From the NCBI RefSeq assembly GCF_004078635.1, contig NZ_RZNB01000001.1, positions 310,001 to 374,000 of the forward strand: a stretch of DNA of 64,000 bases. The letters are read 5' to 3'. Made by a program: the position numbers and the translations under genes. The first letter of the stretch is position 1, and each line of letters begins with the position of its first letter. The notes under the pieces are model-generated. The model worked only from the letters and a program-made list of their open reading frames with translations, was not told the origin of the DNA and made no database searches. Origin of the DNA: Labedella phragmitis (lineage in GTDB: Bacteria > Actinomycetota > Actinomycetes > Actinomycetales > Microbacteriaceae). Positions 1 through 64,000 of this stretch are shown one piece after another.

Positions 1-849
1 ACCCGATTCCGCCGGATCGCCGGCGCGTTCACCGTCGTGAGGTGGGCGGCGCTCGCCTTCGTCCTCCTCCTCGTCGTGCTCTCGGTGCTCGCACCGATCG
101 TCGTTCCCGTCGACCCGCTCGCCCAGGACGTCGCCAACCGATTGCTCCCGCCGGGCGCACCCGGACACCTGCTCGGCACCGACGAGTACGGGAGGGACGT
201 TCTCGCCCGCATCCTCAACGGAGCCAGAGTCGAGCTCCTCATCGCCTTCGGAGCGAGCGCCGTGGCGGCGGTGTTGGGTTCGCTGCTCGGGCTCGTGGGA
301 GGCTACTTCGGCGGCGTGGCGGAGTTCCTGACCATGCGGCTCGTGAGCGACGTCCTCCTCGCGTTCCCGCCGGTCATCCTCGCGCTCCTGATCGTCACGA
401 TCTACGGGCCGGGCGAGTGGACCCTCATCGCCGTGATGGGGATCCTCTTCGCTCCCGGTTTCGCACGCATCGTGTACGGACAGACGCTCTCGGTCAAGCG
501 ACTCGAATACGTCGATGCCGCGAAGGCGTTCGGCGCGCGGACGTCGACGGCGCTCTTCCGGGTCGTGCTCCCGAACGTGACCGCCCCGATCATCGTCCAG
601 TTCTCGCTCGTCATGGCCTCGGCGATCCTGCTCGAATCCGGACTGAGCTACCTCGGGCTCGGTGTCGTCGCGCCGGCGCCGTCGTGGGGCGGCATGGTCG
701 CGTCGGGGCAGCGATACATGGGGAACGATCCCTCGACGATCCTCGTGCCGAGCATCGTGGTCGTCTTCACGATCCTGTCCTTCGGACTCCTGGCCGATGC
801 GTTGCGCGATCTGCTCGACCCCCGTGCGAGGAAGGGAAGTCATGCCTGA
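1..849 (+). CDS. Peptide/nickel-type ABC transporter permease (DppC/OppC family), 5' partial
   Basis: Inner permease subunit of a peptide/nickel-type importer. The reading frame is open back to base 1, so the true start probably lies upstream; a GTG at 37 is the first possible start in the window. The product has a first membrane helix near its N-terminus, the family segment DEYGRDVLARIL, several further helices, and the cytoplasmic EAA-type loop (EYVDAAKAFGAR) that docks on the ATPase. It overlaps the ATPase gene by 8 bp, so the two are one operon; the substrate-binding protein and partner permease should lie upstream. The substrate cannot be read from the sequence. Confidence 0.9.
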   Translation, partial: TRFRRIAGAFTVVRWAALAFVLLLVVLSVLAPIVVPVDPLAQDVANRLLPPGAPGHLLGTDEYGRDVLARILNGARVELLIAFGASAVAAVLGSLLGLVGGYFGGVAEFLTMRLVSDVLLAFPPVILALLIVTIYGPGEWTLIAVMGILFAPGFARIVYGQTLSVKRLEYVDAAKAFGARTSTALFRVVLPNVTAPIIVQFSLVMASAILLESGLSYLGLGVVAPAPSWGGMVASGQRYMGNDPSTILVPSIVVVFTILSFGLLADALRDLLDPRARKGSHA

Positions 850-2581
850 GAAGCTCATACCCACCGACCCGACGCCGAGCGCGTCGACCGCCGTGCTGCG
901 AGTCCGTGACCTGTCCGTCGAGTTCGGCTCCGGCACCGACTGGAAGGCGGTGACGCACGACGTCTCGTTCGACGTGCGAGCGGGCGAGACCGTCGCTCTC
1001 GTCGGGGAATCCGGTTCCGGGAAGTCTGTGACGGCGATGTCGGTCCTCGATCTGCTCCCCGGGAACGCGCGCCGCCGCGGCACGATCGAGCTGTCGGGCG
1101 AAGACCTGATCCGAACGGGCGCTGCGCGCATGCGCGCCGTGCGCGGGAGCGAGGTCGGCGTCGTGTTCCAGGAGCCGATGACCGCGCTGAACCCCGTCTA
1201 CACGATCGGGACGCAGCTCCGGGACGTCTTGCGCGCGCATGGGCGACTGAGTCGGTCCGAGGCGGATCGGCGGGCGCTCGATCTCCTGCGACTCGTGAAC
1301 CTCCCGGATCCGGAGCGTCGTCTCGGCCAGTACCCGCACCAGCTCTCCGGCGGTCAACGACAGCGGGCGATGATCGCGATGGCGATCTCGGGGGATCCCA
1401 AGCTGCTGATCGCCGACGAGCCGACGACGGCTCTCGACGTCACGGCCCAGGCCGAGATCCTCGACCTGCTCCTCGACCTCCAGGCGCAACTCGACATGGC
1501 CCTCCTCCTCATCACACACGACATGGGTGTCGTCGCCGACATGGCGACGCACGTCGTGGTCATGAAGGACGGCCGGGTCGTCGAAGACGCACCCACCGCG
1601 CGACTCTTCGCCGCTCCGGAGCATGCCTACACGCGGGAGCTGCTCGACTCGGTGCCCTTCCTCGGTCGCAGCGAGATCGTCGAGCGGCAACCGACCGTCT
1701 CGATCAGCGTGGTCGAACCCGACGTGCCGGAGGCGATGAGCGACGAGGCCGGGGACGCCGTGCTCGAGGTGCGGGACCTCGTCATCCGCTACCCCGGTCG
1801 CTTCGGCGAGAAGCCGTTCGTCGCCGTCGATCACGTCGACCTGCGCGTGGGTCGGGGTGACGTCGTCGGTCTCGTCGGCGAGTCCGGCTCCGGCAAGTCC
1901 ACCATCGGTCGCGCGGCGATCGGGCTCGTACCCGTGACGTCCGGGTCGATCCGGGTCGCGGACGTCGACCTCGCGAGTGCGACGCGGACTCAGATGCGTT
2001 CCGTCCGGCGGGAGGCGTCGATCGTCTTCCAGGACCCGGCGTCGTCGCTCGACCCGCGGGCGACGATCGGTGCCAGCATCGCGGCCCCGCTGCGTTGGAA
2101 CGACGTCGAGAAGGACGCGCGGGTGCGCACGGAGCGCGCGCGCGAGCTGCTCGAACTCGTGCGGCTCCCGGCCGACTGGGTCGACCGGTACCCTCACGAG
2201 CTCTCCGGAGGACAACGCCAACGCGTCGGGATCGCGCGCGCCCTGGCCGTCCGTCCGAGCGTCCTCATCGCCGACGAGCCGACGTCTGCGCTCGACGTCT
2301 CGGTCCAGGCGTCCGTCCTCCGACTGCTCCTCGAACTGCAGGCGGAACTCGGCTTCTCCTGCCTCTTCATCAGTCACGACCTGTCGGTCGTCGAGCGCCT
2401 CGCGACACGTGTCGTCGTCCTCAACCGGGGCCGAGTGGAGGAGCAGGGTGACACGCGTCAGATCCTGCACCACCCGCGGGAGGAGTACACGCGCCGCCTC
2501 ATCCAAGCGGTCCCGGTGCCCGATCCCGTCGTGCAGGCGGATCGTCGTCGTCTCCGCCTGGAGGAGGCGACCGCGTCGTGA
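842..2581 (+). CDS. ABC transporter ATP-binding protein with two fused ATPase domains (DppD-DppF type)
   Basis: A 579-residue protein carrying both nucleotide-binding domains of a peptide/nickel importer in one chain. Domain 1 has Walker A GESGSGKS at residues 55-62, signature LSGGQRQR and Walker B LLIADEP; domain 2 repeats all three (GESGSGKS, LSGGQRQR, VLIADEP). Each half ends in the oligopeptide-family tail with the H..YT..L pattern. The ATG at 842 was chosen over an upstream in-frame start because AGGAAGGGA lies just before it and it overlaps the permease stop. The two halves are usually separate proteins in E. coli, while fusions are common in actinobacteria. Energises uptake through the preceding permease. 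Confidence 0.93.
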   Translation: MPEKLIPTDPTPSASTAVLRVRDLSVEFGSGTDWKAVTHDVSFDVRAGETVALVGESGSGKSVTAMSVLDLLPGNARRRGTIELSGEDLIRTGAARMRAVRGSEVGVVFQEPMTALNPVYTIGTQLRDVLRAHGRLSRSEADRRALDLLRLVNLPDPERRLGQYPHQLSGGQRQRAMIAMAISGDPKLLIADEPTTALDVTAQAEILDLLLDLQAQLDMALLLITHDMGVVADMATHVVVMKDGRVVEDAPTARLFAAPEHAYTRELLDSVPFLGRSEIVERQPTVSISVVEPDVPEAMSDEAGDAVLEVRDLVIRYPGRFGEKPFVAVDHVDLRVGRGDVVGLVGESGSGKSTIGRAAIGLVPVTSGSIRVADVDLASATRTQMRSVRREASIVFQDPASSLDPRATIGASIAAPLRWNDVEKDARVRTERARELLELVRLPADWVDRYPHELSGGQRQRVGIARALAVRPSVLIADEPTSALDVSVQASVLRLLLELQAELGFSCLFISHDLSVVERLATRVVVLNRGRVEEQGDTRQILHHPREEYTRRLIQAVPVPDPVVQADRRRLRLEEATAS

Positions 2582-2622
2582 GCGACACGAGCATCGGAGC
2601 ACCGGCCGGCAGCCCGCTCTCC

Positions 2623-2634
2623 TAGGCTGACGCC
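2623..2634 (+). promoter_or_regulatory. Leaderless-type -10 element before LysR gene
   Basis: TAGGCT at 2623-2628 is followed by six bases and then the ATG at 2635. No Shine-Dalgarno sequence is present. This is the geometry of an actinobacterial leaderless transcript that starts on the start codon. The same hexamer and spacing recur before hemB and the gene ending at 57346. Confidence 0.55.
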
Positions 2635-3546
2635 ATGGAGACCAGGCGCCTCGAGTATTTCGTCGTCCTCACCTCGGAGAGGAGCTTCGGTCATGCCGCT
2701 GCGCGGCTGCGCATCTCGCAGCCGGCGTTGTCGCAGCAGATCCAGCGACTCGAGAAGGACCTCGGCGCGAAGCTCATCGACCGCTCGGTCACGCCGTTCG
2801 AGCTCACGCAGGCAGGCATCAAGCTGCTCGCCCACAGCAGGAAGCTCCTCGACGACCTGCAGGAGATCGATGCTCTCGTGACCGATTCGCGCGTCGGTCG
2901 GGTCGGGCGGCTCCGCATCGGGATCGTGCCGTCCCTCCTCTACGGCGACCTCCCCGCGATGGTCCGGAGCTTCCGTGCGCAGTTCCCGGGTATCGATCTC
3001 CGTGTGAGCAAGGAGAACACGAACGATCTCGTCGACATGTTGTCGATGGCGCAGATGGACGTCGGCTTGCTCTACTCGAAACCCCGCGGCGAGGCTCTCA
3101 GCCACTCGGAGCTGTACGTCGACCCGTACGTCGTGGTGCTGCCATCGGACCACCCTCTCGCGGCGCAGGACGAGGTCGGTCTGGGTCAGTTGCAGGACGA
3201 GGAGCTGCTCATGTTCCCGCGCCATGGCTCCCCGGAAGCGTACGACGGCATGATCGCGGCGTGCGTCGCGGCGGGCTTCTCGCCCCGTCGGACGATGATC
3301 AGCGGGACGACGTACACGGACCAGATCGGCTTCGTGGCGGCGGGGCTCGGGGTGAGTCTCCTGCCCAGTCGACTCGCGACGGTGCGGCTGACCGGCGTCG
3401 CCTACCGGCCGATCGCCGCTCCCGCGGTCACGTCGATCGCCACCATCGTGTGGAACTCCTCGGTGCATGACCCGACGAAGGGCATCTTCGTCGACTGGTT
3501 CCGGAAGCGGGTCCGCGAGACGGCCCCCGTGCCGCTCCGCCGGTGA
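2635..3546 (+). CDS. LysR family transcriptional regulator
   Basis: A 303-residue LysR regulator. The N-terminal winged helix-turn-helix is clear (residues about 1-60, with AAARLRISQPALSQQI), followed by the linker helix and a periplasmic-binding-protein-like effector domain. It is encoded just after the ABC importer but has its own leaderless-type promoter, and it converges on the aldo/keto reductase gene. LysR regulators often control a neighbouring operon; here either the importer or the catabolic genes downstream could be the target. The effector cannot be inferred. Confidence 0.92.
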   Translation: METRRLEYFVVLTSERSFGHAAARLRISQPALSQQIQRLEKDLGAKLIDRSVTPFELTQAGIKLLAHSRKLLDDLQEIDALVTDSRVGRVGRLRIGIVPSLLYGDLPAMVRSFRAQFPGIDLRVSKENTNDLVDMLSMAQMDVGLLYSKPRGEALSHSELYVDPYVVVLPSDHPLAAQDEVGLGQLQDEELLMFPRHGSPEAYDGMIAACVAAGFSPRRTMISGTTYTDQIGFVAAGLGVSLLPSRLATVRLTGVAYRPIAAPAVTSIATIVWNSSVHDPTKGIFVDWFRKRVRETAPVPLRR

Positions 3547-3550
3547 CCGG

Positions 3551-3588
3551 CGGTGTGCCGCTTCGATGGAATGCGAAGCGGCACACCG
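3551..3588. terminator. Bidirectional stem-loop terminator
   Basis: Perfect 15-bp inverted repeat (3551-3565 with 3574-3588) with an 8-base loop, between the LysR stop at 3546 and the expected aldo/keto reductase stop at 3592. There is no long T tract, as is common in high-GC actinobacteria. It fits the convergent arrangement and marks where the minus-strand gene originally ended. Confidence 0.8.
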
Positions 3589-3591
3589 GAC

Positions 3592-4549
3592 TCACGGGGC
3601 GAGCGGGCCCGATCCGGCACCGGTCCGTTCGATGACCGCCGCGACGGGCACCGACGATGGCGGCGGTGACTCCGGGGAAGCCGAGCACCCACCCGATGGC
3701 CGCTTCCGCCGTCGTCACGCCGCGGGTCGTCGCGATCTCCGTGAGCGCATCGGCGACGGCGAGGTTCCGGACGAGGCCGTCGCCCCGGAAGTCGTCGTGA
3801 CGGGATCGCCAGTCGTTCGCGGGGAGGGCCGCGGCGCGTTCTGCGGAGAACGAGCCGGTGAGGAGACCGGACTGCATCGGGCTGTAGACGATGACGCCCG
3901 TGCCGTTCGCCGCGCACCAGGGGATGACGTCGGACGCGGCGTCGCGGTAGATCGCCGAGAACGGGGGCTGCAGCGAGTCGACGTGGCCGATCGCCTCGGC
4001 GCGGGTCAGCTCGTCGACGTCGTGGTTGGAGAGCCCGATCGCCCTGACCTTCCCGGCGGTCCGCAGATCGACGAGCGCCGACCAGTACTCTTCGAGGGGC
4101 GTGCCGTCCTCCGCCGGCCAGTGCATCTGGTAGAGATCGATCGTGTCGACGCCGAGCCGCCGCAGCGAGTCGTCGACCTCGCGGCGCAGGCTGTCGGGGT
4201 CGCCGACCTTCCGCTCTCCCGTGTCGAGGGCGTCGTCCTCTGACCAGACGAGCCCGCCCTTCGTGAACACGAGGGGGCGCTCGTCGTCCGAGAGCTGTCG
4301 CAGGGCGGCGCCGACGACGGCCTCGGAGTGGCCGCGGCCGTAGACCGCCGCGGTGTCGATCCAGTCGACGCCGGCGTTCACGGCAGCGAGGATGGTCTGC
4401 ACGGACTCGTCGTCGTCCTGGACGCCCCAGCCGTACGACCAGGCCGATCCCCCGATCGCGAACGCCCCGAGCCCCACGCGAGTGATGTCGAGACCGCTGG
4501 TTCCGAGCGGGGCGGACGGAAGGGGTGTCGGAGGGAGGGGGTTGGTCAT
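3592..4549 (-). CDS. Aldo/keto reductase with an apparent frameshift near the C-terminus
   Basis: NAD(P)H-dependent aldo/keto reductase. It starts at ATG 4549, sharing ATGA with the stop of the aldolase remnant. The barrel reads normally: GLGAFAIGG, the D...Y pair in WIDTAAVYGRGHSE, the lysine in VFTKGG and the histidine in LYQMHWP form the usual D-Y-K-H tetrad. In the current frame homology stops after VTAAIVGAR (about 3643) and the ORF runs on to 3428, antisense through the terminator and into LysR. A one-base shift there gives a natural tail ending PLAP at stop 3592, four bases before the stem-loop. The span is 958 nt, one more than a multiple of three, consistent with one extra base. Sequencing error or a real mutation are equally possible. 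Confidence 0.8.
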
Positions 4550-5067
4550 GATGGCGTTCCTTTCACGGGGGACGTGGTGCCGACGGCCACGGCGGCCGTC
4601 GGGCGGGAGATGAGCGAGATGAGGTGAGCCGCCTGCTGCTCGATGGCCGTGCGCGCGGCGCCGAGGTATCGGCGCGGATCGACGACCGCGGGCTCGGCCG
4701 TCAGCAGTGAACGGACGGCGTCCGTCATTGCCCGGTTGAGCTGCGTCGAGACGTTCACCTTGGTGATGCCGTCGGCAACTGCTCGGGCGACGAGCTCGTC
4801 CGGTACTCCCGACGTGCCGTGGAGGACGAGCGGGACCGGAACGGCGGATCGGATCCGGCGGAGCAGCTCGAGGTCGAGCGCGGCGGACTGCGTGACCATG
4901 GCATGCGACGACCCGATCGCGATGGCGAGTCCGTCGACGCCCGTCGCGGTGACGAAGTCGGCGGCCTCGACGGGGTCGGTGCGCGCGTCGGCCACGCGCG
5001 CGCCCTTGCCTCCGACCTCGCCGAGTTCGGCCTCGACCCAGAGTCCGTGTTCGTGCCCCGCGAGGGT
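4546..5067 (-). pseudogene. Class II (zinc) fructose-bisphosphate/tagatose-type aldolase remnant, N-terminus missing
   Basis: Only the C-terminal part of a class II aldolase (FbaA/GatY/KbaY family) is recognisable: VEAELGEVGGKG, FVTATGVDGLAIAIGSSH, PLVLHGTSGVPDELV and KVNVSTQLNRAMTDAV, which carry two of the metal-binding histidines. The N-terminal third of the barrel, with the DHG motif and first metal ligand, is absent: upstream in frame the sequence becomes unrelated after about 5067, lacks a convincing start codon, and reaches a stop just beyond the end of hpaI. A GTG at 4995 could start a 149-residue fragment, which should be inactive as an aldolase. Its stop overlaps the reductase start (ATGA), so it may persist for translational coupling. 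Confidence 0.7.
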
Positions 5068-5144
5068 ACGACGCGGCTCGTCCTCGTCTGAGTGGCGCTC
5101 GGTCCGAGGGAGGGCTAGCCGCTGATGTGGTCGGTGCAGTCCAC

Positions 5145-5978
5145 CTAGTAGGAAGGGCGCACCGGCTCACCGGCGTTCGAGTCTCCGGAGCCGGGGTGTC
5201 CCTCGTCGGCGATGAACCGAGCGGCGAGAGCCTCCGAACCGCGAGCGAGCAGTGCGACGTCGGCGCCGACGAGGACGAAGGAGGCGCCCGCCTCGAGGTA
5301 GCGCTGCGCGGCGGCGGGATCGAACGCGTTGACCCCGACGGACTTGCCGACGGACCCCACGGCCTCGAACGCCCGGAGCACCGCGGCGGTCACGTCCGGG
5401 TGCGTCTGCTGCCCGAGCAGCCCCATCGAGGCGGAGAGGTCGCTCGGGCCCACGAAGACGCCGTCGATCCCGTCGACCGCGGCGATGGCGGCGGCGTTCT
5501 CGACGGCCTCGGCCGTCTCGACCTGCACGAGGAGCGATACGTGCTCCGCGGCGTTCTCGAGGTAGCCGTCGACGCGGTTCCAGCGGGCCGAGCGTGCGAG
5601 CGCGGAGCCCACCCCGCGTCGCCCCCGCGGCGGATAGTGCACCGCCTCGACGACGGCTCGCGCATCGTCGGCCGTCGACACCATCGGCACGAGGATGTTC
5701 TGCGCCCCGAGGTCGAGCACCTGCTTGAGTCCCACGGGGTCTCCGCTCGGCACGCGCACGACCGGCGTCACGGGATACGCGGCGACCGCGTGCAACTGCG
5801 CGAGGACGGACTCGAGGCCGTTGGGCGAGTGCTCCATGTCGACGAGCAGCCAGTCGAGGCCGGACCCTGCGCAGATCTCCGCGACGAGGGGGCTGCCGGA
5901 GCTCACCCACATGCCGGCGAGCGGGCGGGGCGAGGCGTCGAGCCGCTCGCGGAACGTCGGGGCTAGACGAAGCGGCAT
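5145..5978 (-). CDS. hpaI: 4-hydroxy-2-oxoheptane-1,7-dioate aldolase (HpcH/HpaI family)
   Basis: Class II pyruvate aldolase of 277 residues that would cleave 4-hydroxy-2-oxoheptanedioate into pyruvate and succinic semialdehyde, the last step of the homoprotocatechuate meta pathway. Family landmarks: GMWVSSGSPLVAEICAGSG, LLVDMEHSPNG (histidine base), VVRVPSGDPVGLKQVLDLGA (metal/substrate arginine region), GRRGVGSALARSARW, and the metal-binding VQVETAEAVEN and GPSDLSASMG. The ATG at 5978 lies inside the end of hpaH (16-bp overlap), so the two are translationally coupled. Confidence 0.92.
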   Translation of the reverse strand: MPLRLAPTFRERLDASPRPLAGMWVSSGSPLVAEICAGSGLDWLLVDMEHSPNGLESVLAQLHAVAAYPVTPVVRVPSGDPVGLKQVLDLGAQNILVPMVSTADDARAVVEAVHYPPRGRRGVGSALARSARWNRVDGYLENAAEHVSLLVQVETAEAVENAAAIAAVDGIDGVFVGPSDLSASMGLLGQQTHPDVTAAVLRAFEAVGSVGKSVGVNAFDPAAAQRYLEAGASFVLVGADVALLARGSEALAARFIADEGHPGSGDSNAGEPVRPSY

Positions 5979-6748
5979 GCGATCGTCCCCTGGGGTCCGT
6001 AGTCGGCGAGAACGGTGTCGCCCGGATGCACCCACGTCGGGCGGGTGAACGAGCCGGCGAGCACGATCTCCCCGGCCTCGAGGCGATCGCCGTGCTGCGC
6101 GAGCTTGTTCGCGAGCCACGCGACGCCCGTCGCGGGGTGATTGAGCACGGCCGCCGCGACGCCCGACTCCTCGATCGTCTCGTTGCGGTAGAGCAGGGCG
6201 GACACCCAGCGCAGGTCGACGGCGTCCGGTCGCACGGGCGTGCCGCCGAGCACCATTCCGCCCATCGCGGCGTTGTCGCTGATCGTGTCGACGATCGTTC
6301 GCCCCTGCATCTCGATGCGGGACGACAGGATCTCGAGCGCCGGGACGACGTACTCGGTGGCCCGCAGAACGTCGAACACGGTCGCGTTCGGCCCCTCGAT
6401 CGGCGCGGAGAGGACGAACGCGAGCTCGACCTCGATGCGGACGTTCGAGAAGCGGTCGTGCTCGATGACCGATCCGTTCTCGAACACCATGTCGGCGAAG
6501 ATCGCACCGTAGTCGGGCTCGGTGATGCCCGTCGCGACCTGCATGACCTTCGACGTCAGGCCGATCTTGCGGCCGACGGGGCGGCGCCCCGCGGCGATCC
6601 CCCGGCGGCGCCACTCGTTCTGCACCGCGTAGGAATCCTCGACGGTCATGTCGGGGTGGCGCGCGGTCAGGAGCGGAACGGTCGCCCGGTCGCGCTCGGC
6701 GGTCGCGAGCTCGTCGGCGATCGCCGCGATGGTCTCCTCGGAAAGCAT
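5963..6748 (-). CDS. hpaH: 2-oxo-hept-4-ene-1,7-dioate hydratase
   Basis: A 261-residue member of the 2-keto-4-pentenoate hydratase / fumarylacetoacetase-like superfamily. It would add water to 2-oxo-hept-4-enedioate before the HpaI aldolase step. Recognisable features are [24 protein letters not shown], the metal-binding EVELAFVL segment, and GVAWLANKL near the C-terminus. The start at 6748 is preceded by GGAGGAGA at good spacing; an upstream in-frame ATG at 6772 overlaps the ribosome-binding region and is less likely. It sits between hpaD and hpaI in the same minus-strand operon. Confidence 0.91.
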
Positions 6749-6775
6749 GGGTCTCCTCCGGTCGGTGGGCACAGC

Positions 6776-7930
6776 CTAGAGCTGGTTGCCGAGCTTGTAT
6801 TCGCCCTGCTTGTACGTCGGAAGCGAGTCCTCCTCGTCCTTCCGTGTGTAGGAGAAGCCGTCGGCCCCGATCGTCACCGCCATCTCGGACGAGTCGGTGC
6901 GGCTCACGAGCGGCTTCGGGTTGCCGTCGAGGTCGAGGACGAGCGACGCCTCCGTGTACCAGCTCGGGACGACGGGGTTGCCCCACCAGTCGCGGCGCTG
7001 GTTGTCGTGCACGTCCCACGTGACGACGGGGTTGTCCGGGTCGCCCGTGTAGTAGTCCTGCGTGTAGATCTCGACGCGGTGGCCGTCGGGGTCGCGCAAG
7101 TAGAGGTAGAACGCGTTCGAGACGCCGTGGCGTCCGGGTCCGCGTTCGATCGCGTCGGAGCGGCGGAGGGCGCCGAGCTTGTCGCAGATCGCGATGATGT
7201 TGTGCTTCTCGTGCGTCGCGAACGCGACGTGGTGCATGCGGGGACCGTCGCCGCCCGTCATCGCGGTGTCGTGCACGGTCGGCTTGCGGCGCATCCACGC
7301 GGCGTAGACCGTGCCGTCGCCGTCCTGGATGTCCTCCGTGACGCGGAAGCCGAGGTCCTCCATGTAGGCGACGGCGCGCGGGACGTCGGGGGTGACCTGG
7401 TTGAAGTGGTCGAGCCGCACGAGCGCACCAGGCGTATAGAGGTCGTAGCGCCACGCGAGCCGCTCGACGTGCTCGACGTCGTAGAAGAACTCGTACGGGA
7501 ACCCGAGCGGGTCCTCGACGCGGACGGAGTCGCCGATGCCCGTCGTGAAGCCCTCGGCGCGACGCTCGACGCGGCAGCCGAGCTCCGTGTAGAACGCCAC
7601 GGCCTTGTCGAGGTCCTCTGGGCTCCGCACCCGGTAGGAGAACGCGGCGACAGCCGCGACGGGGCCCTTCCGCAGCACGAGGTTGTGGTGGATGAACTCC
7701 TCGAAGGACCGCAGGTACACGGTCTCCTCGTCCTCCTCCGTGACGATGAGGTCGAGGACGTCGACATAGAAGGCTCGCGATGCCGCGAGGTCGGTGACGA
7801 CGAGCTCCATGTAGGCGCAGCGCAGCACGTCGGGGGCCGACGCGGTGGGCGTCGGGATGCGGTTCGCGACCTGGATGGGGTCGCCGTCCGTGACGACGGG
7901 CTCGGGGGAGTCGGGGGTGATGATGGTCAT
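6776..7930 (-). CDS. hpaD: Homoprotocatechuate (3,4-dihydroxyphenylacetate) 2,3-dioxygenase
   Basis: Extradiol ring-cleavage dioxygenase of the vicinal oxygen chelate family, 384 residues. It closely resembles the Brevibacterium fuscum enzyme from memory of that sequence: H175 (LDHFNQV), H234 (MHHVAF) and E287 (HRVEIYTQDYY) align with its metal ligands H155, H214 and E267, and H220 (TVHDTA) with catalytic H200, all at a constant offset of 20. The C-terminal lid sequence NQRRDWWGNPVVPSWY and terminal KLGNQL are also present. It opens the ring to 5-carboxymethyl-2-hydroxymuconate semialdehyde, the HpaE substrate. The about 20 extra N-terminal residues are the only visible difference. Confidence 0.96.
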   Translation of the reverse strand: MTIITPDSPEPVVTDGDPIQVANRIPTPTASAPDVLRCAYMELVVTDLAASRAFYVDVLDLIVTEEDEETVYLRSFEEFIHHNLVLRKGPVAAVAAFSYRVRSPEDLDKAVAFYTELGCRVERRAEGFTTGIGDSVRVEDPLGFPYEFFYDVEHVERLAWRYDLYTPGALVRLDHFNQVTPDVPRAVAYMEDLGFRVTEDIQDGDGTVYAAWMRRKPTVHDTAMTGGDGPRMHHVAFATHEKHNIIAICDKLGALRRSDAIERGPGRHGVSNAFYLYLRDPDGHRVEIYTQDYYTGDPDNPVVTWDVHDNQRRDWWGNPVVPSWYTEASLVLDLDGNPKPLVSRTDSSEMAVTIGADGFSYTRKDEEDSLPTYKQGEYKLGNQL

Positions 7931-7993
7931 GAAGCGTCCTTGCTCGATGGTCGTGCGTGTGTCCGTGTCGTGTGGTTCGCGTGCTCGGCTTCG

Positions 7994-9556
7994 TCAGCCC
8001 TCGGCCGTTTCGGCATCCTCTGCCATCTCGGCCGGGGTCTCCTTCTTGCCGAACGTGGGGTTGTGCGCTGCGCCGAGGGTGATGTGCACGGCCTGCTGAT
8101 CCGTGTAGAAGTCGATCGAGCGGTAGCCGCCCTCGTGGCCGAGTCCCGAGGCCTTCACTCCGCCGAACGGCGTGCGCAGATCGCGCACGTTGTTGGAGTT
8201 GAGCCACACCATCCCGGCCTCGACGGCCTGCGAGAAGTTGTGCGCGCGGCGCAGGTCGTTCGTCCACACGTAGGCGGCGAGTCCGTATCGCACGCCGTTC
8301 GCGAGTGCGAGCGCCTCCTCCTCCGTGTCGAAGGGGGTGATGGCGACGACGGGTCCGAAGATCTCCTCCTGGAAGATGCGGGCGTCCGACGGGACGTCGG
8401 CGAAGACGGTGGGGGCCACGAAGTTGCCCTCGTCGAAGCCCTCCGGTCGTCCGCCGCCGGCGACGAGGCGGCCCTCGCTCTTGCCGATCTCGACGTAGCT
8501 CATGACCTTGTCGTAGTGCTCGGGGTGCACCAGGGCGCCGACCTCGGTCTCGGGGTCGTGCGGGTAGCCGACGACGACGCGCTTCGCCTGGGCGGCGTAG
8601 CGCTCGACGAAATCGTCGTAGATCGATCGCTCGACGAGGATGCGGCTTCCCGCTGTGCAGCGCTCGCCGTTGAGGGAGAAGACGCCGAAGATGGTGGCGT
8701 CGACGGCCGCCTCGATGTCGGCGTCCGCGAAGACGATCGCGGGGCTCTTCCCGCCGAGCTCCATCGAGAGCCCTTTGAGAAAGGGAGCGGCGTTGGCGAA
8801 GATGATCTGCCCCGTGCGGCTCTCGCCCGTGAACGAGATGAGCGGGACGTCCGGGTGCTTCACGAGGGCGTCGCCCGCGTCCTCGCCGAGACCGTTCACG
8901 AGGTTGAAGACGCCCTGCGGGAGGCCGGCCTCCTCGAAGATGCCCGCCCAGAGCGAGGCGGAGAGCGGCGTGAACTCGGCGGGCTTCAGGACGACGGTGT
9001 TCCCCGTCGCGATCGCGGGGGCGAGCTTCCACGACTCGAGCATGAATGGCGTGTTCCACGGCGTGATGAGGCCCGCGACACCGATCGGCTTGCGGTTCAC
9101 GTAGTTGATCTGACGGCCCGGCACCTTGTACGTGTCGTCCGACTGCGCCACGATCAGGTCCGCGAAGAAGCGGAAGTTCTCCGCGGCCCGGCGGGCCTGT
9201 CCGAGCGCTTGCGTGATGGGCAGCCCGGAGTCGAACGACTCGAGCTCCGCGAGGCGCGCATCGCGGGACTCGACGATGTCGGCGATGCGGTGGAGCACGC
9301 GCGAACGCTCGCGCGGCAGCATGCGCGGCCACGGCCCGTCGGTGAAGGCGCGGCGCGCTGCCGCGACCGCGCGGTCGACGTCGGCCTTCTTGCCGGCGGC
9401 CGCCTGCAGATAGGTCTCGTTGGAGACGGGGTCGAGCACGTCGAACGTGTCGCCGTCCGCCGAGTCGACGAACTCGCCGTCGATGTAGTGCTGGATGCGC
9501 GTGGGCAGGTCGGCCGGTACGTGTCGCGTCGCTGCGACCGTCGTCGTGTCCATCAT
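7994..9556 (-). CDS. hpaE: 5-carboxymethyl-2-hydroxymuconate semialdehyde dehydrogenase
   Basis: NAD-dependent aldehyde dehydrogenase of 520 residues. Catalytic and cofactor residues are visible: N168 in TPWNTP, K191 in VVLKPAE, E266 in MELGGKSP and nucleophile C300 in NGERCTAGSR. Position directly upstream of hpaD, and PWNTPFMLESWKLAPA typical of the HpaE branch, support oxidation of the ring-cleavage semialdehyde. GGAGGAAC precedes the tandem ATG pair (9556 and 9553). The gene for HpaF, the isomerase expected after this enzyme, was not found in the window. Confidence 0.92.
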   Translation of the reverse strand: MMDTTTVAATRHVPADLPTRIQHYIDGEFVDSADGDTFDVLDPVSNETYLQAAAGKKADVDRAVAAARRAFTDGPWPRMLPRERSRVLHRIADIVESRDARLAELESFDSGLPITQALGQARRAAENFRFFADLIVAQSDDTYKVPGRQINYVNRKPIGVAGLITPWNTPFMLESWKLAPAIATGNTVVLKPAEFTPLSASLWAGIFEEAGLPQGVFNLVNGLGEDAGDALVKHPDVPLISFTGESRTGQIIFANAAPFLKGLSMELGGKSPAIVFADADIEAAVDATIFGVFSLNGERCTAGSRILVERSIYDDFVERYAAQAKRVVVGYPHDPETEVGALVHPEHYDKVMSYVEIGKSEGRLVAGGGRPEGFDEGNFVAPTVFADVPSDARIFQEEIFGPVVAITPFDTEEEALALANGVRYGLAAYVWTNDLRRAHNFSQAVEAGMVWLNSNNVRDLRTPFGGVKASGLGHEGGYRSIDFYTDQQAVHITLGAAHNPTFGKKETPAEMAEDAETAEG

Positions 9557-9602
9557 TGTTCCTCCGGAGGTCGAATCGGTGGGATCGGTGGAGCTGGGGT
9601 GG

Positions 9603-10322
9603 TCAGATATCGAGGACGCCGAGGGCTTCGTCGGGGTGCTCGTGGGTCATGTAGGCGTCGAGGGTCGCGACGCGGTGCCGGCGGGCGGCCTTCTCGATCT
9701 CGCCGAGGGGTGCGCCGCTCTCGAGGAGGACGAGGATGTTCTCGTGCTCGGCGACCGACTCCTGGGCACGGCCCGGCACGAAGCTGAAGGTCGAGTCGCG
9801 CAGGTGGCCGAGCTTCGCCCATTCCGTCTCGACGAGTTCGAGCATCCGGGGATTCGAGCAGCGCGCGAAGAGGATCGCGTGGAAGCGTTGGTTGAGGGCC
9901 GTGAAGGCGCGTGGGTCGAAGTCGTCGAGCGTCTCGATCATGCGCTCGTTGATCGCGCGCGCCTCGCGGATGTCGTCCGGCGTCAGGGCGCGGGCGGCGA
10001 GCGCCGTCGCTGCTCCCTCGAGCACGCTGAGGGACTGCATGCTGAAGCGGTACTGGGAGTCGTCGACCATCGACACGTGGGCGCCGACGTTGCGTTCGAA
10101 CGTCACGAGTCCCTCGGCCTCGAGTTGACGGATCGCCTCACGCACGGGGACGACGCTCATGTCGAGTTCTCCCGCGATCGCGCCGAGGACGAGTCGATAG
10201 CCGGGAGTGAACTCCTGCCGGGCGATGCGTTCCTTGAGCCAGTGGTACGCCTGCTGCGACTTGCTCGGGCCCCGCGGCGTCGTGCGCCTCGTGCGTTCCG
10301 TGGTCAGTTCGTCTCGCGCCAT
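9603..10322 (-). CDS. GntR family (FadR/FCD type) transcriptional regulator
   Basis: A 239-residue GntR regulator with an N-terminal winged helix (LGAIAGELDMSVVPVREAIRQLEAEGLV) and a C-terminal FCD effector-binding domain (from about residue 95; ALNQRFHAILF holds a conserved histidine of the metal site). It overlaps the FAH-RraA gene by 19 bp and is followed by hpaE, so it is embedded in the operon it probably controls. The candidate operator is the repeated ATCGTAT element at 11922-11945 in the divergent promoter region. Confidence 0.92.
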   Translation of the reverse strand: MARDELTTERTRRTTPRGPSKSQQAYHWLKERIARQEFTPGYRLVLGAIAGELDMSVVPVREAIRQLEAEGLVTFERNVGAHVSMVDDSQYRFSMQSLSVLEGAATALAARALTPDDIREARAINERMIETLDDFDPRAFTALNQRFHAILFARCSNPRMLELVETEWAKLGHLRDSTFSFVPGRAQESVAEHENILVLLESGAPLGEIEKAARRHRVATLDAYMTHEHPDEALGVLDI

Positions 10323-11902
10323 TGGCGGTACCTCTCCTTCCAGGCGGCGTTCATCGGGAAGAGCCCGTCGACCGGGTGGCCCGCCGCGACCTGATCCGCG
10401 ATCCACGCGTCCTCCGCCTCCTGGGCGATCGCGGCGTCCGCGACCTCCGCGGCAAGGGCCGGCGGGATCACGATGACGCCGTCGCCGTCGCCAACGATGA
10501 TGTCCCCGGGCTGCACCGTCGTCCCGCCGCACGCGATCGTGACGTCCGTGTCCCACGGCACGTGCTTGCGGCCGAGGACCGCGGGGTGCGCGCCGTTCGA
10601 GAACACGGGGATCCCGAGCGCCGCGACGGCGTCGTAGTCGCGGACGCCCCCGTCGGTCACGATGCCGGCGGCGCCGAGCGACCGGGCGCGGAGGGCGAGG
10701 ATGTCGCCGAGCGTGCCCGACCCCTTCTCCCCACGCGCCTCGATCACGACGACCTCGCCCTCCCGGAGCGAGTCGAATGCGCGCTTCTGGGCGTTGTACC
10801 CGCCACCGTGGCTCGCGAAGAGATCCTCGCGATGGGGGACGAAGCGGAGCGTCTTTGCGAGGCCGACGAGCTTGACGTCCGCGTGGTTCGCGCGCACGCC
10901 GTCGATCGTGACGTTGTCGAGGCCGCGCTTCCGCAACTGGGCGGAGAGGCCGGCGACGGGCGCCTCCTCGAGCTTCGCGCGCAGTGCCGAATCGAGCCCG
11001 AGCGGCGGGAGGCCAGCGGCCTCGCGTGATCCCCACGCCTCCGTGCGTTGCCGGTCGTCGACGGCGGGGAGCGATCCGAGGGCGGGATCGAACGGCTCTC
11101 GGCCCTCGACCACCGTCGTCACGAGCCGGCCGGAGGTCGGAGCTCCGGGCGCCTCGGGAGCGTCGACCTCCACTTCGACGACGTCGCCGGGGCCCACGAC
11201 GGAGGAACCGGCCGGGGTCCCGGTCAGGATCACGTCGCCCGGTTCGAGAGTCATGTGCTGCGAGAGGTCCGCCACGATGCGCGGGAAGGAGAAGAGCAGG
11301 TCGCCCGTGGTGTCGTCCTGGGCGATCTCGCCGTTGACCCAAGTGCGCACCCGCAGGGCGGACGGATCGACGGTCTCGGCCCGGAACCGTTCCGGGCCGA
11401 GGGGCGTGAATCCGTCGCCGCCCTTCGACCGCACGTTCGAGCCGTTGTCGTTCGCGCGCAGGTCGTAGAGCCCGAAGTCGTTGCCGGCCGTGATCCAGTC
11501 GACGTGGGACCAGGCGTCCGCCTCGCTGACGCGCTTGGCCGGCTTGCCGATCACGAGGGCGACCTCGCCCTCGAAGGCGAGCAGTTCGGTGCCCGCCGGC
11601 CGTTCGATGGTGCCGCCGGTCGCGGCGACGGAGCTCGACGGCTTGAGGAAGTACGAGGGGGCGGCGGGACGGCGGCCACGCTGCTCGGCACGCGATGTGT
11701 AGGCGAGGTGGACGGCGATGATCTTGCCTGGCCGGGAGGGGAGGGCCGAGAACCGGAGGTCCGACGACGGGGCCGTTCCGGCCGCCTCATCATGCGCGGA
11801 CGCACCAGTTTCGGAGGGCTCCTGCGGCGCCTGACCAGTGGCCGGAACGCCGTGTCGGCCCGTGTCGAAGCCCTCTCGGCCCGGATCAGTCGCGTCATCC
11901 AT
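10304..11902 (-). CDS. Fusion of fumarylacetoacetate hydrolase-family domain and RraA-family domain (HpaG-like isomerase/decarboxylase)
   Basis: A 532-residue two-domain protein. Residues about 50-290 are an FAH domain, with the metal-binding FEGEVALVIG and ITAGNDFGLYDLR and the LTGTPAGSS loop seen in HpaG and HHDD isomerases. Residues about 305-530 are RraA/4-hydroxy-4-methyl-2-oxoglutarate-aldolase-like, with DGGVRDYDAVAALGIP and GDIIVGDGDGVIVIP. In the homoprotocatechuate route, HpaG decarboxylates and isomerises the ring-fission acid using two FAH domains; here one FAH domain is joined to an RraA domain whose relatives include metal-dependent oxaloacetate decarboxylases. Division of labour is inference. 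Start at 11902 (spaced after GGCGGAG) was preferred to 11923. About 40 N-terminal residues look disordered. Confidence 0.85.
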   Translation of the reverse strand: MDDATDPGREGFDTGRHGVPATGQAPQEPSETGASAHDEAAGTAPSSDLRFSALPSRPGKIIAVHLAYTSRAEQRGRRPAAPSYFLKPSSSVAATGGTIERPAGTELLAFEGEVALVIGKPAKRVSEADAWSHVDWITAGNDFGLYDLRANDNGSNVRSKGGDGFTPLGPERFRAETVDPSALRVRTWVNGEIAQDDTTGDLLFSFPRIVADLSQHMTLEPGDVILTGTPAGSSVVGPGDVVEVEVDAPEAPGAPTSGRLVTTVVEGREPFDPALGSLPAVDDRQRTEAWGSREAAGLPPLGLDSALRAKLEEAPVAGLSAQLRKRGLDNVTIDGVRANHADVKLVGLAKTLRFVPHREDLFASHGGGYNAQKRAFDSLREGEVVVIEARGEKGSGTLGDILALRARSLGAAGIVTDGGVRDYDAVAALGIPVFSNGAHPAVLGRKHVPWDTDVTIACGGTTVQPGDIIVGDGDGVIVIPPALAAEVADAAIAQEAEDAWIADQVAAGHPVDGLFPMNAAWKERYRQWRETN

Positions 11903-11920
11903 GGAAACTCCGCCTCTTTG

Positions 11921-11945
11921 CATCGTATCTCACATCGTATACCAT
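11921..11945. promoter_or_regulatory. Candidate GntR operator between hpa operon and MFS gene
   Basis: CATCGTAT occurs twice, at 11921-11928 and 11933-11940, 12 bp apart on the same face of the helix. The second copy is part of the near-palindrome ATCGTATACCAT (11934-11945), whose core is GTATAC. It lies just upstream of the FAH-RraA start and in the divergent promoter region of the transporter, as expected for the site of the operon's FadR-type regulator. Binding itself is inferred. Confidence 0.5.
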
Positions 11946-12046
11946 CTGTCTCAGCGCGGCGCCTGCTGATCCCCCACCGCCCGGTCCGTCCCGGGCAGCG
12001 AAGCCCCCGGGCGCCGCCCCCGTCAACGACGACAAGGAGCACACCC

Positions 12047-13423
12047 GTGTCCACCCAGTACGCGCCCCCCGCGGTCGCCAGCGCCGACATGAAGAGAGTC
12101 GCCACTGCGACGATCATCGGCACCACGATCGAGTGGTACGACTTCTTCCTCTACGCGCAGGCCGCCGGTCTCATCTTCGGCTCTCTCTTCTTCGCCCCCG
12201 CCGGTCCGCAGGCCGCCGTCCTGCTATCGTTCGCGACGGTCGGCGTGAGCTTCCTCTTCCGCCCTCTCGGTGCGTTCCTCGCCGGTCACTTCGGCGACCG
12301 CATCGGCCGCAAGGCGATGCTCGTGTGGACGCTCGTGCTCATGGGCGGTGCGACGACGCTCATCGGCGTCCTCCCCACCTATGCGCAGATCGGCGTCCTC
12401 GCCCCCATCCTGCTCGTCCTCCTCCGTGTGCTGCAGGGCCTCTCGGCCGGTGGCGAGTGGGGCGGCGCCGTCCTCATGGCGGTCGAGCACGCGCCGAAGG
12501 GCAAGCGGGGTCGCTTCGGTTCCTTCCCGCAGATGGGCGTGCCGCTCGGCATGCTGCTCGCGTCGGGCGTCCTCGCGCTCATGACGGGTGTCATCTCGCC
12601 CGGTGAGGCGTTCGTCGAGTGGGGCTGGCGCATCCCGTTCCTGCTGAGCTTCGTGCTCATCATCGTGGGCTTCATCGTGCGCCGCTCGGTCGAGGAGAGC
12701 CCCGTCTTCACGGAACTCGCAACGAAGAAGGAGCGCACGAAGACCCCGATCGTGCAGGTCTTCAAGAAGCACTGGCTGCTCGTGATCCTCGCCGCGCTCA
12801 CCTTCGCGGGCAACAACGCCGCCGGCTACATGACGACGGGCGGGTTCCTCCAGGGCTACGCCACGACCCCGGTCGAGGAGGGCGGACTCGTCGGGATGGA
12901 GCGCACGCCGGTGCTGCTCGCCGTCACCGCCTCCGCAGTGGTGTGGTTGATCTTCACGGCGGTCGGCGGCGCGATCTCCGACCGCATCGGGCGCCGCAAC
13001 ACCTACATCGCCGGCTGGATCGTCTTCCTCGTGACGGTGTGGTTCCTCTTCCCCCTCGTGAACACGGGCAACGCGTTCCTGTTCTTCATCGGCATCGCCC
13101 TGTTCACGATCGGCAACGGCCTCACCTACGGACCGCAGGCGGCGTACTTCACTGAGCTGTTCCCGGCGTCGATCCGTTACTCGGGCGTCTCGATCGCGTA
13201 CGCGCTCGGTGCGATCCTCGGAGGCGCGTTCGCTCCGCTCATCTCGGCCTGGCTCGTGCAGATGACGGGCACGTCGAACGCCGTCGCGTGGTACATCGCC
13301 GGTGTCATGACGGTCGCGTTCATCGCGACGCTCCTCCTGCGCGACCGGACGAACATCCCGCTCGGCCTCGAGGGTGAGGCCGCGCAGACGACGAGTCCCA
13401 TCTACGGTCACAGCCACCGCTGA
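12047..13423 (+). CDS. MFS transporter, metabolite:H+ symporter (MHS) family, probable aromatic acid uptake
   Basis: A 458-residue, 12-helix permease of the ShiA/ProP-type MHS family: GTTIEWYDFFLYAQAAG in helix 1, GHFGDRIGRKAML in the loop between helices 2 and 3, LRVLQGLSAGGEWGGA in helix 4, and the second-half repeat GAISDRIGRRNTYI. The GTG at 12047 follows AAGGAG. It is divergent from the homoprotocatechuate operon and shares the regulatory region, so uptake of 4-hydroxyphenylacetate, 3,4-dihydroxyphenylacetate or a similar acid is likely; the substrate is inferred from context only. Confidence 0.88.
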   Translation: MSTQYAPPAVASADMKRVATATIIGTTIEWYDFFLYAQAAGLIFGSLFFAPAGPQAAVLLSFATVGVSFLFRPLGAFLAGHFGDRIGRKAMLVWTLVLMGGATTLIGVLPTYAQIGVLAPILLVLLRVLQGLSAGGEWGGAVLMAVEHAPKGKRGRFGSFPQMGVPLGMLLASGVLALMTGVISPGEAFVEWGWRIPFLLSFVLIIVGFIVRRSVEESPVFTELATKKERTKTPIVQVFKKHWLLVILAALTFAGNNAAGYMTTGGFLQGYATTPVEEGGLVGMERTPVLLAVTASAVVWLIFTAVGGAISDRIGRRNTYIAGWIVFLVTVWFLFPLVNTGNAFLFFIGIALFTIGNGLTYGPQAAYFTELFPASIRYSGVSIAYALGAILGGAFAPLISAWLVQMTGTSNAVAWYIAGVMTVAFIATLLLRDRTNIPLGLEGEAAQTTSPIYGHSHR

Positions 13424-13442
13424 GCCCGCGGGGCGACGGAAG

Positions 13443-13477
13443 GGAGGGGGTCACCAGGACGACCGGTGACCCCCTCC
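13443..13477. terminator. Stem-loop terminator between convergent genes
   Basis: Perfect 13-bp inverted repeat, GGAGGGGGTCACC at 13443-13455 with its complement at 13465-13477, around a 9-base loop. It lies between the transporter stop (13423) and the stop of the Nudix gene (13490) and can serve both strands. Confidence 0.8.
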
Positions 13478-13489
13478 TGCTGTGTCCCG

Positions 13490-14014
13490 CTATCGGCGGG
13501 TCCGCCAGGAGTCGGCGGACTCGCGGGCCGAGTGGAGGGCGAGGGCGGCGAGCGTTCCCGCGTCCTGGACTCGGCCCTCGGCGATGAGCGCCTTGAGCCG
13601 CTCCGTCGAGACCGTGACGGGCGTCCATTCTTCGCCGGGCTCGAGACTCGCTTCGCCGCCGGGTGACACGCGGCCGGCGAACACGAAGCACCGGGACGGA
13701 CTGATCCCCGGCGCCTCGACGAACGAGCCGAGCGGGGTGAGGTCCGTCGCCTCCCACCCCGTCTCCTCCCGCGTCTCCCTCACCGCGGCGCTCGCCGGAT
13801 CCTCGGACGGGTCGATCCCGCCGCACGGGAACTCGTAGAGAGGCTCCGTGCCGGTCGTGTCGCGCACGCCGTGGATCATCAGGAACCGACCCTGATCGCC
13901 GGTGCCGATGAGGAGGGCGCTGTCGGCCCGCTCGACCCGATACCAGCGCTGCTCACCGGCCTCCGTGAGTGAGATGGAGAACCACGGATTCTCGTGGACC
14001 GTTCGTTTCGTCAC
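13490..14014 (-). CDS. Nudix hydrolase
   Basis: A Nudix (nucleoside diphosphate linked to X) hydrolase of about 174 residues. The Nudix box is complete: GGIDPSE then REtrEETGW, giving GX5EX7REUXEEXGU. Spacing and size resemble ADP-ribose pyrophosphatases, but substrate cannot be fixed. The start is placed at GTG 14014, because TAGGGT lies seven bases upstream in the leaderless-promoter geometry; a longer form from 14032 is possible. It stands alone between the MFS gene and the ABC exporter. Confidence 0.85.
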   Translation of the reverse strand: MTKRTVHENPWFSISLTEAGEQRWYRVERADSALLIGTGDQGRFLMIHGVRDTTGTEPLYEFPCGGIDPSEDPASAAVRETREETGWEATDLTPLGSFVEAPGISPSRCFVFAGRVSPGGEASLEPGEEWTPVTVSTERLKALIAEGRVQDAGTLAALALHSARESADSWRTRR

Positions 14015-14027
14015 CCTCTCGACCCTA
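14015..14027 (-). promoter_or_regulatory. Leaderless-type -10 element before Nudix gene
   Basis: Read on the minus strand, TAGGGT (14027-14022) is followed by seven bases and GTG at 14014. No ribosome-binding site is evident. The spacing decides the start choice for the Nudix gene. Confidence 0.45.
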
Positions 14028-14157
14028 CTCACGGTGCGTCGATGTGCTCGGCGGTGCGGGGTGGGATGGCGGATGGGGCAGCGGGGCCTCGCCCTTCCGG
14101 GACCTCCTGCGCTCCGGAGGAGTCTAAGTTGGGCTGGGGCTTACGGAAGGAACCGCA

Positions 14158-16065
14158 ATGAGCATGGAGAGCGCGGCCTGGAGCTCGCTGTACAAGATCT
14201 CGAGCGCCAGGGACGGCAAGCACGGCTTCTCCCGTGAGACCGTCCGGCGGATCATGACGTTCGCGGTGCCCTACCGGGCCCAGCTGTTGATCTTCATCGC
14301 CCTCTCGGTCGTGGGAGCTTTCCTCGCGGTCGCGACGCCGGTGCTCGCCGGCCAGGTCGTCGACGTCATCGTCGCCCGGGGCGAGGCCGGCACGATCGTG
14401 TGGCTCGCCGTCGTCATCGCGCTCGTGGCGGTGGCCGACGCCGCCGCGTCACTCGTGACGCGCTGGTACTCGGCACGGATCGGCGAAGGAGTGATCCTGG
14501 ACCTCCGCACCGCCGTCTTCAACCACGTGCAGAAGATGCCGATCGCGTTCTTCACCCGCACACGGACCGGCGCCCTCGTGAGCCGCCTCAACAACGACGT
14601 GATCGGTGCTCAGCAGGCCTTCAGTGGCACGCTGTCCGGTGTGGTCACGAACCTCGTGGCGCTGATCCTCACCCTGATCGTCATGCTCAGCACGTCCTGG
14701 CTCGTGACGGTTCTCGCCGTGATCATGCTCCCCATCTTCCTGGTGCCCGCGCGTCGCATGGGCAGCCGCCTCGCCGCCCTGCGGCGCGAGGCCGCCGATC
14801 ACAACTCCGCCATGAGCACGCAGATGACCGAGCGCTTCTCGGCGCCCGGCGCCACCCTCGTGAAGCTGTTCGGCCGGCCCGACGAGGAGGCCGAGGAGTT
14901 CCGCGTCCGCGCCGCCCGTGTCCGCGACATCGGGGTCCGGACCGCGATGCTGCAGTTCGTCTTCTTCACCGCACTGATGCTCGTCTCCGCCCTCGCCCTC
15001 GCGCTCGTCTACGGGCTCGGCGGCTTCCTCGCACTCGGCGGCCAGCTCGAGACGGGCGACGTGGTCACCCTGGCGCTCCTCCTCACCCGCCTCTACGCGC
15101 CGTTGACGAGCCTCGCGAACGCACGGGTGGAGATCATGAGCGCGGTGGTGAGCTTCGAGCGCGTCTTCGAGGTGCTCGACCTCGAACCGCTCATCCAGGA
15201 GAAGCCCGACGCCGTCGCCGTCCCGGAAGGCCCGGTGGCGGTCGAGTTCGACGACGTCCGCTTCGCGTACCCCTCCGCTGACAAGGTGTCCCTCGCCTCC
15301 CTCGAGGAGGTCTCCACGCTCGACACCCGCGGCGGCGAGGAAGTGCTGCACGGTGTGTCCTTCCGGATCGAGCCGGGGCAGACCGTCGCCCTCGTCGGGA
15401 CGTCCGGTGCCGGGAAGTCCACGATCGCGCAGCTCCTCTCGCGCCTGTACGACGTCGACAGCGGCGCCGTGCGTCTCGCGGGTACGGATGTCCGCGACGT
15501 CACGTTCGCCTCCATGCGGCACACCCTCGGCATGGTGACGCAGGACGGCCACCTGTTCCACGAGACGATCCTCTCGAACCTGCGCCTCGCGAGGCCGGAG
15601 GCGTCCGACGACGAGGTGTGGGACGCCGTCCGCCGTGCGCGACTCGAGCCGCTCATCCGGTCCCTGCCGGACCAGCTCGACACCATGGTGGGGGAGCGCG
15701 GCTACCGACTGTCCGGGGGTGAGCGCCAGCGCATGACCATCGCGCGGCTCCTGCTCGCACAGCCGCGCGTCGTCATCCTCGACGAGGCGACGGCGGCGCT
15801 CGACTCGACGTCCGAGGCCGCCGTGCAGGCGGCGCTCAGCGAGGCGCTCGAGGGGCGGACGGCGATGGTGATCGCGCACCGCCTCTCCACCATCCGCAGC
15901 GCGGACCTGATCCTCGTGGTCGAGGACGGCTCGATCGTGGAGCGCGGCACGCACGAGGAACTGCTGGCCGCGGGCGGGCGGTACGAGGAACTGCACCGGA
16001 CCCAGTTCGCGGTGCAGAAGAACGTCGCCGCGGACGAGGAAGCGCTGAGCGGGCCCTCGTCGTGA
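14158..16065 (+). CDS. ABC exporter, fused transmembrane and ATPase domains
   Basis: A 635-residue half-transporter of the multidrug/lipid exporter type. An N-terminal cytoplasmic segment of about 40 residues precedes a six-helix membrane domain (to about residue 350), then an ATPase domain with Walker A GTSGAGKST, Q-loop VTQDGHLFHETI, signature LSGGERQR, Walker B VVILDEATAALD and the H-loop histidine in VIAHRLSTI. A Ser/Gly-rich insertion precedes the ATPase core. It should work as a homodimer. AAGGAA precedes the ATG. No substrate or partner is suggested by the neighbours. Confidence 0.92.
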   Translation: MSMESAAWSSLYKISSARDGKHGFSRETVRRIMTFAVPYRAQLLIFIALSVVGAFLAVATPVLAGQVVDVIVARGEAGTIVWLAVVIALVAVADAAASLVTRWYSARIGEGVILDLRTAVFNHVQKMPIAFFTRTRTGALVSRLNNDVIGAQQAFSGTLSGVVTNLVALILTLIVMLSTSWLVTVLAVIMLPIFLVPARRMGSRLAALRREAADHNSAMSTQMTERFSAPGATLVKLFGRPDEEAEEFRVRAARVRDIGVRTAMLQFVFFTALMLVSALALALVYGLGGFLALGGQLETGDVVTLALLLTRLYAPLTSLANARVEIMSAVVSFERVFEVLDLEPLIQEKPDAVAVPEGPVAVEFDDVRFAYPSADKVSLASLEEVSTLDTRGGEEVLHGVSFRIEPGQTVALVGTSGAGKSTIAQLLSRLYDVDSGAVRLAGTDVRDVTFASMRHTLGMVTQDGHLFHETILSNLRLARPEASDDEVWDAVRRARLEPLIRSLPDQLDTMVGERGYRLSGGERQRMTIARLLLAQPRVVILDEATAALDSTSEAAVQAALSEALEGRTAMVIAHRLSTIRSADLILVVEDGSIVERGTHEELLAAGGRYEELHRTQFAVQKNVAADEEALSGPSS

Positions 16066-16280
16066 CCTCGGCGATCCCGTCGAGAATCGCTTCCCCTCTA
16101 TTCATCGAGGTCGAAGGACACGCGAATGATTCGTCCCAGCTTTGCCGGACGACCGAAATGGCTTTCGATTACGCGTTTATACTCACGCCCGAACTATAAC
16201 TTGACCCGACATCGACGACTCCTTTCAGCTGCCCCCACAGCATGGCTCGTTCTGCCAATTCAACCTCGGCGCCCTTCGCG

Positions 16281-16706
16281 TCAACCCACGACGGTCGGGG
16301 CGTCGAGCGGTGTTCCGCGTGTGTAGGGGCCGAAGAAGAGGTCGGCTCCGGGTTCGGTGAGAGCGGCGGAGGCGACGGTGAGGCCCGCGTCGGATTCTTC
16401 GATACCCTCGAGGGTCGCGAAGACGAGACGGTCATCCGGGACGTCGGGATCCGCGATGGTGAGCGTCCAGCCGTCCGTACCGTGTTCGATCGCGGGGTCC
16501 CCGATGACCACGTTGAGCAGTCCGCCGTGGCCCGTCATGACGACACGGCCGCTGAAGCTCAGGACGTCGCCGTCGCGCCGGACGAGCGGGAACCGGAAAC
16601 TCCGCCCGACGGCCCCGGCTCCGTCCTCCGTCGCGACCTCGCCGTCCGCCATGCCGGTGACGTAGCCGACGAGCGTCTCCTTGATGCCCCAGTCGAGGTG
16701 CGTCAC
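16281..16706 (-). CDS. Small cytosolic HtaA-domain protein
   Basis: A 141-residue protein consisting almost entirely of one HtaA domain: it opens LDWGIKETLVGYVTG, continues with RSFRFPLVRR and SFSGRVVMTGHGG, and then DPAIEHGTDGWTL. HtaA domains in corynebacterial surface proteins bind haem through a conserved Tyr and His; both the Tyr of GYVTG and the His of TGHGG are present. Unusually, there is no signal peptide, membrane anchor or second domain. The GTG start shares GTGA with the stop of the LysR gene, so the two are translationally coupled. The divergent neighbour is a P450 fusion, suggesting haem handling or sensing for that enzyme, which is inference. Confidence 0.8.
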   Translation of the reverse strand: MTHLDWGIKETLVGYVTGMADGEVATEDGAGAVGRSFRFPLVRRDGDVLSFSGRVVMTGHGGLLNVVIGDPAIEHGTDGWTLTIADPDVPDDRLVFATLEGIEESDAGLTVASAALTEPGADLFFGPYTRGTPLDAPTVVG

Positions 16707-17632
16707 GACGCGCTCCGTCCCGGCCAGTCGATCGAGCAGGCGAAGTCGATGAGCGCGCGAACCCGGGGTGTCGGCGCGGCGTCCGACGACCAGATGACGT
16801 CGATGCCGACGGGCGGAACGGCGGGTTCGATCTCCTTCATGACGACAGGGTAGCCCTCGTAGCTCGCGGGGTTGAGGGGCCGCTGCACGAGCACGCCGTA
16901 CCCGAGTCCGCGCCCGACGAGCGTGCGCACGGCCTCGTAGCTCGACGTCCGGTGCCGGATCCGCGGCGTCAGTCCACGGGCCGCGAAGAGCGAGAGCGTG
17001 TGCTCGCTCGACGGTGGCGCGTCGAGGAGGATGAGGTCGCGATCGGCGACGTCCTCGAGCCGCACCGTCGCCCGGTCGGCGAGCGGATCGCCCGCCGAGA
17101 CGAGCACGTGGGCCGGCAGCTCGAAGAGCCGGGCGCGGGACGGATTGCCGGGCACGAGCGTCTCGTAGACGAACGCGACGTCGACCTCGCCCGTCTCGAT
17201 GCGGCCGCGGAGCTCCTCGTGCGTGACCTCCAGCAGGTGGAGCTCGACAGCGGGGTGAGCGGCTCCGAAATCGTGGAGGAGCGGCGGGAGCACGGTCGGA
17301 GCGAGGGTCGGGTAGCACGCGATCGTCAGCGGCCCCGAGAGTTCGCCGTCGGGCGACGCGAGCGAGATCGACAACTCGCGAGCCGCGGCGAGCAAGGGCC
17401 GGGCGTGCCCGACGACGTGGGCGCCGGCGCTCGTGAGGGTGAGCCCGTGGGCTCGGCGGCGGACGCAGAGGCGCGTGCCGGTCACGCGCTCGAGCTCGGT
17501 GATCGCGTCCGAGAGGGCCGAGGTCGACACGTGCAGCCGCTCGGCGGCCGCCGCCATCGTGCCGGCGTCGGCTGCGGCGACGAGGTACGCGAGCTGCCGC
17601 AGGCTGAACGGCGGGATGTCAGGGACGTCCAT
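16703..17632 (-). CDS. LysR family transcriptional regulator
   Basis: A 309-residue LysR regulator with a clear N-terminal HTH (AAAERLHVSTSALSDAITELE) and an effector domain typical of the CbbR/OxyR fold. The start at 17632 has GGAAGG in front of it; the 33 extra codons upstream are not family-like. It is divergent from the P450 fusion gene, with about 110 bp between the starts, and is the likely activator of that gene. Its stop overlaps the start of the HtaA-domain gene. Confidence 0.92.
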   Translation of the reverse strand: MDVPDIPPFSLRQLAYLVAAADAGTMAAAAERLHVSTSALSDAITELERVTGTRLCVRRRAHGLTLTSAGAHVVGHARPLLAAARELSISLASPDGELSGPLTIACYPTLAPTVLPPLLHDFGAAHPAVELHLLEVTHEELRGRIETGEVDVAFVYETLVPGNPSRARLFELPAHVLVSAGDPLADRATVRLEDVADRDLILLDAPPSSEHTLSLFAARGLTPRIRHRTSSYEAVRTLVGRGLGYGVLVQRPLNPASYEGYPVVMKEIEPAVPPVGIDVIWSSDAAPTPRVRALIDFACSIDWPGRSAS

Positions 17633-17742
17633 GTCCGGTCCTTCCGAAGAGGTAGAGCGACTATATCCGCTTTTGCTTCGCAATGGACGAGCGCACAATC
17701 GAGAGGGAGGCACCACGGCGGTGCCGGACACGAGGAAGTGCC

Positions 17743-20700
17743 ATGACCGCGAACCCCGCTCCCGTCGCCGACTGGGTGACCATCCCGGATCTGTACCGCG
17801 ACCCGTTCCCGATCTACGACCGCTTGCGAGCGGAGGGCGGCGTGCACTGGGTGCCGCAGGTCGGCCGGTACCTCATCACGAGTTACGACGCGGTCCACGC
17901 GACCGAGTTCGATCAGGAGACCTTCTCGGCCAACGAGGAGGGTTCGCTGCAGATCCGAGCGATGGGTCACTCGATGCTCCGCCGCGACGACCCCGAGCAC
18001 TACGCGGAGCGCGCGGCGTGGCAACCGGTGCTGCGGCCCGGTGTCGTGAAGCGCACGTGGCGGGCCGTCTTCGAGCGAAACGCCGACCGCTACATCGACG
18101 AGCTCGTCGAGCGGGGGCCGGACGCGGACCTCATCTGGGACTTCGCCGCTCCCTTCGCCGCCGAGAACCTGCGTGAGATCCTCGGCTTCCACAACGTGCA
18201 CCAGACCGATCTGCAGCGCTGGTCGCAGACGCTCATCGACGCGACAGGGAACTACGCCGACGATCCCGCCGTCTGGGAGCTCGGGCGCCGGTCGTTCGAC
18301 GAGGTCGACCTCGCGCTCGACGAGATGCTCACGTGGCACGTGAAGCACCCCGACCACTCGCTCATCTCGTCGCTGCTCGCGATGCCGGGCGACCGCATGC
18401 CGATCGAGAAGATCCGCGCCAACATCAAGATGACGATCGGCGGCGGCCTCAACGAGCCGCGTGACGCTCTCGGCGTCGCCGCGTGGGCGCTGCTGTCGCA
18501 CCCGGACCAGCGCCGGGCCGTCGAGGAGGATCCCGCGCTCTGGTCGGCGGTGTTCGAGGAGAGCCTCCGCTGGATCGCGCCGATCGGGCTGTACTCCCGG
18601 CAGACGACGCGCGACGTCGAGCTCTCGGGCGTGCTCCTCCCGGCGGGCGCCAAGCTCGGCATCTGCATCCTCTCCGCCAACCGCGACGAATCCGTGTGGG
18701 ATGACGCCGACCGGTTCGACATCCGCCGGGAGGTGAAGCCGCACCTCGCTTTCAGCAAGGGCGTGCACGTGTGCCTCGGCGCGTGGGTCGCGCGCTCGCA
18801 GGTCGCCGACATCGGACTGCCGCGCCTCTTCGGTCGACTGCGCGGTCTCGACCTCGTCGCAGACCGGCCCGCCCAGGTGGGTGGCTGGGTCTTCCGCGGC
18901 ATGTTGAAGCTGCCCGTGCAGTGGTCGTCGGATTCGGGTGCTGCCGGAGTCGGCGCCGCGGCCGACGGTGCTGCGGCTCCCACTGCTGGCTCGACCGAGA
19001 CGGCGACGCCGTCGACCCCCGCACGCGTCGCCATCGTGGGCGCCGGTCCCGCGGGTTGCTTCACCGCCCAGGCCCTCCGCCGCGCCGCACCGGACGCGCA
19101 GATCGACGTCTTCGACGCCCTCCCCGTGCCGTACGGTCTGCTCCGCTACGGCGTCGCGTCGGACCACCAGGGCACGAAGTCGGTCGCACGTCAGTTCGAT
19201 CGACTCTTCGACCCCGAGCACACCCGCTTTCACGGCAACGTGCGGCTCGGAGCGGATGTGACCCTCGAGCGCTTGCGCGAGTCGTTCGACGCGGTCGTGC
19301 TCGCGACGGGTCTGCACAGCGACGTGCGACTCGCCGTGCCCGGATCCGAACTGCCCGGGATCGTGGGAGCCGGTGCGTTGACGCGCGCCGCCAACGGGCA
19401 CCCCGACGAGGCGGGCACGCCGCACCTCGGCGAGAACGTCGTCGTCGTGGGGCACGGCAACGTCGCCATGGACGTCGTGCGACTTCTCTCGCGCGACCCC
19501 CAGGATTACGACGGCAGCGACATCGACGACGACGTGCTGCGCGAGATCGCGGGGGACGTCCGCACGGTCCACGTCGTCGGTCGGAGCCTGCCGTCCGCCG
19601 CGCGCTTCGATCCCGTGATGGTCCGCGAACTCGCCGGGCTCGCCGGCGTGCGGCACGTCGTCCACGGCGCGGATCTCGACACGGTTCCGGCGGGCAAGGA
19701 CGCGCGGCTCGACGCCGTGCGGGAATTGACGTCTTCGGGCGACGGCGACGGTCACCGGGAACGGGTGACCGTCGAGTGGTGGTTCGGCCTCAGCCCCGTG
19801 CGCATCGAGGGTGATGCGGCCGCCGAGGCCGTGGTCTTCGCCTCGCCCGACGGGGAGGTGCGGCTCGCCGCCGATTCCGTCGTGACGGCCGTCGGCTTCG
19901 CGGCCGACCCCGAGTCACCGCTCGAGCCCGCCGCGCACGCCTCCGGCCGTGTCGAGCCGGGACTCTACACGGCGGGCTGGCTCCGCCGCGGCCCGCGCGG
20001 GACGATCCCCGACCAGCGAGCCGACGCTCGCGGCCTCGCCGCGATGATCCTCGAGGACCTCGCCGCACACACCTCGGCGGAGGATCGACCCGCGCGCCGG
20101 GAGTGGGAACGCCTCGCGCCAGCCGTCGACGCCGACGGCTGGCGGAGAGTCGACCTACAGGAACGGCTCGCCGCCGTGCCGGGTCGTGAGCGGCGCAAGC
20201 TCCGGTCGCGCGAGGAACTGCTCGCGGCGGCTCGCGACGAGTCGATCGCGCTGCCCCCGCGCGACGATGGGCCGGCGGCCGCACGCGGGTTCGGTGTTCC
20301 CGTCACGGTCGCCTTCGCCTCCGAATCGGGAGGGGCCGAGCTCGTGACCGACGACCTGCGGCGGGTGCTCGAGCCCACCACCGACGTCCGCGTCCTCGAT
20401 CTCGGGGAGGCCCGGCCGGACGACCTCGATCCCGCCCGACTGCACCTCGTCGTGTCGTCGACGTACGGGGACGGCGAGGTCCCGACGGCGGCGCGGCCGT
20501 TCCATGCGGCGCTCCGGAGCGGCGCCCACCGGCTCGACGGCCTGCGCTACGCCGTCTTCGGGATGGGAGACCGCAGCTACACGAAGACGTACTCGCGGGG
20601 CAGCGAACTGCTCGACGAGGCGCTGGCGGCGTGCGGCGCCGAACGCGTCGGCGAATACGGTCGTCACGACGCGGGCAGCGGCGCCGACCCCGTGGAGGCG

Positions 20701-20787
20701 GCTCAGGAGTGGCTCGACGGCATCGGCGAGGTCGTCGGCGCCGATGTCGCGGTGGCGGCAGGTGCCGACGCGACCCGTTCGGTCTGA
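17743..20787 (+). CDS. Self-sufficient cytochrome P450: P450 - ferredoxin/adrenodoxin-reductase-like FAD domain - flavodoxin fusion
   Basis: A 1014-residue three-domain redox protein. Residues about 1-395 are a P450: haem ligand C344 in FSKGVHVCLG, EESLRW for the ExxR motif, and I-helix IGGGLNEPRD, where the usual acid-threonine pair is replaced by E-P. An Ala/Gly/Thr/Pro-rich linker (about 396-426) leads to an FprA/adrenodoxin-reductase-like domain (about 429-850) with FAD motif VGAGPAG, LPVPYGLLRYGV, and NADPH motif VVGHGNVAMD. The C-terminus (about 852-1000) is a flavodoxin: SESGG phosphate loop, SSTYGDGEVP and VFGMGDRSY. No ferredoxin domain is present. Electrons would pass NADPH to FAD to FMN to haem within one chain. 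The divergent LysR/HtaA and downstream MobA suggest an aromatic substrate, possibly O-demethylation. Start at 17743 follows GAGGAAG. Confidence 0.93.
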   Translation: MTANPAPVADWVTIPDLYRDPFPIYDRLRAEGGVHWVPQVGRYLITSYDAVHATEFDQETFSANEEGSLQIRAMGHSMLRRDDPEHYAERAAWQPVLRPGVVKRTWRAVFERNADRYIDELVERGPDADLIWDFAAPFAAENLREILGFHNVHQTDLQRWSQTLIDATGNYADDPAVWELGRRSFDEVDLALDEMLTWHVKHPDHSLISSLLAMPGDRMPIEKIRANIKMTIGGGLNEPRDALGVAAWALLSHPDQRRAVEEDPALWSAVFEESLRWIAPIGLYSRQTTRDVELSGVLLPAGAKLGICILSANRDESVWDDADRFDIRREVKPHLAFSKGVHVCLGAWVARSQVADIGLPRLFGRLRGLDLVADRPAQVGGWVFRGMLKLPVQWSSDSGAAGVGAAADGAAAPTAGSTETATPSTPARVAIVGAGPAGCFTAQALRRAAPDAQIDVFDALPVPYGLLRYGVASDHQGTKSVARQFDRLFDPEHTRFHGNVRLGADVTLERLRESFDAVVLATGLHSDVRLAVPGSELPGIVGAGALTRAANGHPDEAGTPHLGENVVVVGHGNVAMDVVRLLSRDPQDYDGSDIDDDVLREIAGDVRTVHVVGRSLPSAARFDPVMVRELAGLAGVRHVVHGADLDTVPAGKDARLDAVRELTSSGDGDGHRERVTVEWWFGLSPVRIEGDAAAEAVVFASPDGEVRLAADSVVTAVGFAADPESPLEPAAHASGRVEPGLYTAGWLRRGPRGTIPDQRADARGLAAMILEDLAAHTSAEDRPARREWERLAPAVDADGWRRVDLQERLAAVPGRERRKLRSREELLAAARDESIALPPRDDGPAAARGFGVPVTVAFASESGGAELVTDDLRRVLEPTTDVRVLDLGEARPDDLDPARLHLVVSSTYGDGEVPTAARPFHAALRSGAHRLDGLRYAVFGMGDRSYTKTYSRGSELLDEALAACGAERVGEYGRHDAGSGADPVEAAQEWLDGIGEVVGADVAVAAGADATRSV

Positions 20788-20795
20788 CGCGGGTC

Positions 20796-20826
20796 GGCGG
20801 CTGATCAACCGACCCGGTCAGCCGCC
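20796..20826. terminator. Stem-loop between convergent P450 and IclR genes
   Basis: GGCGGCTGA at 20796-20804 pairs with TCAGCCGCC at 20818-20826; a second, overlapping pairing of CGGGTCGG with CCGACCCG exists. It overlaps the IclR stop codon and lies 9 bases after the P450 stop. Confidence 0.6.
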
Positions 20827-21525
20827 GAGCGCGTGCCGGATGGCGTCGGCGGACGTGACGAGTCGTCGCCCGATCTCCGCGTCGCCGTGGGCGCTCACGA
20901 CGTAGACCACCGCGAGTGCCGCCGGCGCCCGGCCGCGGACCGACAGGGGGACGGCGACGGAGCGGAGGCTCGGGATCACCTCGTCGTGGCTCGTCGCGAA
21001 CCCCGCCTCGGCGACCTGCTTGACCTCCGCTCGCGTGGCGTCGGACACCCCGTCGGGCCAGTCGGACGTCGGGACCGCCGAGAGGATCGCCTTGCCGGGA
21101 GCGCCGACGGCGACGGAGTGTCGCGTGCCGGGACGCTGGGCGACGGCCGCCACGGCGTGCCGCGGTTCGACGCTCACGAGCGTGACGCACTCGTCCCGAT
21201 CGAGCGTCGCGAGGAAACACGTCATGCCGAGCTCGTTCGCGATGGCGGTGAGCTCCGGCAGTGCCTCGGCCTGCACGTCATGGGCGACGCCGGCGGCGAG
21301 CGCCGCCATGCGCGAGCCCAGGGTGATCCGGCCGGACTCGTCGCGCGCGACGAGTCCGTGCTGTTCGAGGGTGCGCACGAGTCGGTAGGCGATCGATCGG
21401 TGCACGCCGAGGGCGGCAGCCGTCTCGTCGATCGTCGACGACCCGCGCACGTCGGCGAGGTGCTCGAGCACACGGATGCCCCGGCTGAGCGTCTGCAGCG
21501 CCGGAGTGTCGTTCTGAGCGGCCAT
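20818..21525 (-). CDS. IclR family transcriptional regulator
   Basis: A 235-residue IclR regulator: N-terminal winged helix (TIDETAAALGVHRSIAYRLV) and a GAF-like effector domain with VEPRHAVAAVAQ, the GAPGKAILSAV segment and, near the C-terminus, VAVPLSVRGRAPAALAVV. It is divergent from the MobA-like monooxygenase, and the shared 151-bp spacer contains a double palindrome that is its probable operator. IclR proteins such as PobR and PcaU commonly regulate hydroxybenzoate and protocatechuate genes, in line with this context. Confidence 0.92.
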   Translation of the reverse strand: MAAQNDTPALQTLSRGIRVLEHLADVRGSSTIDETAAALGVHRSIAYRLVRTLEQHGLVARDESGRITLGSRMAALAAGVAHDVQAEALPELTAIANELGMTCFLATLDRDECVTLVSVEPRHAVAAVAQRPGTRHSVAVGAPGKAILSAVPTSDWPDGVSDATRAEVKQVAEAGFATSHDEVIPSLRSVAVPLSVRGRAPAALAVVYVVSAHGDAEIGRRLVTSADAIRHALGG

Positions 21526-21596
21526 CGATTCTCCCGTCCCTGCGTCGCGCGTGCTTGTCGCACGAGACGCCGACGTCTACGATCGATTTCAATAGT

Positions 21597-21631
21597 AGAA
21601 CGTCGTGTTCGATTATAGAACACTACGTTCT
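21597..21631. promoter_or_regulatory. Double palindromic operator, probable IclR site
   Basis: Two 14-bp arms, AGAACGTCGTGTTC (21597-21610) and GAACACTACGTTCT (21618-21631), are inverted copies of each other with one mismatch, separated by GATTATA. Each arm is itself a GAAC-N5-GTTC palindrome, and the centre forms GTTC-N7-GAAC. The centres are about 21 bp apart, two helical turns. TATAAT on the minus strand (21617-21612) lies in the spacer and could be the IclR gene's -10 box, so binding would repress it. Confidence 0.65.
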
Positions 21632-21676
21632 CCCGGTACAGCTTTCTCGACATCGCAGTCGACGGAGGGAAGAACG

Positions 21677-23578
21677 ATGCAGTTCCACCACCACGGGTAC
21701 GTCTCCGGCGATCCCCGCGTCAGCCCACCCGCCGGGACGGGCGTCGACCGCCCGGCCGACCTACCCGGCGAGGTCGACGTGCTCATCGTCGGGAGTGGCC
21801 CGGCCGGCATGATCCTCGCGGCGCAACTGTCGCAGTTCCCCGGGATCACGACGCGCCTCGTCGAGCGACGGCCGGGCCGACTCGCGATCGGGCAGGCCGA
21901 CGGTATCCAGGCACGCAGTGTCGAGACGTTCCAGGCCTTCGGGTTCGCCGAGCGGATCGTCCAGGAGGCGTACCGGATCACCGAGATGTGCTTCTGGGCG
22001 CCCGACTCGCAGGACCCGTCGCGGATCGTCCGCACCGCGCGCGCCGAGGACGACCCGAACGGCATCAGCGAGTTCCCGCACCTCATCGTCAACCAGGCGC
22101 GGGTCCTCGACTACTTCGCCGAGGTCATGGCGAATTCGCCCACGCGCATGAAGCCCGACTACGGCTACGAGTTCGTGGGACTCGAGGTCGACCACTCGGA
22201 TGCGGGCGGCGACTTCCCCGTCACGGTGACGCTGCGCTACACCGCGGAGGAGGGGGCCGACGCCGAGGAGCGCACCGTCCGCGCGAAGTACGTCGTGGGT
22301 TGCGACGGCGCTCGCAGCGGCGTGCGGGAGGCGATCGGTCGACGCCTCGAGGGCGATCAGGCGCGCCACGCCTGGGCCGTCATGGACACGCTCGCCGTCA
22401 CCGACTTCCCCGACATCCGCACGAAGTGCGCCATCCAGTCGCGCCACGGCAGCATCCTCCACATTCCGCGGGAGGGCGGCCACCTCTTCCGCATGTACGT
22501 CGATCTCGGCGAGGTCCCGGAGGGCGACGCCGGATCCGTCCGGAAGACGACCAAGGAGACGGCGATCGCGAAGGCGAACGAGATTCTCCCCCCCTACACG
22601 CTCGATGTGAAGGACATCGCCTGGTACAGCGTCTACGAGGTGGGGCACCGCCTGACGGATGCGTTCGACGACGTGACGGAGGGCGAGGACCGCACGCCCC
22701 GCGTCTTCATCGCCGGTGACGCGTGCCACACGCACAGCGCGAAGGCCGGTCAGGGGATGAACGTCTCGATGCAGGACGGCTTCAATCTCGGATGGAAGCT
22801 CGGGCACGTGCTCGACGGTCGGGCCCCGGAATCGCTGCTCGCGACCTACTCCGCCGAGCGTCAGGTGATCGCCCGCGACCTCATCGAGTTCGACAAGGAG
22901 TGGTCGAGCCTCATGGCGAAGAAGCCCGAGGAGTTCGACGACCCCGCCGAGCTGGGGGAGTTCTACGTGACGACCGCCGAGTTCCCCGCCGGATTCCGGA
23001 CGCAGTACCCGCCGTCGATGCTCGTCGGGGAACACACCCACCAGGGCCTCGCGACGGGATTCCCCATCGGGAAGCGCTTCAAATCGGTGCCCGTCGTGCG
23101 TGTCGCCGACGCGAACCCGCTCCACCTCGGGCACCACGCGCGAGCGGACGGGCGCTGGCGGATCTACGCGTTCGCGGGCGACGACGTGAGCCGACCGGGG
23201 GGCCTCGATGAATGGGCCGACTGGCTCGCGTCCTCCGCCGATTCGCCCGTCGTGCGGTTCACGCCGGAGGGAGCGGACCTCGACGCGGTCTTCGACGTGA
23301 AGGCCGTGTACCAACAGCGGCACGTCGACGTCGACATCACTCGGGTGCCGCGGGTGTTCCTCCCGCCCTCCGGGCCGTTCGGTCTCACCGATTACGAGAA
23401 GGTCTTCGCGGTGGACCCGCACGTCGACATCTTCGAGGAGCGCGGCATCGACCGGACGGCGGGCTGCGTCGTCGTGGTGCGGCCCGACCAGTACGTCGCC
23501 CATGTGCTGCCGTTGTCGGCGACCGACGAGCTCGCCGCCTTCTTCGACCGCCAGATGCTCGAGCTGCGACGGGACTGA
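21677..23578 (+). CDS. mobA: 3-hydroxybenzoate 4-monooxygenase-like flavoprotein
   Basis: A 633-residue class A FAD monooxygenase of the phenol hydroxylase family that would hydroxylate 3-hydroxybenzoate to protocatechuate with NADPH and O2. It resembles Comamonas MobA along its length as I recall it: the N-terminal MQFHHHGYVSGDP, FAD motif VGSGPAG (residues 38-44), GQADGIQARSVE, DG motif VGCDGARSGVR, GDACHTHSAKAGQGMN, and the C-terminal thioredoxin-like domain ending VVVRPDQYVAHVLPL. The ATG at 21677 follows GGAGGGA; the longer upstream frame crosses the operator and is rejected. Regulation by the divergent IclR gene is likely. Confidence 0.88.
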   Translation: MQFHHHGYVSGDPRVSPPAGTGVDRPADLPGEVDVLIVGSGPAGMILAAQLSQFPGITTRLVERRPGRLAIGQADGIQARSVETFQAFGFAERIVQEAYRITEMCFWAPDSQDPSRIVRTARAEDDPNGISEFPHLIVNQARVLDYFAEVMANSPTRMKPDYGYEFVGLEVDHSDAGGDFPVTVTLRYTAEEGADAEERTVRAKYVVGCDGARSGVREAIGRRLEGDQARHAWAVMDTLAVTDFPDIRTKCAIQSRHGSILHIPREGGHLFRMYVDLGEVPEGDAGSVRKTTKETAIAKANEILPPYTLDVKDIAWYSVYEVGHRLTDAFDDVTEGEDRTPRVFIAGDACHTHSAKAGQGMNVSMQDGFNLGWKLGHVLDGRAPESLLATYSAERQVIARDLIEFDKEWSSLMAKKPEEFDDPAELGEFYVTTAEFPAGFRTQYPPSMLVGEHTHQGLATGFPIGKRFKSVPVVRVADANPLHLGHHARADGRWRIYAFAGDDVSRPGGLDEWADWLASSADSPVVRFTPEGADLDAVFDVKAVYQQRHVDVDITRVPRVFLPPSGPFGLTDYEKVFAVDPHVDIFEERGIDRTAGCVVVVRPDQYVAHVLPLSATDELAAFFDRQMLELRRD

Positions 23579-23609
23579 GTCGGCGACCGTGACGTCGACC
23601 GCGACGGGA

Positions 23610-23640
23610 GGCCGCGCCCGCCCGAGGAGGCGGCGCGGCC
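23610..23640. terminator. Stem-loop between convergent genes
   Basis: GGCCGCGCC at 23610-23618 pairs with GGCGCGGCC at 23632-23640 around a 13-base loop. It lies between the monooxygenase stop (23578) and the stop of the ThDP enzyme (23646). Confidence 0.65.
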
Positions 23641-23645
23641 GGGCG

Positions 23646-25298
23646 TCACGAGTTCACGCGCACGATCTCCTGCTGGTAGGGCGCGACGACGTCGGGTGAG
23701 ATGCGCAGGTCGAGGAGGAGGAAGCGGCGCTCGTCGACGGGCGTCGCGGCCCACGAGGCGAGGCGCTCGAGGTCGGCCATCGAGCGCACGGCGACGCCCT
23801 CGGCGCCGACGGCCGCGGCGAGGCCGGCGAAGTCGACCTCGGGGATGAGCATGGGCGCCTTCGCGAGGCCCTGCAGTCCGTACAGATTGACCTCGGCACC
23901 GTAAGCCGCGTCGTTCCACACGACCGCGAGGCCGCGTCCCCCCGCGACGCGCACGGCCGTCTCGAGGTCGGAGAGCGCCATGAGCCCGCCGCCGTCACCC
24001 GTCGTGAGGACGATCGTCGATCCGGGGCGGGCCTGCGCTGCTCCCGCGACCGAGGGGAATCCCAGGCCGATCGACTGGTAGGCGGTCCCCACCATGATCA
24101 TGCGGTCGGGGGAGGAGACGGGCCAGTACATGTTGGCCCACCCGATGAAGTGGCCGCCGTCCGAGACGACGACGCGGTCGTCGGGGAGCAGCTCGCCGAT
24201 GCGTGCAGCGGCGGTGCGCGGGTCGAGGCGCCCGTCGCCCACCGTTCCCTCGCCGAGCTCGTAGCCGCGCGCGGCCGGAACGGCGACCGACTCCCGCCAG
24301 CCCGACGGGGTCGAGCCGAGCACGGCGAGCTGCTCGACGAGCGCGCGGGCGACGATCGCGGCGTCGGCTCGGATGAAACCGCCGACGTGCGGGTGCGTCG
24401 CCGCCGGGGCTGTGTCGACCTGCACGATGTGCGTTCCGGGCGCGAAGAGTGCACCGAAGCGCATCGTGAACTGGTTGAGTGACGCTCCGAAGACGACGGC
24501 GACGTCGGCCTCGCGCACGAGTTCCATCGCGCCCTCCGCTCCGAAGCCGCCCGCCACGCCGAGATCGAACTCGACGCGCGGGAAGACGCCGCGACCGAGC
24601 GCCGTACTCACGGTGAGGGCACCCGTGGCGTCGGCGAGCCGACCGAGGTCGGCCCCCGCGTCAGCGAGCCAAGCCCCGCGACCGGCGAGGAGGAGGGGGC
24701 GCTTCGCCGCCGCGAGTGCCGACGCGAGTTCATCGATCGCGGCGGACGCGAACGCCCCGGTGATGGGGAGCGGCGCGGGCCGGAGGGGCGCAGGCGCCTC
24801 CGGCACGGGACCGGCGTCGAGCTTCGCGACGTCGTACGGGATGGCGAGGACCGTCGGCACGTTGTACGAGAGGGCGTGTTCCACGGCGATCGCGGTCGTC
24901 GCCGCGGCGTCGGCGCGGCCCACGGTATAGGTGCGGGCGCCGACGGCCGACGCGAGCGCGATCTGGTCGACGTCCCACGGCCGTGGACCCGACGTCGGCT
25001 CGTCGCCGACGACGAGCACGAGGGGCACGTGCGCCTGCACGGCCTCGGCGAGGGCCGTGAGGGTGTTGGTGAAACCGGCCCCGTAAGTCGCGGTGGCCGC
25101 GGCGATCCCGCCCCCGGCCCGGTGGAACGCGTCGGCCGCGACGACCCCTCCGGCCTCGTGCCGCACGGCCGTGAACGCGGCTCCCGTGCCGCGTTCGATC
25201 GCGTCGAGGAAGTGGGCGTTGCCGTTGCCCATCACACCGAAGACGTGGGACACGTGGAGGGCGAGGGTGTGGGCGACGTGGGCGGAGACGGAGGGCAT
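23646..25298 (-). CDS. Thiamine diphosphate-dependent enzyme (acetolactate synthase / benzoylformate decarboxylase-like)
   Basis: A 550-residue ThDP enzyme of the acetohydroxyacid synthase/decarboxylase superfamily. The N-terminal pyrimidine-binding domain has the catalytic glutamate in AVRHEAGGVVAADAF; the C-terminal pyrophosphate domain has GDGGGLMALSDLETAV and then NDAAYGAE, the GDG-N motif binding Mg-ThDP. Start at 25298 follows GAAAGG; the longer in-frame ORF is rejected. Which activity it has cannot be settled: benzoylformate decarboxylase, acetolactate synthase-like lyase and oxalyl-CoA-type enzymes all share these motifs. The facing alpha-hydroxyacid dehydrogenase, which makes 2-oxoacids, would fit a 2-oxoacid decarboxylase. 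Confidence 0.85.
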   Translation of the reverse strand: MPSVSAHVAHTLALHVSHVFGVMGNGNAHFLDAIERGTGAAFTAVRHEAGGVVAADAFHRAGGGIAAATATYGAGFTNTLTALAEAVQAHVPLVLVVGDEPTSGPRPWDVDQIALASAVGARTYTVGRADAAATTAIAVEHALSYNVPTVLAIPYDVAKLDAGPVPEAPAPLRPAPLPITGAFASAAIDELASALAAAKRPLLLAGRGAWLADAGADLGRLADATGALTVSTALGRGVFPRVEFDLGVAGGFGAEGAMELVREADVAVVFGASLNQFTMRFGALFAPGTHIVQVDTAPAATHPHVGGFIRADAAIVARALVEQLAVLGSTPSGWRESVAVPAARGYELGEGTVGDGRLDPRTAAARIGELLPDDRVVVSDGGHFIGWANMYWPVSSPDRMIMVGTAYQSIGLGFPSVAGAAQARPGSTIVLTTGDGGGLMALSDLETAVRVAGGRGLAVVWNDAAYGAEVNLYGLQGLAKAPMLIPEVDFAGLAAAVGAEGVAVRSMADLERLASWAATPVDERRFLLLDLRISPDVVAPYQQEIVRVNS

Positions 25299-25542
25299 GG
25301 CGGAGCCTTTCGAGACGATGACGGAGTGAGCCGTATGTGTCTCGCGCACCCGTCGTCGTCGACGGCGCGGCAGCGTGCCCCTTTTTCGAGCACCGGCGGC
25401 GATGCCGCCGGACAACGTGATTATAAGCACTCGCGATCCGCCGTTCCAGAGGCCGCGATCGACGATCGCGCCGTCCGATCGCGCCGCCGCCGACGACACG
25501 TCAGGATGGAGGCAGCACCCTCACCGACGAGACAGGAGACCC
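25299..25542. promoter_or_regulatory. Divergent promoter region of ThDP enzyme and FMN dehydrogenase genes
   Basis: Non-coding spacer with less G+C than its surroundings. It contains GTGATTATAAGCAC around 25410-25425, whose core GATTATA also sits in the centre of the IclR double operator at 21611-21617; on the minus strand it reads as a TATAAT-type -10 box that could drive the ThDP gene. GACGATCG repeats follow. A common regulator for the two loci is possible but unproven. Confidence 0.35.
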
Positions 25543-25644
25543 GTGGACGACGCAGCGACGAGCCGCTTCCTCTCACAGGAGCGGATTCCGGAGACGTACC
25601 TCGAGCGGATCGACGTGTTCGCGGTGCACGGGACGGCGCGATGA
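25543..25644 (+). CDS. 33-residue small ORF coupled to the FMN dehydrogenase gene
   Basis: A GTG-initiated ORF of 34 codons including stop, with a good ribosome-binding site (CAGGAG, four bases before GTG). Its stop shares ATGA with the start of the next gene, a typical translational coupling. The peptide contains SRFLSQERIPETY and LERIDVFAVHGTAR, is charged and hydrophilic, and has no signal peptide, cysteine or membrane segment. I do not recognise it. It may be a genuine small protein, a coupling leader peptide, or the remnant of a larger gene. Confidence 0.55.
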   Translation: MDDAATSRFLSQERIPETYLERIDVFAVHGTAR

Positions 25645-26750
25645 CGGAGACGCCGGCGCCCGACGAGGCCGTCGACGGCGCACCTCTCATCGCCCCGCCG
25701 CTGATCTCCCGCGGCTGGCTCGACGTTCTCGAGCAGGAGGCGAACGCGGCCCTGCCGCCGCACATCCGCGAATACGTGGCGACGACGGCTGGATCGGCGG
25801 CTCGTGCCGCGCAACACCTCGCCGAGTGGGACGCCGTGTCCTTCGCGCCGCGGACGCTGCTGGGGGAGCGGTCCCTCGCCCTCGAGACCTCGGTCCTCGG
25901 CCGACGCGTGGCGTCGCCCGTGCTCATCGCCCCCATGGCGCAGCAGGTGGGGGCGCACCCCGCAGGGGAGCGGGCGACGGCGACGGCCGCCGCCTCGCTC
26001 GGGACCGTCGTGGGCGTCTCGACCAACACGGCCGTGCCGTTCGGTGAGATCCGGGCGACGGGTGCCGACTGGTGGTTTCAGGTCTACCCGCTCGCTGAGC
26101 GGGCGACGACGGCGCGCCTCGTCGAACGCGCGGCGGTCGCCGGAGCCTCCGCGATCATCCTGACCGTCGACACGACGGCGCTCCTCGTGAGCGCTCCCGG
26201 GATCGAGCCGACGGAATGGCCGGAGGGGCCCGAGCGGGAGCGTCTCGTCAATCTCACACCCGATGAGCTGGTCGCTCTCGGGGGGCGGCCGACGGTCGCC
26301 GCGACGCTCGACGACATCGCCTGGCTGTCCGAGGTGAGCGGTGGTCTTCCGGTCGTCGTGAAAGGTGTGCTGCGTGGCGACGACGCGGCGCGCGCCGTGG
26401 ACGCGGGGGCCGCGGCCGTGATCGTCTCGACGCACGGGGGCCGCCGGTCCGGGGCGTCGATCACGTCGCTCTCCGCGCTACCGTCGGTCGTCGCGGCGGT
26501 CGGGGATCGCGCGGAGGTCTACATCGACAGCGGTGTGCGCTCCGGTGGGCACGTGCTCGCCGCGCTCGCCCTCGGAGCTCGAGCGGTCTTCGTGGGACGG
26601 CCCGTCATGTGGGGCCTCGCGACGGCCGGGGCCGCGGGTGTCGAGCGCGTCCTCCGTGGCCTCGACGCGGAACTCGCGCTCGCGCTCTCGCAATCGGGAG
26701 CGACGTCACTCGCCACCCTCGCGACGGAGCTCGACGTCTCGCTCGGCTGA
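25641..26750 (+). CDS. FMN-dependent alpha-hydroxyacid dehydrogenase/oxidase family protein
   Basis: A 369-residue barrel of the lactate oxidase / mandelate dehydrogenase / glycolate oxidase family. FMN and catalytic features: APMAQQVGAHPAGE near the N-terminus, FQVYPLAERAT, K241 in VVVKGVLRGDDA, the active-site H265-G-G-R268 in VSTHGGRR, and IDSGVRSGGHVLAALALGA followed by GRPVMWGL. The family asparagine before the histidine is threonine, and the usual GRRERD loop is not present, so the substrate pocket may differ. It would oxidise an (S)-2-hydroxyacid to a 2-oxoacid. It starts inside the stop of the small ORF and is divergent from the ThDP enzyme. Confidence 0.88.
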   Translation: MTETPAPDEAVDGAPLIAPPLISRGWLDVLEQEANAALPPHIREYVATTAGSAARAAQHLAEWDAVSFAPRTLLGERSLALETSVLGRRVASPVLIAPMAQQVGAHPAGERATATAAASLGTVVGVSTNTAVPFGEIRATGADWWFQVYPLAERATTARLVERAAVAGASAIILTVDTTALLVSAPGIEPTEWPEGPERERLVNLTPDELVALGGRPTVAATLDDIAWLSEVSGGLPVVVKGVLRGDDAARAVDAGAAAVIVSTHGGRRSGASITSLSALPSVVAAVGDRAEVYIDSGVRSGGHVLAALALGARAVFVGRPVMWGLATAGAAGVERVLRGLDAELALALSQSGATSLATLATELDVSLG

Positions 26751-26755
26751 GACGC

Positions 26756-26795
26756 CGAACGCCCCGCGGGGATCGAGGATCTCGCGGGGCGTTCG
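26756..26795. terminator. Stem-loop terminator
   Basis: Perfect 13-bp inverted repeat, CGAACGCCCCGCG at 26756-26768 with its complement at 26783-26795. It lies between the FMN dehydrogenase stop (26750) and the convergent DUF7882 gene. Confidence 0.8.
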
Positions 26796-26826
26796 TCGTT
26801 CCAGCGTCAGTGCGGGAGAGACGGGA

Positions 26827-27237
26827 TCAGGCGGCGGCGACGGTGGCGCGCTGACGACCGCGGGCGGGGTGGGCCGCCTTCGCGGCCTCCGCTGCGGCGT
26901 CGACGATCTTGCCGGCTTCGGCGACGACGTCGGCCGACTCGTCGGCGCCCTCGACGTAGGTGAGCCCCGCGCCGCTGTAGGACTGCTTCATGAGATCCTC
27001 GAGCCACTCGCGATCGAGCTGCTGCGACGCTTCGGAGTCGTAGGAGAAGGAGACGGGGGCGCCGGGCGTCATCCACGTGGAGCGGCGCTGGCGGTCCGCG
27101 CCGGTTCCCGTCACGAGCGTCATGACGAACGGCTCGTGGCGACGGAAGCGCTGGAAGATGACGTACTGCAGGTGTGCCAGGGCGCGGTCCTCGATCGTCA
27201 CCGTCGTCGCGTCGGGGCCGTAAGTAAGCGTTGCCAT
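26827..27237 (-). CDS. DUF7882 family protein
   Basis: A 136-residue protein of a small family common in Microbacteriaceae and often mislabelled ATP-dependent DNA ligase. The N-terminal domain is typical: LTYGPDATTVTIEDRALAHL, then FVMTLVTG, WMTPGAPVSFSY and WLEDLMKQSYSGAGL. An Ala-rich, basic C-terminal tail follows. The start at 27237 follows GGAGA; the ORF could run to 27279. Function is unknown. It is divergent from a MarR regulator and the shared spacer holds several TCTAG palindromes, so MarR control is likely. Confidence 0.75.
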   Translation of the reverse strand: MATLTYGPDATTVTIEDRALAHLQYVIFQRFRRHEPFVMTLVTGTGADRQRRSTWMTPGAPVSFSYDSEASQQLDREWLEDLMKQSYSGAGLTYVEGADESADVVAEAGKIVDAAAEAAKAAHPARGRQRATVAAA

Positions 27238-27313
27238 GAGATTCTCCATAACTGTGATCCGGGGGGCGTAGATGCTCACTGCGCAGTGCTTCGCCCGGTG
27301 AGTATGTAGTTCG

Positions 27314-27327
27314 TCTAGCTACTTAGA
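27314..27327. promoter_or_regulatory. Distal TCTA/TAGA operator half of the MarR region
   Basis: TCTAGCTACTTAGA (27314-27327) is an imperfect palindrome with TCTA/TAGA ends, close to the DUF7882 start. It resembles the two stronger sites near the MarR gene about 80 bp away and may extend control to the minus-strand gene. Confidence 0.4.
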
Positions 27328-27394
27328 TGACCATACTCACGTTCATCGAGAAAAGAAAAGTGGTGAATTCCTGCGGGACTGTGCGCTAGGGTAG

Positions 27395-27429
27395 CTAGAC
27401 GTTCTAGGCATGCCGCTAGACAATCTAGC
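27395..27429. promoter_or_regulatory. Two perfect palindromic operators upstream of marR gene
   Basis: CTAGACGTTCTAG (27395-27407) and GCTAGACAATCTAGC (27415-27429) are perfect palindromes with the same half-site and centres 21 bp apart, two helical turns. They end about 20 bp before the MarR start codon, the position for autoregulation. The spacer is much more A/T-rich than surrounding coding DNA. Confidence 0.7.
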
Positions 27430-27449
27430 AAAAGGATGAGGTGGAACGA

Positions 27450-28055
27450 ATGGAAGCGCAGTACCCCGAGTTCCCGTCAGCTCGTCGTCCCCACGACGGA
27501 TTCCACGCGGATGATGCTTCCAGCGACCTCATCGAGAGCGATCGGCGGGATCCGTCGACCATCGCCCCGGACGATGCCCGCGAACTCTTCGACGAGGTCG
27601 ATCGCGCCGGGCGTGCGAGCAGCGCAGATGTCCTCTCGCTCCTCCGCGAGTACCGCGCCGCCGAGAACACGTCCCGGCGGGAGTCCCGCCGGGAGACGGC
27701 CATGGGGGAGACCGATCTCATCGCCATGCGCCTGCTCGTCGAAGCCGAGGCGGAGGGGCGCCGGCTGACTCCGGGATCGCTCAGCTCGTCCCTCGGCATC
27801 TCCACCGCCTCGACGACGGCGCTCATCGATCGGCTCGCCACAGCCGGATTCGTCGAGCGGCGCCCCCACGAGACGGATCGGCGTTCAACGGTGATCGTGC
27901 CGACCGTACGGAGTGAGCGGGAGGTTCGCGAGGCCCTCAGCCGGATGCAGTCCGACCTCGCGCGCGTCGCCGACGACATGTCCCAGCACGAGATCGACGT
28001 CGTCGCGCGCTTCCTCACCAACATGATCACGGCCGTCCGCGGCAAGCGGGACTGA
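27450..28055 (+). CDS. MarR family transcriptional regulator
   Basis: A 201-residue MarR regulator. The winged helix domain is in the middle: TDLIAMRLLVEAEAEGRRL, LGISTASTTALIDRLATAGF, then the wing RRPHETDRRSTVIV and a C-terminal dimerisation helix. An N-terminal extension of about 75 residues, acidic and probably disordered, is longer than usual. The ATG at 27450 was preferred to GTG 27441 because GAGGTGG is well placed. Its stop is one base from the stop of the convergent hydrolase. The ligand is unknown. Confidence 0.87.
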   Translation: MEAQYPEFPSARRPHDGFHADDASSDLIESDRRDPSTIAPDDARELFDEVDRAGRASSADVLSLLREYRAAENTSRRESRRETAMGETDLIAMRLLVEAEAEGRRLTPGSLSSSLGISTASTTALIDRLATAGFVERRPHETDRRSTVIVPTVRSEREVREALSRMQSDLARVADDMSQHEIDVVARFLTNMITAVRGKRD

Positions 28056-28056
28056 C

Positions 28057-28938
28057 CTAGCGGACATCCTCGCCCGCGCTCGACGCCTCCTCGTCGAGGG
28101 GGACCTCTGCCGCGTCGGGCGCCGTCCGCGATGAGCCCGCGGCGGAGTCGGCGCGGGTCTCCGGCCCCGACGCCACCTCGGCGGCGAGGGACTCGACTCC
28201 ACCGAGGATCGCCGCCAACCCGAGCGGGTCGCTCAACAGGCGGAAGTGGCCCGGAACGTCGATCTCGACGTTCGTCGCACCCGCGAGCTGGCTCCCGTCG
28301 GGCACATGCTGATCAGCCGGGGGATAGATCGACACGATGCGCGCGTTCACGTCGGCGTGCTTCGACAACGACACGATCGTGGAGTCGGTCGGCAGGAACG
28401 CGCGCAGGCTCGGGTCGAGCAGCCAGCGGGCGAGACGGGATCCGGCGAACGGGGTGCACACGGCGACCATGCCGCGGATGTCGAGCCGGGTGCCCGCCGT
28501 GAGCATGAGGTGCTTGCCCACGAGACCGCCTTTGCTGTGGGCGACGACGATGCGGCCGGCCGGTGGGGCGGGACGGCGGGAGAGCGCCCGAGCGAGTCGC
28601 GTCGACGTATCGACCACCGGGCGGCGGTTGTAGCCGAGTCCCCGCACGACCGCGACGGGATAGCCGCGTTCGTTGAGGAGATCCGCAACCGGCTTCATGA
28701 AGAGCCACGTCTCGTAGACACCCGGCACGAGCACGACCGTCGGCTTGCTCGGATCACCGCGGCGATACCGCTCGGGTGCGTTCCGGATCACGAGCGCACG
28801 GACGTGGACCCAGCCTGCGATCGCGTAGTCCTCCACGAACGCCCCGAGCAGGACGAACCCGCGGACGAGCCGGTTCCCGTGGGCGGGCCGTCGGCCGGAG
28901 GGTCGCCGCGACGACATGCCCGACTGCGTGATCCCCAT
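28057..28938 (-). CDS. Alpha/beta hydrolase (lipase-like)
   Basis: A 293-residue alpha/beta hydrolase. VVLVPGVYETWLFMKP holds the oxyanion region, the nucleophile elbow is VAHSKGG (GxSxG-type with Ala in the first position), and a C-terminal histidine in VPGHFRLL probably completes the triad; the intervening acid is likely in STDS or PPADQ. The final 40 residues are acidic and low-complexity. The ATG at 28938 was chosen because TAGACT lies six bases upstream in leaderless geometry. No signal peptide is seen. Substrate is unknown. Confidence 0.82.
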   Translation of the reverse strand: MGITQSGMSSRRPSGRRPAHGNRLVRGFVLLGAFVEDYAIAGWVHVRALVIRNAPERYRRGDPSKPTVVLVPGVYETWLFMKPVADLLNERGYPVAVVRGLGYNRRPVVDTSTRLARALSRRPAPPAGRIVVAHSKGGLVGKHLMLTAGTRLDIRGMVAVCTPFAGSRLARWLLDPSLRAFLPTDSTIVSLSKHADVNARIVSIYPPADQHVPDGSQLAGATNVEIDVPGHFRLLSDPLGLAAILGGVESLAAEVASGPETRADSAAGSSRTAPDAAEVPLDEEASSAGEDVR

Positions 28939-28950
28939 GCCCGAAGTCTA
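28939..28950 (-). promoter_or_regulatory. Leaderless-type -10 element before hydrolase gene
   Basis: On the minus strand TAGACT (28950-28945) is followed by six bases and ATG at 28938, with no Shine-Dalgarno sequence. Same layout as before hemA, hemB and other genes here. Confidence 0.5.
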
Positions 28951-29193
28951 CGGAGCGTTCATTCGCCCGATCGAGGGCTGGACGTGGCCCACGAGGGGGA
29001 AGGGGGCGGGCCGGGTTCAGGCCGGCCCGCCCGAGCTCGACGCGAGGGGGGACATCGAGTGGCCGACGCACCGGCCGCCTCTATCGTTGCGCCTGCGCTC
29101 GGTGGATCCCAGAGAACAGCGGGTGGATTCCGAGGTCGAAAAACGAGGGGTTCCGTCGACTCGGTCGAGCTCGGGGAGGTCGTGGGCGTCGTC

Positions 29194-30747
29194 TCAGGCC
29201 AGCCCCGCGCGATCCGCGAGGTCCGCGGCTTCGGCCCGCGAGTGCACGTCGAGTTTTCGGTAGAGGCTGCGCGTGGTCCCCTTGAGGGTGTTCACGCTGA
29301 TGTAGAGGGCCGAGGCGATGTCGGAGAAGGAACGGTCGGACGCCAGGAGCGCGAGGACTTCGCGCTCACGACGCGTGAGCCGGCCGATGTCGTTCGATCT
29401 CTGTCCACCGGACGTGCTGCGGCCGAGGGCGTCGGGGGAGGCTGCGCTCGAGAGGCCGGTCAGGCCGGTGAGCGCTCGGAGATGCTCGGGATCGATGCTC
29501 GCGTAGGCCCTGTACATGCCTTCCGCCTCGATGATCGAGTGCGCGGTGCTGAAAGCGACGGCCGCCGACGACATCCGCCGCAACCCGAGCCGCGCCGCCG
29601 CCATCAGCATTAAGGCCTCGCTGCGGAGCCGCGGATTTCCCCCTTCTCCTGTAACGGGCATGGCGTGACCGATCGCGGGTCGATACCGTCCAGCCCGGTA
29701 GGCGGCGGCCGCGGCCATGACGCCGTCGAACGGTGTCTGGATCGTCGGCTCGAGCGGTGCCGGTGCAGCGGAGTTCTGGAGGAGGGCGACTCGCACAGTC
29801 GCAGCTCCGACGTACCGACGATTGGCGCCGTCCTGGACCGATGAGAGGGGGTGGCGCTGCTTCTCAGCGTGCAGCCTCCCGTGCACCTGTGTGGCCTCGC
29901 GCGGTTCGTGTGCGGCGAGCGCTCGCACCCACACCTCGGCCGCCCAGTAGTCACGACTGGGAACCTCCGCGAGCGCCAGGAGGTGCCGGTCGGTGGCGTC
30001 GGGGTCCAGGCGGTCGTTGGAGAGGAGCGCGGCGGCGAGATGGAGGGGTGCGTCGTGGCGGGTGGAACGTGAGCCCGTACGTCGTGCTCGCTCCACCCAG
30101 ATCGTGGCCTCGGACAGCCGGCCGTGGTCGGCGTGCAACCAGGCGAGGGCGGCGGCCGCGCGTCGCGCGATCTGAACCTGCCCCGTCAGCTCGCCGAGAT
30201 CCCACGCCTCCTCGTATTCGCGCACCCCGCCGACGTCTGCGAGCTCGAGCGTCCGGCCCCAGCGTGCGAGGAGTTGAGGCAGAGCATTCTGCACGTCTGC
30301 CCTGGCGCGGTCCGACGCCTCCTCGAGCAGGCGTCGCGCTGTTCGCACGCTCTCCACGGCGAGAGATAACCGGCCACTCGTTCGTTGCCCTGCCGCTCGG
30401 CCGGTCGCGGCGACGAGGACGTCGAGGAGATCGCTCGTCCGGGACTCCCTCCCGTAGGCGTCGAACGGGAGGTCATGAAAACGCCCGGAGTCGTCACCCC
30501 TCAGGACGTGCCGCAGGTAGTTGACCGCGATCAGGAGGCTCGGCATGGCGATGATCGCCTCGCCGGGAAGCGCGTTGATCGCCGCGAGAAGGGCTGAGGG
30601 CCGGGTCGCCAGGAGGTGATCCCAGCGCGCCGAGATCATCCCGACCGCGGGGCGCCAGCCCTCTCGTGCCGAGACCGCAGCGACGTGACTGGCGAGGTCT
30701 TCGACCCCGCCCGGGGCTGAGCGGTCGACACGGAGCGTGCGCGTCAT
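29194..30747 (-). CDS. LuxR family transcriptional regulator
   Basis: A protein of about 517 residues with a C-terminal LuxR-type helix-turn-helix (LTRREREVLALLASDRS, then SDIASALYISVNTLKG and LYRKLDVHSRAEA). The long N-terminal part is helical and Ala-rich, like the TPR-like regions of MalT/LAL-type regulators, but no Walker A motif is visible, so it is not a full NTPase regulator. The start at 30747 is uncertain; a TTG at 30813 would add 22 residues. It is divergent from a giant surface protein gene and may control it. Confidence 0.82.
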   Translation of the reverse strand: MTRTLRVDRSAPGGVEDLASHVAAVSAREGWRPAVGMISARWDHLLATRPSALLAAINALPGEAIIAMPSLLIAVNYLRHVLRGDDSGRFHDLPFDAYGRESRTSDLLDVLVAATGRAAGQRTSGRLSLAVESVRTARRLLEEASDRARADVQNALPQLLARWGRTLELADVGGVREYEEAWDLGELTGQVQIARRAAAALAWLHADHGRLSEATIWVERARRTGSRSTRHDAPLHLAAALLSNDRLDPDATDRHLLALAEVPSRDYWAAEVWVRALAAHEPREATQVHGRLHAEKQRHPLSSVQDGANRRYVGAATVRVALLQNSAAPAPLEPTIQTPFDGVMAAAAAYRAGRYRPAIGHAMPVTGEGGNPRLRSEALMLMAAARLGLRRMSSAAVAFSTAHSIIEAEGMYRAYASIDPEHLRALTGLTGLSSAASPDALGRSTSGGQRSNDIGRLTRREREVLALLASDRSFSDIASALYISVNTLKGTTRSLYRKLDVHSRAEAADLADRAGLA

Positions 30748-31086
30748 CGATGGGTGAGATCGCGAGCGACGACGGGACGGACGGAGGAAGACACGGAATC
30801 CATGTTCGGACAAGCCCGGACGGTGTCCGGTGTCAAGGGGTAGAAACCACCCCGTCTCCCACCCATGGCACCCGGCGCGTGCCCCGTTCGAGGGGTACTG
30901 ACTCCGCTTTCCGCCGTCCGAGAGCGTCGCGCCACGGGGTGTGAGGGATATTCGGCGGCACCCACCTCAGGGCTGAATCGCGGGTGGGTTTCGATCCGCG
31001 CGCTTGTCGGGCGGCTGACGCTAGCAGTTGCCTGTGACTACGGGGCGTCGTCCCCGTACATCACCAGAAGTTTCGCATGCATTGAG
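30748..31086. other. Intergenic region between LuxR regulator and surface protein
   Basis: About 340 bases without a convincing gene. It holds the hyphenated repeat GGGGTAGAAACCACCCC near 30837-30853, and the downstream half is more A/T-rich (around 31020-31100), as expected for the promoter of the surface protein gene. The 11-mer GGGGTGGTTTC, here on the minus strand, recurs upstream of the second large surface protein near 60323. An ORF starting at 30865 runs through this region but its sequence is not protein-like. Confidence 0.4.
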
Positions 31087-34000
31087 ATGAGGGATGATCG
31101 CGTGTCATTACGAGTCACGGAATTAACGAGAGGCGGAGGTCGGGATCGCCTCCCGGAGCTACGCCGGACGAGGCGGCTCCGGTCGGCGATAGCGGCCGGG
31201 ACGACGGTTCTCATGGCGGCCGCCTCCCTCTCGCTCGCGTCGCCGGCATCCGCCGCGACGGTCTACGAGATCACCGGCGGGTGGGCGGAGAACACCCCGA
31301 CGGAGGTCGCGAAGGGCGACGTGATCAATGCCGAATGGCGGGTGAACGTCAACGACGACGCCGAAGCGCCGGCAAATGAGCCCGTGGAGAACGTCACGTT
31401 CACGGTGACGCTCGAGCACGGCCTGTTCCAGGGCATCCCCGACCTCTGCAAGACCACGGGTGTCGACCCGGTCTCCGCGTTGTCCGACGACAAGCTCACG
31501 CTCACGTGTAACCTCGGCCCCGTGCTCCAGGGCACCGCGGTCGTCGTTCAGACCCCGGTCGTGGCCGACGGGATCACGGGCGACATCATCAACGGCTCGG
31601 CCGAGATCGACGGTCAGACGGCGGAGCTCACGCCCATCACGATCCGCAACACGTTCGGCATGGACATGCTGTGGGGCACGCCGACGGCCACGCAGCTGCC
31701 ACGCGGTGATGCCGCTCACGACTTCGACTTCGAGTGGACGCTCTTCGCCGACGCGGGAAGCGACCAGGGGCCCGACACGGTCTCCTACGACCTCACGATC
31801 ACGACGCAGAACAACAAGGAGCTCTTCCTCGGCGTCCAGAACAACGCTGCGCCGTTCAACCAGCCGTGCGGGTACTTCGCGCAGAGCAACACGGCCGTCG
31901 GCCACCCGTATTCGCACCAGAATCCGAACGCGTACGGCGAGCGCCAGGCGCCCTTCGTGGACGAGTGCACGCTCACCAAGACGGGCCGGAACACGTTCCG
32001 CATGACGCTCACGGGCATCGACTACTCGCAGACGATGGTCCCGACGCAGGACTCCGCGGGTCGTCCGCTGCCGGCGGACCGGGTGGCACTCGCCTCCGGC
32101 TCGATCTGGCTGCAGGTGCGAGACCTCACGGAGGGCACCTCGGCGAACCTGCGATCCACGGCCCCCGTCTATCGCTCGGTCACGGGGCAGACCTCGCAGG
32201 ACCTCGCGGGTAACAACACGTCGAGCAAGGTGCTCGTCCTTCCCGGCACGTGGAGCCACGCGTGGTCGCGCACGACCGGTGGCACCTCGTGGGACAACTC
32301 CTACGAGATGGCGCCGGGGGCTCAGGTGGTCAACTACACGAACGACACCCTGACCCAGCAGGACCTCCCCGCCAACACGGCGATGGGTGAGTGCGTCACG
32401 CTCGACACCGCGTACGTCGACTACCGGGCGACGCGGGTGTTCATGTACACCCCGGGCGACCCGGTCGGGACGCCGGAGACGGACATCCCCGGCCAGATGC
32501 AGTGGTACGTCGGTAACGACCCCACCGTCACCCCTGGTTCCGGTGGCTACAACCCCGACGCCTTCCGCGGCTGCGGTGGCGGTGCCGGCTGGGTCAACGA
32601 GGAGCCCGCGGACCTGACGACGGTCAAGGCCGTGCGCTGGGCCGGTTTCACGACCGGTGATCTCGGCAACCAGTTCCTGCAACTGCGGGTTTTCGCCGGC
32701 ATCGAGGCCGACGCCCCCATCGGACAGGACATCTGGACCTGGGGTGCCATGATCCGCAACGGCGTGTGGAACTACCCGGCGCGCGGTGCGCTCCCCCAGG
32801 ACCAGGTGTTCACGCCGACGCCGGGCGACCGGTACACCGGCACGCGCAACGGTCGCGACATCCTGCACGTCATCTTCGCCGTGCCGAGCGTACGCAAGGC
32901 GGTCGACCGTTCGGTCGTGCGACCGGGCGAACCGGCCACCTTCACGCTCACGTACTCCGCCAACGGCTCGGGCGCGATCCCGGACACCGTGGACGGGTAC
33001 CGCATCGTGGACACGCTCCCCGTCGGCATGACCTACGTGGCCGGGTCGTCGGATCCTGAGCCGACGATCACGACCGACGCCCAGCGCCGCCAGGTGCTCA
33101 CATGGGTGCTGAACGGTGTTCCGACGAACACCCCGAACGTGCTCACGTACCAGTCGGTCGCCGGTGACACGGTGGAGCCGGGTCAGACGCTGACCAACAC
33201 GGTTACGACGACGCTGCGCGGCGAGACCTCCCGTCCCGCGACGGCCCAGGTCACGACGAGCAGCAGCGGCTACACGCTGCTCGCGAAGACGACCGACCAG
33301 TGGTTCATCGGGAACCCCGAGGGAACGGGCGACGGCGAAGGCTCGTGGACCGTGTCGCTGCGCTCGGTCGACCCGCTGCCGCAGGCGTACACCGACACGA
33401 TCGACGTCCTCCCGTATGTCGGGGACGAGCGTGGCACGAGCTACACGGGGACCTATGAGGTGACGTCGGTCGACGTCCCGGCAGGCGCGACGGTCTACTA
33501 CACGACCGCCGACCCGTCGACGATCAACGACGACCCTGCCCACGAGTCGAACGGTGCGGCCGGCGACCCCAGCGGCAACGACATCGGCTGGTCCACCACG
33601 CCGGTGCCGAACCCCACGGCCGTCCGTGTCATCGGCGGCGTGCTGGACCCGGGAACGACGTTCTCCTTCAAGGTGAACATCGCGACCGACGGCGCGGAGC
33701 CGGGAGACGTCTGGGTCAACCGGGCGCAGACCCGTGCCGAGCACACCGGCCTCGTCATGCGCACGTCCGAGCCGCTCACGATGGGCACGTACTACTCGGC
33801 CTCGCTGAAGAAGTACGTCCAGGACATCAACGGTGAGTGGCACGACGCGAACGACGCGGCGGACTACCCCCGGTTCCGCATCGGCGACACGATCAAGTAC
33901 CGCATCGTGGTCGAGAACACCGGCCAGGGCACCATCCGGAACCTGACGGTGAGCGACGACAAGCAGCCGGAGCTCGGTGCGTTCGTCGTCGAGGAACTCG

Positions 34001-35202
34001 AGCCTGAGGGCACCGAGACGCACGAGTACGAGATCGTCGCAAGCGACTCGCTCGAGCAGACCTCCGTCAACACCGCCTGTGCGGCGGCCGACCAGCCGGA
34101 GGACTCCGAGGAGCCGGTCCAGGTCAACTGCGACCCGGCGGGCATCGAGATGGTCGGCGACCCGACCCACGAGAAGTCGCTCATCTCTGCCGAGCCCATC
34201 GGTGACGGGCAGTGGGAGGTCATCTTCGGCCTCGACGTGACCAACGAGGACCCGTTCGCCACGACGTACGACCTGGACGACACGCTCCACTTCACGGAGC
34301 AGGCGACGATCACGTCCGCCGTCGTCTCGGTCGCGCCGGATGGCCTGACCCTCGCCGAGCCCGAGTGGGACGGTCAGGACAACGTACGAATCGCATCGGA
34401 CGTGCCCCTGCTCGCGCTCGACGACGCGCTGTACGCGCCTCACCACTACGAGGTCACCGTGATCGCCGACGTGCCCCTCCAGCTGGAGGGCGCCGGTTCA
34501 GGCGAGGACGACCCGACCCGTTGCGGAGAGGACGGCGACACCGCCGACCGCGCGTTCAACAACGTGTCGATGCTGACGGATCCGACCGACACGGTGGAGG
34601 AGGACCAGGCCTGCGCCGAGATCCCGTCCATCTCGATCGAGAAGACGATCTCGGCTGAGCCGACGCAGCTCGGCGGGGACCGTTGGTCGGTGGTGTACGA
34701 CATCGTCGCGACCAACGACGGTGGTGCCGCCGGTGAGTACGCGGTCTACGACAAGCTGCTCTACGGCAGCGGGATCGAGATCGAGTCCGCCGACGTCGTG
34801 ACCGCGCCGGAGGGCGTCACGCCCGAGGATGCCTGGACGGGCCTCGGGGACGACGCGACGTCGGCACCGAATCTGGTCGCATCCGGTGTCACGCTCGAGT
34901 CCGACGCCGCGCACACCTACCAGGTGCGCGTCGTGGTCACGGCGGAGGCCGGGAAGGTCACGCCCAGCGCGGCCACGTGCCCGGAGCCCGGTTCGGGTGG
35001 TCGGGGCGGTCTCGCCAACTCGGCGACGATCGAGCACAACGGAAACACCGCGAGCGACGACGTCTGCCCGACGGTGCCGGGGCTCAGCTCCGCACTCGCC
35101 GTCACGGGACAGAACGTCGACGGAGCAGCGTTCGGCCTCGGCGCGATGCTTCTCCTGCTCGGTGGAATCCTCGTCTACCGCCGCCGCAAGCAGGCCGCGT
35201 AG
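31087..35202 (+). CDS. Large secreted, cell-wall-anchored protein with DUF11-like repeat domains
   Basis: A protein of about 1371 residues. A long basic N-terminus leads to a signal peptide whose hydrophobic core ends SLASPASAA. The extracellular part is acidic, Thr/Asp-rich and built of beta-sandwich modules of the DUF11 / conserved-repeat type, for example KAVDRSVVRPGEPATFTLTY and later KTISAEPTQLGGDRW. The C-terminus is a sorting signal: LAVTG (35095-35109), a hydrophobic stretch, then YRRRKQAA. LAxTG is the motif expected for class E sortase in high-GC actinobacteria. Role is probably surface structure or adhesion. The start (31087 or GTG 31102) is uncertain. Codon use matches the neighbours. 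Confidence 0.85.
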   Translation: MRDDRVSLRVTELTRGGGRDRLPELRRTRRLRSAIAAGTTVLMAAASLSLASPASAATVYEITGGWAENTPTEVAKGDVINAEWRVNVNDDAEAPANEPVENVTFTVTLEHGLFQGIPDLCKTTGVDPVSALSDDKLTLTCNLGPVLQGTAVVVQTPVVADGITGDIINGSAEIDGQTAELTPITIRNTFGMDMLWGTPTATQLPRGDAAHDFDFEWTLFADAGSDQGPDTVSYDLTITTQNNKELFLGVQNNAAPFNQPCGYFAQSNTAVGHPYSHQNPNAYGERQAPFVDECTLTKTGRNTFRMTLTGIDYSQTMVPTQDSAGRPLPADRVALASGSIWLQVRDLTEGTSANLRSTAPVYRSVTGQTSQDLAGNNTSSKVLVLPGTWSHAWSRTTGGTSWDNSYEMAPGAQVVNYTNDTLTQQDLPANTAMGECVTLDTAYVDYRATRVFMYTPGDPVGTPETDIPGQMQWYVGNDPTVTPGSGGYNPDAFRGCGGGAGWVNEEPADLTTVKAVRWAGFTTGDLGNQFLQLRVFAGIEADAPIGQDIWTWGAMIRNGVWNYPARGALPQDQVFTPTPGDRYTGTRNGRDILHVIFAVPSVRKAVDRSVVRPGEPATFTLTYSANGSGAIPDTVDGYRIVDTLPVGMTYVAGSSDPEPTITTDAQRRQVLTWVLNGVPTNTPNVLTYQSVAGDTVEPGQTLTNTVTTTLRGETSRPATAQVTTSSSGYTLLAKTTDQWFIGNPEGTGDGEGSWTVSLRSVDPLPQAYTDTIDVLPYVGDERGTSYTGTYEVTSVDVPAGATVYYTTADPSTINDDPAHESNGAAGDPSGNDIGWSTTPVPNPTAVRVIGGVLDPGTTFSFKVNIATDGAEPGDVWVNRAQTRAEHTGLVMRTSEPLTMGTYYSASLKKYVQDINGEWHDANDAADYPRFRIGDTIKYRIVVENTGQGTIRNLTVSDDKQPELGAFVVEELEPEGTETHEYEIVASDSLEQTSVNTACAAADQPEDSEEPVQVNCDPAGIEMVGDPTHEKSLISAEPIGDGQWEVIFGLDVTNEDPFATTYDLDDTLHFTEQATITSAVVSVAPDGLTLAEPEWDGQDNVRIASDVPLLALDDALYAPHHYEVTVIADVPLQLEGAGSGEDDPTRCGEDGDTADRAFNNVSMLTDPTDTVEEDQACAEIPSISIEKTISAEPTQLGGDRWSVVYDIVATNDGGAAGEYAVYDKLLYGSGIEIESADVVTAPEGVTPEDAWTGLGDDATSAPNLVASGVTLESDAAHTYQVRVVVTAEAGKVTPSAATCPEPGSGGRGGLANSATIEHNGNTASDDVCPTVPGLSSALAVTGQNVDGAAFGLGAMLLLLGGILVYRRRKQAA

Positions 35203-35211
35203 CTGAGTGAG

Positions 35212-35249
35212 AAGCGGCCCGTTCGTGTTGTGACACGAACGGGCCGCTT
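35212..35249 (+). terminator. Strong intrinsic terminator
   Basis: Perfect 17-bp stem (35212-35228 with 35233-35249), 4-base loop TGTG, followed by TTTCTT-like sequence. It ends the surface protein transcript ahead of glyS and is the clearest terminator in the window. Confidence 0.9.
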
Positions 35250-35381
35250 TCTTGCGCGCGCGGAGCGATCTCAGCCCGCTGACTCCTCAAGCCGACGACC
35301 GGCTCCGTCTAAACTGGGAGGCAAGACTGCCCGGCGATCCGGCCGCGGCACGACCACATCCGAAACCCCAGGAGTTCTCCC

Positions 35382-36767
35382 GTGGCCTCAGCCAGCCGCC
35401 TCGATTCGGTCATCGCCCTCGCCCGCCACCGCGGGTTCGTCTTCCAGGCGGGAGAGATCTACGGAGGTTCGCGCTCGGCGTGGGACTACGGGCCCCTCGG
35501 TGTGGAGCTCAAGGAGAACATCAAGAAGCAGTGGTGGAAGTACATGGTCACGCGCCGCGACGACGTCGTGGGCCTCGACTCCTCCGTGATCCTGCCCCGC
35601 CAGGTGTGGGTGGCCTCCGGCCACGTCGGCGTCTTCACCGATCCGCTCGTCGAGTGCCTCCACTGCCACAAGCGTTTCCGTGAGGACCACCTCATCGAGG
35701 CCTTCGAGGAGAAGAAGGGTCGTTCGCCCGAGAACGGCATGCTCGACATCGTCTGCCCCAACTGCGGCACGCGCGGCGAGTGGACGCCTCCGCGCGACTT
35801 CAACATGATGCTGAAGACCTACCTCGGCCCCGTGGAGGACGAGTCGGGCCTCCACTACCTCCGCCCGGAGACGGCTCAGGGCATCTTCGTGAACTTCGCG
35901 AACGTGCTGCAGTCGGCGCGCGTGAAGCCGCCGTTCGGCGTCGGTCAGATCGGCAAGTCGTTCCGCAACGAGATCACGCCCGGGAACTTCATCTTCCGCA
36001 CGCGCGAGTTCGAGCAGATGGAACTCGAGTTCTTCGTCGAGCCCGGAACGGACGAGGAGTGGCACCAGCACTGGATCGACTACCGGATGAACTGGTACAC
36101 CGATCTCGGCATCGACCCGGAGAACCTGCGGCTCTTCGAACACCCGCAGGAGAAGCTCTCGCACTACTCGAAGCGCACCGTCGACATCGAGTACAAGTTC
36201 GGCTTCACGGGCAGTGAGTGGGGCGAGCTCGAGGGCGTCGCGAACCGCACGGACTTCGACCTCTCGACCCACGCGAAGCACTCCGGCAAGGACCTCTCGT
36301 ACTTCGACCAGACGAAGAACGAGCGCTGGGTGCCGTACGTCATCGAGCCGGCGGCGGGACTCACGCGCTCCCTCATGGCGTTCCTCGTCGACGCGTACGT
36401 CGAGGAGGAGGTGCCGAACGCCAAGGGCGGCACCGACAAGCGCACGGTCCTGAAGCTCGACCCGCGTCTCGCGCCCGTGAAGGTCGCCGTCCTGCCGCTC
36501 AGCCGCAACGAGGCGTTGTCGCCGCTCGCGCGTGAGGTCGCCGCGACGCTCCGCGACCAGTGGAACGTCGACTTCGACGATTCCGGTGCGATCGGTCGTC
36601 GTTACCGCCGCCAGGACGAGATCGGCACGCCCTACTGCGTGACGGTCGACTTCGATTCGCTCGAGGACAACGCCGTCACGGTGCGCGACCGCGACACGAT
36701 GGCGCAGGAGCGCGTCTCCATCGACACCCTCTTCGGATACCTCGCCGAGCGCCTTCGGGGCGCCTGA
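35382..36767 (+). CDS. glyS: Glycyl-tRNA synthetase, class II alpha2 type
   Basis: A 461-residue class II synthetase charging tRNA-Gly. Hallmarks are the N-terminal [12 protein letters not shown] and SAWDYGPLG, the [12 protein letters not shown] motif, [21 protein letters not shown] (motif 2), and [10 protein letters not shown] (motif 3), followed by an anticodon-binding domain with VKVAVLPL. The insert with C..C pairs (ECLHCHKRF and CPNCGTRG) looks like a zinc-binding module. The GTG at 35382 follows CAGGAG. It is flanked by a strong terminator upstream and an inverted repeat downstream, so it is probably monocistronic. Confidence 0.97.
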
Positions 36768-36773
36768 CCTCCT

Positions 36774-36827
36774 ACATTAATTTGGCGATGGTGCGCGTAG
36801 CTGCGTGCACCATCGCCAAATCAATGT
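36774..36827. repeat. Long imperfect inverted repeat downstream of glyS
   Basis: Arms of 21 bases (36774-36794 and 36807-36827) pair with a single A/C mismatch around a 12-base loop. The inner 15 bp are perfect, centred on TTGGCGATGGTGC and its complement, and the outer ends are A/T-rich. It could be the glyS terminator, though there is no T tract and the length is unusual. Confidence 0.6.
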
Positions 36828-36925
36828 GCACACACATGGGGACTACCACCCATTCGGGCGCGTTGACAGCTATTCCCAGGAACTGCCACGCTTGTCCGGA
36901 ATCCCCCATCTAAGGAGAGACACCC

Positions 36926-37258
36926 ATGTCCGACCCCAACGCGTCGAACCCCCCGTCCTACCAGCCCGCTCAGCCCTACCAGGGTGGCGCTGCCCAGGGC
37001 TACGGCCAGCCCCCGCAGTCGCAGAAGACCAACCTTCTCGCGATCCTGTCGCTCGTCGGTGCCTTCGTCTTCTCCCTCGCCGGTCTGATCCTCGGCATCA
37101 TCGCGCTCAAGCAGATCAAGCAGACGGGAGAGCAGGGCCGCGGACTCGCCCTCGCCGGCATCATCATCAGCTCGATCGCGATCGTGCTGGGCATCATCTG
37201 GGCCATCGTCGTCATCGCGGCGATCGGAACCGCCGGGATGACCTACGACTCGATGTGA
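36926..37258 (+). CDS. DUF4190 domain membrane protein
   Basis: A 110-residue protein with a Pro/Gln/Gly-rich cytoplasmic N-terminus (PPSYQPAQPYQGG) and two predicted membrane helices around residues 38-58 and 72-98 joined by the short loop IALKQIKQTGEQGRG. This is the layout of DUF4190 proteins, widespread in actinobacteria and of unknown function. AAGGAGAG precedes the ATG. It has its own terminator and is not in an operon. Confidence 0.85.
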   Translation: MSDPNASNPPSYQPAQPYQGGAAQGYGQPPQSQKTNLLAILSLVGAFVFSLAGLILGIIALKQIKQTGEQGRGLALAGIIISSIAIVLGIIWAIVVIAAIGTAGMTYDSM

Positions 37259-37276
37259 TCGTTCCTCCCGGAACAC

Positions 37277-37315
37277 CGGAAGCGCCCCCTGCGTCAGACG
37301 CAGGGGGCGCTTCCG
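37277..37315. terminator. Stem-loop terminator between convergent DUF4190 gene and hemA
   Basis: Perfect 18-bp stem (37277-37294 with 37298-37315) with a 3-base loop. It lies between the DUF4190 stop (37258) and the hemA stop (37328). Confidence 0.88.
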
Positions 37316-37327
37316 CGTCTGTGCGCG

Positions 37328-38803
37328 TCAGGCGGGGCGGACGTCCTGCTCGTCGTCCCCGTGGGCGTCCGACGAGAGGCTCGCATCGATGCCGAACAGG
37401 GCGTCGAGCGCGTCGACGTACCGCTCGTGGTCGCCGGCGTGGGCCGCGTCCCGCGCACGCACCATCGGGGTGTGGAGGAGGACGCCCGCGAGGTGCCGCA
37501 GCGCCTGTTCCGTGCGGCCGTCCTCGTCGCCGCGCGAGCGGGCGCGGTCGATCTCGGCGTCGAGGATCCCGAAGACGTGCTTCCGTAGGGCGACGACCGC
37601 CGGTGTGAGCGTGATCTCATCGGACACCGTGGTGTACTTCTCGGCGGCACGGCTCACCATGCGGCGCGCAACGTCGGTGGCCTGCAGTTCCTCGAGCGGA
37701 GCGTGGATGCGGATGGTCTCGAGGTCGAGCAGCTCGACCCCGTGCACCGAGGCGACGGAGGGGTCGACGTTGCGGGGGAGACCGAGGTCGATGACGAGCT
37801 GCCGCGCGGTGTGCGCGGAGCACGCGGCATCCTCCGTGTGGGTCTCCGCTGCGACGGGTGCCGGGTCGTCGTCGAGGACGACCTCCGCGACCGTCGAGTC
37901 GGTCGACGGGTCGACGACTGTGACGGACGCGGTGACCGGATGGAGCGGCGCGGCGATGTCACCGTGTGCCGCAGCGCCCCCGTGCTCGGCGCCGATCTCA
38001 CGGCGGCCCTGCTCGAGGATCGTGGCGTCGAGGACGGAGCCGGACGCCGTGGTGCACGTGACGACGAGGTCGGCGAGAGCGGCCTCCCGAGCGAAATCGG
38101 CGGCTTCGACGAGACGGATGCCGTGACGGGCGGCGAAGCGCTCGCCACGACCGGACGGCGAATAGACGCCCACGTCGGTCGCGCCCCGGTCGGCGATCGC
38201 CGCGAGGCTCGCGCCCGCATACGCGCCGGTGCCCACGAGGAGGACGCGCACGCCGCTCCAGTCCTCGACACGCGACTCGGCGAGATCGAGAGCGAGGCGC
38301 ACGAGCGAACGACCGGCTCGACCGATCGGCGTGCTGTTCTTGACCCCGCGCGACGTCTGCGACGCGCGCTGGAACGCCCGCTCGAGATCGGAGGAGGTGG
38401 TCCCGGCCGCGCGAGCGCGTTCGAGAGCTCGGCGCACCTGACCGGCGATCTCTCCCTCCCCGACGACGACGGACTCGAGACCGGACGCGACGGCGAAGAG
38501 GTGCTCGGCGGCTCCGCGGCCCACGTGCATGTCGAGCGTGCCCGTGAGTTCGTCGCTCTCGAGGTCGGTCGAGCGGCGGATCGCGTCGACCGTGGCCTCG
38601 AGGGCCTTCTGCTCGAAACCGGAGGCGGGCTCGTCGACGTCGATGTAGGCCTCGAAGCGGTTGCAGGTCGCGACGACGACGGCGCCGGCGAGGCTCTCGT
38701 CGTGGCTCGTGATGCGCTGCGCGATGGTGCCCGGGTCGACGGCGAGCCTCTCGAGGAGGTCGAAGCTGGCGTTCTTGTGATTCGCCGTCAGACAGATCAG
38801 CAC
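37328..38803 (-). CDS. hemA: Glutamyl-tRNA reductase
   Basis: First committed enzyme of C5-pathway haem synthesis; reduces glutamyl-tRNA to glutamate-1-semialdehyde with NADPH. Motifs: TANHKNA near the N-terminus, catalytic C47 in VATCNRFEAY, VVGEGEIAGQVRRA, the nucleotide-binding GTGAYAG at 191-197, and LVIDLGLPRNVDP at about 336-348. Between TILEQ (about 265) and that motif there is an extra acidic, low-complexity stretch of roughly 60 residues not found in typical enzymes. The GTG start is directly preceded by a leaderless-type promoter. It is divergent from hemE. Confidence 0.95.
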   Translation of the reverse strand: MLICLTANHKNASFDLLERLAVDPGTIAQRITSHDESLAGAVVVATCNRFEAYIDVDEPASGFEQKALEATVDAIRRSTDLESDELTGTLDMHVGRGAAEHLFAVASGLESVVVGEGEIAGQVRRALERARAAGTTSSDLERAFQRASQTSRGVKNSTPIGRAGRSLVRLALDLAESRVEDWSGVRVLLVGTGAYAGASLAAIADRGATDVGVYSPSGRGERFAARHGIRLVEAADFAREAALADLVVTCTTASGSVLDATILEQGRREIGAEHGGAAAHGDIAAPLHPVTASVTVVDPSTDSTVAEVVLDDDPAPVAAETHTEDAACSAHTARQLVIDLGLPRNVDPSVASVHGVELLDLETIRIHAPLEELQATDVARRMVSRAAEKYTTVSDEITLTPAVVALRKHVFGILDAEIDRARSRGDEDGRTEQALRHLAGVLLHTPMVRARDAAHAGDHERYVDALDALFGIDASLSSDAHGDDEQDVRPA

Positions 38804-38815
38804 CCGACCATTCTA
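38804..38815 (-). promoter_or_regulatory. Leaderless-type -10 element before hemA
   Basis: Read on the minus strand, TAGAAT (38815-38810) is followed by six bases and GTG at 38803. No Shine-Dalgarno sequence is present. Confidence 0.6.
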
Positions 38816-38898
38816 CGCGGCGTCGAAAGGGTGCGGTGCCCCCCTTCTCTCCGCCGTCCCGGGTTCGACGCCGAGCGTCGGGATGGGAGGATGGAGAC

Positions 38899-40032
38899 GT
38901 GAAGCTCGACCAGAACCACCCCCTCGTCTCCGGCGGCACGAGTACGTCGCGGCTCGTCCGCGCCTACCGCGGCGAACGCCCCGATGCGACTCCCGTGTGG
39001 TTCATGCGTCAGGCCGGCCGCTCGCTGCCCGAGTACCGGGAGCTCCGCGTGGGCACCCGCATGCTCGATGCGTGCTTGACGCCATCGCTCGCGAGCGAGA
39101 TCACGCTGCAGCCGGTCCGGCGGCACCACGTCGACGCGGCCATCTTCTTCTCCGACATCGTCGTGCCGCTCAAGCTCGCGGGGGTCGACGTCGAGATCGT
39201 TCCCGGCAAGGGGCCGGTGCTCGGGAAGGCCGTGCGAACCGCGGCCGACGTCGACGAGCTCGTCGCCCTCGATCCAGCCGTGCTCGACGACGCGCTCGAA
39301 CCCGTGCGGGAGGCCGTGCGCCTCACGGTCGCCGAACTCACGACCGAGCACGACGGCACCCCGCTCATCGGATTCGCCGGAGCGCCCTTCACGCTCGCCG
39401 CGTACCTCGTGGAGGGCGGGCCGTCGAAGGACCACATCCACGCCCGCACGCTCATGCACGCCGACCCGGAGGCCTGGGCGAAGCTCATGGCGTGGACGGC
39501 CGACATCACGGGCCGGTTCCTCGAGGCGCAGGTCGTCTCGGGCGCCTCGGCGGCGCAACTCTTCGACTCGTGGGCCGGTGCCTTGTCGCTGTCCGACTAC
39601 TCGCGCTTCGTGGCGCCGGCGTCGACCGCTGCGCTCGAGCGGGTGCGTTCGATGCACGTCGAGCCGCTCGACGGCGGTGCGGCGCAATCCGTCCCGCTCG
39701 TACACTTCGGCGTCGGGACCGGCGAGCTCTTGAAAGCCATGCACGACATCGGTGCGGACGTCGTGGGCGTCGACTACCGGATCCCACTCGACGAGGCCAA
39801 CCGCCGCCTCGGTGGCATCGTGCCCCTTCAGGGCAACGCCGATCCCGCACTCCTGTCCGCTCCGTGGCCGGTCCTCGAGGCCCACATCGTCGACGTGCTC
39901 GACCGCGGTGCGTCGGCCCCTTCCCACGTCTTCAACCTCGGTCACGGCGTTCCGCCCGAGACGGACCCCGACGTCCTCTCGCGCGTCGTCGAGTTCGTGC
40001 ACGGGTACGACCTGACGCGTCAGGGCGCATGA
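38899..40032 (+). CDS. hemE: Uroporphyrinogen III decarboxylase
   Basis: A 377-residue enzyme that removes four carboxyl groups from uroporphyrinogen III to give coproporphyrinogen III. The active-site motif PVWFMRQAGRSLPEYR, DAAIFFSDIVVPL, GFAGAPFTLAAYLVEGG, and the C-terminal FNLGHGVPPETDP are all typical. The GTG at 38899 is the only well-placed in-frame start, with GGAGGATGGAG before it. Its stop shares ATGA with hemY, so these are coupled. Confidence 0.96.
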   Translation: MKLDQNHPLVSGGTSTSRLVRAYRGERPDATPVWFMRQAGRSLPEYRELRVGTRMLDACLTPSLASEITLQPVRRHHVDAAIFFSDIVVPLKLAGVDVEIVPGKGPVLGKAVRTAADVDELVALDPAVLDDALEPVREAVRLTVAELTTEHDGTPLIGFAGAPFTLAAYLVEGGPSKDHIHARTLMHADPEAWAKLMAWTADITGRFLEAQVVSGASAAQLFDSWAGALSLSDYSRFVAPASTAALERVRSMHVEPLDGGAAQSVPLVHFGVGTGELLKAMHDIGADVVGVDYRIPLDEANRRLGGIVPLQGNADPALLSAPWPVLEAHIVDVLDRGASAPSHVFNLGHGVPPETDPDVLSRVVEFVHGYDLTRQGA

Positions 40033-41564
40033 CCGGGGTCGACGCGAGCGCTCCCGGCGGCGACCGTTTCGAGCCGCAGCACGTCGTCGTTATCGGCGGC
40101 GGCATGGCGGGGCTCGTGGCCGCGCTCGATTGCGCGCGCGTCGGCATCCGCGTGACGGTGCTCGAGGCGTCCGACCACCTCGGGGGTGCCCTGCGCGCCG
40201 AGGAGATCGGCGGGCTGACGGTGGAGGTCGGGGCCGAGAGCTTCGCGACGCGAGGTGGAACGGTCCGGGCGCTCGCCGAGAGCGTCGGGCTCGGCGACCG
40301 CATCGTGACGCCGAACCCGGAGGGCGCCTGGGTCGCGGCCGGGAAAGGGCGGATGGCTTCGCTCCCGAAGGCCGGCATCCTCGGGATCCCCTCCAGTCCC
40401 CTCGCGGACGATGTGCGCGCCGTGATCGGCTGGGGCGGAGCGCTGCGCGCGTACCTCGATCGCGTCATGCCCGTCCTCACCGTGGGCACCGAGCACGACC
40501 TCGGTGGTCTCGTGACGCGCCGGATGGGTCGCGCGGTGCGGGACAACCTCGTCGCCCCGGTCACGATGGGGGTCTACTCGTCCGATCCCGAGGCGCTCGA
40601 CGTCACGTTCGCCGCTCCCGGGCTCAACCGCGCCCTGACGAAGGCCGGTTCGCTCTCCGGGGCTGTCGCCACGATGCGCGCGGCTTCGCGTGCCGGTTCG
40701 AACGTCGAGGGCATCGTCGGCGGCATGTCGGTCCTCGTCGAGGCGATCGTGCGTGAACTCGAGCACCCCTGGGGCGTCGAGATCCACCGCAACACCCCGG
40801 TGTCTGCGCTCGAGCGCGACGGCGACGGATGGCTCGTCACGGTGACCGACACCCCGGGCCCTGACTCCGATGGGAGTGGGACCGGTGAAACGGACAGCGC
40901 GATCCGTGCGGATCACGTCATCGTCGCGATACCGGAGGCGCCGGCCCTCGGGCTGCTCTCCCGGCTCGACCCCTCCCTCTCCGACGTCACTCCCATCGAC
41001 CCGCCGCGCGTCGATCTCGTGACGCTCGTCCTCGACGATTCCCGGCTCGACGCGCACCCCCGCGGCACCGGCATGCTCGTGGCGCCCACCGCCGGGCTCA
41101 CCGCGAAGGCCATGACGCACGCGACGGCGAAGTGGTCGTGGCTCGCGGAGAACGCGCGAGCGCTCGCCCCGCACCGCCACGTCCTCCGGGTGTCCTTCGG
41201 CAAGGCGGGTGAGAACACCGTCGGCGAGCTGGGGGACGACGAGCTCGTCGCGCTCGCGGTCCGCGATCTCTCCACGATGCTCGGCGTCGAACTCGACCCA
41301 GCATCGATCGTGGCCGCCAAGCGCACGACATGGGCCGGCTCCCTCCCCGGCGCGGTCACGGGTCAACGGGCCCGATCGGAGTCCGTGCGCGAGCGCATCC
41401 TCGCGATCGACGGGCTCGACGTCACGGGCGGTTGGCTCGCGGGCACGGGTCTCGCCGCCGTGGTTCCCGACGCGCTCGCTTCGGCCGGTCGCGTGCGACA
41501 CCGCGTCGCCCAGCGCGTCCTCGGCGAGATGGCACCGGACGCCGCAGCGCCGTCTGCGGACTGA
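40029..41564 (+). CDS. hemY: Coproporphyrinogen III oxidase (HemY/CgoX type)
   Basis: A 511-residue FAD enzyme of the HemY family, with the dinucleotide-binding VVVIGGGMAGLVAAL at the N-terminus, GGALRAEEIGGLTVEVGAES, the GLVTRRMGRAVRDNLV segment, and a C-terminal FAD motif GLDVTGGWLAGTGLAAV. In actinobacteria such enzymes act in the coproporphyrin-dependent pathway, oxidising coproporphyrinogen III to coproporphyrin III; the presence of HemQ and a HemH downstream supports that reading. Translationally coupled to hemE (ATGA overlap). In many relatives hemQ follows directly; here 7 kb intervene. Confidence 0.92.
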   Translation: MTGVDASAPGGDRFEPQHVVVIGGGMAGLVAALDCARVGIRVTVLEASDHLGGALRAEEIGGLTVEVGAESFATRGGTVRALAESVGLGDRIVTPNPEGAWVAAGKGRMASLPKAGILGIPSSPLADDVRAVIGWGGALRAYLDRVMPVLTVGTEHDLGGLVTRRMGRAVRDNLVAPVTMGVYSSDPEALDVTFAAPGLNRALTKAGSLSGAVATMRAASRAGSNVEGIVGGMSVLVEAIVRELEHPWGVEIHRNTPVSALERDGDGWLVTVTDTPGPDSDGSGTGETDSAIRADHVIVAIPEAPALGLLSRLDPSLSDVTPIDPPRVDLVTLVLDDSRLDAHPRGTGMLVAPTAGLTAKAMTHATAKWSWLAENARALAPHRHVLRVSFGKAGENTVGELGDDELVALAVRDLSTMLGVELDPASIVAAKRTTWAGSLPGAVTGQRARSESVRERILAIDGLDVTGGWLAGTGLAAVVPDALASAGRVRHRVAQRVLGEMAPDAAAPSAD

Positions 41565-41593
41565 CGCGTCTCCCGACAGAACGGAAGGGTCGA

Positions 41594-42289
41594 GTGTTCG
41601 GATCGAAGCGGAGGAAGAGATACCGCGAGCTGGTGGAGAAGAGGAGCCAGCAGGAGCGTGATGACCTCGCGCGGAAGCAGCGGCAGGAGCGACGCGATCG
41701 GTTCGTGGCATGGGTGGGGGCGGTGGGTGCCCTGATCGCGGTGGTCGGTGTCGTTGTGACGGGAAATCAGAACCGGATCCTCACCGAGCAACTCGAGGCG
41801 CAGCGTGAGGCGCACCGTGTCGACGGTGCAGTGCTCGTCGGCGTCGCGGAGGTCGTCCTCGACTATCCCACCGCAAACCTCTGGGAAGTGGACGGTAAGG
41901 GGATCGAGCGCACGTTCGGCGCGGGCGAGCACGCCGACGGGTCGATGCAGATCCGTGTCGAGGTGACGAATGCCGGCCGGTCCGCGGGATCGGTGACGAC
42001 GGCGGCGGTCCAATTCCACGACGGCTGGTTGCCGGCCGAGAGTCTGTTCTGCGGACGAATTCCGGATGGGGAGGAACTCGTCGATTGCGACCTCCCGCTG
42101 ATCGTCGGAGAGGCCGAGACGAAGGTTTTCACCTTCCGGTTGCCGACGGCTCCAGCATGTGTCGAGACACCGCCGGCCGACTCTCCGCTCACCGTTTCGT
42201 TCGAGACGGCAGCCGGCGATCGGTTCGTCATGCGCACCGGTCTGACGGCCACCCTCGAGCTCCCCTGCCCGGTACCGGGAGGGGATTGA
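41594..42289 (+). CDS. Hypothetical single-pass membrane protein
   Basis: A 231-residue protein not recognised as a named family. A strongly charged N-terminus of about 36 residues (rich in Lys, Arg, Glu and Gln, probably helical) leads to one membrane helix (WVGAVGALIAVVGVVVTG), then a short coiled-coil segment (ILTEQLEAQREAH) and a predicted beta-rich outer domain containing three cysteines. GGAAGG precedes the GTG start. It lies 29 bases after hemY and may be co-transcribed. Confidence 0.65.
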   Translation: MFGSKRRKRYRELVEKRSQQERDDLARKQRQERRDRFVAWVGAVGALIAVVGVVVTGNQNRILTEQLEAQREAHRVDGAVLVGVAEVVLDYPTANLWEVDGKGIERTFGAGEHADGSMQIRVEVTNAGRSAGSVTTAAVQFHDGWLPAESLFCGRIPDGEELVDCDLPLIVGEAETKVFTFRLPTAPACVETPPADSPLTVSFETAAGDRFVMRTGLTATLELPCPVPGGD

Positions 42290-42480
42290 ACCCGATCGAT
42301 CCGCACGACCTGACCGCGCCGGATGCCTGACGCGTCGCCTACCGCATTCCACGAGCGGAATGCAGGGGTGGGCGCGCGGACGCCGATGCGGATACGCTGG
42401 AACCCTGGCCCCGGCGCGTCCGCTTCTGCGTGACGTCCGCCGTGGGGCCAGTCGATGGACGCCGATCGGACGGAGACGCT

Positions 42481-42813
42481 ATGAAGGGCAAGATCCTCCT
42501 CGTGACGGGGCTGGCAACGGGGTACGTCCTCGGTGCCCGTGCTGGACGCGGACGCTACGAGCAGATCAAGGCCAACTGGCTGAAGCTGTACGAGACCGAG
42601 CCGGTGCAGAAGCAGGTGCGCACGGTCCAGGGCTTCGCGAAGGCCCGCGTGAGCGCGGTTCCGACCACGCTGTTCTCGGGAGCGAAGACGATCGTGAAGA
42701 TCGTCTCGAGCAGCCGCACACCCGGTCAGAAGCTCGACGACACGATCGGTGAGGTCGGCGACGTGAAGGACGAGCTCGGCGGCATCGCCGACGGTTCGTC
42801 GTCATCCCGCTGA
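42481..42813 (+). CDS. YtxH-like small membrane-associated protein
   Basis: A 110-residue protein with one N-terminal hydrophobic segment containing KILLVTGLATGYVLGARAG, then an amphipathic, Lys/Val-rich region. This resembles YtxH/DUF-type general-stress proteins of actinobacteria, though the match is by layout only. GGAGACGCT precedes the ATG. It is the first gene of a tight group with the holin-like and DUF3618 genes, suggesting joint expression under envelope stress. Confidence 0.65.
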   Translation: MKGKILLVTGLATGYVLGARAGRGRYEQIKANWLKLYETEPVQKQVRTVQGFAKARVSAVPTTLFSGAKTIVKIVSSSRTPGQKLDDTIGEVGDVKDELGGIADGSSSSR

Positions 42814-42823
42814 GCCGCCGATC

Positions 42824-43252
42824 ATGAGCCGGTACACCACGGAGACGCCGACGCGGCGCTCGAAGGAGCAGGTCCCGCTCCTCGACCTGATCACGTCGAT
42901 CCCGGGTCTGCTCAAGAGACTCCTCACCGCCGAGCTCGACGGCCTCAAGGGCAAGGCGAGCCACATCGGCAAGAACGCCGGCATCGGTGCGGGCCTCGTC
43001 GTCGTCGCGCTCATGTTCCTGTTCTTCGCGCTCGGCACCCTCGTGGCCGTCGGCATCCTGGCGCTCGCGCTCGTCATGCCCGCATGGCTCGCGGCGCTCA
43101 TCGTGTTCGTGGTGTTCCTGCTCATCGCGGGGGTCCTCGTGCTCATCGCCCTCCGCTTCTTCCGCAAGATCAGCGAGGGGCCGAGCCCGTCCGACGAATT
43201 CCAGAAAGACATCCGAGCAGTGAAAGGGGTGGGTGAGTATGACCGGCACTGA
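42824..43252 (+). CDS. Phage holin family (holin-like superfamily 3_6) membrane protein
   Basis: A 142-residue protein with a hydrophilic N-terminus and two membrane helices around residues 50-80 and 85-112 (GIGAGLVVVALMFLFFALG, then WLAALIVFVVFLLIAGVL), and a charged tail. This matches the actinobacterial holin-like family Phage_holin_3_6, which is chromosomal and not evidence of a prophage. It overlaps the DUF3618 gene by 14 bp and is 11 bases from the preceding gene. Confidence 0.78.
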   Translation: MSRYTTETPTRRSKEQVPLLDLITSIPGLLKRLLTAELDGLKGKASHIGKNAGIGAGLVVVALMFLFFALGTLVAVGILALALVMPAWLAALIVFVVFLLIAGVLVLIALRFFRKISEGPSPSDEFQKDIRAVKGVGEYDRH

Positions 43253-43481
43253 CAACCCGAGCGCCGAAGAGGTGCGCGCCGAACTCGTGGCGACCCTCAA
43301 CGCGATCGAGGACAAGCTCAACGTCCCCAAGCAGGTCGGCAAGGCGACCGATCGCGCCAAGGCGAAGATCGCGGAGCTCCGCGAGGAGAACCCGCAAGCA
43401 CTCGTCGGCGGGGTGGCCGCGGTCGCCCTCGCCGTGGGCGCCGGCGTGTGGGCCGTGGCCCGCGCCGTGCTCAAGCGCTAG
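43239..43481 (+). CDS. DUF3618 domain protein
   Basis: An 80-residue protein: an N-terminal DUF3618-type segment (SAEEVRAELVATLNAIEDKL), a basic helix and a C-terminal hydrophobic anchor (GVAAVALAVGAGVWAVARAVL) ending KR. DUF3618 proteins are usually encoded beside holin-like and YtxH-like genes, as here. The ATG at 43239 was chosen over GTG 43233 because AAAGGGG is nine bases before it. A degenerate copy of its first 20 codons is found at 44075. Confidence 0.8.
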   Translation: MTGTDNPSAEEVRAELVATLNAIEDKLNVPKQVGKATDRAKAKIAELREENPQALVGGVAAVALAVGAGVWAVARAVLKR

Positions 43482-43500
43482 GGATTCGAGCCGGGCAAAC

Positions 43501-43543
43501 GACGGCGTCCATGGTGCAGACCTCCTGCAGCATGGGCGCCGTC
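43501..43543 (+). terminator. Possible hairpin terminator after DUF3618 gene
   Basis: GACGGCGTCCATG (43501-43513) pairs with CATGGGCGCCGTC (43531-43543), apart from one G/T wobble, around a 17-base loop. It lies 20 bases after the DUF3618 stop and immediately before the next ORF. Confidence 0.45.
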
Positions 43544-43547
43544 CCCC

Positions 43548-43967
43548 GTGGGCCTGAGCGAGATCGGTCTCGACCGGGGCCCGGGGACCGGCCTTAGTGG
43601 ACTCGTGGACGACATCGATGCGCAGTTGAGCCGTGAGACGACCGAAGCGCTGAACGCCTCCATTCCCGAGGTGGTTACGGCGGCCGGTCACGGGCGGCGT
43701 GCCATGAATCTGCTGTTGGGCGCGACGTTCTCGGCCGTCGCCGTGGGCTTCCTCGCCGCGATCTTCGCCTCCGCCCTCGCCGACGTGCCCGCGATCCCCG
43801 TCGTGGCCCTCGTCATCCTCGTGTTGTGCATCGCCGTGCTGGTGATGGCCTTCGTGGTCGGTCGGCGCGCGAAGCGAGCGTTCGCACAGGTCGCCGAGAT
43901 CGTTCGGCGTGAGCGCGGCGCGACCGTCGTTCGCGTCGTGGATCGCCAGGTGTTCGTCCGCCGGTGA
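43548..43967 (+). CDS. Hypothetical protein with two membrane helices
   Basis: A 139-residue ORF without a recognised family. It has a helical, acidic N-terminal half (DDIDAQLSRETTEALNASIP), then two hydrophobic segments at about residues 53-76 and 82-104, and a basic tail with the pattern RRAKRAFAQVAEIVRRER. There is no clear ribosome-binding site before GTG 43548, and an internal GTG near 43602 could be the start. Codon use is coding-like. Probably belongs functionally with the envelope genes before it. Confidence 0.55.
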   Translation: MGLSEIGLDRGPGTGLSGLVDDIDAQLSRETTEALNASIPEVVTAAGHGRRAMNLLLGATFSAVAVGFLAAIFASALADVPAIPVVALVILVLCIAVLVMAFVVGRRAKRAFAQVAEIVRRERGATVVRVVDRQVFVRR

Positions 43968-44074
43968 GACGGCGTCCTCGGCTATCGCGAATCCACCAGA
44001 CGGGCGTCATCGACGGCGATCCGCTTGTCGTGGCTCCGGGCCGCACCGCGACACCGGCGTAGCGACGCGCGAGT

Positions 44075-44137
44075 ATGACCGGTACTGACAACGGTTGGAG
44101 CGATGAAGAGGTGCGCGCCGAACTTGTCGTGCCCTGA
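44075..44137 (+). pseudogene. Degenerate partial copy of the DUF3618 gene
   Basis: The sequence around ATG 44075 repeats the start of the DUF3618 gene: GAGTATGACCGG, then ACTGACAAC, and GAAGAGGTGCGCGCCGAACT, with a few substitutions and a 3-base length difference. The frame encodes MTGTDN and DEEVRAELV but stops after 20 codons. It is not preceded by a ribosome-binding site. This looks like the remnant of a local duplication lying between 43968 and the TetR gene at 44230; nothing else is seen in that interval. Confidence 0.65.
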
Positions 44138-44229
44138 CATGAAGTTGTCCACGAGATCCGGCACGGGATTGCAGGGGGCGGCATCTCGATCGCCCGGTCA
44201 GGGCTGCAGGGGGTATCACGGACGACGGG

Positions 44230-44796
44230 TCAACGACCGCCGGAGAAGGTCGTGAATGACCTCAGGAAATGCTGGGCGAGTCGTCGCGCCGACGCCTCGG
44301 AGTCCGAGGGTACGAGGTTAGCGGCGCCGGCGTTCGCCTCGATGAGCAGGACGATGTCGTCCCACACCACATCGTCGCGGACCGTTCCCGCTTCCTTCGC
44401 GGCGTCGAGGACCCGCTCGATCGTGGACCGAAGGATCGCCTTCTCGGCGTCGAAGCTCGTTCCGTTGAAGAAGGCGCGAACCACCAGATCTGCGCAAACC
44501 TGCTCGCGAGCCTGTTCGACGCATGCCTGCTCGAGAAGATCCGAGAGGGCCACCCAGGCGTCGGGGGCCTTCTCGACGGCATCGACCGCGCTCATCCACC
44601 ATCCGAGCTGCCGTTCGAACACGGCGTCGATGAGTGACTCCCTCGTCGGGAAGCGGCGGGAGAGTGTCGCCGCCCCCACCCCAGCGCGGCGCGCGATCTC
44701 GGACATCGGCGTTTCCAATCCCTCGGAAGCGAAGAGGTCCTGTGCGGCATCGACGATACGGTCACGATTTTGGCGGGCATCGACACGGAGCACCAT
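44230..44796 (-). CDS. TetR family transcriptional regulator
   Basis: A 188-residue TetR regulator. The N-terminal helix-turn-helix is typical (RIVDAAQDLFASEGLE, MSEIARRAGVGAATLSRRFPTRESLIDAV); the C-terminal ligand domain is in the SACE_7040-like group with the conserved acidic DDVVWDDIVLLIEANAG near the end. It is divergent from a quinone-oxidoreductase-type enzyme, and the spacer contains two 22-bp palindromes, so it is probably the local repressor of both. The inducer is unknown. Confidence 0.9.
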   Translation of the reverse strand: MVLRVDARQNRDRIVDAAQDLFASEGLETPMSEIARRAGVGAATLSRRFPTRESLIDAVFERQLGWWMSAVDAVEKAPDAWVALSDLLEQACVEQAREQVCADLVVRAFFNGTSFDAEKAILRSTIERVLDAAKEAGTVRDDVVWDDIVLLIEANAGAANLVPSDSEASARRLAQHFLRSFTTFSGGR

Positions 44797-44810
44797 GCGG
44801 ACATCCTAGC

Positions 44811-44869
44811 AAGTGGAAGATCATTGCCACTTCTGCTACTGTCTAGGAAGTGGAAGCTATCTTTCACTT
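44811..44869. promoter_or_regulatory. Pair of 22-bp TetR operators
   Basis: AAGTGGAAG-ATCA-TTGCCACTT (44811-44832) and AAGTGGAAG-CTAT-CTTTCACTT (44848-44869) share the left half-site. The second is palindromic at 8 of 9 positions, the first at 7 of 9. They fill the space between the TetR start (44796) and the oxidoreductase start (44893). The centres are 37 bp apart. Binding by the divergent TetR protein is inferred from position. Confidence 0.65.
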
Positions 44870-44892
44870 ATGAACACGATCGAGGAGATTCG

Positions 44893-45846
44893 ATGAAGGC
44901 GGCCCAGTTCGTTCGTTTCGGTGATCCGGGAGTCATCGATGTTGTGGACGCTGCCGTGCCGACCCCAGGCGAGGGCGAGGTGCTGATCCGTGTCGCCGCG
45001 TCGAGCGTGAACGCCGTCGACGCATCGCACCGGTCGGGAGAACTCGGTCTCATCACACGCCGGAGGTTTCCGCAGGGTCTCGGCGTGGACGCCGTTGGCC
45101 GCATCGAGGGGGTCGGCGCGGGCGTGACGGGATTCGTCAAAGGAGAACGTGTCTGGGCCATGCGAGCCGGAGCCGACGGACTGAGGAGATCGACGGGCCT
45201 CGCCGCCGAATTCGCGGTCGTACACTCCCATCGAGTGGCGCCCGCACCCGAGTCGCTGAGTGATGCGGAGGCTGCAGCGCTCATTGTCGGCGGGTACACC
45301 GCTCTCCGGGCCTTCCGAGACGTGTTGAGCCTTCGACCCGGTTCGCGGACGCTCATCCGCGGGGCATCCGGCGGGGTGGGCAGTGCTGCCGTTCCGATCG
45401 CCGCCGCACTGGGTGGCCAGGTCATCGGCGTTACATCGCGGCGCAATGGCGACCTCGTTCGCTCTCTCGGAGCGCAAGAGGTCTTCGACTATGCGACGGC
45501 GACACCATCGGACGTCGGTTCGGCGGACGTGATCTTCGACACGGTCGGCACTCAGCTATCGGCCTGGCGAAGCGCGCTCTCCCGGAACGGGCGCATGGCG
45601 ACCGTGGCCGTCGGCTCTGCCGGCGCACTCGCCGCTGTCGGTTTGTCCGCGATCCACGGCTCGCGACGGATCCGAATGTTCGCGGGCGAGCCGCCGACCG
45701 GGCAGCTCGCCGCACTGAGCGCATTCGTCGACGCGAACCACATCCGGCCCGTCGTCCACGAAACGTTCCGTATTGACGACATCGGACGTGCCCACGATCG
45801 CTTCGACCGCGGCGGTGTCGCCGGGAAGCTCGTCATCGTCATGTGA
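44893..45846 (+). CDS. NAD(P)H:quinone oxidoreductase-type medium-chain dehydrogenase
   Basis: A 317-residue medium-chain dehydrogenase/reductase without zinc ligands, so of the quinone oxidoreductase (QOR) type. Features: VLIRVAASSVNAVDASHRSG in the N-terminal domain, GLGVDAVGRIEGVGAGV, and the Rossmann motif GASGGVGSAAVPIAAALGG with TSRRNGD after it, where the arginines suggest NADPH preference. GAGGAG lies five bases before ATG 44893. Divergent from and probably repressed by the TetR gene; a role in detoxifying quinones or enones is likely but not shown. Confidence 0.87.
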   Translation: MKAAQFVRFGDPGVIDVVDAAVPTPGEGEVLIRVAASSVNAVDASHRSGELGLITRRRFPQGLGVDAVGRIEGVGAGVTGFVKGERVWAMRAGADGLRRSTGLAAEFAVVHSHRVAPAPESLSDAEAAALIVGGYTALRAFRDVLSLRPGSRTLIRGASGGVGSAAVPIAAALGGQVIGVTSRRNGDLVRSLGAQEVFDYATATPSDVGSADVIFDTVGTQLSAWRSALSRNGRMATVAVGSAGALAAVGLSAIHGSRRIRMFAGEPPTGQLAALSAFVDANHIRPVVHETFRIDDIGRAHDRFDRGGVAGKLVIVM

Positions 45847-45908
45847 CGTGAGCCACGTCTCGGCGTGCTCCTCCCTGGCGCCGATGGAGGAGGACGTTTC
45901 CCCGCCGC

Positions 45909-45921
45909 TAGTGTTGCGCGC
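45909..45921 (+). promoter_or_regulatory. Leaderless-type -10 element before hypothetical membrane gene
   Basis: TAGTGT at 45909-45914 is followed by seven bases and ATG at 45922. No ribosome-binding site is present. Confidence 0.45.
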
Positions 45922-46359
45922 ATGACGAGGCACCCGCCATGGGCGGCAACACGCCGACGCGCAGCGGACGATCTCACGAAGACGGGGTGGGCCGACCGCC
46001 GTTACGCACGATGGCTCTGGGCGCTGAGCGTCGTCGGCGTCATCGTGATGATCGTCGGCTGGAACTGGTTCGGTCTGGCGCACGAGGAGGAGATGACGGA
46101 GCAGCCGAAGGCCGTCTCCGCCGGGTCCACGATGGCGGGATGGGGCGCGGTGGTCGGAGGGGTGCCGCTCGTCGCCGCCCACATGGTCGGACTCGTGCTC
46201 CTCGCGATAGTCGCCGTACGAGGGCGAGTACGGAGGTGGACGGGATTCGTCTACGCCGTCCTCGCCGTCGCGCTCGCATCCGGCGTCGGCATCGCCGTCG
46301 CCCAGGTGCTCTGGGCGGGCGAGCTGTTCATGATGGGCGTCGATGGCGCGCGTCCGTGA
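45922..46359 (+). CDS. Hypothetical membrane protein
   Basis: A 145-residue protein with three predicted membrane helices: about residues 33-50 (WALSVVGVIVMIVGWNWFG), 75-96 (GGVPLVAAHMVGLVLLAIVAV) and 104-128. The N-terminus is hydrophilic and Arg-rich. No family is recognised. The ATG at 45922 is supported by a leaderless-type promoter; the longer ORF from 45865 has no start signal. No operon partner is evident. Confidence 0.6.
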   Translation: MTRHPPWAATRRRAADDLTKTGWADRRYARWLWALSVVGVIVMIVGWNWFGLAHEEEMTEQPKAVSAGSTMAGWGAVVGGVPLVAAHMVGLVLLAIVAVRGRVRRWTGFVYAVLAVALASGVGIAVAQVLWAGELFMMGVDGARP

Positions 46360-46472
46360 TGGAGTGCTCGATACTCTTCCGAACGGGTCACCGTGCCCGG
46401 ACTCTGCGGAAGCCGGGGAGCAGGATGAGGGCGGGTCATCGCTAGGGTGAGAGCGAGGATCGGAGCGGACGG

Positions 46473-47069
46473 ATGCTGATGAGACACCGCGGCGTCGAGC
46501 CGTCGATCGACGCGACCGCCTACGTCGCCCCGTCGGCTGTGATCGTCGGAGACGTCCGGGTCGGGCCGGGTGCTCGGATCCTGCACGGGGCCGTTATCAC
46601 GGCGGAGGACGGCGAGGTCACCGTCGGCGAGGACGCCGTCGTCATGGAGCAGGCGCTGATCCGTGGTCGAGCGGGCCATCCCGCCCGTGTCGGCGCGGCC
46701 GTCATGATCGGTCCTCACACCCACATCAACGGCAGCACAGTGGAGGACGAGGCGTTCATCGCCACGGGTGCCTCCTTGTTCCCGGGCAGCCGCATCGGCC
46801 GGGGAGCCGAGGTCCGTATCAATGGCGTCGTGCAGGTCAACACCGTCGTGGCGCCCGGTGCCGTCGTCCCTATCGGCTGGGTGGCTGTCGGTGCGCCGGC
46901 GTCGATCCTGCCGCCCGAGCGTCACGACGAGATCTGGGCGATCCAACGGAAGCTCGACTTCGGCGGGACCGTCTACGGCGTCGGGCGGGAGACGTCGATG
47001 AGGGACCTGATGCGGCGGCAGTCCGAGTACTACGGAGCACACAGGGGAGACGACCTCGTCGAACCGTGA
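46473..47069 (+). CDS. Gamma-carbonic-anhydrase-like hexapeptide-repeat protein
   Basis: A 198-residue left-handed beta-helix protein. Hexapeptide repeats are visible throughout: APSAVIVGDVRVGPGARI, VTVGEDAVVM, ARVGAAVMIGPHTHINGSTV, EDEAFIATGASLFPGSRIG and VNTVVAPGAVVPIG. The histidines of GHPARVG and GPHTH approximate the metal-binding positions of gamma-type carbonic anhydrases, but not exactly, so catalytic zinc binding is uncertain. A C-terminal helix holds LMRRQSEYYG. A second ATG lies six bases after the first. It appears monocistronic. Confidence 0.8.
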   Translation: MLMRHRGVEPSIDATAYVAPSAVIVGDVRVGPGARILHGAVITAEDGEVTVGEDAVVMEQALIRGRAGHPARVGAAVMIGPHTHINGSTVEDEAFIATGASLFPGSRIGRGAEVRINGVVQVNTVVAPGAVVPIGWVAVGAPASILPPERHDEIWAIQRKLDFGGTVYGVGRETSMRDLMRRQSEYYGAHRGDDLVEP

Positions 47070-47208
47070 AACACGGCGGTCGCTTGTGCGTGAAGCGTTC
47101 GGAGGGGCGCTGGTGGCGAGTCGCCCGCACGGGGGGAGGACTGCCCGTATACCGGAACCTGGCCTCCCGATAGGGTGAAGGCACCGCCCACCAACACTCT
47201 GGAGTGTC

Positions 47209-48672
47209 ATGGACCTGCTCGCCATCGCGTCGATCCCCATCATCATCGCCGTGGTGGTGATCCTCGTCATCCTGGCTCTGTTCATCAAGAGCCGGTACAA
47301 GATCGCGAAGCCCGACGAGGCGATCATCGTCACGGGGCGCAAGGCGAAGAAGACGGTCGGCGCCGACGGCCGCACGATCACGGACCTCTCGGGTCAAAAG
47401 GTCGTCCAGGGCGGCGGCGTCTTCGTCGTGCCGTTCCTGCAGCGTCACTTCTCGCTCTCCCTGCGCTCCCGCGCGATCGGGATCCAGGGCGTCGCGCAGA
47501 CACGCAACGGTGTCACCATCCGCGTCGAGGCCGTGGCCGTCGTCAAGGTCGGCGACAGCGATGGGGCGATCCGTTCGGCCGCCCAGCGCTTCCTCGGTCA
47601 GGACCAGCACATCGAGCCCTTCACGCAGGAGGTGCTCTCCGGTTCGCTGCGTTCGTCGATCGGTAACCTCACGGTCGAGGAGATCATCCGCGACCGCGCC
47701 GGCCTCGCCGAGCAGGTGCTCGAGGCTGCCCGCACCTCACTCCTCAACCAGGGTCTCGACGTCGACACATTCCAGATCAAGGAGATCGCGGACGACAAGG
47801 GCTACATCACCGACCTCGGTCGCCCTGAGCAGGCCCGTGTCCGCCAGGCGGCCGAGATCGCGGAGTCGCAGTCGGCCCGTGCGTCGGAGCAGGCGCGCAT
47901 CGAGGCGGCGGAGGCCATCGCCGACGCGAACCGCGAATTGTCGCTGAAGAACGCGTCGATCAAGACCGAGACGGACGAGGCGATCGCGCGAGCAGAGGCT
48001 GCGAAGCCGCTCGCCGAGGCGACCGCGCAGCAGGGCATCCTCCAGCAGCGCGAGATCACCGCCGTCCGCGAGGCCGCGCTCCGCGAGCAGCAGCTCAACG
48101 CCGAGGTCCGCAAGGTCGCGGACGCCGAGTCGTACCGCATCCGCCAGATCGCGGAGGCCGACGCCGCGAAGGTCGTCGCCGAGGCGAAGGCCGACCGCGA
48201 CCGCCGTATCGCCGAGGCCGAGGCCACGCGCGCAGAGGGTGAGGCCGAGGCGGCCGCGATCCTCGCCAAGGGTGAGGCCGAGGCGCGGGCGACCGAGCTC
48301 CGCGTCGCCGCGCTCCGCAACGAGTCCGAGGCTCTGCTGCAGCAGCGCGCAATCGAGATCCTGCCGCAGATCGCCCGCGAGCTCGCCGCCCCGTACGCCT
48401 CGATCGACAACCTCACGGTCATCTCGACCGACGGCGCGACGAAGCTCTCGAACGACGTCGTCAACAACGTCACGCAGGTCTCGACGCTCCTCAAGGACGC
48501 GACGGGCATCGACCTCACGAAGCTCTTCAACGGCGCCACCCGGCGCTCGGGCGACGCGGGCGGCCAGAGCCTCGGCGACCTGCTCGGCGGCGGCAGCGGC
48601 GCCGGCGGTGGCACCGTCGGCGGCGCGACCGGCTCGACCCCGGACGCCGCGGACGCGGCCGCGCAGCCCTAA
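47209..48672 (+). CDS. Flotillin / SPFH domain protein
   Basis: A 487-residue flotillin. Residues 7-27 are a membrane segment (SIPIIIAVVVILVILALFI); the SPFH domain (about 30-200) contains RYKIAKPDEAIIVTGRKAKK and VEAVAVVKVGD; a long EA-rich coiled coil (about 205-390) carries many AEA and AEAKAD repeats; the tail is Gly/Ser-rich. Flotillins organise membrane microdomains. CTGGAG precedes the ATG. Bacterial flotillins often pair with an NfeD protein, which is not present here. It lies in the insertion between hemY and hemQ. Confidence 0.92.
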   Translation: MDLLAIASIPIIIAVVVILVILALFIKSRYKIAKPDEAIIVTGRKAKKTVGADGRTITDLSGQKVVQGGGVFVVPFLQRHFSLSLRSRAIGIQGVAQTRNGVTIRVEAVAVVKVGDSDGAIRSAAQRFLGQDQHIEPFTQEVLSGSLRSSIGNLTVEEIIRDRAGLAEQVLEAARTSLLNQGLDVDTFQIKEIADDKGYITDLGRPEQARVRQAAEIAESQSARASEQARIEAAEAIADANRELSLKNASIKTETDEAIARAEAAKPLAEATAQQGILQQREITAVREAALREQQLNAEVRKVADAESYRIRQIAEADAAKVVAEAKADRDRRIAEAEATRAEGEAEAAAILAKGEAEARATELRVAALRNESEALLQQRAIEILPQIARELAAPYASIDNLTVISTDGATKLSNDVVNNVTQVSTLLKDATGIDLTKLFNGATRRSGDAGGQSLGDLLGGGSGAGGGTVGGATGSTPDAADAAAQP

Positions 48673-48693
48673 GCGCCACCCGCCCACACACGT

Positions 48694-48728
48694 CGAACCG
48701 CGCGGTCCCTGAGGGGCCGCGCGGTTCG
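48694..48728 (+). terminator. Stem-loop terminator after flotillin
   Basis: A 16-bp stem (48694-48709 with 48713-48728, one G/T wobble) with a 3-base loop, 22 bases after the flotillin stop. It separates flotillin from the hemQ operon. Confidence 0.8.
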
Positions 48729-48808
48729 TCGTCTCCCCCTCACCGAGCGATGTGGCCGCGGGGCTCCGCGCTTTGAAATCTTTCAGGGTTAAGAGGGAGG
48801 ATGGAGTC

Positions 48809-49534
48809 ATGACTCACCCGGCCTCCGACGAGGCAGTCCACCCCTCTCCCCACACCGAAGAACCTGACGTCGGACCGTCCGGATTCACCCTGTGGGCGAT
48901 CCTCCGTCGCAACCCGGATCGGGCGGCGGACGTCTCGGCACCGGCGGTTTCGGAACTCGAATCGGTCGTCGACGTCCTCGACGCCGACGGCGTCACCATC
49001 CGCGGTTTCTACGACGTCTCGGGCATGCGTGCCGACGCCGACCTCATGATCTGGCTGCACGGCGACACCGCCGAGGCGCTCCAGGCCGGGCTCCGGGCGC
49101 TGCGCCGTACGACGATGCTCTCCGATCTGCTGCCGACGTGGAACGCGATGGGCGTCCACCGCGACGCCGAGTTCAACCGCCAGCACGTCCCGGGCTTCCT
49201 CCGCGGGAAGGAGCCGCTGCAGTGGCTCTGCCTCTACCCCTTCGTCCGCAGCTTCGAGTGGTACCTGCTGCCCGAGGAGGAGCGTCGCGCGATGCTCGCG
49301 GAGCACGGCCGCAAGGGAGCCGCCTTCCGTGGTGTGCTCGCGAACACGGTCGCCTCGTTCGCGCTCGGTGACTACGAGTGGCTGCTCCCTCTCGAGTCCG
49401 ACGACCTCGTCGACCTCGTGGACCTCATGCGCGATCTGCGCGCCACGGACGCGCGTCGCCACGTCCGCGAGGAGGTGCCGTTCTTCACGGGACGCCGCAT
49501 CCCCGCCGCCGAAGTCGCGGAGGTGCTGTCCTGA
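48809..49534 (+). CDS. hemQ: Coproheme decarboxylase (HemQ/ChdC)
   Basis: A 241-residue chlorite-dismutase-family protein that decarboxylates iron-coproporphyrin III to haem b, the last step of the coproporphyrin-dependent pathway. Diagnostic segments: GFTLWAILRR, SGMRADADLMIWLHGD, the YPFVRSFEWYLLP stretch that holds the family's catalytic tyrosine, and VASFALGDYEWLLPLESDD. An acidic N-terminus of about 30 residues precedes the domain. The ATG at 48809 is in frame and follows GGAGGATGGAG. TGATG overlap with hemH shows coupling. Confidence 0.96.
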   Translation: MTHPASDEAVHPSPHTEEPDVGPSGFTLWAILRRNPDRAADVSAPAVSELESVVDVLDADGVTIRGFYDVSGMRADADLMIWLHGDTAEALQAGLRALRRTTMLSDLLPTWNAMGVHRDAEFNRQHVPGFLRGKEPLQWLCLYPFVRSFEWYLLPEEERRAMLAEHGRKGAAFRGVLANTVASFALGDYEWLLPLESDDLVDLVDLMRDLRATDARRHVREEVPFFTGRRIPAAEVAEVLS

Positions 49535-50793
49535 TGGCCGCCCGCAACCTCGGCAGTACCGACGGGAGCTTCGACGCGTTCACCGCCGAGCTCGCGGTGG
49601 AGGACGCCGCGACCCCGCTCGTGCCGTCGGCTTCACCGGCCGCCTCGTCCGGTGCGCCGCACGTGAGCGAGCCGACGTCCTACGACGCGATCCTCCTCGC
49701 GGGTTTCGGTGGCCCCGAGGGTCAGGACGACGTCATCCCCTTCCTCCGCAACGTCACGCGCGGTCGCGGCATCCCGGACGAACGACTCGAAGAGGTCGCG
49801 CACCACTACCGTCACTACGGCGGTGTGAGTCCCATCAACGACCAGAACCGCGCGCTCAAGGCGGCCCTCGAGTCGGAGCTCGCCCGCCGCGGCATCGACC
49901 TCCCCGTGCTGTGGGGCAACCGCAACTGGATCCCGTACCTCGAAGAGGCCGTGACGGAAGCGAACGACCGCGGGTACACGCAACTGCTCGCGATCGCGAC
50001 GAGCGCCTACTCCTCCTACTCCGGTTGCCGCCAGTACCGCGAGGACTTCGCTCGCGTGCTCGACGAGACGAAGCTCGCCGGCACCGTCCGTATCGACAAG
50101 GTGCGGCAGTTCTTCGACCACCCCGGCTTCGTCGGTCCCTTCATCGACGGCGTCCGCGACGCTCTCACGACGCTCGAGGGTCAGGTCGAGGGACTCGACG
50201 TGGCGACCGAGGTCGAGGTGATGTTCACGACGCACTCGATCCCGGACGGCGACGCCGAGCGCTCCGGCCCTCGCGACCGCGACTTCGGTCCGCGCGGCGG
50301 CGCCTACGGTGCCCAGCACCGCGCCGTCGCCGGCGTCGTCATGGAGGCCGTGCGCGCCGAACGCGGTGAGGGCGGCGTGCCGCCGTGGCAGCTCGTCTTC
50401 CAGTCGCGCTCGGGGCCGCCGAGCCAGCCGTGGCTGGACCCGGACATCAACGACGCCATGGAGGAGCTTCCCGCCGCGGGCCGCCGCGCCGTCGTCATCG
50501 TGCCCATCGGCTTCGTGAGCGACCACATGGAGGTGCTCTGGGATCTCGACAACGAGGCGACGGACACCGCCAAGCGGCTCGGTCTCGCGTCCGTCCGCGT
50601 CGCGACGCCGGGCACGCACGACGACTACGTCGCCGGACTCGTCGACCTCATCCTCGAGCGCGTCAACGGCACGCCGGCGGAAGAACGCCCGGCGACCACG
50701 GAGCTCGGCCCGTGGTACGACGTGTGCCGCCCGGGGTGCTGCGAGAACGCTCGCCTCGGCTTCAAGCCGGCCGTCGCGGGACTGGCGCCATGA
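49534..50793 (+). CDS. hemH: Coproporphyrin ferrochelatase (HemH/CpfC)
   Basis: A 419-residue ferrochelatase inserting Fe2+ into coproporphyrin III. Motifs: LLAGFGGPEGQDDVIPFL, HHYRHYGGVSPIN, the active-site histidine in FTTHSIPD, and VPIGFVSDHMEVLWDLD. One cysteine in SGCRQY and three in the C-terminal CRPGCC are candidate ligands for the [2Fe-2S] cluster known in actinobacterial ferrochelatases. The first 45 residues are an extra low-complexity region. Starts within the hemQ stop and its own stop overlaps hemC (ATGA). Confidence 0.96.
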   Translation: MAARNLGSTDGSFDAFTAELAVEDAATPLVPSASPAASSGAPHVSEPTSYDAILLAGFGGPEGQDDVIPFLRNVTRGRGIPDERLEEVAHHYRHYGGVSPINDQNRALKAALESELARRGIDLPVLWGNRNWIPYLEEAVTEANDRGYTQLLAIATSAYSSYSGCRQYREDFARVLDETKLAGTVRIDKVRQFFDHPGFVGPFIDGVRDALTTLEGQVEGLDVATEVEVMFTTHSIPDGDAERSGPRDRDFGPRGGAYGAQHRAVAGVVMEAVRAERGEGGVPPWQLVFQSRSGPPSQPWLDPDINDAMEELPAAGRRAVVIVPIGFVSDHMEVLWDLDNEATDTAKRLGLASVRVATPGTHDDYVAGLVDLILERVNGTPAEERPATTELGPWYDVCRPGCCENARLGFKPAVAGLAP

Positions 50794-51773
50794 CCCTGCG
50801 GATCGGAACGCGCGGCAGCGCGCTCGCCCTCGCGCAGTGCGGTGACGTCGCGGAGCTCATCACCGAGCGAACGGGGATCGCGACGGAACTCGTGCCCGTG
50901 ACGACGCACGGCGACGTCTCCCAGGCGTCGCTCTCGAGCCTCGGCGGCACGGGGGTCTTCGCCTCCGCGCTCCGCGAGGCCCTGCTCGTCGGAACGTGCG
51001 ACATCGTCGTGCACTCCATGAAGGACCTCCCGACCGCTCCGTACCCGGGACTCGTCATCGCGGCCGTCCCGTTGCGTGCGGACGCGCGCGACGCCCTCTG
51101 CGCGCGCGACGGACTCACGCTCGAGGAGCTGCCGGCCGACGCGCGCGTCGGTACCGGGTCGCCACGGCGCGCGGCCCAGTTGCTCGCACGGCGCCCCGAT
51201 CTCACCGTCGTCGACATCCGCGGCAACGTCGACACGCGCCTCGGGTTCGTCACGTCGGGCGAGCTCGACGCGGTCGTCCTCGCCGTCGCCGGGCTGTCCC
51301 GACTCGACCGCACGGCCGCGATCACGCAGATCTTCGAGCTCGACGAGTGGCCGACCGCTCCGGCTCAGGGAGCGCTCGCCGTCGAGACCGTCGCATCGTT
51401 CGACCGCCACGGGGACAGCGAGACCGCGCGTGCGGTGCGCGCCATCAACGACGCCGACGCGTTCGTCGCGGCCGAGGCGGAGCGCGCCGTGCTCGCCGGA
51501 CTCGAGGCGGGTTGCTCCGCTCCCGTCGGTGCCTCCGCCCGCGTGGGGGAGCACGGTATCCGCCTCACAGCCAGCGTGTACGCTGGAGACGGATCGTCTT
51601 CCGTGGAGAATGATGCGCAGGCGGTCCTCCCGAACCTCATCGATCCGAGTGCTTCGAGCCACCCCGACGGAACCGGTCTCGACGCGCGGATCGCGACGGC
51701 GAGCCGGATCGGATTCGAGCTCGCCGCGTCCCTGATCAGCGCCGGCGCCCCCGGCCTCGCAGCACGACCCTAG
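50790..51773 (+). CDS. hemC: Hydroxymethylbilane synthase (porphobilinogen deaminase)
   Basis: A 327-residue enzyme polymerising four porphobilinogens to hydroxymethylbilane. It carries RIGTRGSALALAQ at the N-terminus, VHSMKDLPTAPYPGL, GTGSPRRAAQLLA, VVDIRGNVDTRL, APAQGALAVE, and the dipyrromethane-binding cysteine in LEAGCSAPVGASA. The start shares ATGA with the hemH stop. Part of the hemQHCD run. Confidence 0.97.
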   Translation: MTLRIGTRGSALALAQCGDVAELITERTGIATELVPVTTHGDVSQASLSSLGGTGVFASALREALLVGTCDIVVHSMKDLPTAPYPGLVIAAVPLRADARDALCARDGLTLEELPADARVGTGSPRRAAQLLARRPDLTVVDIRGNVDTRLGFVTSGELDAVVLAVAGLSRLDRTAAITQIFELDEWPTAPAQGALAVETVASFDRHGDSETARAVRAINDADAFVAAEAERAVLAGLEAGCSAPVGASARVGEHGIRLTASVYAGDGSSSVENDAQAVLPNLIDPSASSHPDGTGLDARIATASRIGFELAASLISAGAPGLAARP

Positions 51774-51786
51774 TGAGGACCACCGT

Positions 51787-52578
51787 ATGACGGCACACGC
51801 GCTCGTGGGCAAACCCCTCAAGGGGTGGCGAGTGCTCGTCCCGCGTGGCGGTCCCTGGGGAGACGGCGTCGCGGCGGACCTGCGGGCGCGCGGCGCGTCA
51901 CCCGTCGTCGCCCCCATGATCAACTTCGCGCCGACCGACGACCCGGCTGCGCTGCGAGCAGCGCTCGACGCGCTCACCGCCGGCGAGTTCGACTGGCTCA
52001 CCGTCACGAGTGCGACGACCGTCGACGTCCTGTACTCGGAGGGTGTGCGCATCCCGCCCACGACGAAGATCGCGGCCGTCGGAGAGACGACAGCCGCTGC
52101 GCTCCAGGCCGTCGGCTACGCCGTCGACCTCGTGCCGGAGCGGGACAACTCGGCGCGCGGCATGCTCGACGAGCTCAACGCCCTCGAGCCGAATCCCCGT
52201 CGATTCCTCACCCTCCGCTCGGAGATCGCGAAGCCGCTGCTGTCCCGCGGCCTCGTGGAAGCAGGCCACGACGTGCTCTCGGTCGTCGCCTACCGCACGA
52301 TCGGCGAGCCCGTCGACGACCGCGTCGTCGAGGACGTGCGCAGTGGCCGCATCAGCGTGATCCTCGTCACCTCGGGAAGCGTCGCCGAGCAGGTCGCGAC
52401 CCAGTTCGGTTCGCTGCCCGAGTCGACCGTCGTGGCGGCCATCGGCCCCCGCACAGCGAAAGACGCGCGCGCCGTCGGTCTCGACGTGGCCGTCGTCTCC
52501 CGTGAGCAGACGGTCGCGGGCCTCATCGACTCGATCGTCGAGGTGGTCGCCGACCGCGAGGTCCCGACCGTCTCCTGA
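51787..52578 (+). CDS. hemD: Uroporphyrinogen III synthase
   Basis: A 263-residue HemD protein that cyclises and inverts ring D of hydroxymethylbilane. Sequence conservation in this family is low, but the two-lobed layout, GWRVLVPRGGPWGDGVAADL at the N-terminus, FDWLTVTSATTVDVL, AVGETTAAAL and the C-terminal VTSGSVAEQVATQF with AIGPRTAKDARA are typical. Position directly after hemC (13 bases) supports the call. A Shine-Dalgarno-like GTGAGGACC precedes the ATG. Confidence 0.92.
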   Translation: MTAHALVGKPLKGWRVLVPRGGPWGDGVAADLRARGASPVVAPMINFAPTDDPAALRAALDALTAGEFDWLTVTSATTVDVLYSEGVRIPPTTKIAAVGETTAAALQAVGYAVDLVPERDNSARGMLDELNALEPNPRRFLTLRSEIAKPLLSRGLVEAGHDVLSVVAYRTIGEPVDDRVVEDVRSGRISVILVTSGSVAEQVATQFGSLPESTVVAAIGPRTAKDARAVGLDVAVVSREQTVAGLIDSIVEVVADREVPTVS

Positions 52579-52617
52579 TGAGCTCAGGTGTTCGTGATTC
52601 GCGTGCTCGTGCTCGTG

Positions 52618-53811
52618 CTAGTCGAGTTCGATACGCCGCTGAAGGTACTCCCGAAATTTCGGCGCTGTATAGAGGTACTGGCCCTTCCGCGGCCGGTAGA
52701 GAACGTTAGCCTTCACCAGCCGTCCTAACAGCACGTTTACGTTGTCGTTAGATTTGCTCGATGCTTCGTTGAGGTCAGCGACGGCAAGAGGAGGATACGG
52801 GCATTGTGCTGATGCCACGAGCAGGTCCTGCTCCGCAGGAGTGAGCGATTCAACGCGAGGTTCATAGAAGTCGAGATCGAGTCGTTCATGTATGCGCTCT
52901 TCAATAGCCTCGAGCACACCGATGCTCATGCGTGCCGATCCAGCGTCGTGAGTTGCGTCCCAGAGTTCCGCTCCCCATAGCTGGATGAAGTAGGGGTAAC
53001 CTTCGACGTCCTTCACGACCCGCTCGACAAGGTCGTCGTCAGCCTTAATAGCAGCAGCTGCTGACAGGGGCTCAGTGAAAGCCTTTGCCGCATCTTCGAA
53101 GCCGAGCGAGTCGACCTTGAAGCCCCGAAACATTCGTTCGCTGTACGTCCGCGCCGTCAACAAGTTCACCGTCAGCGTGGGCAGACCGCACAGCACGAGA
53201 CTGATGGGCACGTTCTGCTTCTGAAGAGTTGACACCGCTGCAATCAGTGAGGAGAGAGCGTGTGATCCGGAAGCTGCCTTGTCGTCGACCAGCACTTGGG
53301 CTTCATCGAAGAAGAGGACGAGTCCAGCCTTATCCGCAGCGAGTGCCGACTCGACCGCAGCTAGGAGAGTCGAAGCTACGTCATGCGTGGTTGGATCTAA
53401 GTCTCCCGCGAGACTCCATTCAAAACCCTCGAAGGTCACAGTGGCTATCCGCCGCAGGGCTTGCGCCGCGTCCGCGGCAACACGCTTCACACGCTCTATC
53501 GTCGAAAGGCGTTTAGCAAGTTCGGCTTGCTGACGGGCCAGGAGTGTCTCGAAGGCCGAGTCGTTGCAATGACGCGGTTCCAGCTCAGTGGCTATCGTTG
53601 CGAATCCCACTTCTTCGGCGACTTCTTGAAGTCGTTTCAGAAGCACCGTCTTGCCGACACCGCGAAGTCCGGTTATTCGAGCGTTTCCCGGTATCTCTGG
53701 AGCTCCCGCAAGAACACGACGGAACTGCGCGATGGCCGCATCGCGGCCGGCCAGGTATTCGGGTTGAAGACCGACGCCCGGACGGAACGGATTTCGCGCA
53801 GTTGCTGCCAT
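52618..53811 (-). CDS. AAA ATPase (AAA_16/archaeal-type ATPase) with C-terminal winged helix
   Basis: A 397-residue single-protein NTPase. GRDAAIAQFRRVL, Walker A GLRGVGKT at 48-55, Walker B LVLFFDE at 164-170, then SLVLCGLPTLTVNLL as a sensor region; from about residue 318 a winged-helix-like domain (LTPAEQDLLVASAQ, VNVLLGRLVKANVLYRPRKGQYLY). The layout resembles ATPases of the archaeal-type and STAND-like families, members of which occur in defence and regulation; no specific function can be named. It is antisense within the hem operon, between hemD and hemB, and its codon use and flanks are clearly more A/T-rich than its neighbours, which points to recent acquisition. Confidence 0.78.
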   Translation of the reverse strand: MAATARNPFRPGVGLQPEYLAGRDAAIAQFRRVLAGAPEIPGNARITGLRGVGKTVLLKRLQEVAEEVGFATIATELEPRHCNDSAFETLLARQQAELAKRLSTIERVKRVAADAAQALRRIATVTFEGFEWSLAGDLDPTTHDVASTLLAAVESALAADKAGLVLFFDEAQVLVDDKAASGSHALSSLIAAVSTLQKQNVPISLVLCGLPTLTVNLLTARTYSERMFRGFKVDSLGFEDAAKAFTEPLSAAAAIKADDDLVERVVKDVEGYPYFIQLWGAELWDATHDAGSARMSIGVLEAIEERIHERLDLDFYEPRVESLTPAEQDLLVASAQCPYPPLAVADLNEASSKSNDNVNVLLGRLVKANVLYRPRKGQYLYTAPKFREYLQRRIELD

Positions 53812-53827
53812 ACACGAATACTAAACA

Positions 53828-53913
53828 CCTAAAGGACTCTCTTTTAGGTTCTTTGTGCCGCGGTGTGGACGGAACCGTAGGACAAAGGCAAACCGAAGGA
53901 CCTAAAAGAGTGT
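53828..53913. repeat. A/T-rich inverted repeats upstream of the AAA ATPase
   Basis: CCTAAA-N9-TTTAGG forms a palindrome at 53828-53848, and an inverted copy of its right part, ACCTAAAAGAGTGT, is at 53900-53913 (pairing with 53836-53849 at all but one or two positions). The segment 53812-53930 is much less G/C-rich than its surroundings. It is probably the ATPase promoter/operator or the edge of an inserted element. Confidence 0.5.
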
Positions 53914-53977
53914 TTGTTAGTTGCTTCAGGTCGCTGCCAGCCCCAAGCGCACTGACCTCGTGCCCAGCCTGCCGCCG

Positions 53978-53989
53978 TAGGCTTGAGGG
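53978..53989 (+). promoter_or_regulatory. Leaderless-type -10 element before hemB
   Basis: TAGGCT at 53978-53983 is followed by six bases and GTG at 53990. It gives hemB-hemL their own transcription start, needed because the antisense ATPase separates them from hemD. Confidence 0.6.
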
Positions 53990-54964
53990 GTGACTTTTCC
54001 CGAGACTCGTCTGCGCCGACTGCGCACGACTCCTGCGCTCCGTCGCCTCGTCGCGGAGACCCGCTTGCACCCCGCAGAGCTCGTCCTGCCCCTCTTCGTC
54101 CGCGAGGGCGTCTCCGAGCCGCTCCCGCTCGGATCGATGCCCGGGATCCTCCAGCACTCGATCGACTCCCTGCGTCGGACGGCCGCCGAAGCGGCCGAGG
54201 CCGGTGTCGGCGGCGTCATGCTCTTCGGCGTCCCCGAGGTCCGGGACGCGACCGGATCGGCGTCGTGCCGTACGGACGGCATCCTCAACGTCGCGACGGA
54301 GGCCGTCGCCGCCGAGGTCGGCGACGCGATCGTCGTCCAGACGGACCTCTGCCTCGACGAGTTCACCGATCATGGGCACTGCGGTGTCCTCGACGCCAGC
54401 GGTGCCGTCGACAACGACGCGACCCTCGTGATCTACCGGGAGATGGCGCTCGCCCAGGCGCGCGCCGGCTCCCAGGTCCTCGGGCTGAGCGGCATGATGG
54501 ACGGCCAGGTCGCCGCCGTTCGCGACGCGCTCGACGGTGAGGGCTTCCACGACACCGTCATCATGGCGTACTCGGCGAAGTACGCGTCCGCCTTCTACGG
54601 CCCCTTCCGCGAGGCCGTCGACTCGCAGCTCACCGGGGACCGCCGCAGCTACCAGCTCGACCCCGGCAACCGTCGGGAGGGCCTGCGCGAGGCGATCACC
54701 GACATCGAGGAGGGCGCCGACATCGTCATGGTGAAGCCCGCGATGAGTTACCTCGACGTGCTCGCCGACGTCGCCGCCGCGAGCGACGTCCCCGTCTGGG
54801 CGTACCAGGTGTCGGGGGAGTACTCGATGATCGAGGCCGCCGCCGCGCACGGCTGGATCGACCGCAACCGCGCGATCGAGGAGTCGCTCGTCGGCATCAA
54901 GCGCGCCGGTGCCGACGCGATCCTCACCTACTGGGCGACGGAGGTCGCGGGATGGCTCAAGTGA
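53990..54964 (+). CDS. hemB: Delta-aminolevulinic acid dehydratase (porphobilinogen synthase)
   Basis: A 324-residue enzyme condensing two 5-aminolevulinates into porphobilinogen. The metal region reads [14 protein letters not shown], where the three-cysteine zinc site of animal and E. coli enzymes is replaced by an aspartate-containing form, suggesting Mg2+ or K+ dependence. Active-site lysines are in [15 protein letters not shown] and [11 protein letters not shown]. The GTG start at 53990 has a leaderless-type promoter. Its end overlaps hemL by 13 bp. Confidence 0.97.
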
Positions 54965-56289
54965 ACGACATCAACCAGGGTCTCTTCGACCGGGCTCGCA
55001 CGGTCATCCCCGGCGGCGTGAACTCGCCCGTCCGCGCATTCGGCTCGGTCGGCGGCACTCCCCGCTTCCTCGTCGAGGCCCGCGGCGCGACGGTCGTCGA
55101 CGCCGAGGGTCGCGAGTATGTCGACCTCGTCGCGTCGTGGGGGCCGGCGATCCTCGGCCACGCCCACCCGCAGGTCGTCGCTGCGGTGCAGGAGGCCGCA
55201 GCTCGCGGCCTGTCCTTCGGCGCGTCGACGCCGACGGAGACGGAACTCGTCGAGGAGATCGTCGGCCGCCTCCGGAACGCGGGCCCGTCGCCGCTCGAGA
55301 AAGTACGGCTCGTCTCGACCGGCACGGAAGCGACCATGACGGCCATCCGCCTCGCGCGCGGCGCCACCGGCCGCGACCTGCTCGTGAAGTTCGCCGGCCA
55401 CTACCACGGGCACTCGGACTCGCTCCTCGCCGCCGCGGGCTCCGGTCTCGCGACGCTCGCGCTCCCCGGATCCGCCGGCGTCCCCGAGGCGGTCGCCCGA
55501 CAGACCCTCGTCGTGCCCTACAACGACGAGGCGGCGCTCGAAGCGGTCTTCGCCGAGCACGGGGATCGCATCGCGGCGGTCATCACCGAGGCCGCACCGG
55601 CGAACATGGGCGTCGTGCAGCCGAAGCCGGGGTTCAACGCCTTCATCGTCGACGTCGCCCATCGTCACGGGGCGCTCGTGATCATCGACGAGGTGCTCAC
55701 GGGATTCCGCGTCGGTCCGGCCGGCTACTGGGGTATTTCCCGCGTGGATGCCGTCGACTACCAGCCCGACATCTTCACGTTCGGCAAGGTCGTCGGCGGA
55801 GGCATGCCGCTCGCGGCATTGGGTGGGCGCGCGGACATCATGGACCTGCTGGCGCCGCTCGGTCCGGTCTACCAGGCGGGCACCCTCTCCGGGAATCCGG
55901 TGGCCGTCGCGGCAGGTCTCGCGACCCTCCGGCTTGCAACCGCCGATGTCTACTCCCGGCTCGACGCGGTCGCCGCGACCGTCTCGACTGCGGCGTCACA
56001 AGCCCTCACGGACGCCGGAGTCGCGCACGTCGTGCAGCGCGCCGGCAACCTGTTCAGCTTCGTCTTCTCCGCCGAGCCCGCGCGCGATTACGCCGCGGTC
56101 CAGGCGCAGGAGGCGTGGCGCTACCCCGCCTTCTTCCACAGCATGCTCGACCATGGCGTCTCGCTCCCCCCGAGCGTGTTCGAGGCGTGGTTCGTGACCG
56201 CGGCTCACGATGACGCGGCGGTCGAACGCATCCTCGAGGCTCTTCCCCACGCGGCTCGTGCCGCTGCGGGAGCGCGTCCTCTCCGCTGA
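54952..56289 (+). CDS. hemL: Glutamate-1-semialdehyde 2,1-aminomutase
   Basis: A 445-residue PLP enzyme converting glutamate-1-semialdehyde to 5-aminolevulinate, the step after Hem[17 protein letters not shown] at the N-terminus, [42 protein letters not shown], and the PLP lysine in [17 protein letters not shown] are all present. The ATG at 54952 lies within the end of hemB, so the two are translationally coupled. Confidence 0.97.
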
Positions 56290-56397
56290 GAAGAGCAGGG
56301 TTGGACACGCATTCCGACGGCCGCATACAGCGGCGTCGTTATGGGTTTGTGAGCTTTCACAGCGGCGCCCCGAACACAGCCACGGCAGACTAGGAAC

Positions 56398-57318
56398 ATG
56401 GCCAGCATCCACCTCCACTCCGATCGACTCGAGATCCGATTGACGGCGGCGGAGAAGGCTCTCTCGCTCCGGCGGGACAACGTGGAGATCCCCCGCTCGA
56501 GCATCCGCTCGGCGACGCTCACGGACGACCCGTGGATCTGGGTCCGTGGCGTCCGCGGTAAGGGAGCCGCGATTCCCCTCACCCTCGCCGTCGGCCAGTG
56601 GAAGTCGCACGGCGGCACGGACTTCCTCGTCATCAAGAAGGGGTCCCGACCGGCGGTCGTCCTCGACGTCGTCGACGCCGAGTACTCGCGCGTCATCGTC
56701 TCCACCAATCACGGTGCCGAACTCGTCGCCGCGCTGCGCCTCGCCGAGGACGAGGTCCGGGCCAAGAAGGTCCGGGCGACGCGCGTCCGCACCGTGAGCC
56801 CGCGACCGATCGCCGTGCGGGCCAAGGCCGAGGCCGCCAAGGTCGAGGCCGCGAAGGCGAAGGCCGATGCCAACGCCGCGAAGTCGAGCGGTCGCTCCTC
56901 CGTCGCGAAGAAGGCGGCGAGCAAGGGCGCGGACGAGTCGGTTGCGGTCACGCCCGCCAAGGCCGCGAAACGATCGAGGGCGACGAGCGCGGAGAACACC
57001 CCCGGCTCCGGTTCCGCCACGCCGCCTCCGGACGGGGCGACGGTCACGAAGAAGACCGCGGCGCGCGGCGCTGCGACGAAGGCGACGACGTCGGCGTCCG
57101 CTTCGACGGGTGGCGAGAAGAAGCCCGCGCGCGGCAGCACGGCGAAGAAGACGGCGGCAGAGTCTCCCGAGGTCACGACCCCGGCGAAGGCGCGCACGCG
57201 CAAGGCCACGTCCGCGCCCTCGACGGAGCCGGTCGCGCCCACGGCGACAGACGCGAAGACGGCGGACGAGCAGACCGCCGTGGAGGCGACCGGCGAGGAC
57301 GCCACCGCGAAGGACTGA
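56398..57318 (+). CDS. Hypothetical protein with structured N-terminus and long basic Ala/Lys/Thr-rich tail
   Basis: A 306-residue protein in two parts. Residues 1-110 look like a compact beta-rich PH-like domain (LEIRLTAAEKALSLRR, WIWVRGVRGKGAAIPLTL, DYxRVIVS-type strands); residues about 125-306 are low-complexity, dominated by Ala, Lys, Thr and Ser with AKK/AAKAKA motifs reminiscent of bacterial histone H1-like tails. The tail could bind DNA or another polyanion, or be a disordered linker; both are inference. The start ATG is 109 bases after hemL. Confidence 0.65.
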   Translation: MASIHLHSDRLEIRLTAAEKALSLRRDNVEIPRSSIRSATLTDDPWIWVRGVRGKGAAIPLTLAVGQWKSHGGTDFLVIKKGSRPAVVLDVVDAEYSRVIVSTNHGAELVAALRLAEDEVRAKKVRATRVRTVSPRPIAVRAKAEAAKVEAAKAKADANAAKSSGRSSVAKKAASKGADESVAVTPAKAAKRSRATSAENTPGSGSATPPPDGATVTKKTAARGAATKATTSASASTGGEKKPARGSTAKKTAAESPEVTTPAKARTRKATSAPSTEPVAPTATDAKTADEQTAVEATGEDATAKD

Positions 57319-57345
57319 CGTCCGCGCTCGACCTGCTGGGTTCGT

Positions 57346-58371
57346 TCAGCCGCCCGTCTCGATGACGGTCCGGCCGCGCACGCCGCCAGAGAGCACACGC
57401 TCCGCGACCTCGCGCGCGGCGGAGATCGGGACGACGGACGTCATCCCGTCGAGCGCCGCGACATCGACGTCGCGTTCGAGTCGCGCCCACGCGGCCAGCC
57501 GTTCCTCGCGCGATGCCTGCACGGAGTCGATCCCGGCCAGGGTGGCACCGCGCAGGATGAAGGGGAAGACGGACCCGGCGTAGTCGGCGCTCTGAGCGTT
57601 CCCGCACGCGGCGGCGATGCCGCCGTGCCGCAACTGGGCGACGGCGTTGACGAGGGTCGGTCCGCCGACGGCGTCGATCACAGCGGCCCAGCGCTGCCTC
57701 TGGAGCGGTCTGCCCGGCTCGCCGAGCTCCCCTCGATCGATGACCGTCGTGGCGCCGAGGTCGCGCAGGAAGCCCGATTGCGTCTCGGTGCGACCGGTCG
57801 AGGCGGTGACCTCGAAACCCGCTCGAGCGAGCAGGGCGACGGCGAGCGAGCCGAGGCCCCCGGACGCGCCGGTCACGAGCACGGGACCGTCCGCCGGACT
57901 CACTCCGTGCCGCTCGATGCGGAGCACCGCGAGCATCGCGGTGAAGCCTGCAGTGCCGAGCGCCGCGGCGTGGCGGGGCGTCATGGTCGCGGGAACCCGC
58001 ACGAGCCGGTTCCCGTCCACATGGGCGCGGCCCGCGAGGCCGCCGTGGAGCGTCTCACCGAGCCCGGCGCCGTTGAGCGTCACGAGGTCGCCGCGACACC
58101 AGTCGGGGTGGGTCGTGGAAAGGACCGTGCCGGTCAGATCGATGCCCGCGACGAGGGGCGAGCGCCGGACGACACCGGGCTTCCCCGTCAGCGCGAGGGC
58201 ATCCTTGAAGTTGACGCTCGAATACTCCACCCGCACGACGGTGTCGAGCGCCGGTCCGTCCTCGCGTGCGCCGAGCGCGTCGAGGAACTCCGCGTCGAGG
58301 GTCTCGAGCGCGGCCGTGGACGCGGCTCCATCGTCGGAACGGCGGACGACCCACGCGGGAAACCTCTGCAT
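57346..58371 (-). CDS. YhdH/AcuI-family oxidoreductase (acrylyl-CoA reductase-like)
   Basis: A 341-residue zinc-less medium-chain reductase. The YhdH/AcuI fingerprint is YSSVNFKDALALTGKPGVVR and SPLVAGIDLTGTVL, then TAGFTAMLAVLRIE, and the Rossmann motif VTGASGGLGSLAVALLA with STGRTE (NADPH-type). Characterised members reduce acrylyl-CoA or quinones. The ATG at 58371 is six bases after a TAGGCT element. It stands alone; no CoA-pathway genes are near. Confidence 0.88.
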   Translation of the reverse strand: MQRFPAWVVRRSDDGAASTAALETLDAEFLDALGAREDGPALDTVVRVEYSSVNFKDALALTGKPGVVRRSPLVAGIDLTGTVLSTTHPDWCRGDLVTLNGAGLGETLHGGLAGRAHVDGNRLVRVPATMTPRHAAALGTAGFTAMLAVLRIERHGVSPADGPVLVTGASGGLGSLAVALLARAGFEVTASTGRTETQSGFLRDLGATTVIDRGELGEPGRPLQRQRWAAVIDAVGGPTLVNAVAQLRHGGIAAACGNAQSADYAGSVFPFILRGATLAGIDSVQASREERLAAWARLERDVDVAALDGMTSVVPISAAREVAERVLSGGVRGRTVIETGG

Positions 58372-58383
58372 GGCTTCAGCCTA
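58372..58383 (-). promoter_or_regulatory. Leaderless-type -10 element before YhdH-like gene
   Basis: On the minus strand TAGGCT (58383-58378) is followed by six bases and ATG at 58371, with no ribosome-binding site. Confidence 0.55.
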
Positions 58384-58415
58384 CGCAGGCGCGCTCCCGG
58401 CGGCGGGCCTGAAAA

Positions 58416-59234
58416 TCACGTCACGTCGCGGCGCCAGGTCGTCAACGCACCGATGATCGTGAGGGCGGCGGCGATAGCCGTGAGCACGAGCGCTCCGACC
58501 CACCAGTCGAGCGACTCCTGGCCAGGAGCCATCATGCCGAAGACGCTCGTCCCGACGAGGGCGTCGCTCGCGGCTCCGGGGAGGAACCGCACGATGTCGG
58601 CGATCCACTCGGCGAGGGCGCCGACGGAGCGGAGCACGGGCTCGACGAACTGGGTGAACGCGATCACGATCACGATGACGGCCACCTGATTCGTCACGAC
58701 CGAACCGAGCCCGATGCCGACCGCCGCCCACAACGCCATCGCGAGCACGACGCGTGCGAACATCGCCCACGTGTCGGTCGAACCGAGCTCCGTGTCGATG
58801 TCGAAGAGCGCGAGGGCTCCGGCGCCACCGCCCACGGAGGCGACGAGCCCGATGATGCCGAAGAGCGCTCCGAAGCCCAGCAGGACGACGAGCTTCGCCG
58901 CGAGCACCAGCCCGCGGCGGGGCGTGGCGAGGAACGTGGGCGTGAGCGTCTGATGGCGCACCTCACCCGTCACGGCGAGGGCGCCGAGGAGGACGGGGAA
59001 GACGTAGCCGACGGAGCTCGCGAACGAGTACAGGAGCGGGGGGAGACCCGTGGTCGGGATCTCGCCGGTCGTCCCGCCCGGGAGGGACCCCGTGGAGCCG
59101 GCGCCGAAGAGGGCGCCGAGCCCACCGGACAGGGACAGGACGTAGACGAACAGGACGAGCGCGAGCACCCACCACATCCGCGTCGTCGTGATCTTCGCCG
59201 TCTCGGCGCGGATGGTGCGCATGAACGTGCTCAT
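58416..59234 (-). CDS. ABC-2 type transporter permease
   Basis: A 272-residue membrane protein with six predicted helices and the ABC-2/NatB-type layout: cytoplasmic MSTFMRTIRAETAKITTTR at the N-terminus, LLGALAVTGEVRHQTL in a cytoplasmic loop (the EXR-type coupling element), and later helices rich in Val/Ala. It overlaps the ATPase gene by 4 bp and is the channel half of that exporter. The family exports drugs, lantibiotics or lipids; the cargo is unknown. It is often encoded with a two-component system, not seen here. Confidence 0.88.
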   Translation of the reverse strand: MSTFMRTIRAETAKITTTRMWWVLALVLFVYVLSLSGGLGALFGAGSTGSLPGGTTGEIPTTGLPPLLYSFASSVGYVFPVLLGALAVTGEVRHQTLTPTFLATPRRGLVLAAKLVVLLGFGALFGIIGLVASVGGGAGALALFDIDTELGSTDTWAMFARVVLAMALWAAVGIGLGSVVTNQVAVIVIVIAFTQFVEPVLRSVGALAEWIADIVRFLPGAASDALVGTSVFGMMAPGQESLDWWVGALVLTAIAAALTIIGALTTWRRDVT

Positions 59235-60127
59235 CGGTTCCCCTCCACGAGATGCAGGAACGTGTCCTCGAGCCCCGACGACTGGCGTTGCAGGGCGCTC
59301 AGCGGGATGCCGGCGTCGAATGCCGTCCTGCCGACGGCGTCGGCCTCGACTCCCGCGACGATGAGGCCCGAGCGGGCGGGGGTCACGGCGTATCCCGCGG
59401 CGGTGAGGGCGTCCGCGAGCGCGCCGCGGTCGGGGGCGTCGACGAGGACGCTCACGCTGTCACCGGCGGACAGGCTCGCGAGGGTGCCGGAGTGCACGAG
59501 CACCCCGCGCGCGATGATGACGACGTCGTCGACGCTCTGCTGCACCTCGCTCAAGAGGTGCGAGGACACGAGCACGGTCCGTCCCTCGGCCGCGAGGGCC
59601 CGTAGGAGCGACCGGATCCACTTGATGCCCTCGGGGTCGAGCCCGTTGATGGGTTCGTCGAGCACGAGGACGCCCGGGTCTCCGAGCAGGGCGAACGCGA
59701 GCCCCAGCCGTTGCCGCATGCCGAGCGAGTAGCCCCCGACGCGACGGTCGGCGAACTCGGCGAGGCCCACGAGAGCGAGCACCTCGTCGACGCGCGAGCG
59801 GGCGATATCCGAGGCCGTCGCGGCGATGCGGAGGTGGCTGCGGGCGGAGCGCCCGGGGTGAAAGCTTGCGGCCTCGAGGGCGGCGCCGACGGTGCGCAAG
59901 GGGGACTCGAGGTCCGTGTAGGAGACACCGCCGAACGTCGCACGTCCCGCGGTCGGGCGCACGAGACCGAGCAGCATCCGCAGGGTCGTGGTCTTGCCGG
60001 CGCCGTTCGGGCCGAGGAAGCCCGTGACGCGGCCCGGCTGCACCTGGAAGCTCAGCGCGTCGACCGCCGAGACGGCTCCGAATCGCTTCGTCACCGCCTC
60101 CACGTCGATCGTCCGCACGTCCGTCAT
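59231..60127 (-). CDS. ABC transporter ATP-binding protein
   Basis: A 298-residue ATPase for the adjacent ABC-2 permease. Walker A GPNGAGKTTTLRML near residue 39, signature YSLGMRQRLGLA, Walker B LVLDEPINGLDPEG, and the H-loop VSSHLLSEV. A C-terminal extension of about 70 residues, with SSGLEDTFLHLVEG, is typical of BcrA/NatA-type subunits. The start at 60127 follows AGGAGG; the longer ORF to 60286 is not used. Confidence 0.92.
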   Translation of the reverse strand: MTDVRTIDVEAVTKRFGAVSAVDALSFQVQPGRVTGFLGPNGAGKTTTLRMLLGLVRPTAGRATFGGVSYTDLESPLRTVGAALEAASFHPGRSARSHLRIAATASDIARSRVDEVLALVGLAEFADRRVGGYSLGMRQRLGLAFALLGDPGVLVLDEPINGLDPEGIKWIRSLLRALAAEGRTVLVSSHLLSEVQQSVDDVVIIARGVLVHSGTLASLSAGDSVSVLVDAPDRGALADALTAAGYAVTPARSGLIVAGVEADAVGRTAFDAGIPLSALQRQSSGLEDTFLHLVEGNR

Positions 60128-60453
60128 CGGTCGCCTCCTCGATCTCGGGCTCGTCGGGGGCCCGGAAGTCGTGGCCCCAGTCTGCCGGACACGGGGCTGC
60201 GAACGCCTCCTCCTATTGGGGGATACCGCGACGGCGGGGGTGATCACCGGAGGGGCCACCGCACACCGATCCGTCTGGTGCGTCACCCCGGCGCGGGCGT
60301 GTCACCTGTTCAGGGGTCGAGGGGGGTGGTTTCCTTCCCTGGCTGGGTGAACGTGCCGTTCGCACCGAGGCCCGCCCGCGCGGGGGCGGGTTAGCTGTGA
60401 CATGGCCGAGAGGGTAGGACTGTGTCTCGGCGCCGCTATCGGAGGGAATCGCT
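60128..60453. other. Intergenic region upstream of second surface protein gene
   Basis: About 326 bases between divergent genes with no convincing ORF. It should hold promoters for the ABC transporter (minus) and the surface protein (plus). Near 60311-60345 there is a G-rich stretch with GGGGTGGTTTC, shared with the promoter region of the first surface protein, and GGAGGGAATC just before the start at 60454. Short overlapping ORFs here are not protein-like. Confidence 0.4.
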
Positions 60454-63400
60454 GTGCCGGATCGCACGCCATCACACACCGTCGACGGGGAGAGACGGTT
60501 GATTGTGCGTCGACCGTCCCGCTTCCTGTCGGCTCTACTCAGCACCGTGCTCGGGGTCGCGAGCCTCACGGCAGGATTCGCCGTCGCCGCTGCGCCGGCC
60601 AGCGCCGTGCCGGGAACACCGGGAACGCCGCAGGCCAATTCGGTCGCGTTCGAGGAGGACTTCGAGTACGGCGTCGAAACGACGCCCGTCCTCCTCACCG
60701 ACTACACGAGCGCGACCGGCCAGGAGTACACGGCCGACCCCGTGTGGTTGACCAACTGCAACGGCCAGATCCGCAGCTTCGACATGCCGTCGACGACTCT
60801 CGGGAACTGCGCGAGCGAAAACTACACGTCGAACCTCGGTCAGCTCGCGTATGCCCTCGGCGCGAACAACGGCGATGCCGACCCCGGCGCGAATGGCGTC
60901 GTCGCGGCCTACACGGAAAACAACCCCGGAGCGAATGCCGTCGAGTTCCAGACGGCGACGAACATTCCGCTCGCATCGGCTTCCGGACGGTTCCTGACCT
61001 TCAGCGTCGACACGGCGGCCGTCAACTGCCAGGTGTCCGCGCCGCAGTATCAGTTCGCCTTCCTCAACGAGGCTGGCACGGCGACCAACATCGGTGGCCA
61101 GATCAACGCCTGCAGCTCCTCGAACACCGTCGCCGTCCCGGCCTATGGGAACCTCGCCGCGCGGAGCGTCAACGTCGACACCTACACGTCGAACGGTTCC
61201 GTCCTCTTCACGGGTTCGACTCTCGGCATCCGTATGACGAACGCGAACGGTTCGGGTATCGGCAACGATGCGGCCTTCGACAACATCCGCGTCCTCGACG
61301 TGACCCCGCAACTCGACAAGTCGTTCAGCCCGACCTCGATCCGCTTCGGTCAGACGAGCACGCTCACCTTCACCGTCACGAACACCGAGGAGCTCGCGGC
61401 GAAGAACGGCTGGTCCTTCACCGACGCGCTGCCCGAGGGTCTTTCCGTCGCCGATCCATCGAACGCGGCGACCACCTGTTCCGCAGGCGTCGTCACGGCT
61501 GCTCCCGGCGCCGACTCGGTCGCCGTGTCGGGCAACCTGGACGCCGGCCAGACCTCCTGCACGGTGACCGTGACCGTTGCTCCCGACGGACCCGGCTCAT
61601 ACACGAACGGTCCCGACAACGTCACGACCACGGGACTCAACCCTCCCGGCGAGTCGACGCTCACCGTCGCCGACGCAGACATCCCGCTCGTGACCTGCAC
61701 CACCGACCCGGTGATCTTCAACACGGGCCACGACGCCACGACCGGCGGACAGACCCCGGACGGCGCTCTCGACCAGCGCTGGACGGTGGCCGGCGGAGTC
61801 GACGGACTCAACTACGTGCCCGGGGCACCCCCTGCAGGCCCATCACCGGCGGCCCTTCCCCCCGCCGGTACGACCTATTCGGCCGCTTTCGCAGGCAAGG
61901 GCAACGCCCTCTGGGATGACAGCCTCTCCGGCGAGTCCCAGTGGATCTCCGCGAATTATGTCGTAGGGCAGAACCAGTCCGCGGGGTACGGCACGTGGTA
62001 CTACCGGTATCAGTTCGAGCTCGACGCCGCCGTAGAGCCCACGTCGTTCGAGCTCCGGATGAACTGGATGGCCGACAACAGCGTCAACGGCGTATGGGTC
62101 AACGACGAGGCGCAGACCGGCGCGAACTTGCCGCAGAGCCCCGATGCGCCCTACGTCGGTGCTGGATTCTTCCGTGAGAACGCCGCATCGACGACCCTCG
62201 ACGGCCCGTGGCAGACGGGCCTGAACACGATCCTGGTCGAGGTCAAGAGCGCGTCTCCCGCTCAGGGCTTCAACGCCGAGGTCGAGTCGGTGGCGCTGTG
62301 CCCCGCCCCCTCGTACACGGTCGCCAAGACCTCGTCCGTCGAGACGACGACGGAAGGCGGCACGGTCGCCTATTCCATCGCCGTGACGAACACGGGCAAC
62401 GTGCCGTACACGGCCGACGAGCCGGCGTCATTCTCGGACGACCTCTCGGGCGTGCTCGACGACGCCGCCTACAACGGGGACGCCTCGAACGGCGCGACGC
62501 TATCGGGAGAGACGGTCACGTGGTCGGGCCCGCTCGCCCTCGGCGAGACGGTCACCATCACCTATTCGGTGACGGTCGACGACCCCGTCACGGGGGATCA
62601 CATCCTCGAGAACGCGGTGCTCCCCACGGGTCCTGGTGGCGTCTGTTCACCCGAGGACGGGTGCACGACGACGACGGAGGTCGCGTCGTACACCACGACG
62701 AAGACGGCGTCCTCCGCGACGGCGAATCCCGGTGACACGATCACCTACACGGTCACCGTCACGAACACGGGTGCTGCCGCCTACACGGCGGAGGCTCCCG
62801 CCGCATTCGACGACGACCTCTCGGCCGTGCTCGACGATGCGACGTACAACGGTGATGCGACGAACGGCGCCGTCGTCGACGGGGCCACGCTGACCTGGTC
62901 CGGCGCGCTCGCGGTGGACGAGGCGATAACGATCGTGTATTCCGTGACCGTCGCAGCCCCGGGAACCGGTGACGGCGTTCTCACGAACGCGGTCGTTCCG
63001 ACAGGACCCGGCGGCGAGTGCGTCGGCGAGTGCACCACGACGACCGAGCTGCAGTCCTACTCGGTCGCGAAGACCTCGTCGGCCGCGACCGTCAACCCGG
63101 GTGACGTCGTGACCTACACCGTGACCGTCACGAACACCGGCACGGCGGCGTACATGGACGAGGCTCCGGCCTCGTTCACGGACGACCTCACGGCGGTGCT
63201 CGACGACGCGACGTACAACGACGACGCGTCGAACGGTGCGACGGTGTCCGGTGTGACGCTGACCTGGTCGGGTCCGCTCGCGGTGGGCGACGTCGTCACG
63301 ATCACCTACTCGGTGACGGTCGCCTCGCCCGTCAACGGCGACAACGACCTGCGTAACGTCGTCGTCCCGACGGGCCCCGGCGGCGATTGCGAGACCGAGG

Positions 63401-64000
63401 GCGGTTGCGAGACGAGCACCCTCGTCCAGTCGTACACGGCGACGAAGACCGCCGACACCGACGAGGTCGTCCTCGGCGACACCGTGACCTACACGGTCGT
63501 GCTCGAGAACTCCGGTGAGGTCGCCTACACGGACGCCGAGCCGGCGACCTTCACGGACGACCTGACCGCGATCCTCGACGACGCGACGTACAACGACGAC
63601 GCGTCGAACGGTGCGACGTACGCCGCCCCGACGATCGCGTGGTCCGGCCCGCTCGCCATCGGCGAGACGGTGACGATCACGTACTCGGTGACGGTCAACG
63701 ACCCGGCGACGGGTGACGGCGTCATGCCGAACGCGGTCGTCACGGGCGTCGGCGGCAACTGCGAGCCCGGCTCCAACGACCCGGCGTGCCTCGTGGAGAT
63801 CCCCGCGAAGTCGTTCACGGTGGCGAAGTCGGCCTCCGATGCGACGGCGACGCCCGGCGGCACCCTCACCTACACGGTGACGGTGACCAACACCGGCAAG
63901 GCCGCGTACACCGCTGAAGACCCCGCATCGTTCGCGGACGACCTCTCGGGAGTGCTCGACGACGCCGCGTACAACGACGACGCGTCGAACGGCGCGGTCG
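60454..64000 (+). CDS. Large secreted repeat protein (DUF11-type), 3' end beyond window
   Basis: The frame is open from GTG 60454 to the end of the window (at least 1182 residues). GGAGGG lies seven bases before the start. A signal peptide is clear: a basic N-region with RRPSRFLSALLSTVLG, a hydrophobic core, and AAAPASA before mature VPGT. The N-terminal about 280 residues form a beta-rich domain with several cysteines, followed by a DUF11-like module starting QLDKSFSPTSIRFGQTSTL and, from 62311, tandem repeats of about 125 residues with DDLSGVLDDAAYN-type cores. The C-terminal sorting signal is presumably outside the window. A surface structural or adhesive role is likely. Confidence 0.85.
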   Translation, partial: MPDRTPSHTVDGERRLIVRRPSRFLSALLSTVLGVASLTAGFAVAAAPASAVPGTPGTPQANSVAFEEDFEYGVETTPVLLTDYTSATGQEYTADPVWLTNCNGQIRSFDMPSTTLGNCASENYTSNLGQLAYALGANNGDADPGANGVVAAYTENNPGANAVEFQTATNIPLASASGRFLTFSVDTAAVNCQVSAPQYQFAFLNEAGTATNIGGQINACSSSNTVAVPAYGNLAARSVNVDTYTSNGSVLFTGSTLGIRMTNANGSGIGNDAAFDNIRVLDVTPQLDKSFSPTSIRFGQTSTLTFTVTNTEELAAKNGWSFTDALPEGLSVADPSNAATTCSAGVVTAAPGADSVAVSGNLDAGQTSCTVTVTVAPDGPGSYTNGPDNVTTTGLNPPGESTLTVADADIPLVTCTTDPVIFNTGHDATTGGQTPDGALDQRWTVAGGVDGLNYVPGAPPAGPSPAALPPAGTTYSAAFAGKGNALWDDSLSGESQWISANYVVGQNQSAGYGTWYYRYQFELDAAVEPTSFELRMNWMADNSVNGVWVNDEAQTGANLPQSPDAPYVGAGFFRENAASTTLDGPWQTGLNTILVEVKSASPAQGFNAEVESVALCPAPSYTVAKTSSVETTTEGGTVAYSIAVTNTGNVPYTADEPASFSDDLSGVLDDAAYNGDASNGATLSGETVTWSGPLALGETVTITYSVTVDDPVTGDHILENAVLPTGPGGVCSPEDGCTTTTEVASYTTTKTASSATANPGDTITYTVTVTNTGAAAYTAEAPAAFDDDLSAVLDDATYNGDATNGAVVDGATLTWSGALAVDEAITIVYSVTVAAPGTGDGVLTNAVVPTGPGGECVGECTTTTELQSYSVAKTSSAATVNPGDVVTYTVTVTNTGTAAYMDEAPASFTDDLTAVLDDATYNDDASNGATVSGVTLTWSGPLAVGDVVTITYSVTVASPVNGDNDLRNVVVPTGPGGDCETEGGCETSTLVQSYTATKTADTDEVVLGDTVTYTVVLENSGEVAYTDAEPATFTDDLTAILDDATYNDDASNGATYAAPTIAWSGPLAIGETVTITYSVTVNDPATGDGVMPNAVVTGVGGNCEPGSNDPACLVEIPAKSFTVAKSASDATATPGGTLTYTVTVTNTGKAAYTAEDPASFADDLSGVLDDAAYNDDASNGAV
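62311..64000 (+). repeat. Tandem about 125-codon repeats in surface protein gene
   Basis: Repeat units begin at 62311, 62686, 63055, 63430 and 63811 with lengths of 375, 369, 375 and 381 bases; the last is cut by the window end. Each unit encodes a SYTVAKTSS-like opening, TPGGTLTYTVTVTNTG, a DDLTAVLDDATYN core, NDDASNGA, and an ending PTGPGG followed by a Cys pair. Such DNA repeats are prone to recombination, so copy number may vary and assembly collapse is a risk. Confidence 0.85.

Follow-up and report, generated by a model that had tools for sequence, protein, structure and literature searches.

A single-chain P450, FprA-type reductase and flavodoxin from Labedella phragmitis that looks like an uncharacterised type of self-powered P450

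The locus and the architecture of the fused chain

The window analysed here, a stretch of 64,000 nucleotides from Labedella phragmitis, contains a single open frame on the forward strand (17743..20787, one stop, 1014 aa) that encodes a fused P450, FprA-type FAD reductase and flavodoxin, as judged from the frame, Pfam, homologues and an AlphaFold2 model. A ribosome-binding-site-like GAGGAAG (17732-17738) ends four bases 5' of the ATG at 17743; a longer frame runs from an ATG at 17683, but homologues begin near 17743 instead. Divergent from the fusion lies a LysR-family regulator identified by Pfam (16703..17632, reverse strand), whose start at ATG 17632 was judged from homologues, the longest frame extending to 17731. 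The 3' end of this gene is overlapped by the gene for an HtaA-domain protein of about 142 aa (16281..16709, reverse strand; PF04213 at 2.3e-18 over 16281-16715, GTG start inferred), the only HtaA match in its genome. On the other side are an IclR-family regulator of PcaR/PcaU/PobR-like type (20818..21525, reverse strand; 69.9 bits, under that model's cut-off) and a 3-hydroxybenzoate 4-hydroxylase-like flavoprotein (21677..23578, forward strand, ATG after GGAGG). The latter scores 686 bits against PDB 2dkh, '3-hydroxybenzoate hydroxylase', exceeds the cut-off of NF006144, 'phenol 2-monooxygenase', and is MobA-like. An MFS transporter resembling metabolite:H+ symporters (12089..13423, forward strand, start approximate) reaches 402 bits with TIGR00883, under the cut-off of 443. 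Three reverse-strand genes lie 8-12 kb from the fusion with other genes intervening, each over its cut-off: HpaE, 5-carboxymethyl-2-hydroxymuconate semialdehyde dehydrogenase (7994..9556, TIGR02299); HpaD, 3,4-dihydroxyphenylacetate (homoprotocatechuate) 2,3-dioxygenase (6776..7930, TIGR02295); and HpaH, 2-oxo-hept-4-ene-1,7-dioate hydratase (5963..6772, TIGR02312).

Within the 1014-aa chain, Pfam places p450 (residues 268-354), Pyr_redox_2 (428-579) and Flavodoxin_1 (856-990) in sequence, each above its curated cut-off, and thereby upholds the domain order given in a preliminary description of this DNA. The motifs quoted there (FSKGVHVCLG, VGAGPAG, VVGHGNVAMD, SESGG, SSTYGDGEVP and the E-P of the I-helix) are all present, and the ferredoxin said to be missing is indeed absent: neither Fer2 nor an FNR-type family matches the chain at E up to 0.001. 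The AlphaFold2 model comprises three folded parts and a low-confidence linker at 398-423 (pLDDT under 50); since its pTM is 0.57 and confidence is low around the haem loop (330-344), domain packing in the model is not established. Both linkers had been described as low-complexity. This holds for the Ala/Pro-rich first (18931..19014), supported by pLDDT and 13-40 aa long over residues 395-427 in 18 aligned members, but not truly for the second (20239..20298), which is about 20 aa here and 20-25 aa over residues 833-853 in the same 18.

The P450 domain (residues 1-396, 17743..18930) carries its haem ligand at Cys344 (18772-18774), ExxR at 273-276 and N-E-P in the I-helix at 237-239, all kept in the 33 of 33 fused rows of the alignment. 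A phmmer search of the PDB matches residues 5-395 to the Arthrobacter sp. CYP1232A24 structure 6g71 (E 1.5e-165), and in the structural comparison the two are 62% identical over 392 columns. P450 families are named on more than 40% identity to a member, and by this sequence rule the domain is a CYP1232 family member. It is not the XplA-like P450 first suggested, the P450 of XplA being only about 25% identical, nor is E-P a peculiarity of this protein, as N-E-P occurs in 33/33 fused and 14/14 stand-alone relatives, and solved SyoA has Q-E-P in the alignment. Among the 50 structural matches listed, CYP1232A24 ranks first of the P450s and GcoA second, SyoA comes next after GcoA by VIA-align, and CYP199A stands lower, amid unrelated P450s; by Foldseek, CYP125, CYP109 and P450BioI, which are not titled O-demethylases, are level with SyoA and CYP199A among the matches listed. 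Those 50 matches show no flavodoxin domain, and because one domain can fill such a list, sequence was used instead.

The middle domain (residues 425-832, 19015..20238) is an FprA/adrenodoxin-reductase-type FAD-NAD(P)H module, matching adrenodoxin reductase at 1.3e-48 and FprA at 2.9e-47 in the PDB. Fused FprA domains form one clade (33/33 at 100/99) inside an XplB-type group, which a 100/100 branch divides from housekeeping FprA (46 rows versus 11). The comparison with XplB made in the preliminary description thus stands for the reductase, which falls among XplB and further FprAs linked to a flavodoxin or a P450. Residues 614-615 are R-S where R-R is expected; R-S occurs in 33/33 fused reductases and R-R in 28 of 41 others, the remaining 13 being all flavodoxin- or P450-linked. 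An enzyme of this reductase type, XplB, has been assayed with NADH (PMC8081977), and with this precedent the replacement of the second Arg by Ser suggests that the fused reductase may tolerate NADH. The C-terminal domain (residues 853-994, 20299..20724) covers the whole Flavodoxin_1 profile (5.8e-17) and has cindoxin as its top PDB match (1e-21). From its domains, the chain is predicted to hold haem, FAD and FMN.

Recurrence of the fusion and its likely origin

A search of genome contigs with the chain as query found 21 loci that match it from residue 1-7 to 978-1013, with a best segment of 56-77% identity. Nineteen of the 21 are single open frames across all three domains; L018 has an in-frame stop within the flavodoxin part and L023 a frame change at the first linker. 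Additional genomes hold further fused loci, every one in the window's domain order, and an assembly fusion is rejected on these grounds. Judged by sequence, this P450-reductase-flavodoxin protein is shared by dozens of related bacteria. Its haem Cys, ExxR and core flavin and nucleotide motif residues are invariant among 18 aligned members, and dN/dS is 0.07-0.40 for each domain in four pairwise comparisons. A 1799-aa frame in G171 is a GC-rich open frame in which the P450 gene stops at the end of the P450 domain; other long frames measure 1076 aa (G997) and 813 aa (G941).

No fused copy appears among the best 40 of 1311 matching plasmid records. The top plasmid rows, including nine with 80% or more of the query covered, match in two or three pieces, and in the five records opened (H1-H4 and H6) the P450 and reductase genes are separate. 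Viral contigs yielded no relative of the fusion. Among 394 genomes of the class, none was seen to carry it outside the order; eight matched, of which two were examined more closely, the window's own genome and one other of its family, the only ones with a frame of at least 1012 aa. By these searches the fusion recurs within one bacterial order.

Fused P450s form one clade in a first tree (33/33 at 100/100) and again in a second (37/37 at 89/84), where CYP1232A24 joins them at 100/99 and a single state change is needed. We infer that the family probably arose by one fusion event, in the order seen in the window. The clade is nested among stand-alone P450s with a nearby [2Fe-2S] ferredoxin gene, which is found at 17/17 stand-alone loci, its reductase being near 16/17; near fused loci the ferredoxin gene is present in 0/30, a set that includes L136 with hardly any flank. 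Nesting within ferredoxin-linked P450s, together with loss of the ferredoxin, indicates a redox-partner swap: by phylogeny and gene content, a ferredoxin-driven P450 acquired an XplB-type reductase and a flavodoxin. Before the swap, the P450 would have stood alone as a CYP1232-type enzyme fed by a [2Fe-2S] ferredoxin and a reductase of its own; this pair would then have been lost and the P450 joined to the FprA and flavodoxin. The earlier picture of XplA/XplB parts joined in one protein is not borne out, because the P450 is a different one, CYP1232-like and placed amid ferredoxin-coupled P450s.

On Rhodococcus pyridinivorans plasmid pA, a P450, an FAD-dependent oxidoreductase and a flavodoxin are separate genes in the same order, and the pA P450 is only 23% identical to the fused one. 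L025 (Rhodocyclales) was rejected as a split relative, having a separate flavodoxin and FprA and no P450 in 5931 bases. The FprA of L025 is not part of the XplB-type group despite the nearby flavodoxin gene, a case against a strict rule.

Candidate reaction, haem companion and electron route

Overall, we consider it probable that the protein is a catalytically self-sufficient P450 of single-swap origin that O-demethylates meta-methoxylated aromatic acids. The 3-hydroxybenzoate and homoprotocatechuate breakdown genes nearby suggest this chemistry, and CYP1232A24 reportedly demethylates homovanillate with a preference for the meta position. O-demethylation of such acids is the most likely reaction, with methoxyphenylacetates such as homovanillate, or 3-methoxybenzoate, as candidate substrates; these are perhaps plant-derived aromatic acids that are stripped of their methyl groups. 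Demethylation would release formaldehyde, and the product would enter homoprotocatechuate meta-cleavage (HpaD/E/H) or pass to the adjacent 3-hydroxybenzoate 4-hydroxylase.

Pathway neighbours vary between lineages, which leaves some room, though we think it unlikely, for a self-sufficient P450 that hydroxylates or N-/O-dealkylates a different aromatic compound. A MobA-like gene lies near the fused loci of the window, L006, L050 and L102 and near stand-alone L046, and is absent from the available DNA of 25/29 fused loci. HpaE at 79-86% is upstream, as in the window, in L050 and eight Agrococcus or same-family loci (L003, L004, L008, L013-L016 and L102), and at 79% or more it is found at no others of the 29; in many fused loci the available DNA shows no MobA-like gene and no close HpaE-like one either. 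Set against this, CYP1232A24 is the nearest of the solved P450s, followed by the O-demethylase GcoA, and a LysR gene, within about 1 kb in 25/29 fused loci and in all seven further ones with flank, also accompanies several stand-alone loci, suggesting one conserved catabolic role. MFS relatives occur within about 6 kb of 17/29 fused loci and at several stand-alone loci.

An unexpected association is that of the HtaA gene, found beside 24/36 fused loci (19/29 and 5/7) versus 0/17 stand-alone ones. HtaA is a haem-binding family familiar from iron uptake. A fuller proposal, in which the fusions make up a novel class of natural self-sufficient P450s that arose by a single partner swap and has an HtaA-family helper that would seat or store its haem, is speculative and holds, we estimate, a minor share of the probability. 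If true, a haem-binding family of iron uptake would serve one P450; the link opens a separate question that can be tested, that of haem supply to P450s.

All redox domains lie in one chain by frame, Pfam and AlphaFold2, and this content suggests how demethylation could be powered. NAD(P)H would reduce the FAD of the FprA-type middle domain by hydride transfer, this FAD would hand single electrons to FMN of the flavodoxin, and the tethered flavodoxin would dock with the N-terminal P450 at its proximal face and reduce the haem twice per turnover. The flavodoxin or the reductase might instead serve mainly another partner, or the chain might work only as a dimer, with electron transfer across subunits, and so not be self-sufficient singly. 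Related FprA-flavodoxin gene pairs without a P450 do exist, one of which (L055) adjoins the gene of a Rieske oxygenase alpha subunit, and the haem-FAD-FMN order leaves FMN distant from haem in sequence. Both versions are nevertheless improbable: the ferredoxin gene kept at 17/17 stand-alone and 0/30 fused loci implies that the P450 is probably the recipient of electrons from the fused module, and class VII, according to a review (PMC11173547), likewise has its one-electron carrier last. Self-sufficient transfer from flavodoxin to haem is therefore the route we prefer. That three neighbouring genes were merely read as one frame, given that spurious frames stay open in GC-rich DNA (as in G171) and that broken copies L018 and L023 exist, is practically out of the question with 19/21 loci open over all domains, more in further genomes and dN/dS of 0.40 or less in each domain.

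Comparison with known P450 systems

CYP1232A24 shares with the fused P450 the NEP I-helix and the K-G-V-H-V-C-L-G haem loop as well as 62% identity, and is sister to the fused clade. In contrast to the fusion, the solved protein has 405 aa and neither reductase nor flavodoxin, and its native redox partners are separate proteins. GcoA (CYP255A) and SyoA have a related fold, and SyoA shares the E-P I-helix, although these P450s are 24-29% identical to the fused one. SyoA is an aromatic O-demethylase, and its crystals hold syringols; past CYP1232A24, the nearest solved relatives are methoxyaromatic demethylases.

XplA/XplB resembles the fusion in that its P450 goes with an FprA-type reductase (about 45% identical) and with a flavodoxin (about 38%). 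It comprises two chains, however, with the flavodoxin N-terminal to the P450, whereas here the flavodoxin lies at 856-990 with the reductase in the same chain, so that the protein is not of class VI. Gordonia pGKT2 and Rhodococcus plasmids carry genes of this type (L058 and L112), annotated only as P450 and FAD-dependent oxidoreductase, which we take to be XplA/XplB. Class VII (CYP116B, P450 RhF) is also one chain, in which the haem domain leads, an NAD(P)H-flavin reductase follows and the one-electron carrier comes last, but its carrier is [2Fe-2S] and its reductase an FMN enzyme of phthalate-oxygenase type, in place of the flavodoxin, without Fer2, and FprA-type FAD module seen here. Class VIII (P450 BM3, CYP102) likewise unites haem, FAD and FMN. 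BM3 is a haem-CPR fusion with FMN before FAD and an FNR-type fold; the present chain has FAD before FMN and an adrenodoxin-reductase fold, and lacks the diflavin CPR with FNR-type FAD/NADPH module that defines the class. Class III (P450cin with cindoxin) has a flavodoxin donor, as the fusion probably does, but consists of three separate proteins and not one 1014-aa frame.

GcoB, the [2Fe-2S]-FAD-NAD reductase that partners GcoA, is a protein of its own, and GcoAB was called a new two-component class (PMC6021390). The preliminary claim that the domain order falls outside established classes agrees with the review, where none of ten P450 redox classes has a haem, FprA-type FAD and flavodoxin architecture (PMC11173547). 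Open-literature titles and abstract openings among the matches listed, a scope mostly outside subscription papers, describe no natural P450-FAD reductase-flavodoxin chain. Natural single-chain P450s are sorted mainly into two classes in a 2025 paper (PMC11889516). Such P450s are wanted as catalysts, and the fusion offers a further design, built from flavodoxin parts and no iron-sulphur clusters. Set beside these systems, it seems to represent a type of self-powered P450 that has yet to be characterised, and because stand-alone ferredoxin-partnered relatives survive, the family permits a direct test of the partner change and of what fusion gains.

Recurrence and probable single origin of the fused frame

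The 1014-aa chain of P450, FprA-type reductase and flavodoxin encoded at 17743-20787 (+) is a member of a recurrent family and no accident. Sequence scans across genomes recovered the same three-domain chain, and the assembly accident raised in the preliminary description is rejected. A single search through a collection of 84,980 species genomes yielded 23 loci, 21 of which (L003-L023) align from query residue 1-7 to residue 978-1013 with 56-77% identity in their best segment. These 21 belong to Agrococcus, Leucobacter, Gulosibacter, Microbacterium, Zimmermannella and an uncultured Serinicoccus. The single frame is intact in 19 of these 21. In L018 a stop at 10715 interrupts the flavodoxin, and L023 shifts frame within its first linker (9167-9310); these two copies have either decayed or been mis-sequenced. 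On a separate contig of the uncultured Serinicoccus genome, L024 8001-8594 shares 61% identity with residues 547-750 of the window's protein and is apparently a fragment of a second fusion copy.

Sampling by lineage gave the same protein. Among 396 genomes of the window's order, 15 have a P450-domain match at E 1e-60, at 17 places, ten of them in frames of 1012-1081 aa; an eleventh long frame, in genome G171, was rejected as a fusion since it proved to hold a stand-alone P450, that is, one without attached reductase and flavodoxin. Within the window's family, six of 199 genomes have a match, five of these in a frame of 1012-1064 aa, and the 394 genomes sampled from its class gave eight P450 matches, with such long frames only in two, both from the window's family. 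In family f6, 63 of 245 genomes match 6g71 (the PDB entry of CYP1232A24 from Arthrobacter sp.) at E 1e-80. The 15 best places come from 15 different genomes, and each falls in a frame of at least 1007 aa; similarity to the window protein extends past the P450 into the reductase in all 15, and through the flavodoxin in the seven loci with enough DNA (L137-L143). Besides the fusion, the Labedella phragmitis genome has one further P450 match and, on contig C11, one further FprA-like gene.

In a first P450 tree of 53 domains, with the near-duplicate row L112 omitted, the fused domains (33/33) form a single clade with support 100/100. A second tree, to which 12 fused and five stand-alone domains and 6g71 were added and from which eight fused rows, the rows of six distant loci and one partial row were dropped, places all 37 fused domains in one clade (89/84), which 6g71 joins at 100/99. 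One change explains the fused state with 6g71 left uncounted; this entry was treated as a separate P450 because its chain is 405 aa, and it is possibly a construct cut from a fused gene.

Redox partners and the locus

The reductase tree comprises 57 domains, with nine of 26 ordinary FprA rows retained. Its 33 fused domains form one clade (100/99). A 100/100 branch splits the tree into sides of 46 and 11 rows: the larger holds the fused clade together with XplB (the reductase partner of XplA), P450-linked FprAs and flavodoxin-adjacent FprA genes of alphaproteobacteria and Rhodococcus, the smaller the window genome's other FprA and ten more rows, among them the reductase of locus L025 despite a flavodoxin gene nearby. 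The nearest non-fused reductases are alphaproteobacterial (44-48% identity), that of L055 included. On Rhodococcus pyridinivorans plasmid pA (L056 6851-9872), genes for a P450, just 23% identical to that of the window, an FAD-dependent oxidoreductase (FprA-type) and a flavodoxin stand in the fusion's domain order.

On alphaproteobacterial plasmids (L052-L055, L115), a flavodoxin gene comes immediately after that for an FprA-type reductase, and the annotation shows no P450 close by; the pair follows an aldehyde dehydrogenase gene in L052-L054 and adjoins a Rieske oxygenase gene pair (alpha subunit gene) in L055. A Klebsiella grimontii plasmid (L057 5980-8949) has FprA-type reductase, flavodoxin and P450 genes consecutively, and at least four other plasmid records from Klebsiella or Enterobacter (H7-H10) show a similar match.

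In all 17 stand-alone loci examined, no more than about 1.5 kb separates the P450 from a [2Fe-2S] ferredoxin gene, and 16 of them also have a Pyr_redox/Reductase_C-type reductase gene, L046 being the exception; Pfam assignment was made on two of the ferredoxins and two of the reductases. A search of 30 fused loci (21 of 28 flanked loci, window segment 9001-30000 and eight f6 loci) found no ferredoxin gene, L136 being nearly flankless and some loci having short downstream flanks, and no ferredoxin-system reductase beyond a 32-residue piece in L010. A LysR regulator adjoins the fusion in 25 of 29 fused loci and in all seven flanked f6 fused loci, and is divergent from the stand-alone P450 at L043, L044, L045, L099, L108 and L144-L146 (39-47% identity). 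Its presence beside fused and stand-alone P450s therefore indicates the same locus with a changed redox partner.

An HtaA-domain protein (PF04213, ~142 aa) is encoded at 16281-16709 (-) of the window, overlapping the LysR gene end. Others lie at L017 7444-8001 (+) and L018 7408-7923 (+), and on the fusion's strand in f6 loci L137, L138, L140, L142 and L143; in two Gulosibacter and five f6 loci the gene is just upstream of the fusion on the same strand. PF04213 matches the window's genome once, at the fusion locus, and one of 14 control genomes has any HtaA match. A profile made from fused-locus copies, by which diverged copies could be missed, places the gene beside 24 of 36 fused loci (19/29 and 5/7 further from f6), a count that leaves out four more with flanks of about 1.5 kb, none with HtaA; it found none in 17 stand-alone and nine more distant loci. 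HtaA-family members are haem binders in iron uptake. Matches of the protein to the PDB are weak, and haem delivery is a putative role, put forward as a guess.

Cofactor, catalytic residues and substrate

Inspection of the R-R pair of FprA/adrenodoxin reductase, which contacts the NADPH phosphate, reveals R-S in all 33 fused reductase domains and R-R in 28 of 41 other reductases. Together with the use of NADH in an assay of XplB (PMC8081977), this suggests NADH as a possible donor to the fusion. Hydride from NAD(P)H would reduce the FAD of the FprA-type domain, single electrons would pass from FAD to FMN, and the flavodoxin domain would dock onto the P450. An 18-member alignment shows no variation at haem Cys344, at E273 and R276 of the E-x-x-R motif or at core flavin and nucleotide residues, and dN/dS is 0.07-0.40 for every domain in four pairwise comparisons, a crude measure in such GC-rich genes. 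The I-helix E-P that had been singled out in place of the acid-alcohol pair is present but not peculiar to the fusion: N-E-P occurs in 33/33 fused domains and 14/14 stand-alone relatives, and SyoA, an aromatic O-demethylase P450, has Q-E-P, so absence of the acid-alcohol pair is normal in this branch.

By fold, the P450 ranks with CYP1232A24, 62% identical to it, then with the aromatic O-demethylase GcoA; SyoA follows by VIA-align, and the Foldseek list intersperses SyoA and CYP199A with P450s of other names. As Klenk et al. reportedly found in 2019, CYP1232A24 converts homovanillate to 3,4-dihydroxyphenylacetate, preferring the meta methoxy group. A gene close to 3-hydroxybenzoate hydroxylase (MobA-like; 21677-23578, +) adjoins the window fusion behind an IclR regulator, and L006 shows the same arrangement. 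In L050, L102 and stand-alone L046, a MobA-like gene (59-70%) is found no more than about 11 kb away. HpaE, HpaD and HpaH of homoprotocatechuate cleavage lie some 8-12 kb upstream of the window fusion; L050 and eight Agrococcus-type loci also have HpaE upstream, at 79-86%. A meta-O-demethylase of aromatic acids would suit both neighbourhoods. Counting against this role, the flanking DNA examined contains no MobA-like gene in 25 of 29 fused loci and no HpaE of at least 79% in 19 of 29.

Comparison with known P450 classes

The fusion's ingredients are all already known. A P450 with FAD reductase and flavodoxin in a single chain is not among the classes I to X listed in a 2024 review (PMC11173547), which bears out the earlier placement of this domain order outside the established classes. 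In the accessible portions of the open literature we found no prior description of such a natural chain; subscription journals may have one. Class VII, in the same review, has its [2Fe-2S] domain last (PMC11173547); the fusion likewise ends in a small carrier, but is built of different parts. GcoAB is termed a new class for its two-protein arrangement (PMC6021390), and by the same standard the fusion would therefore count as one.
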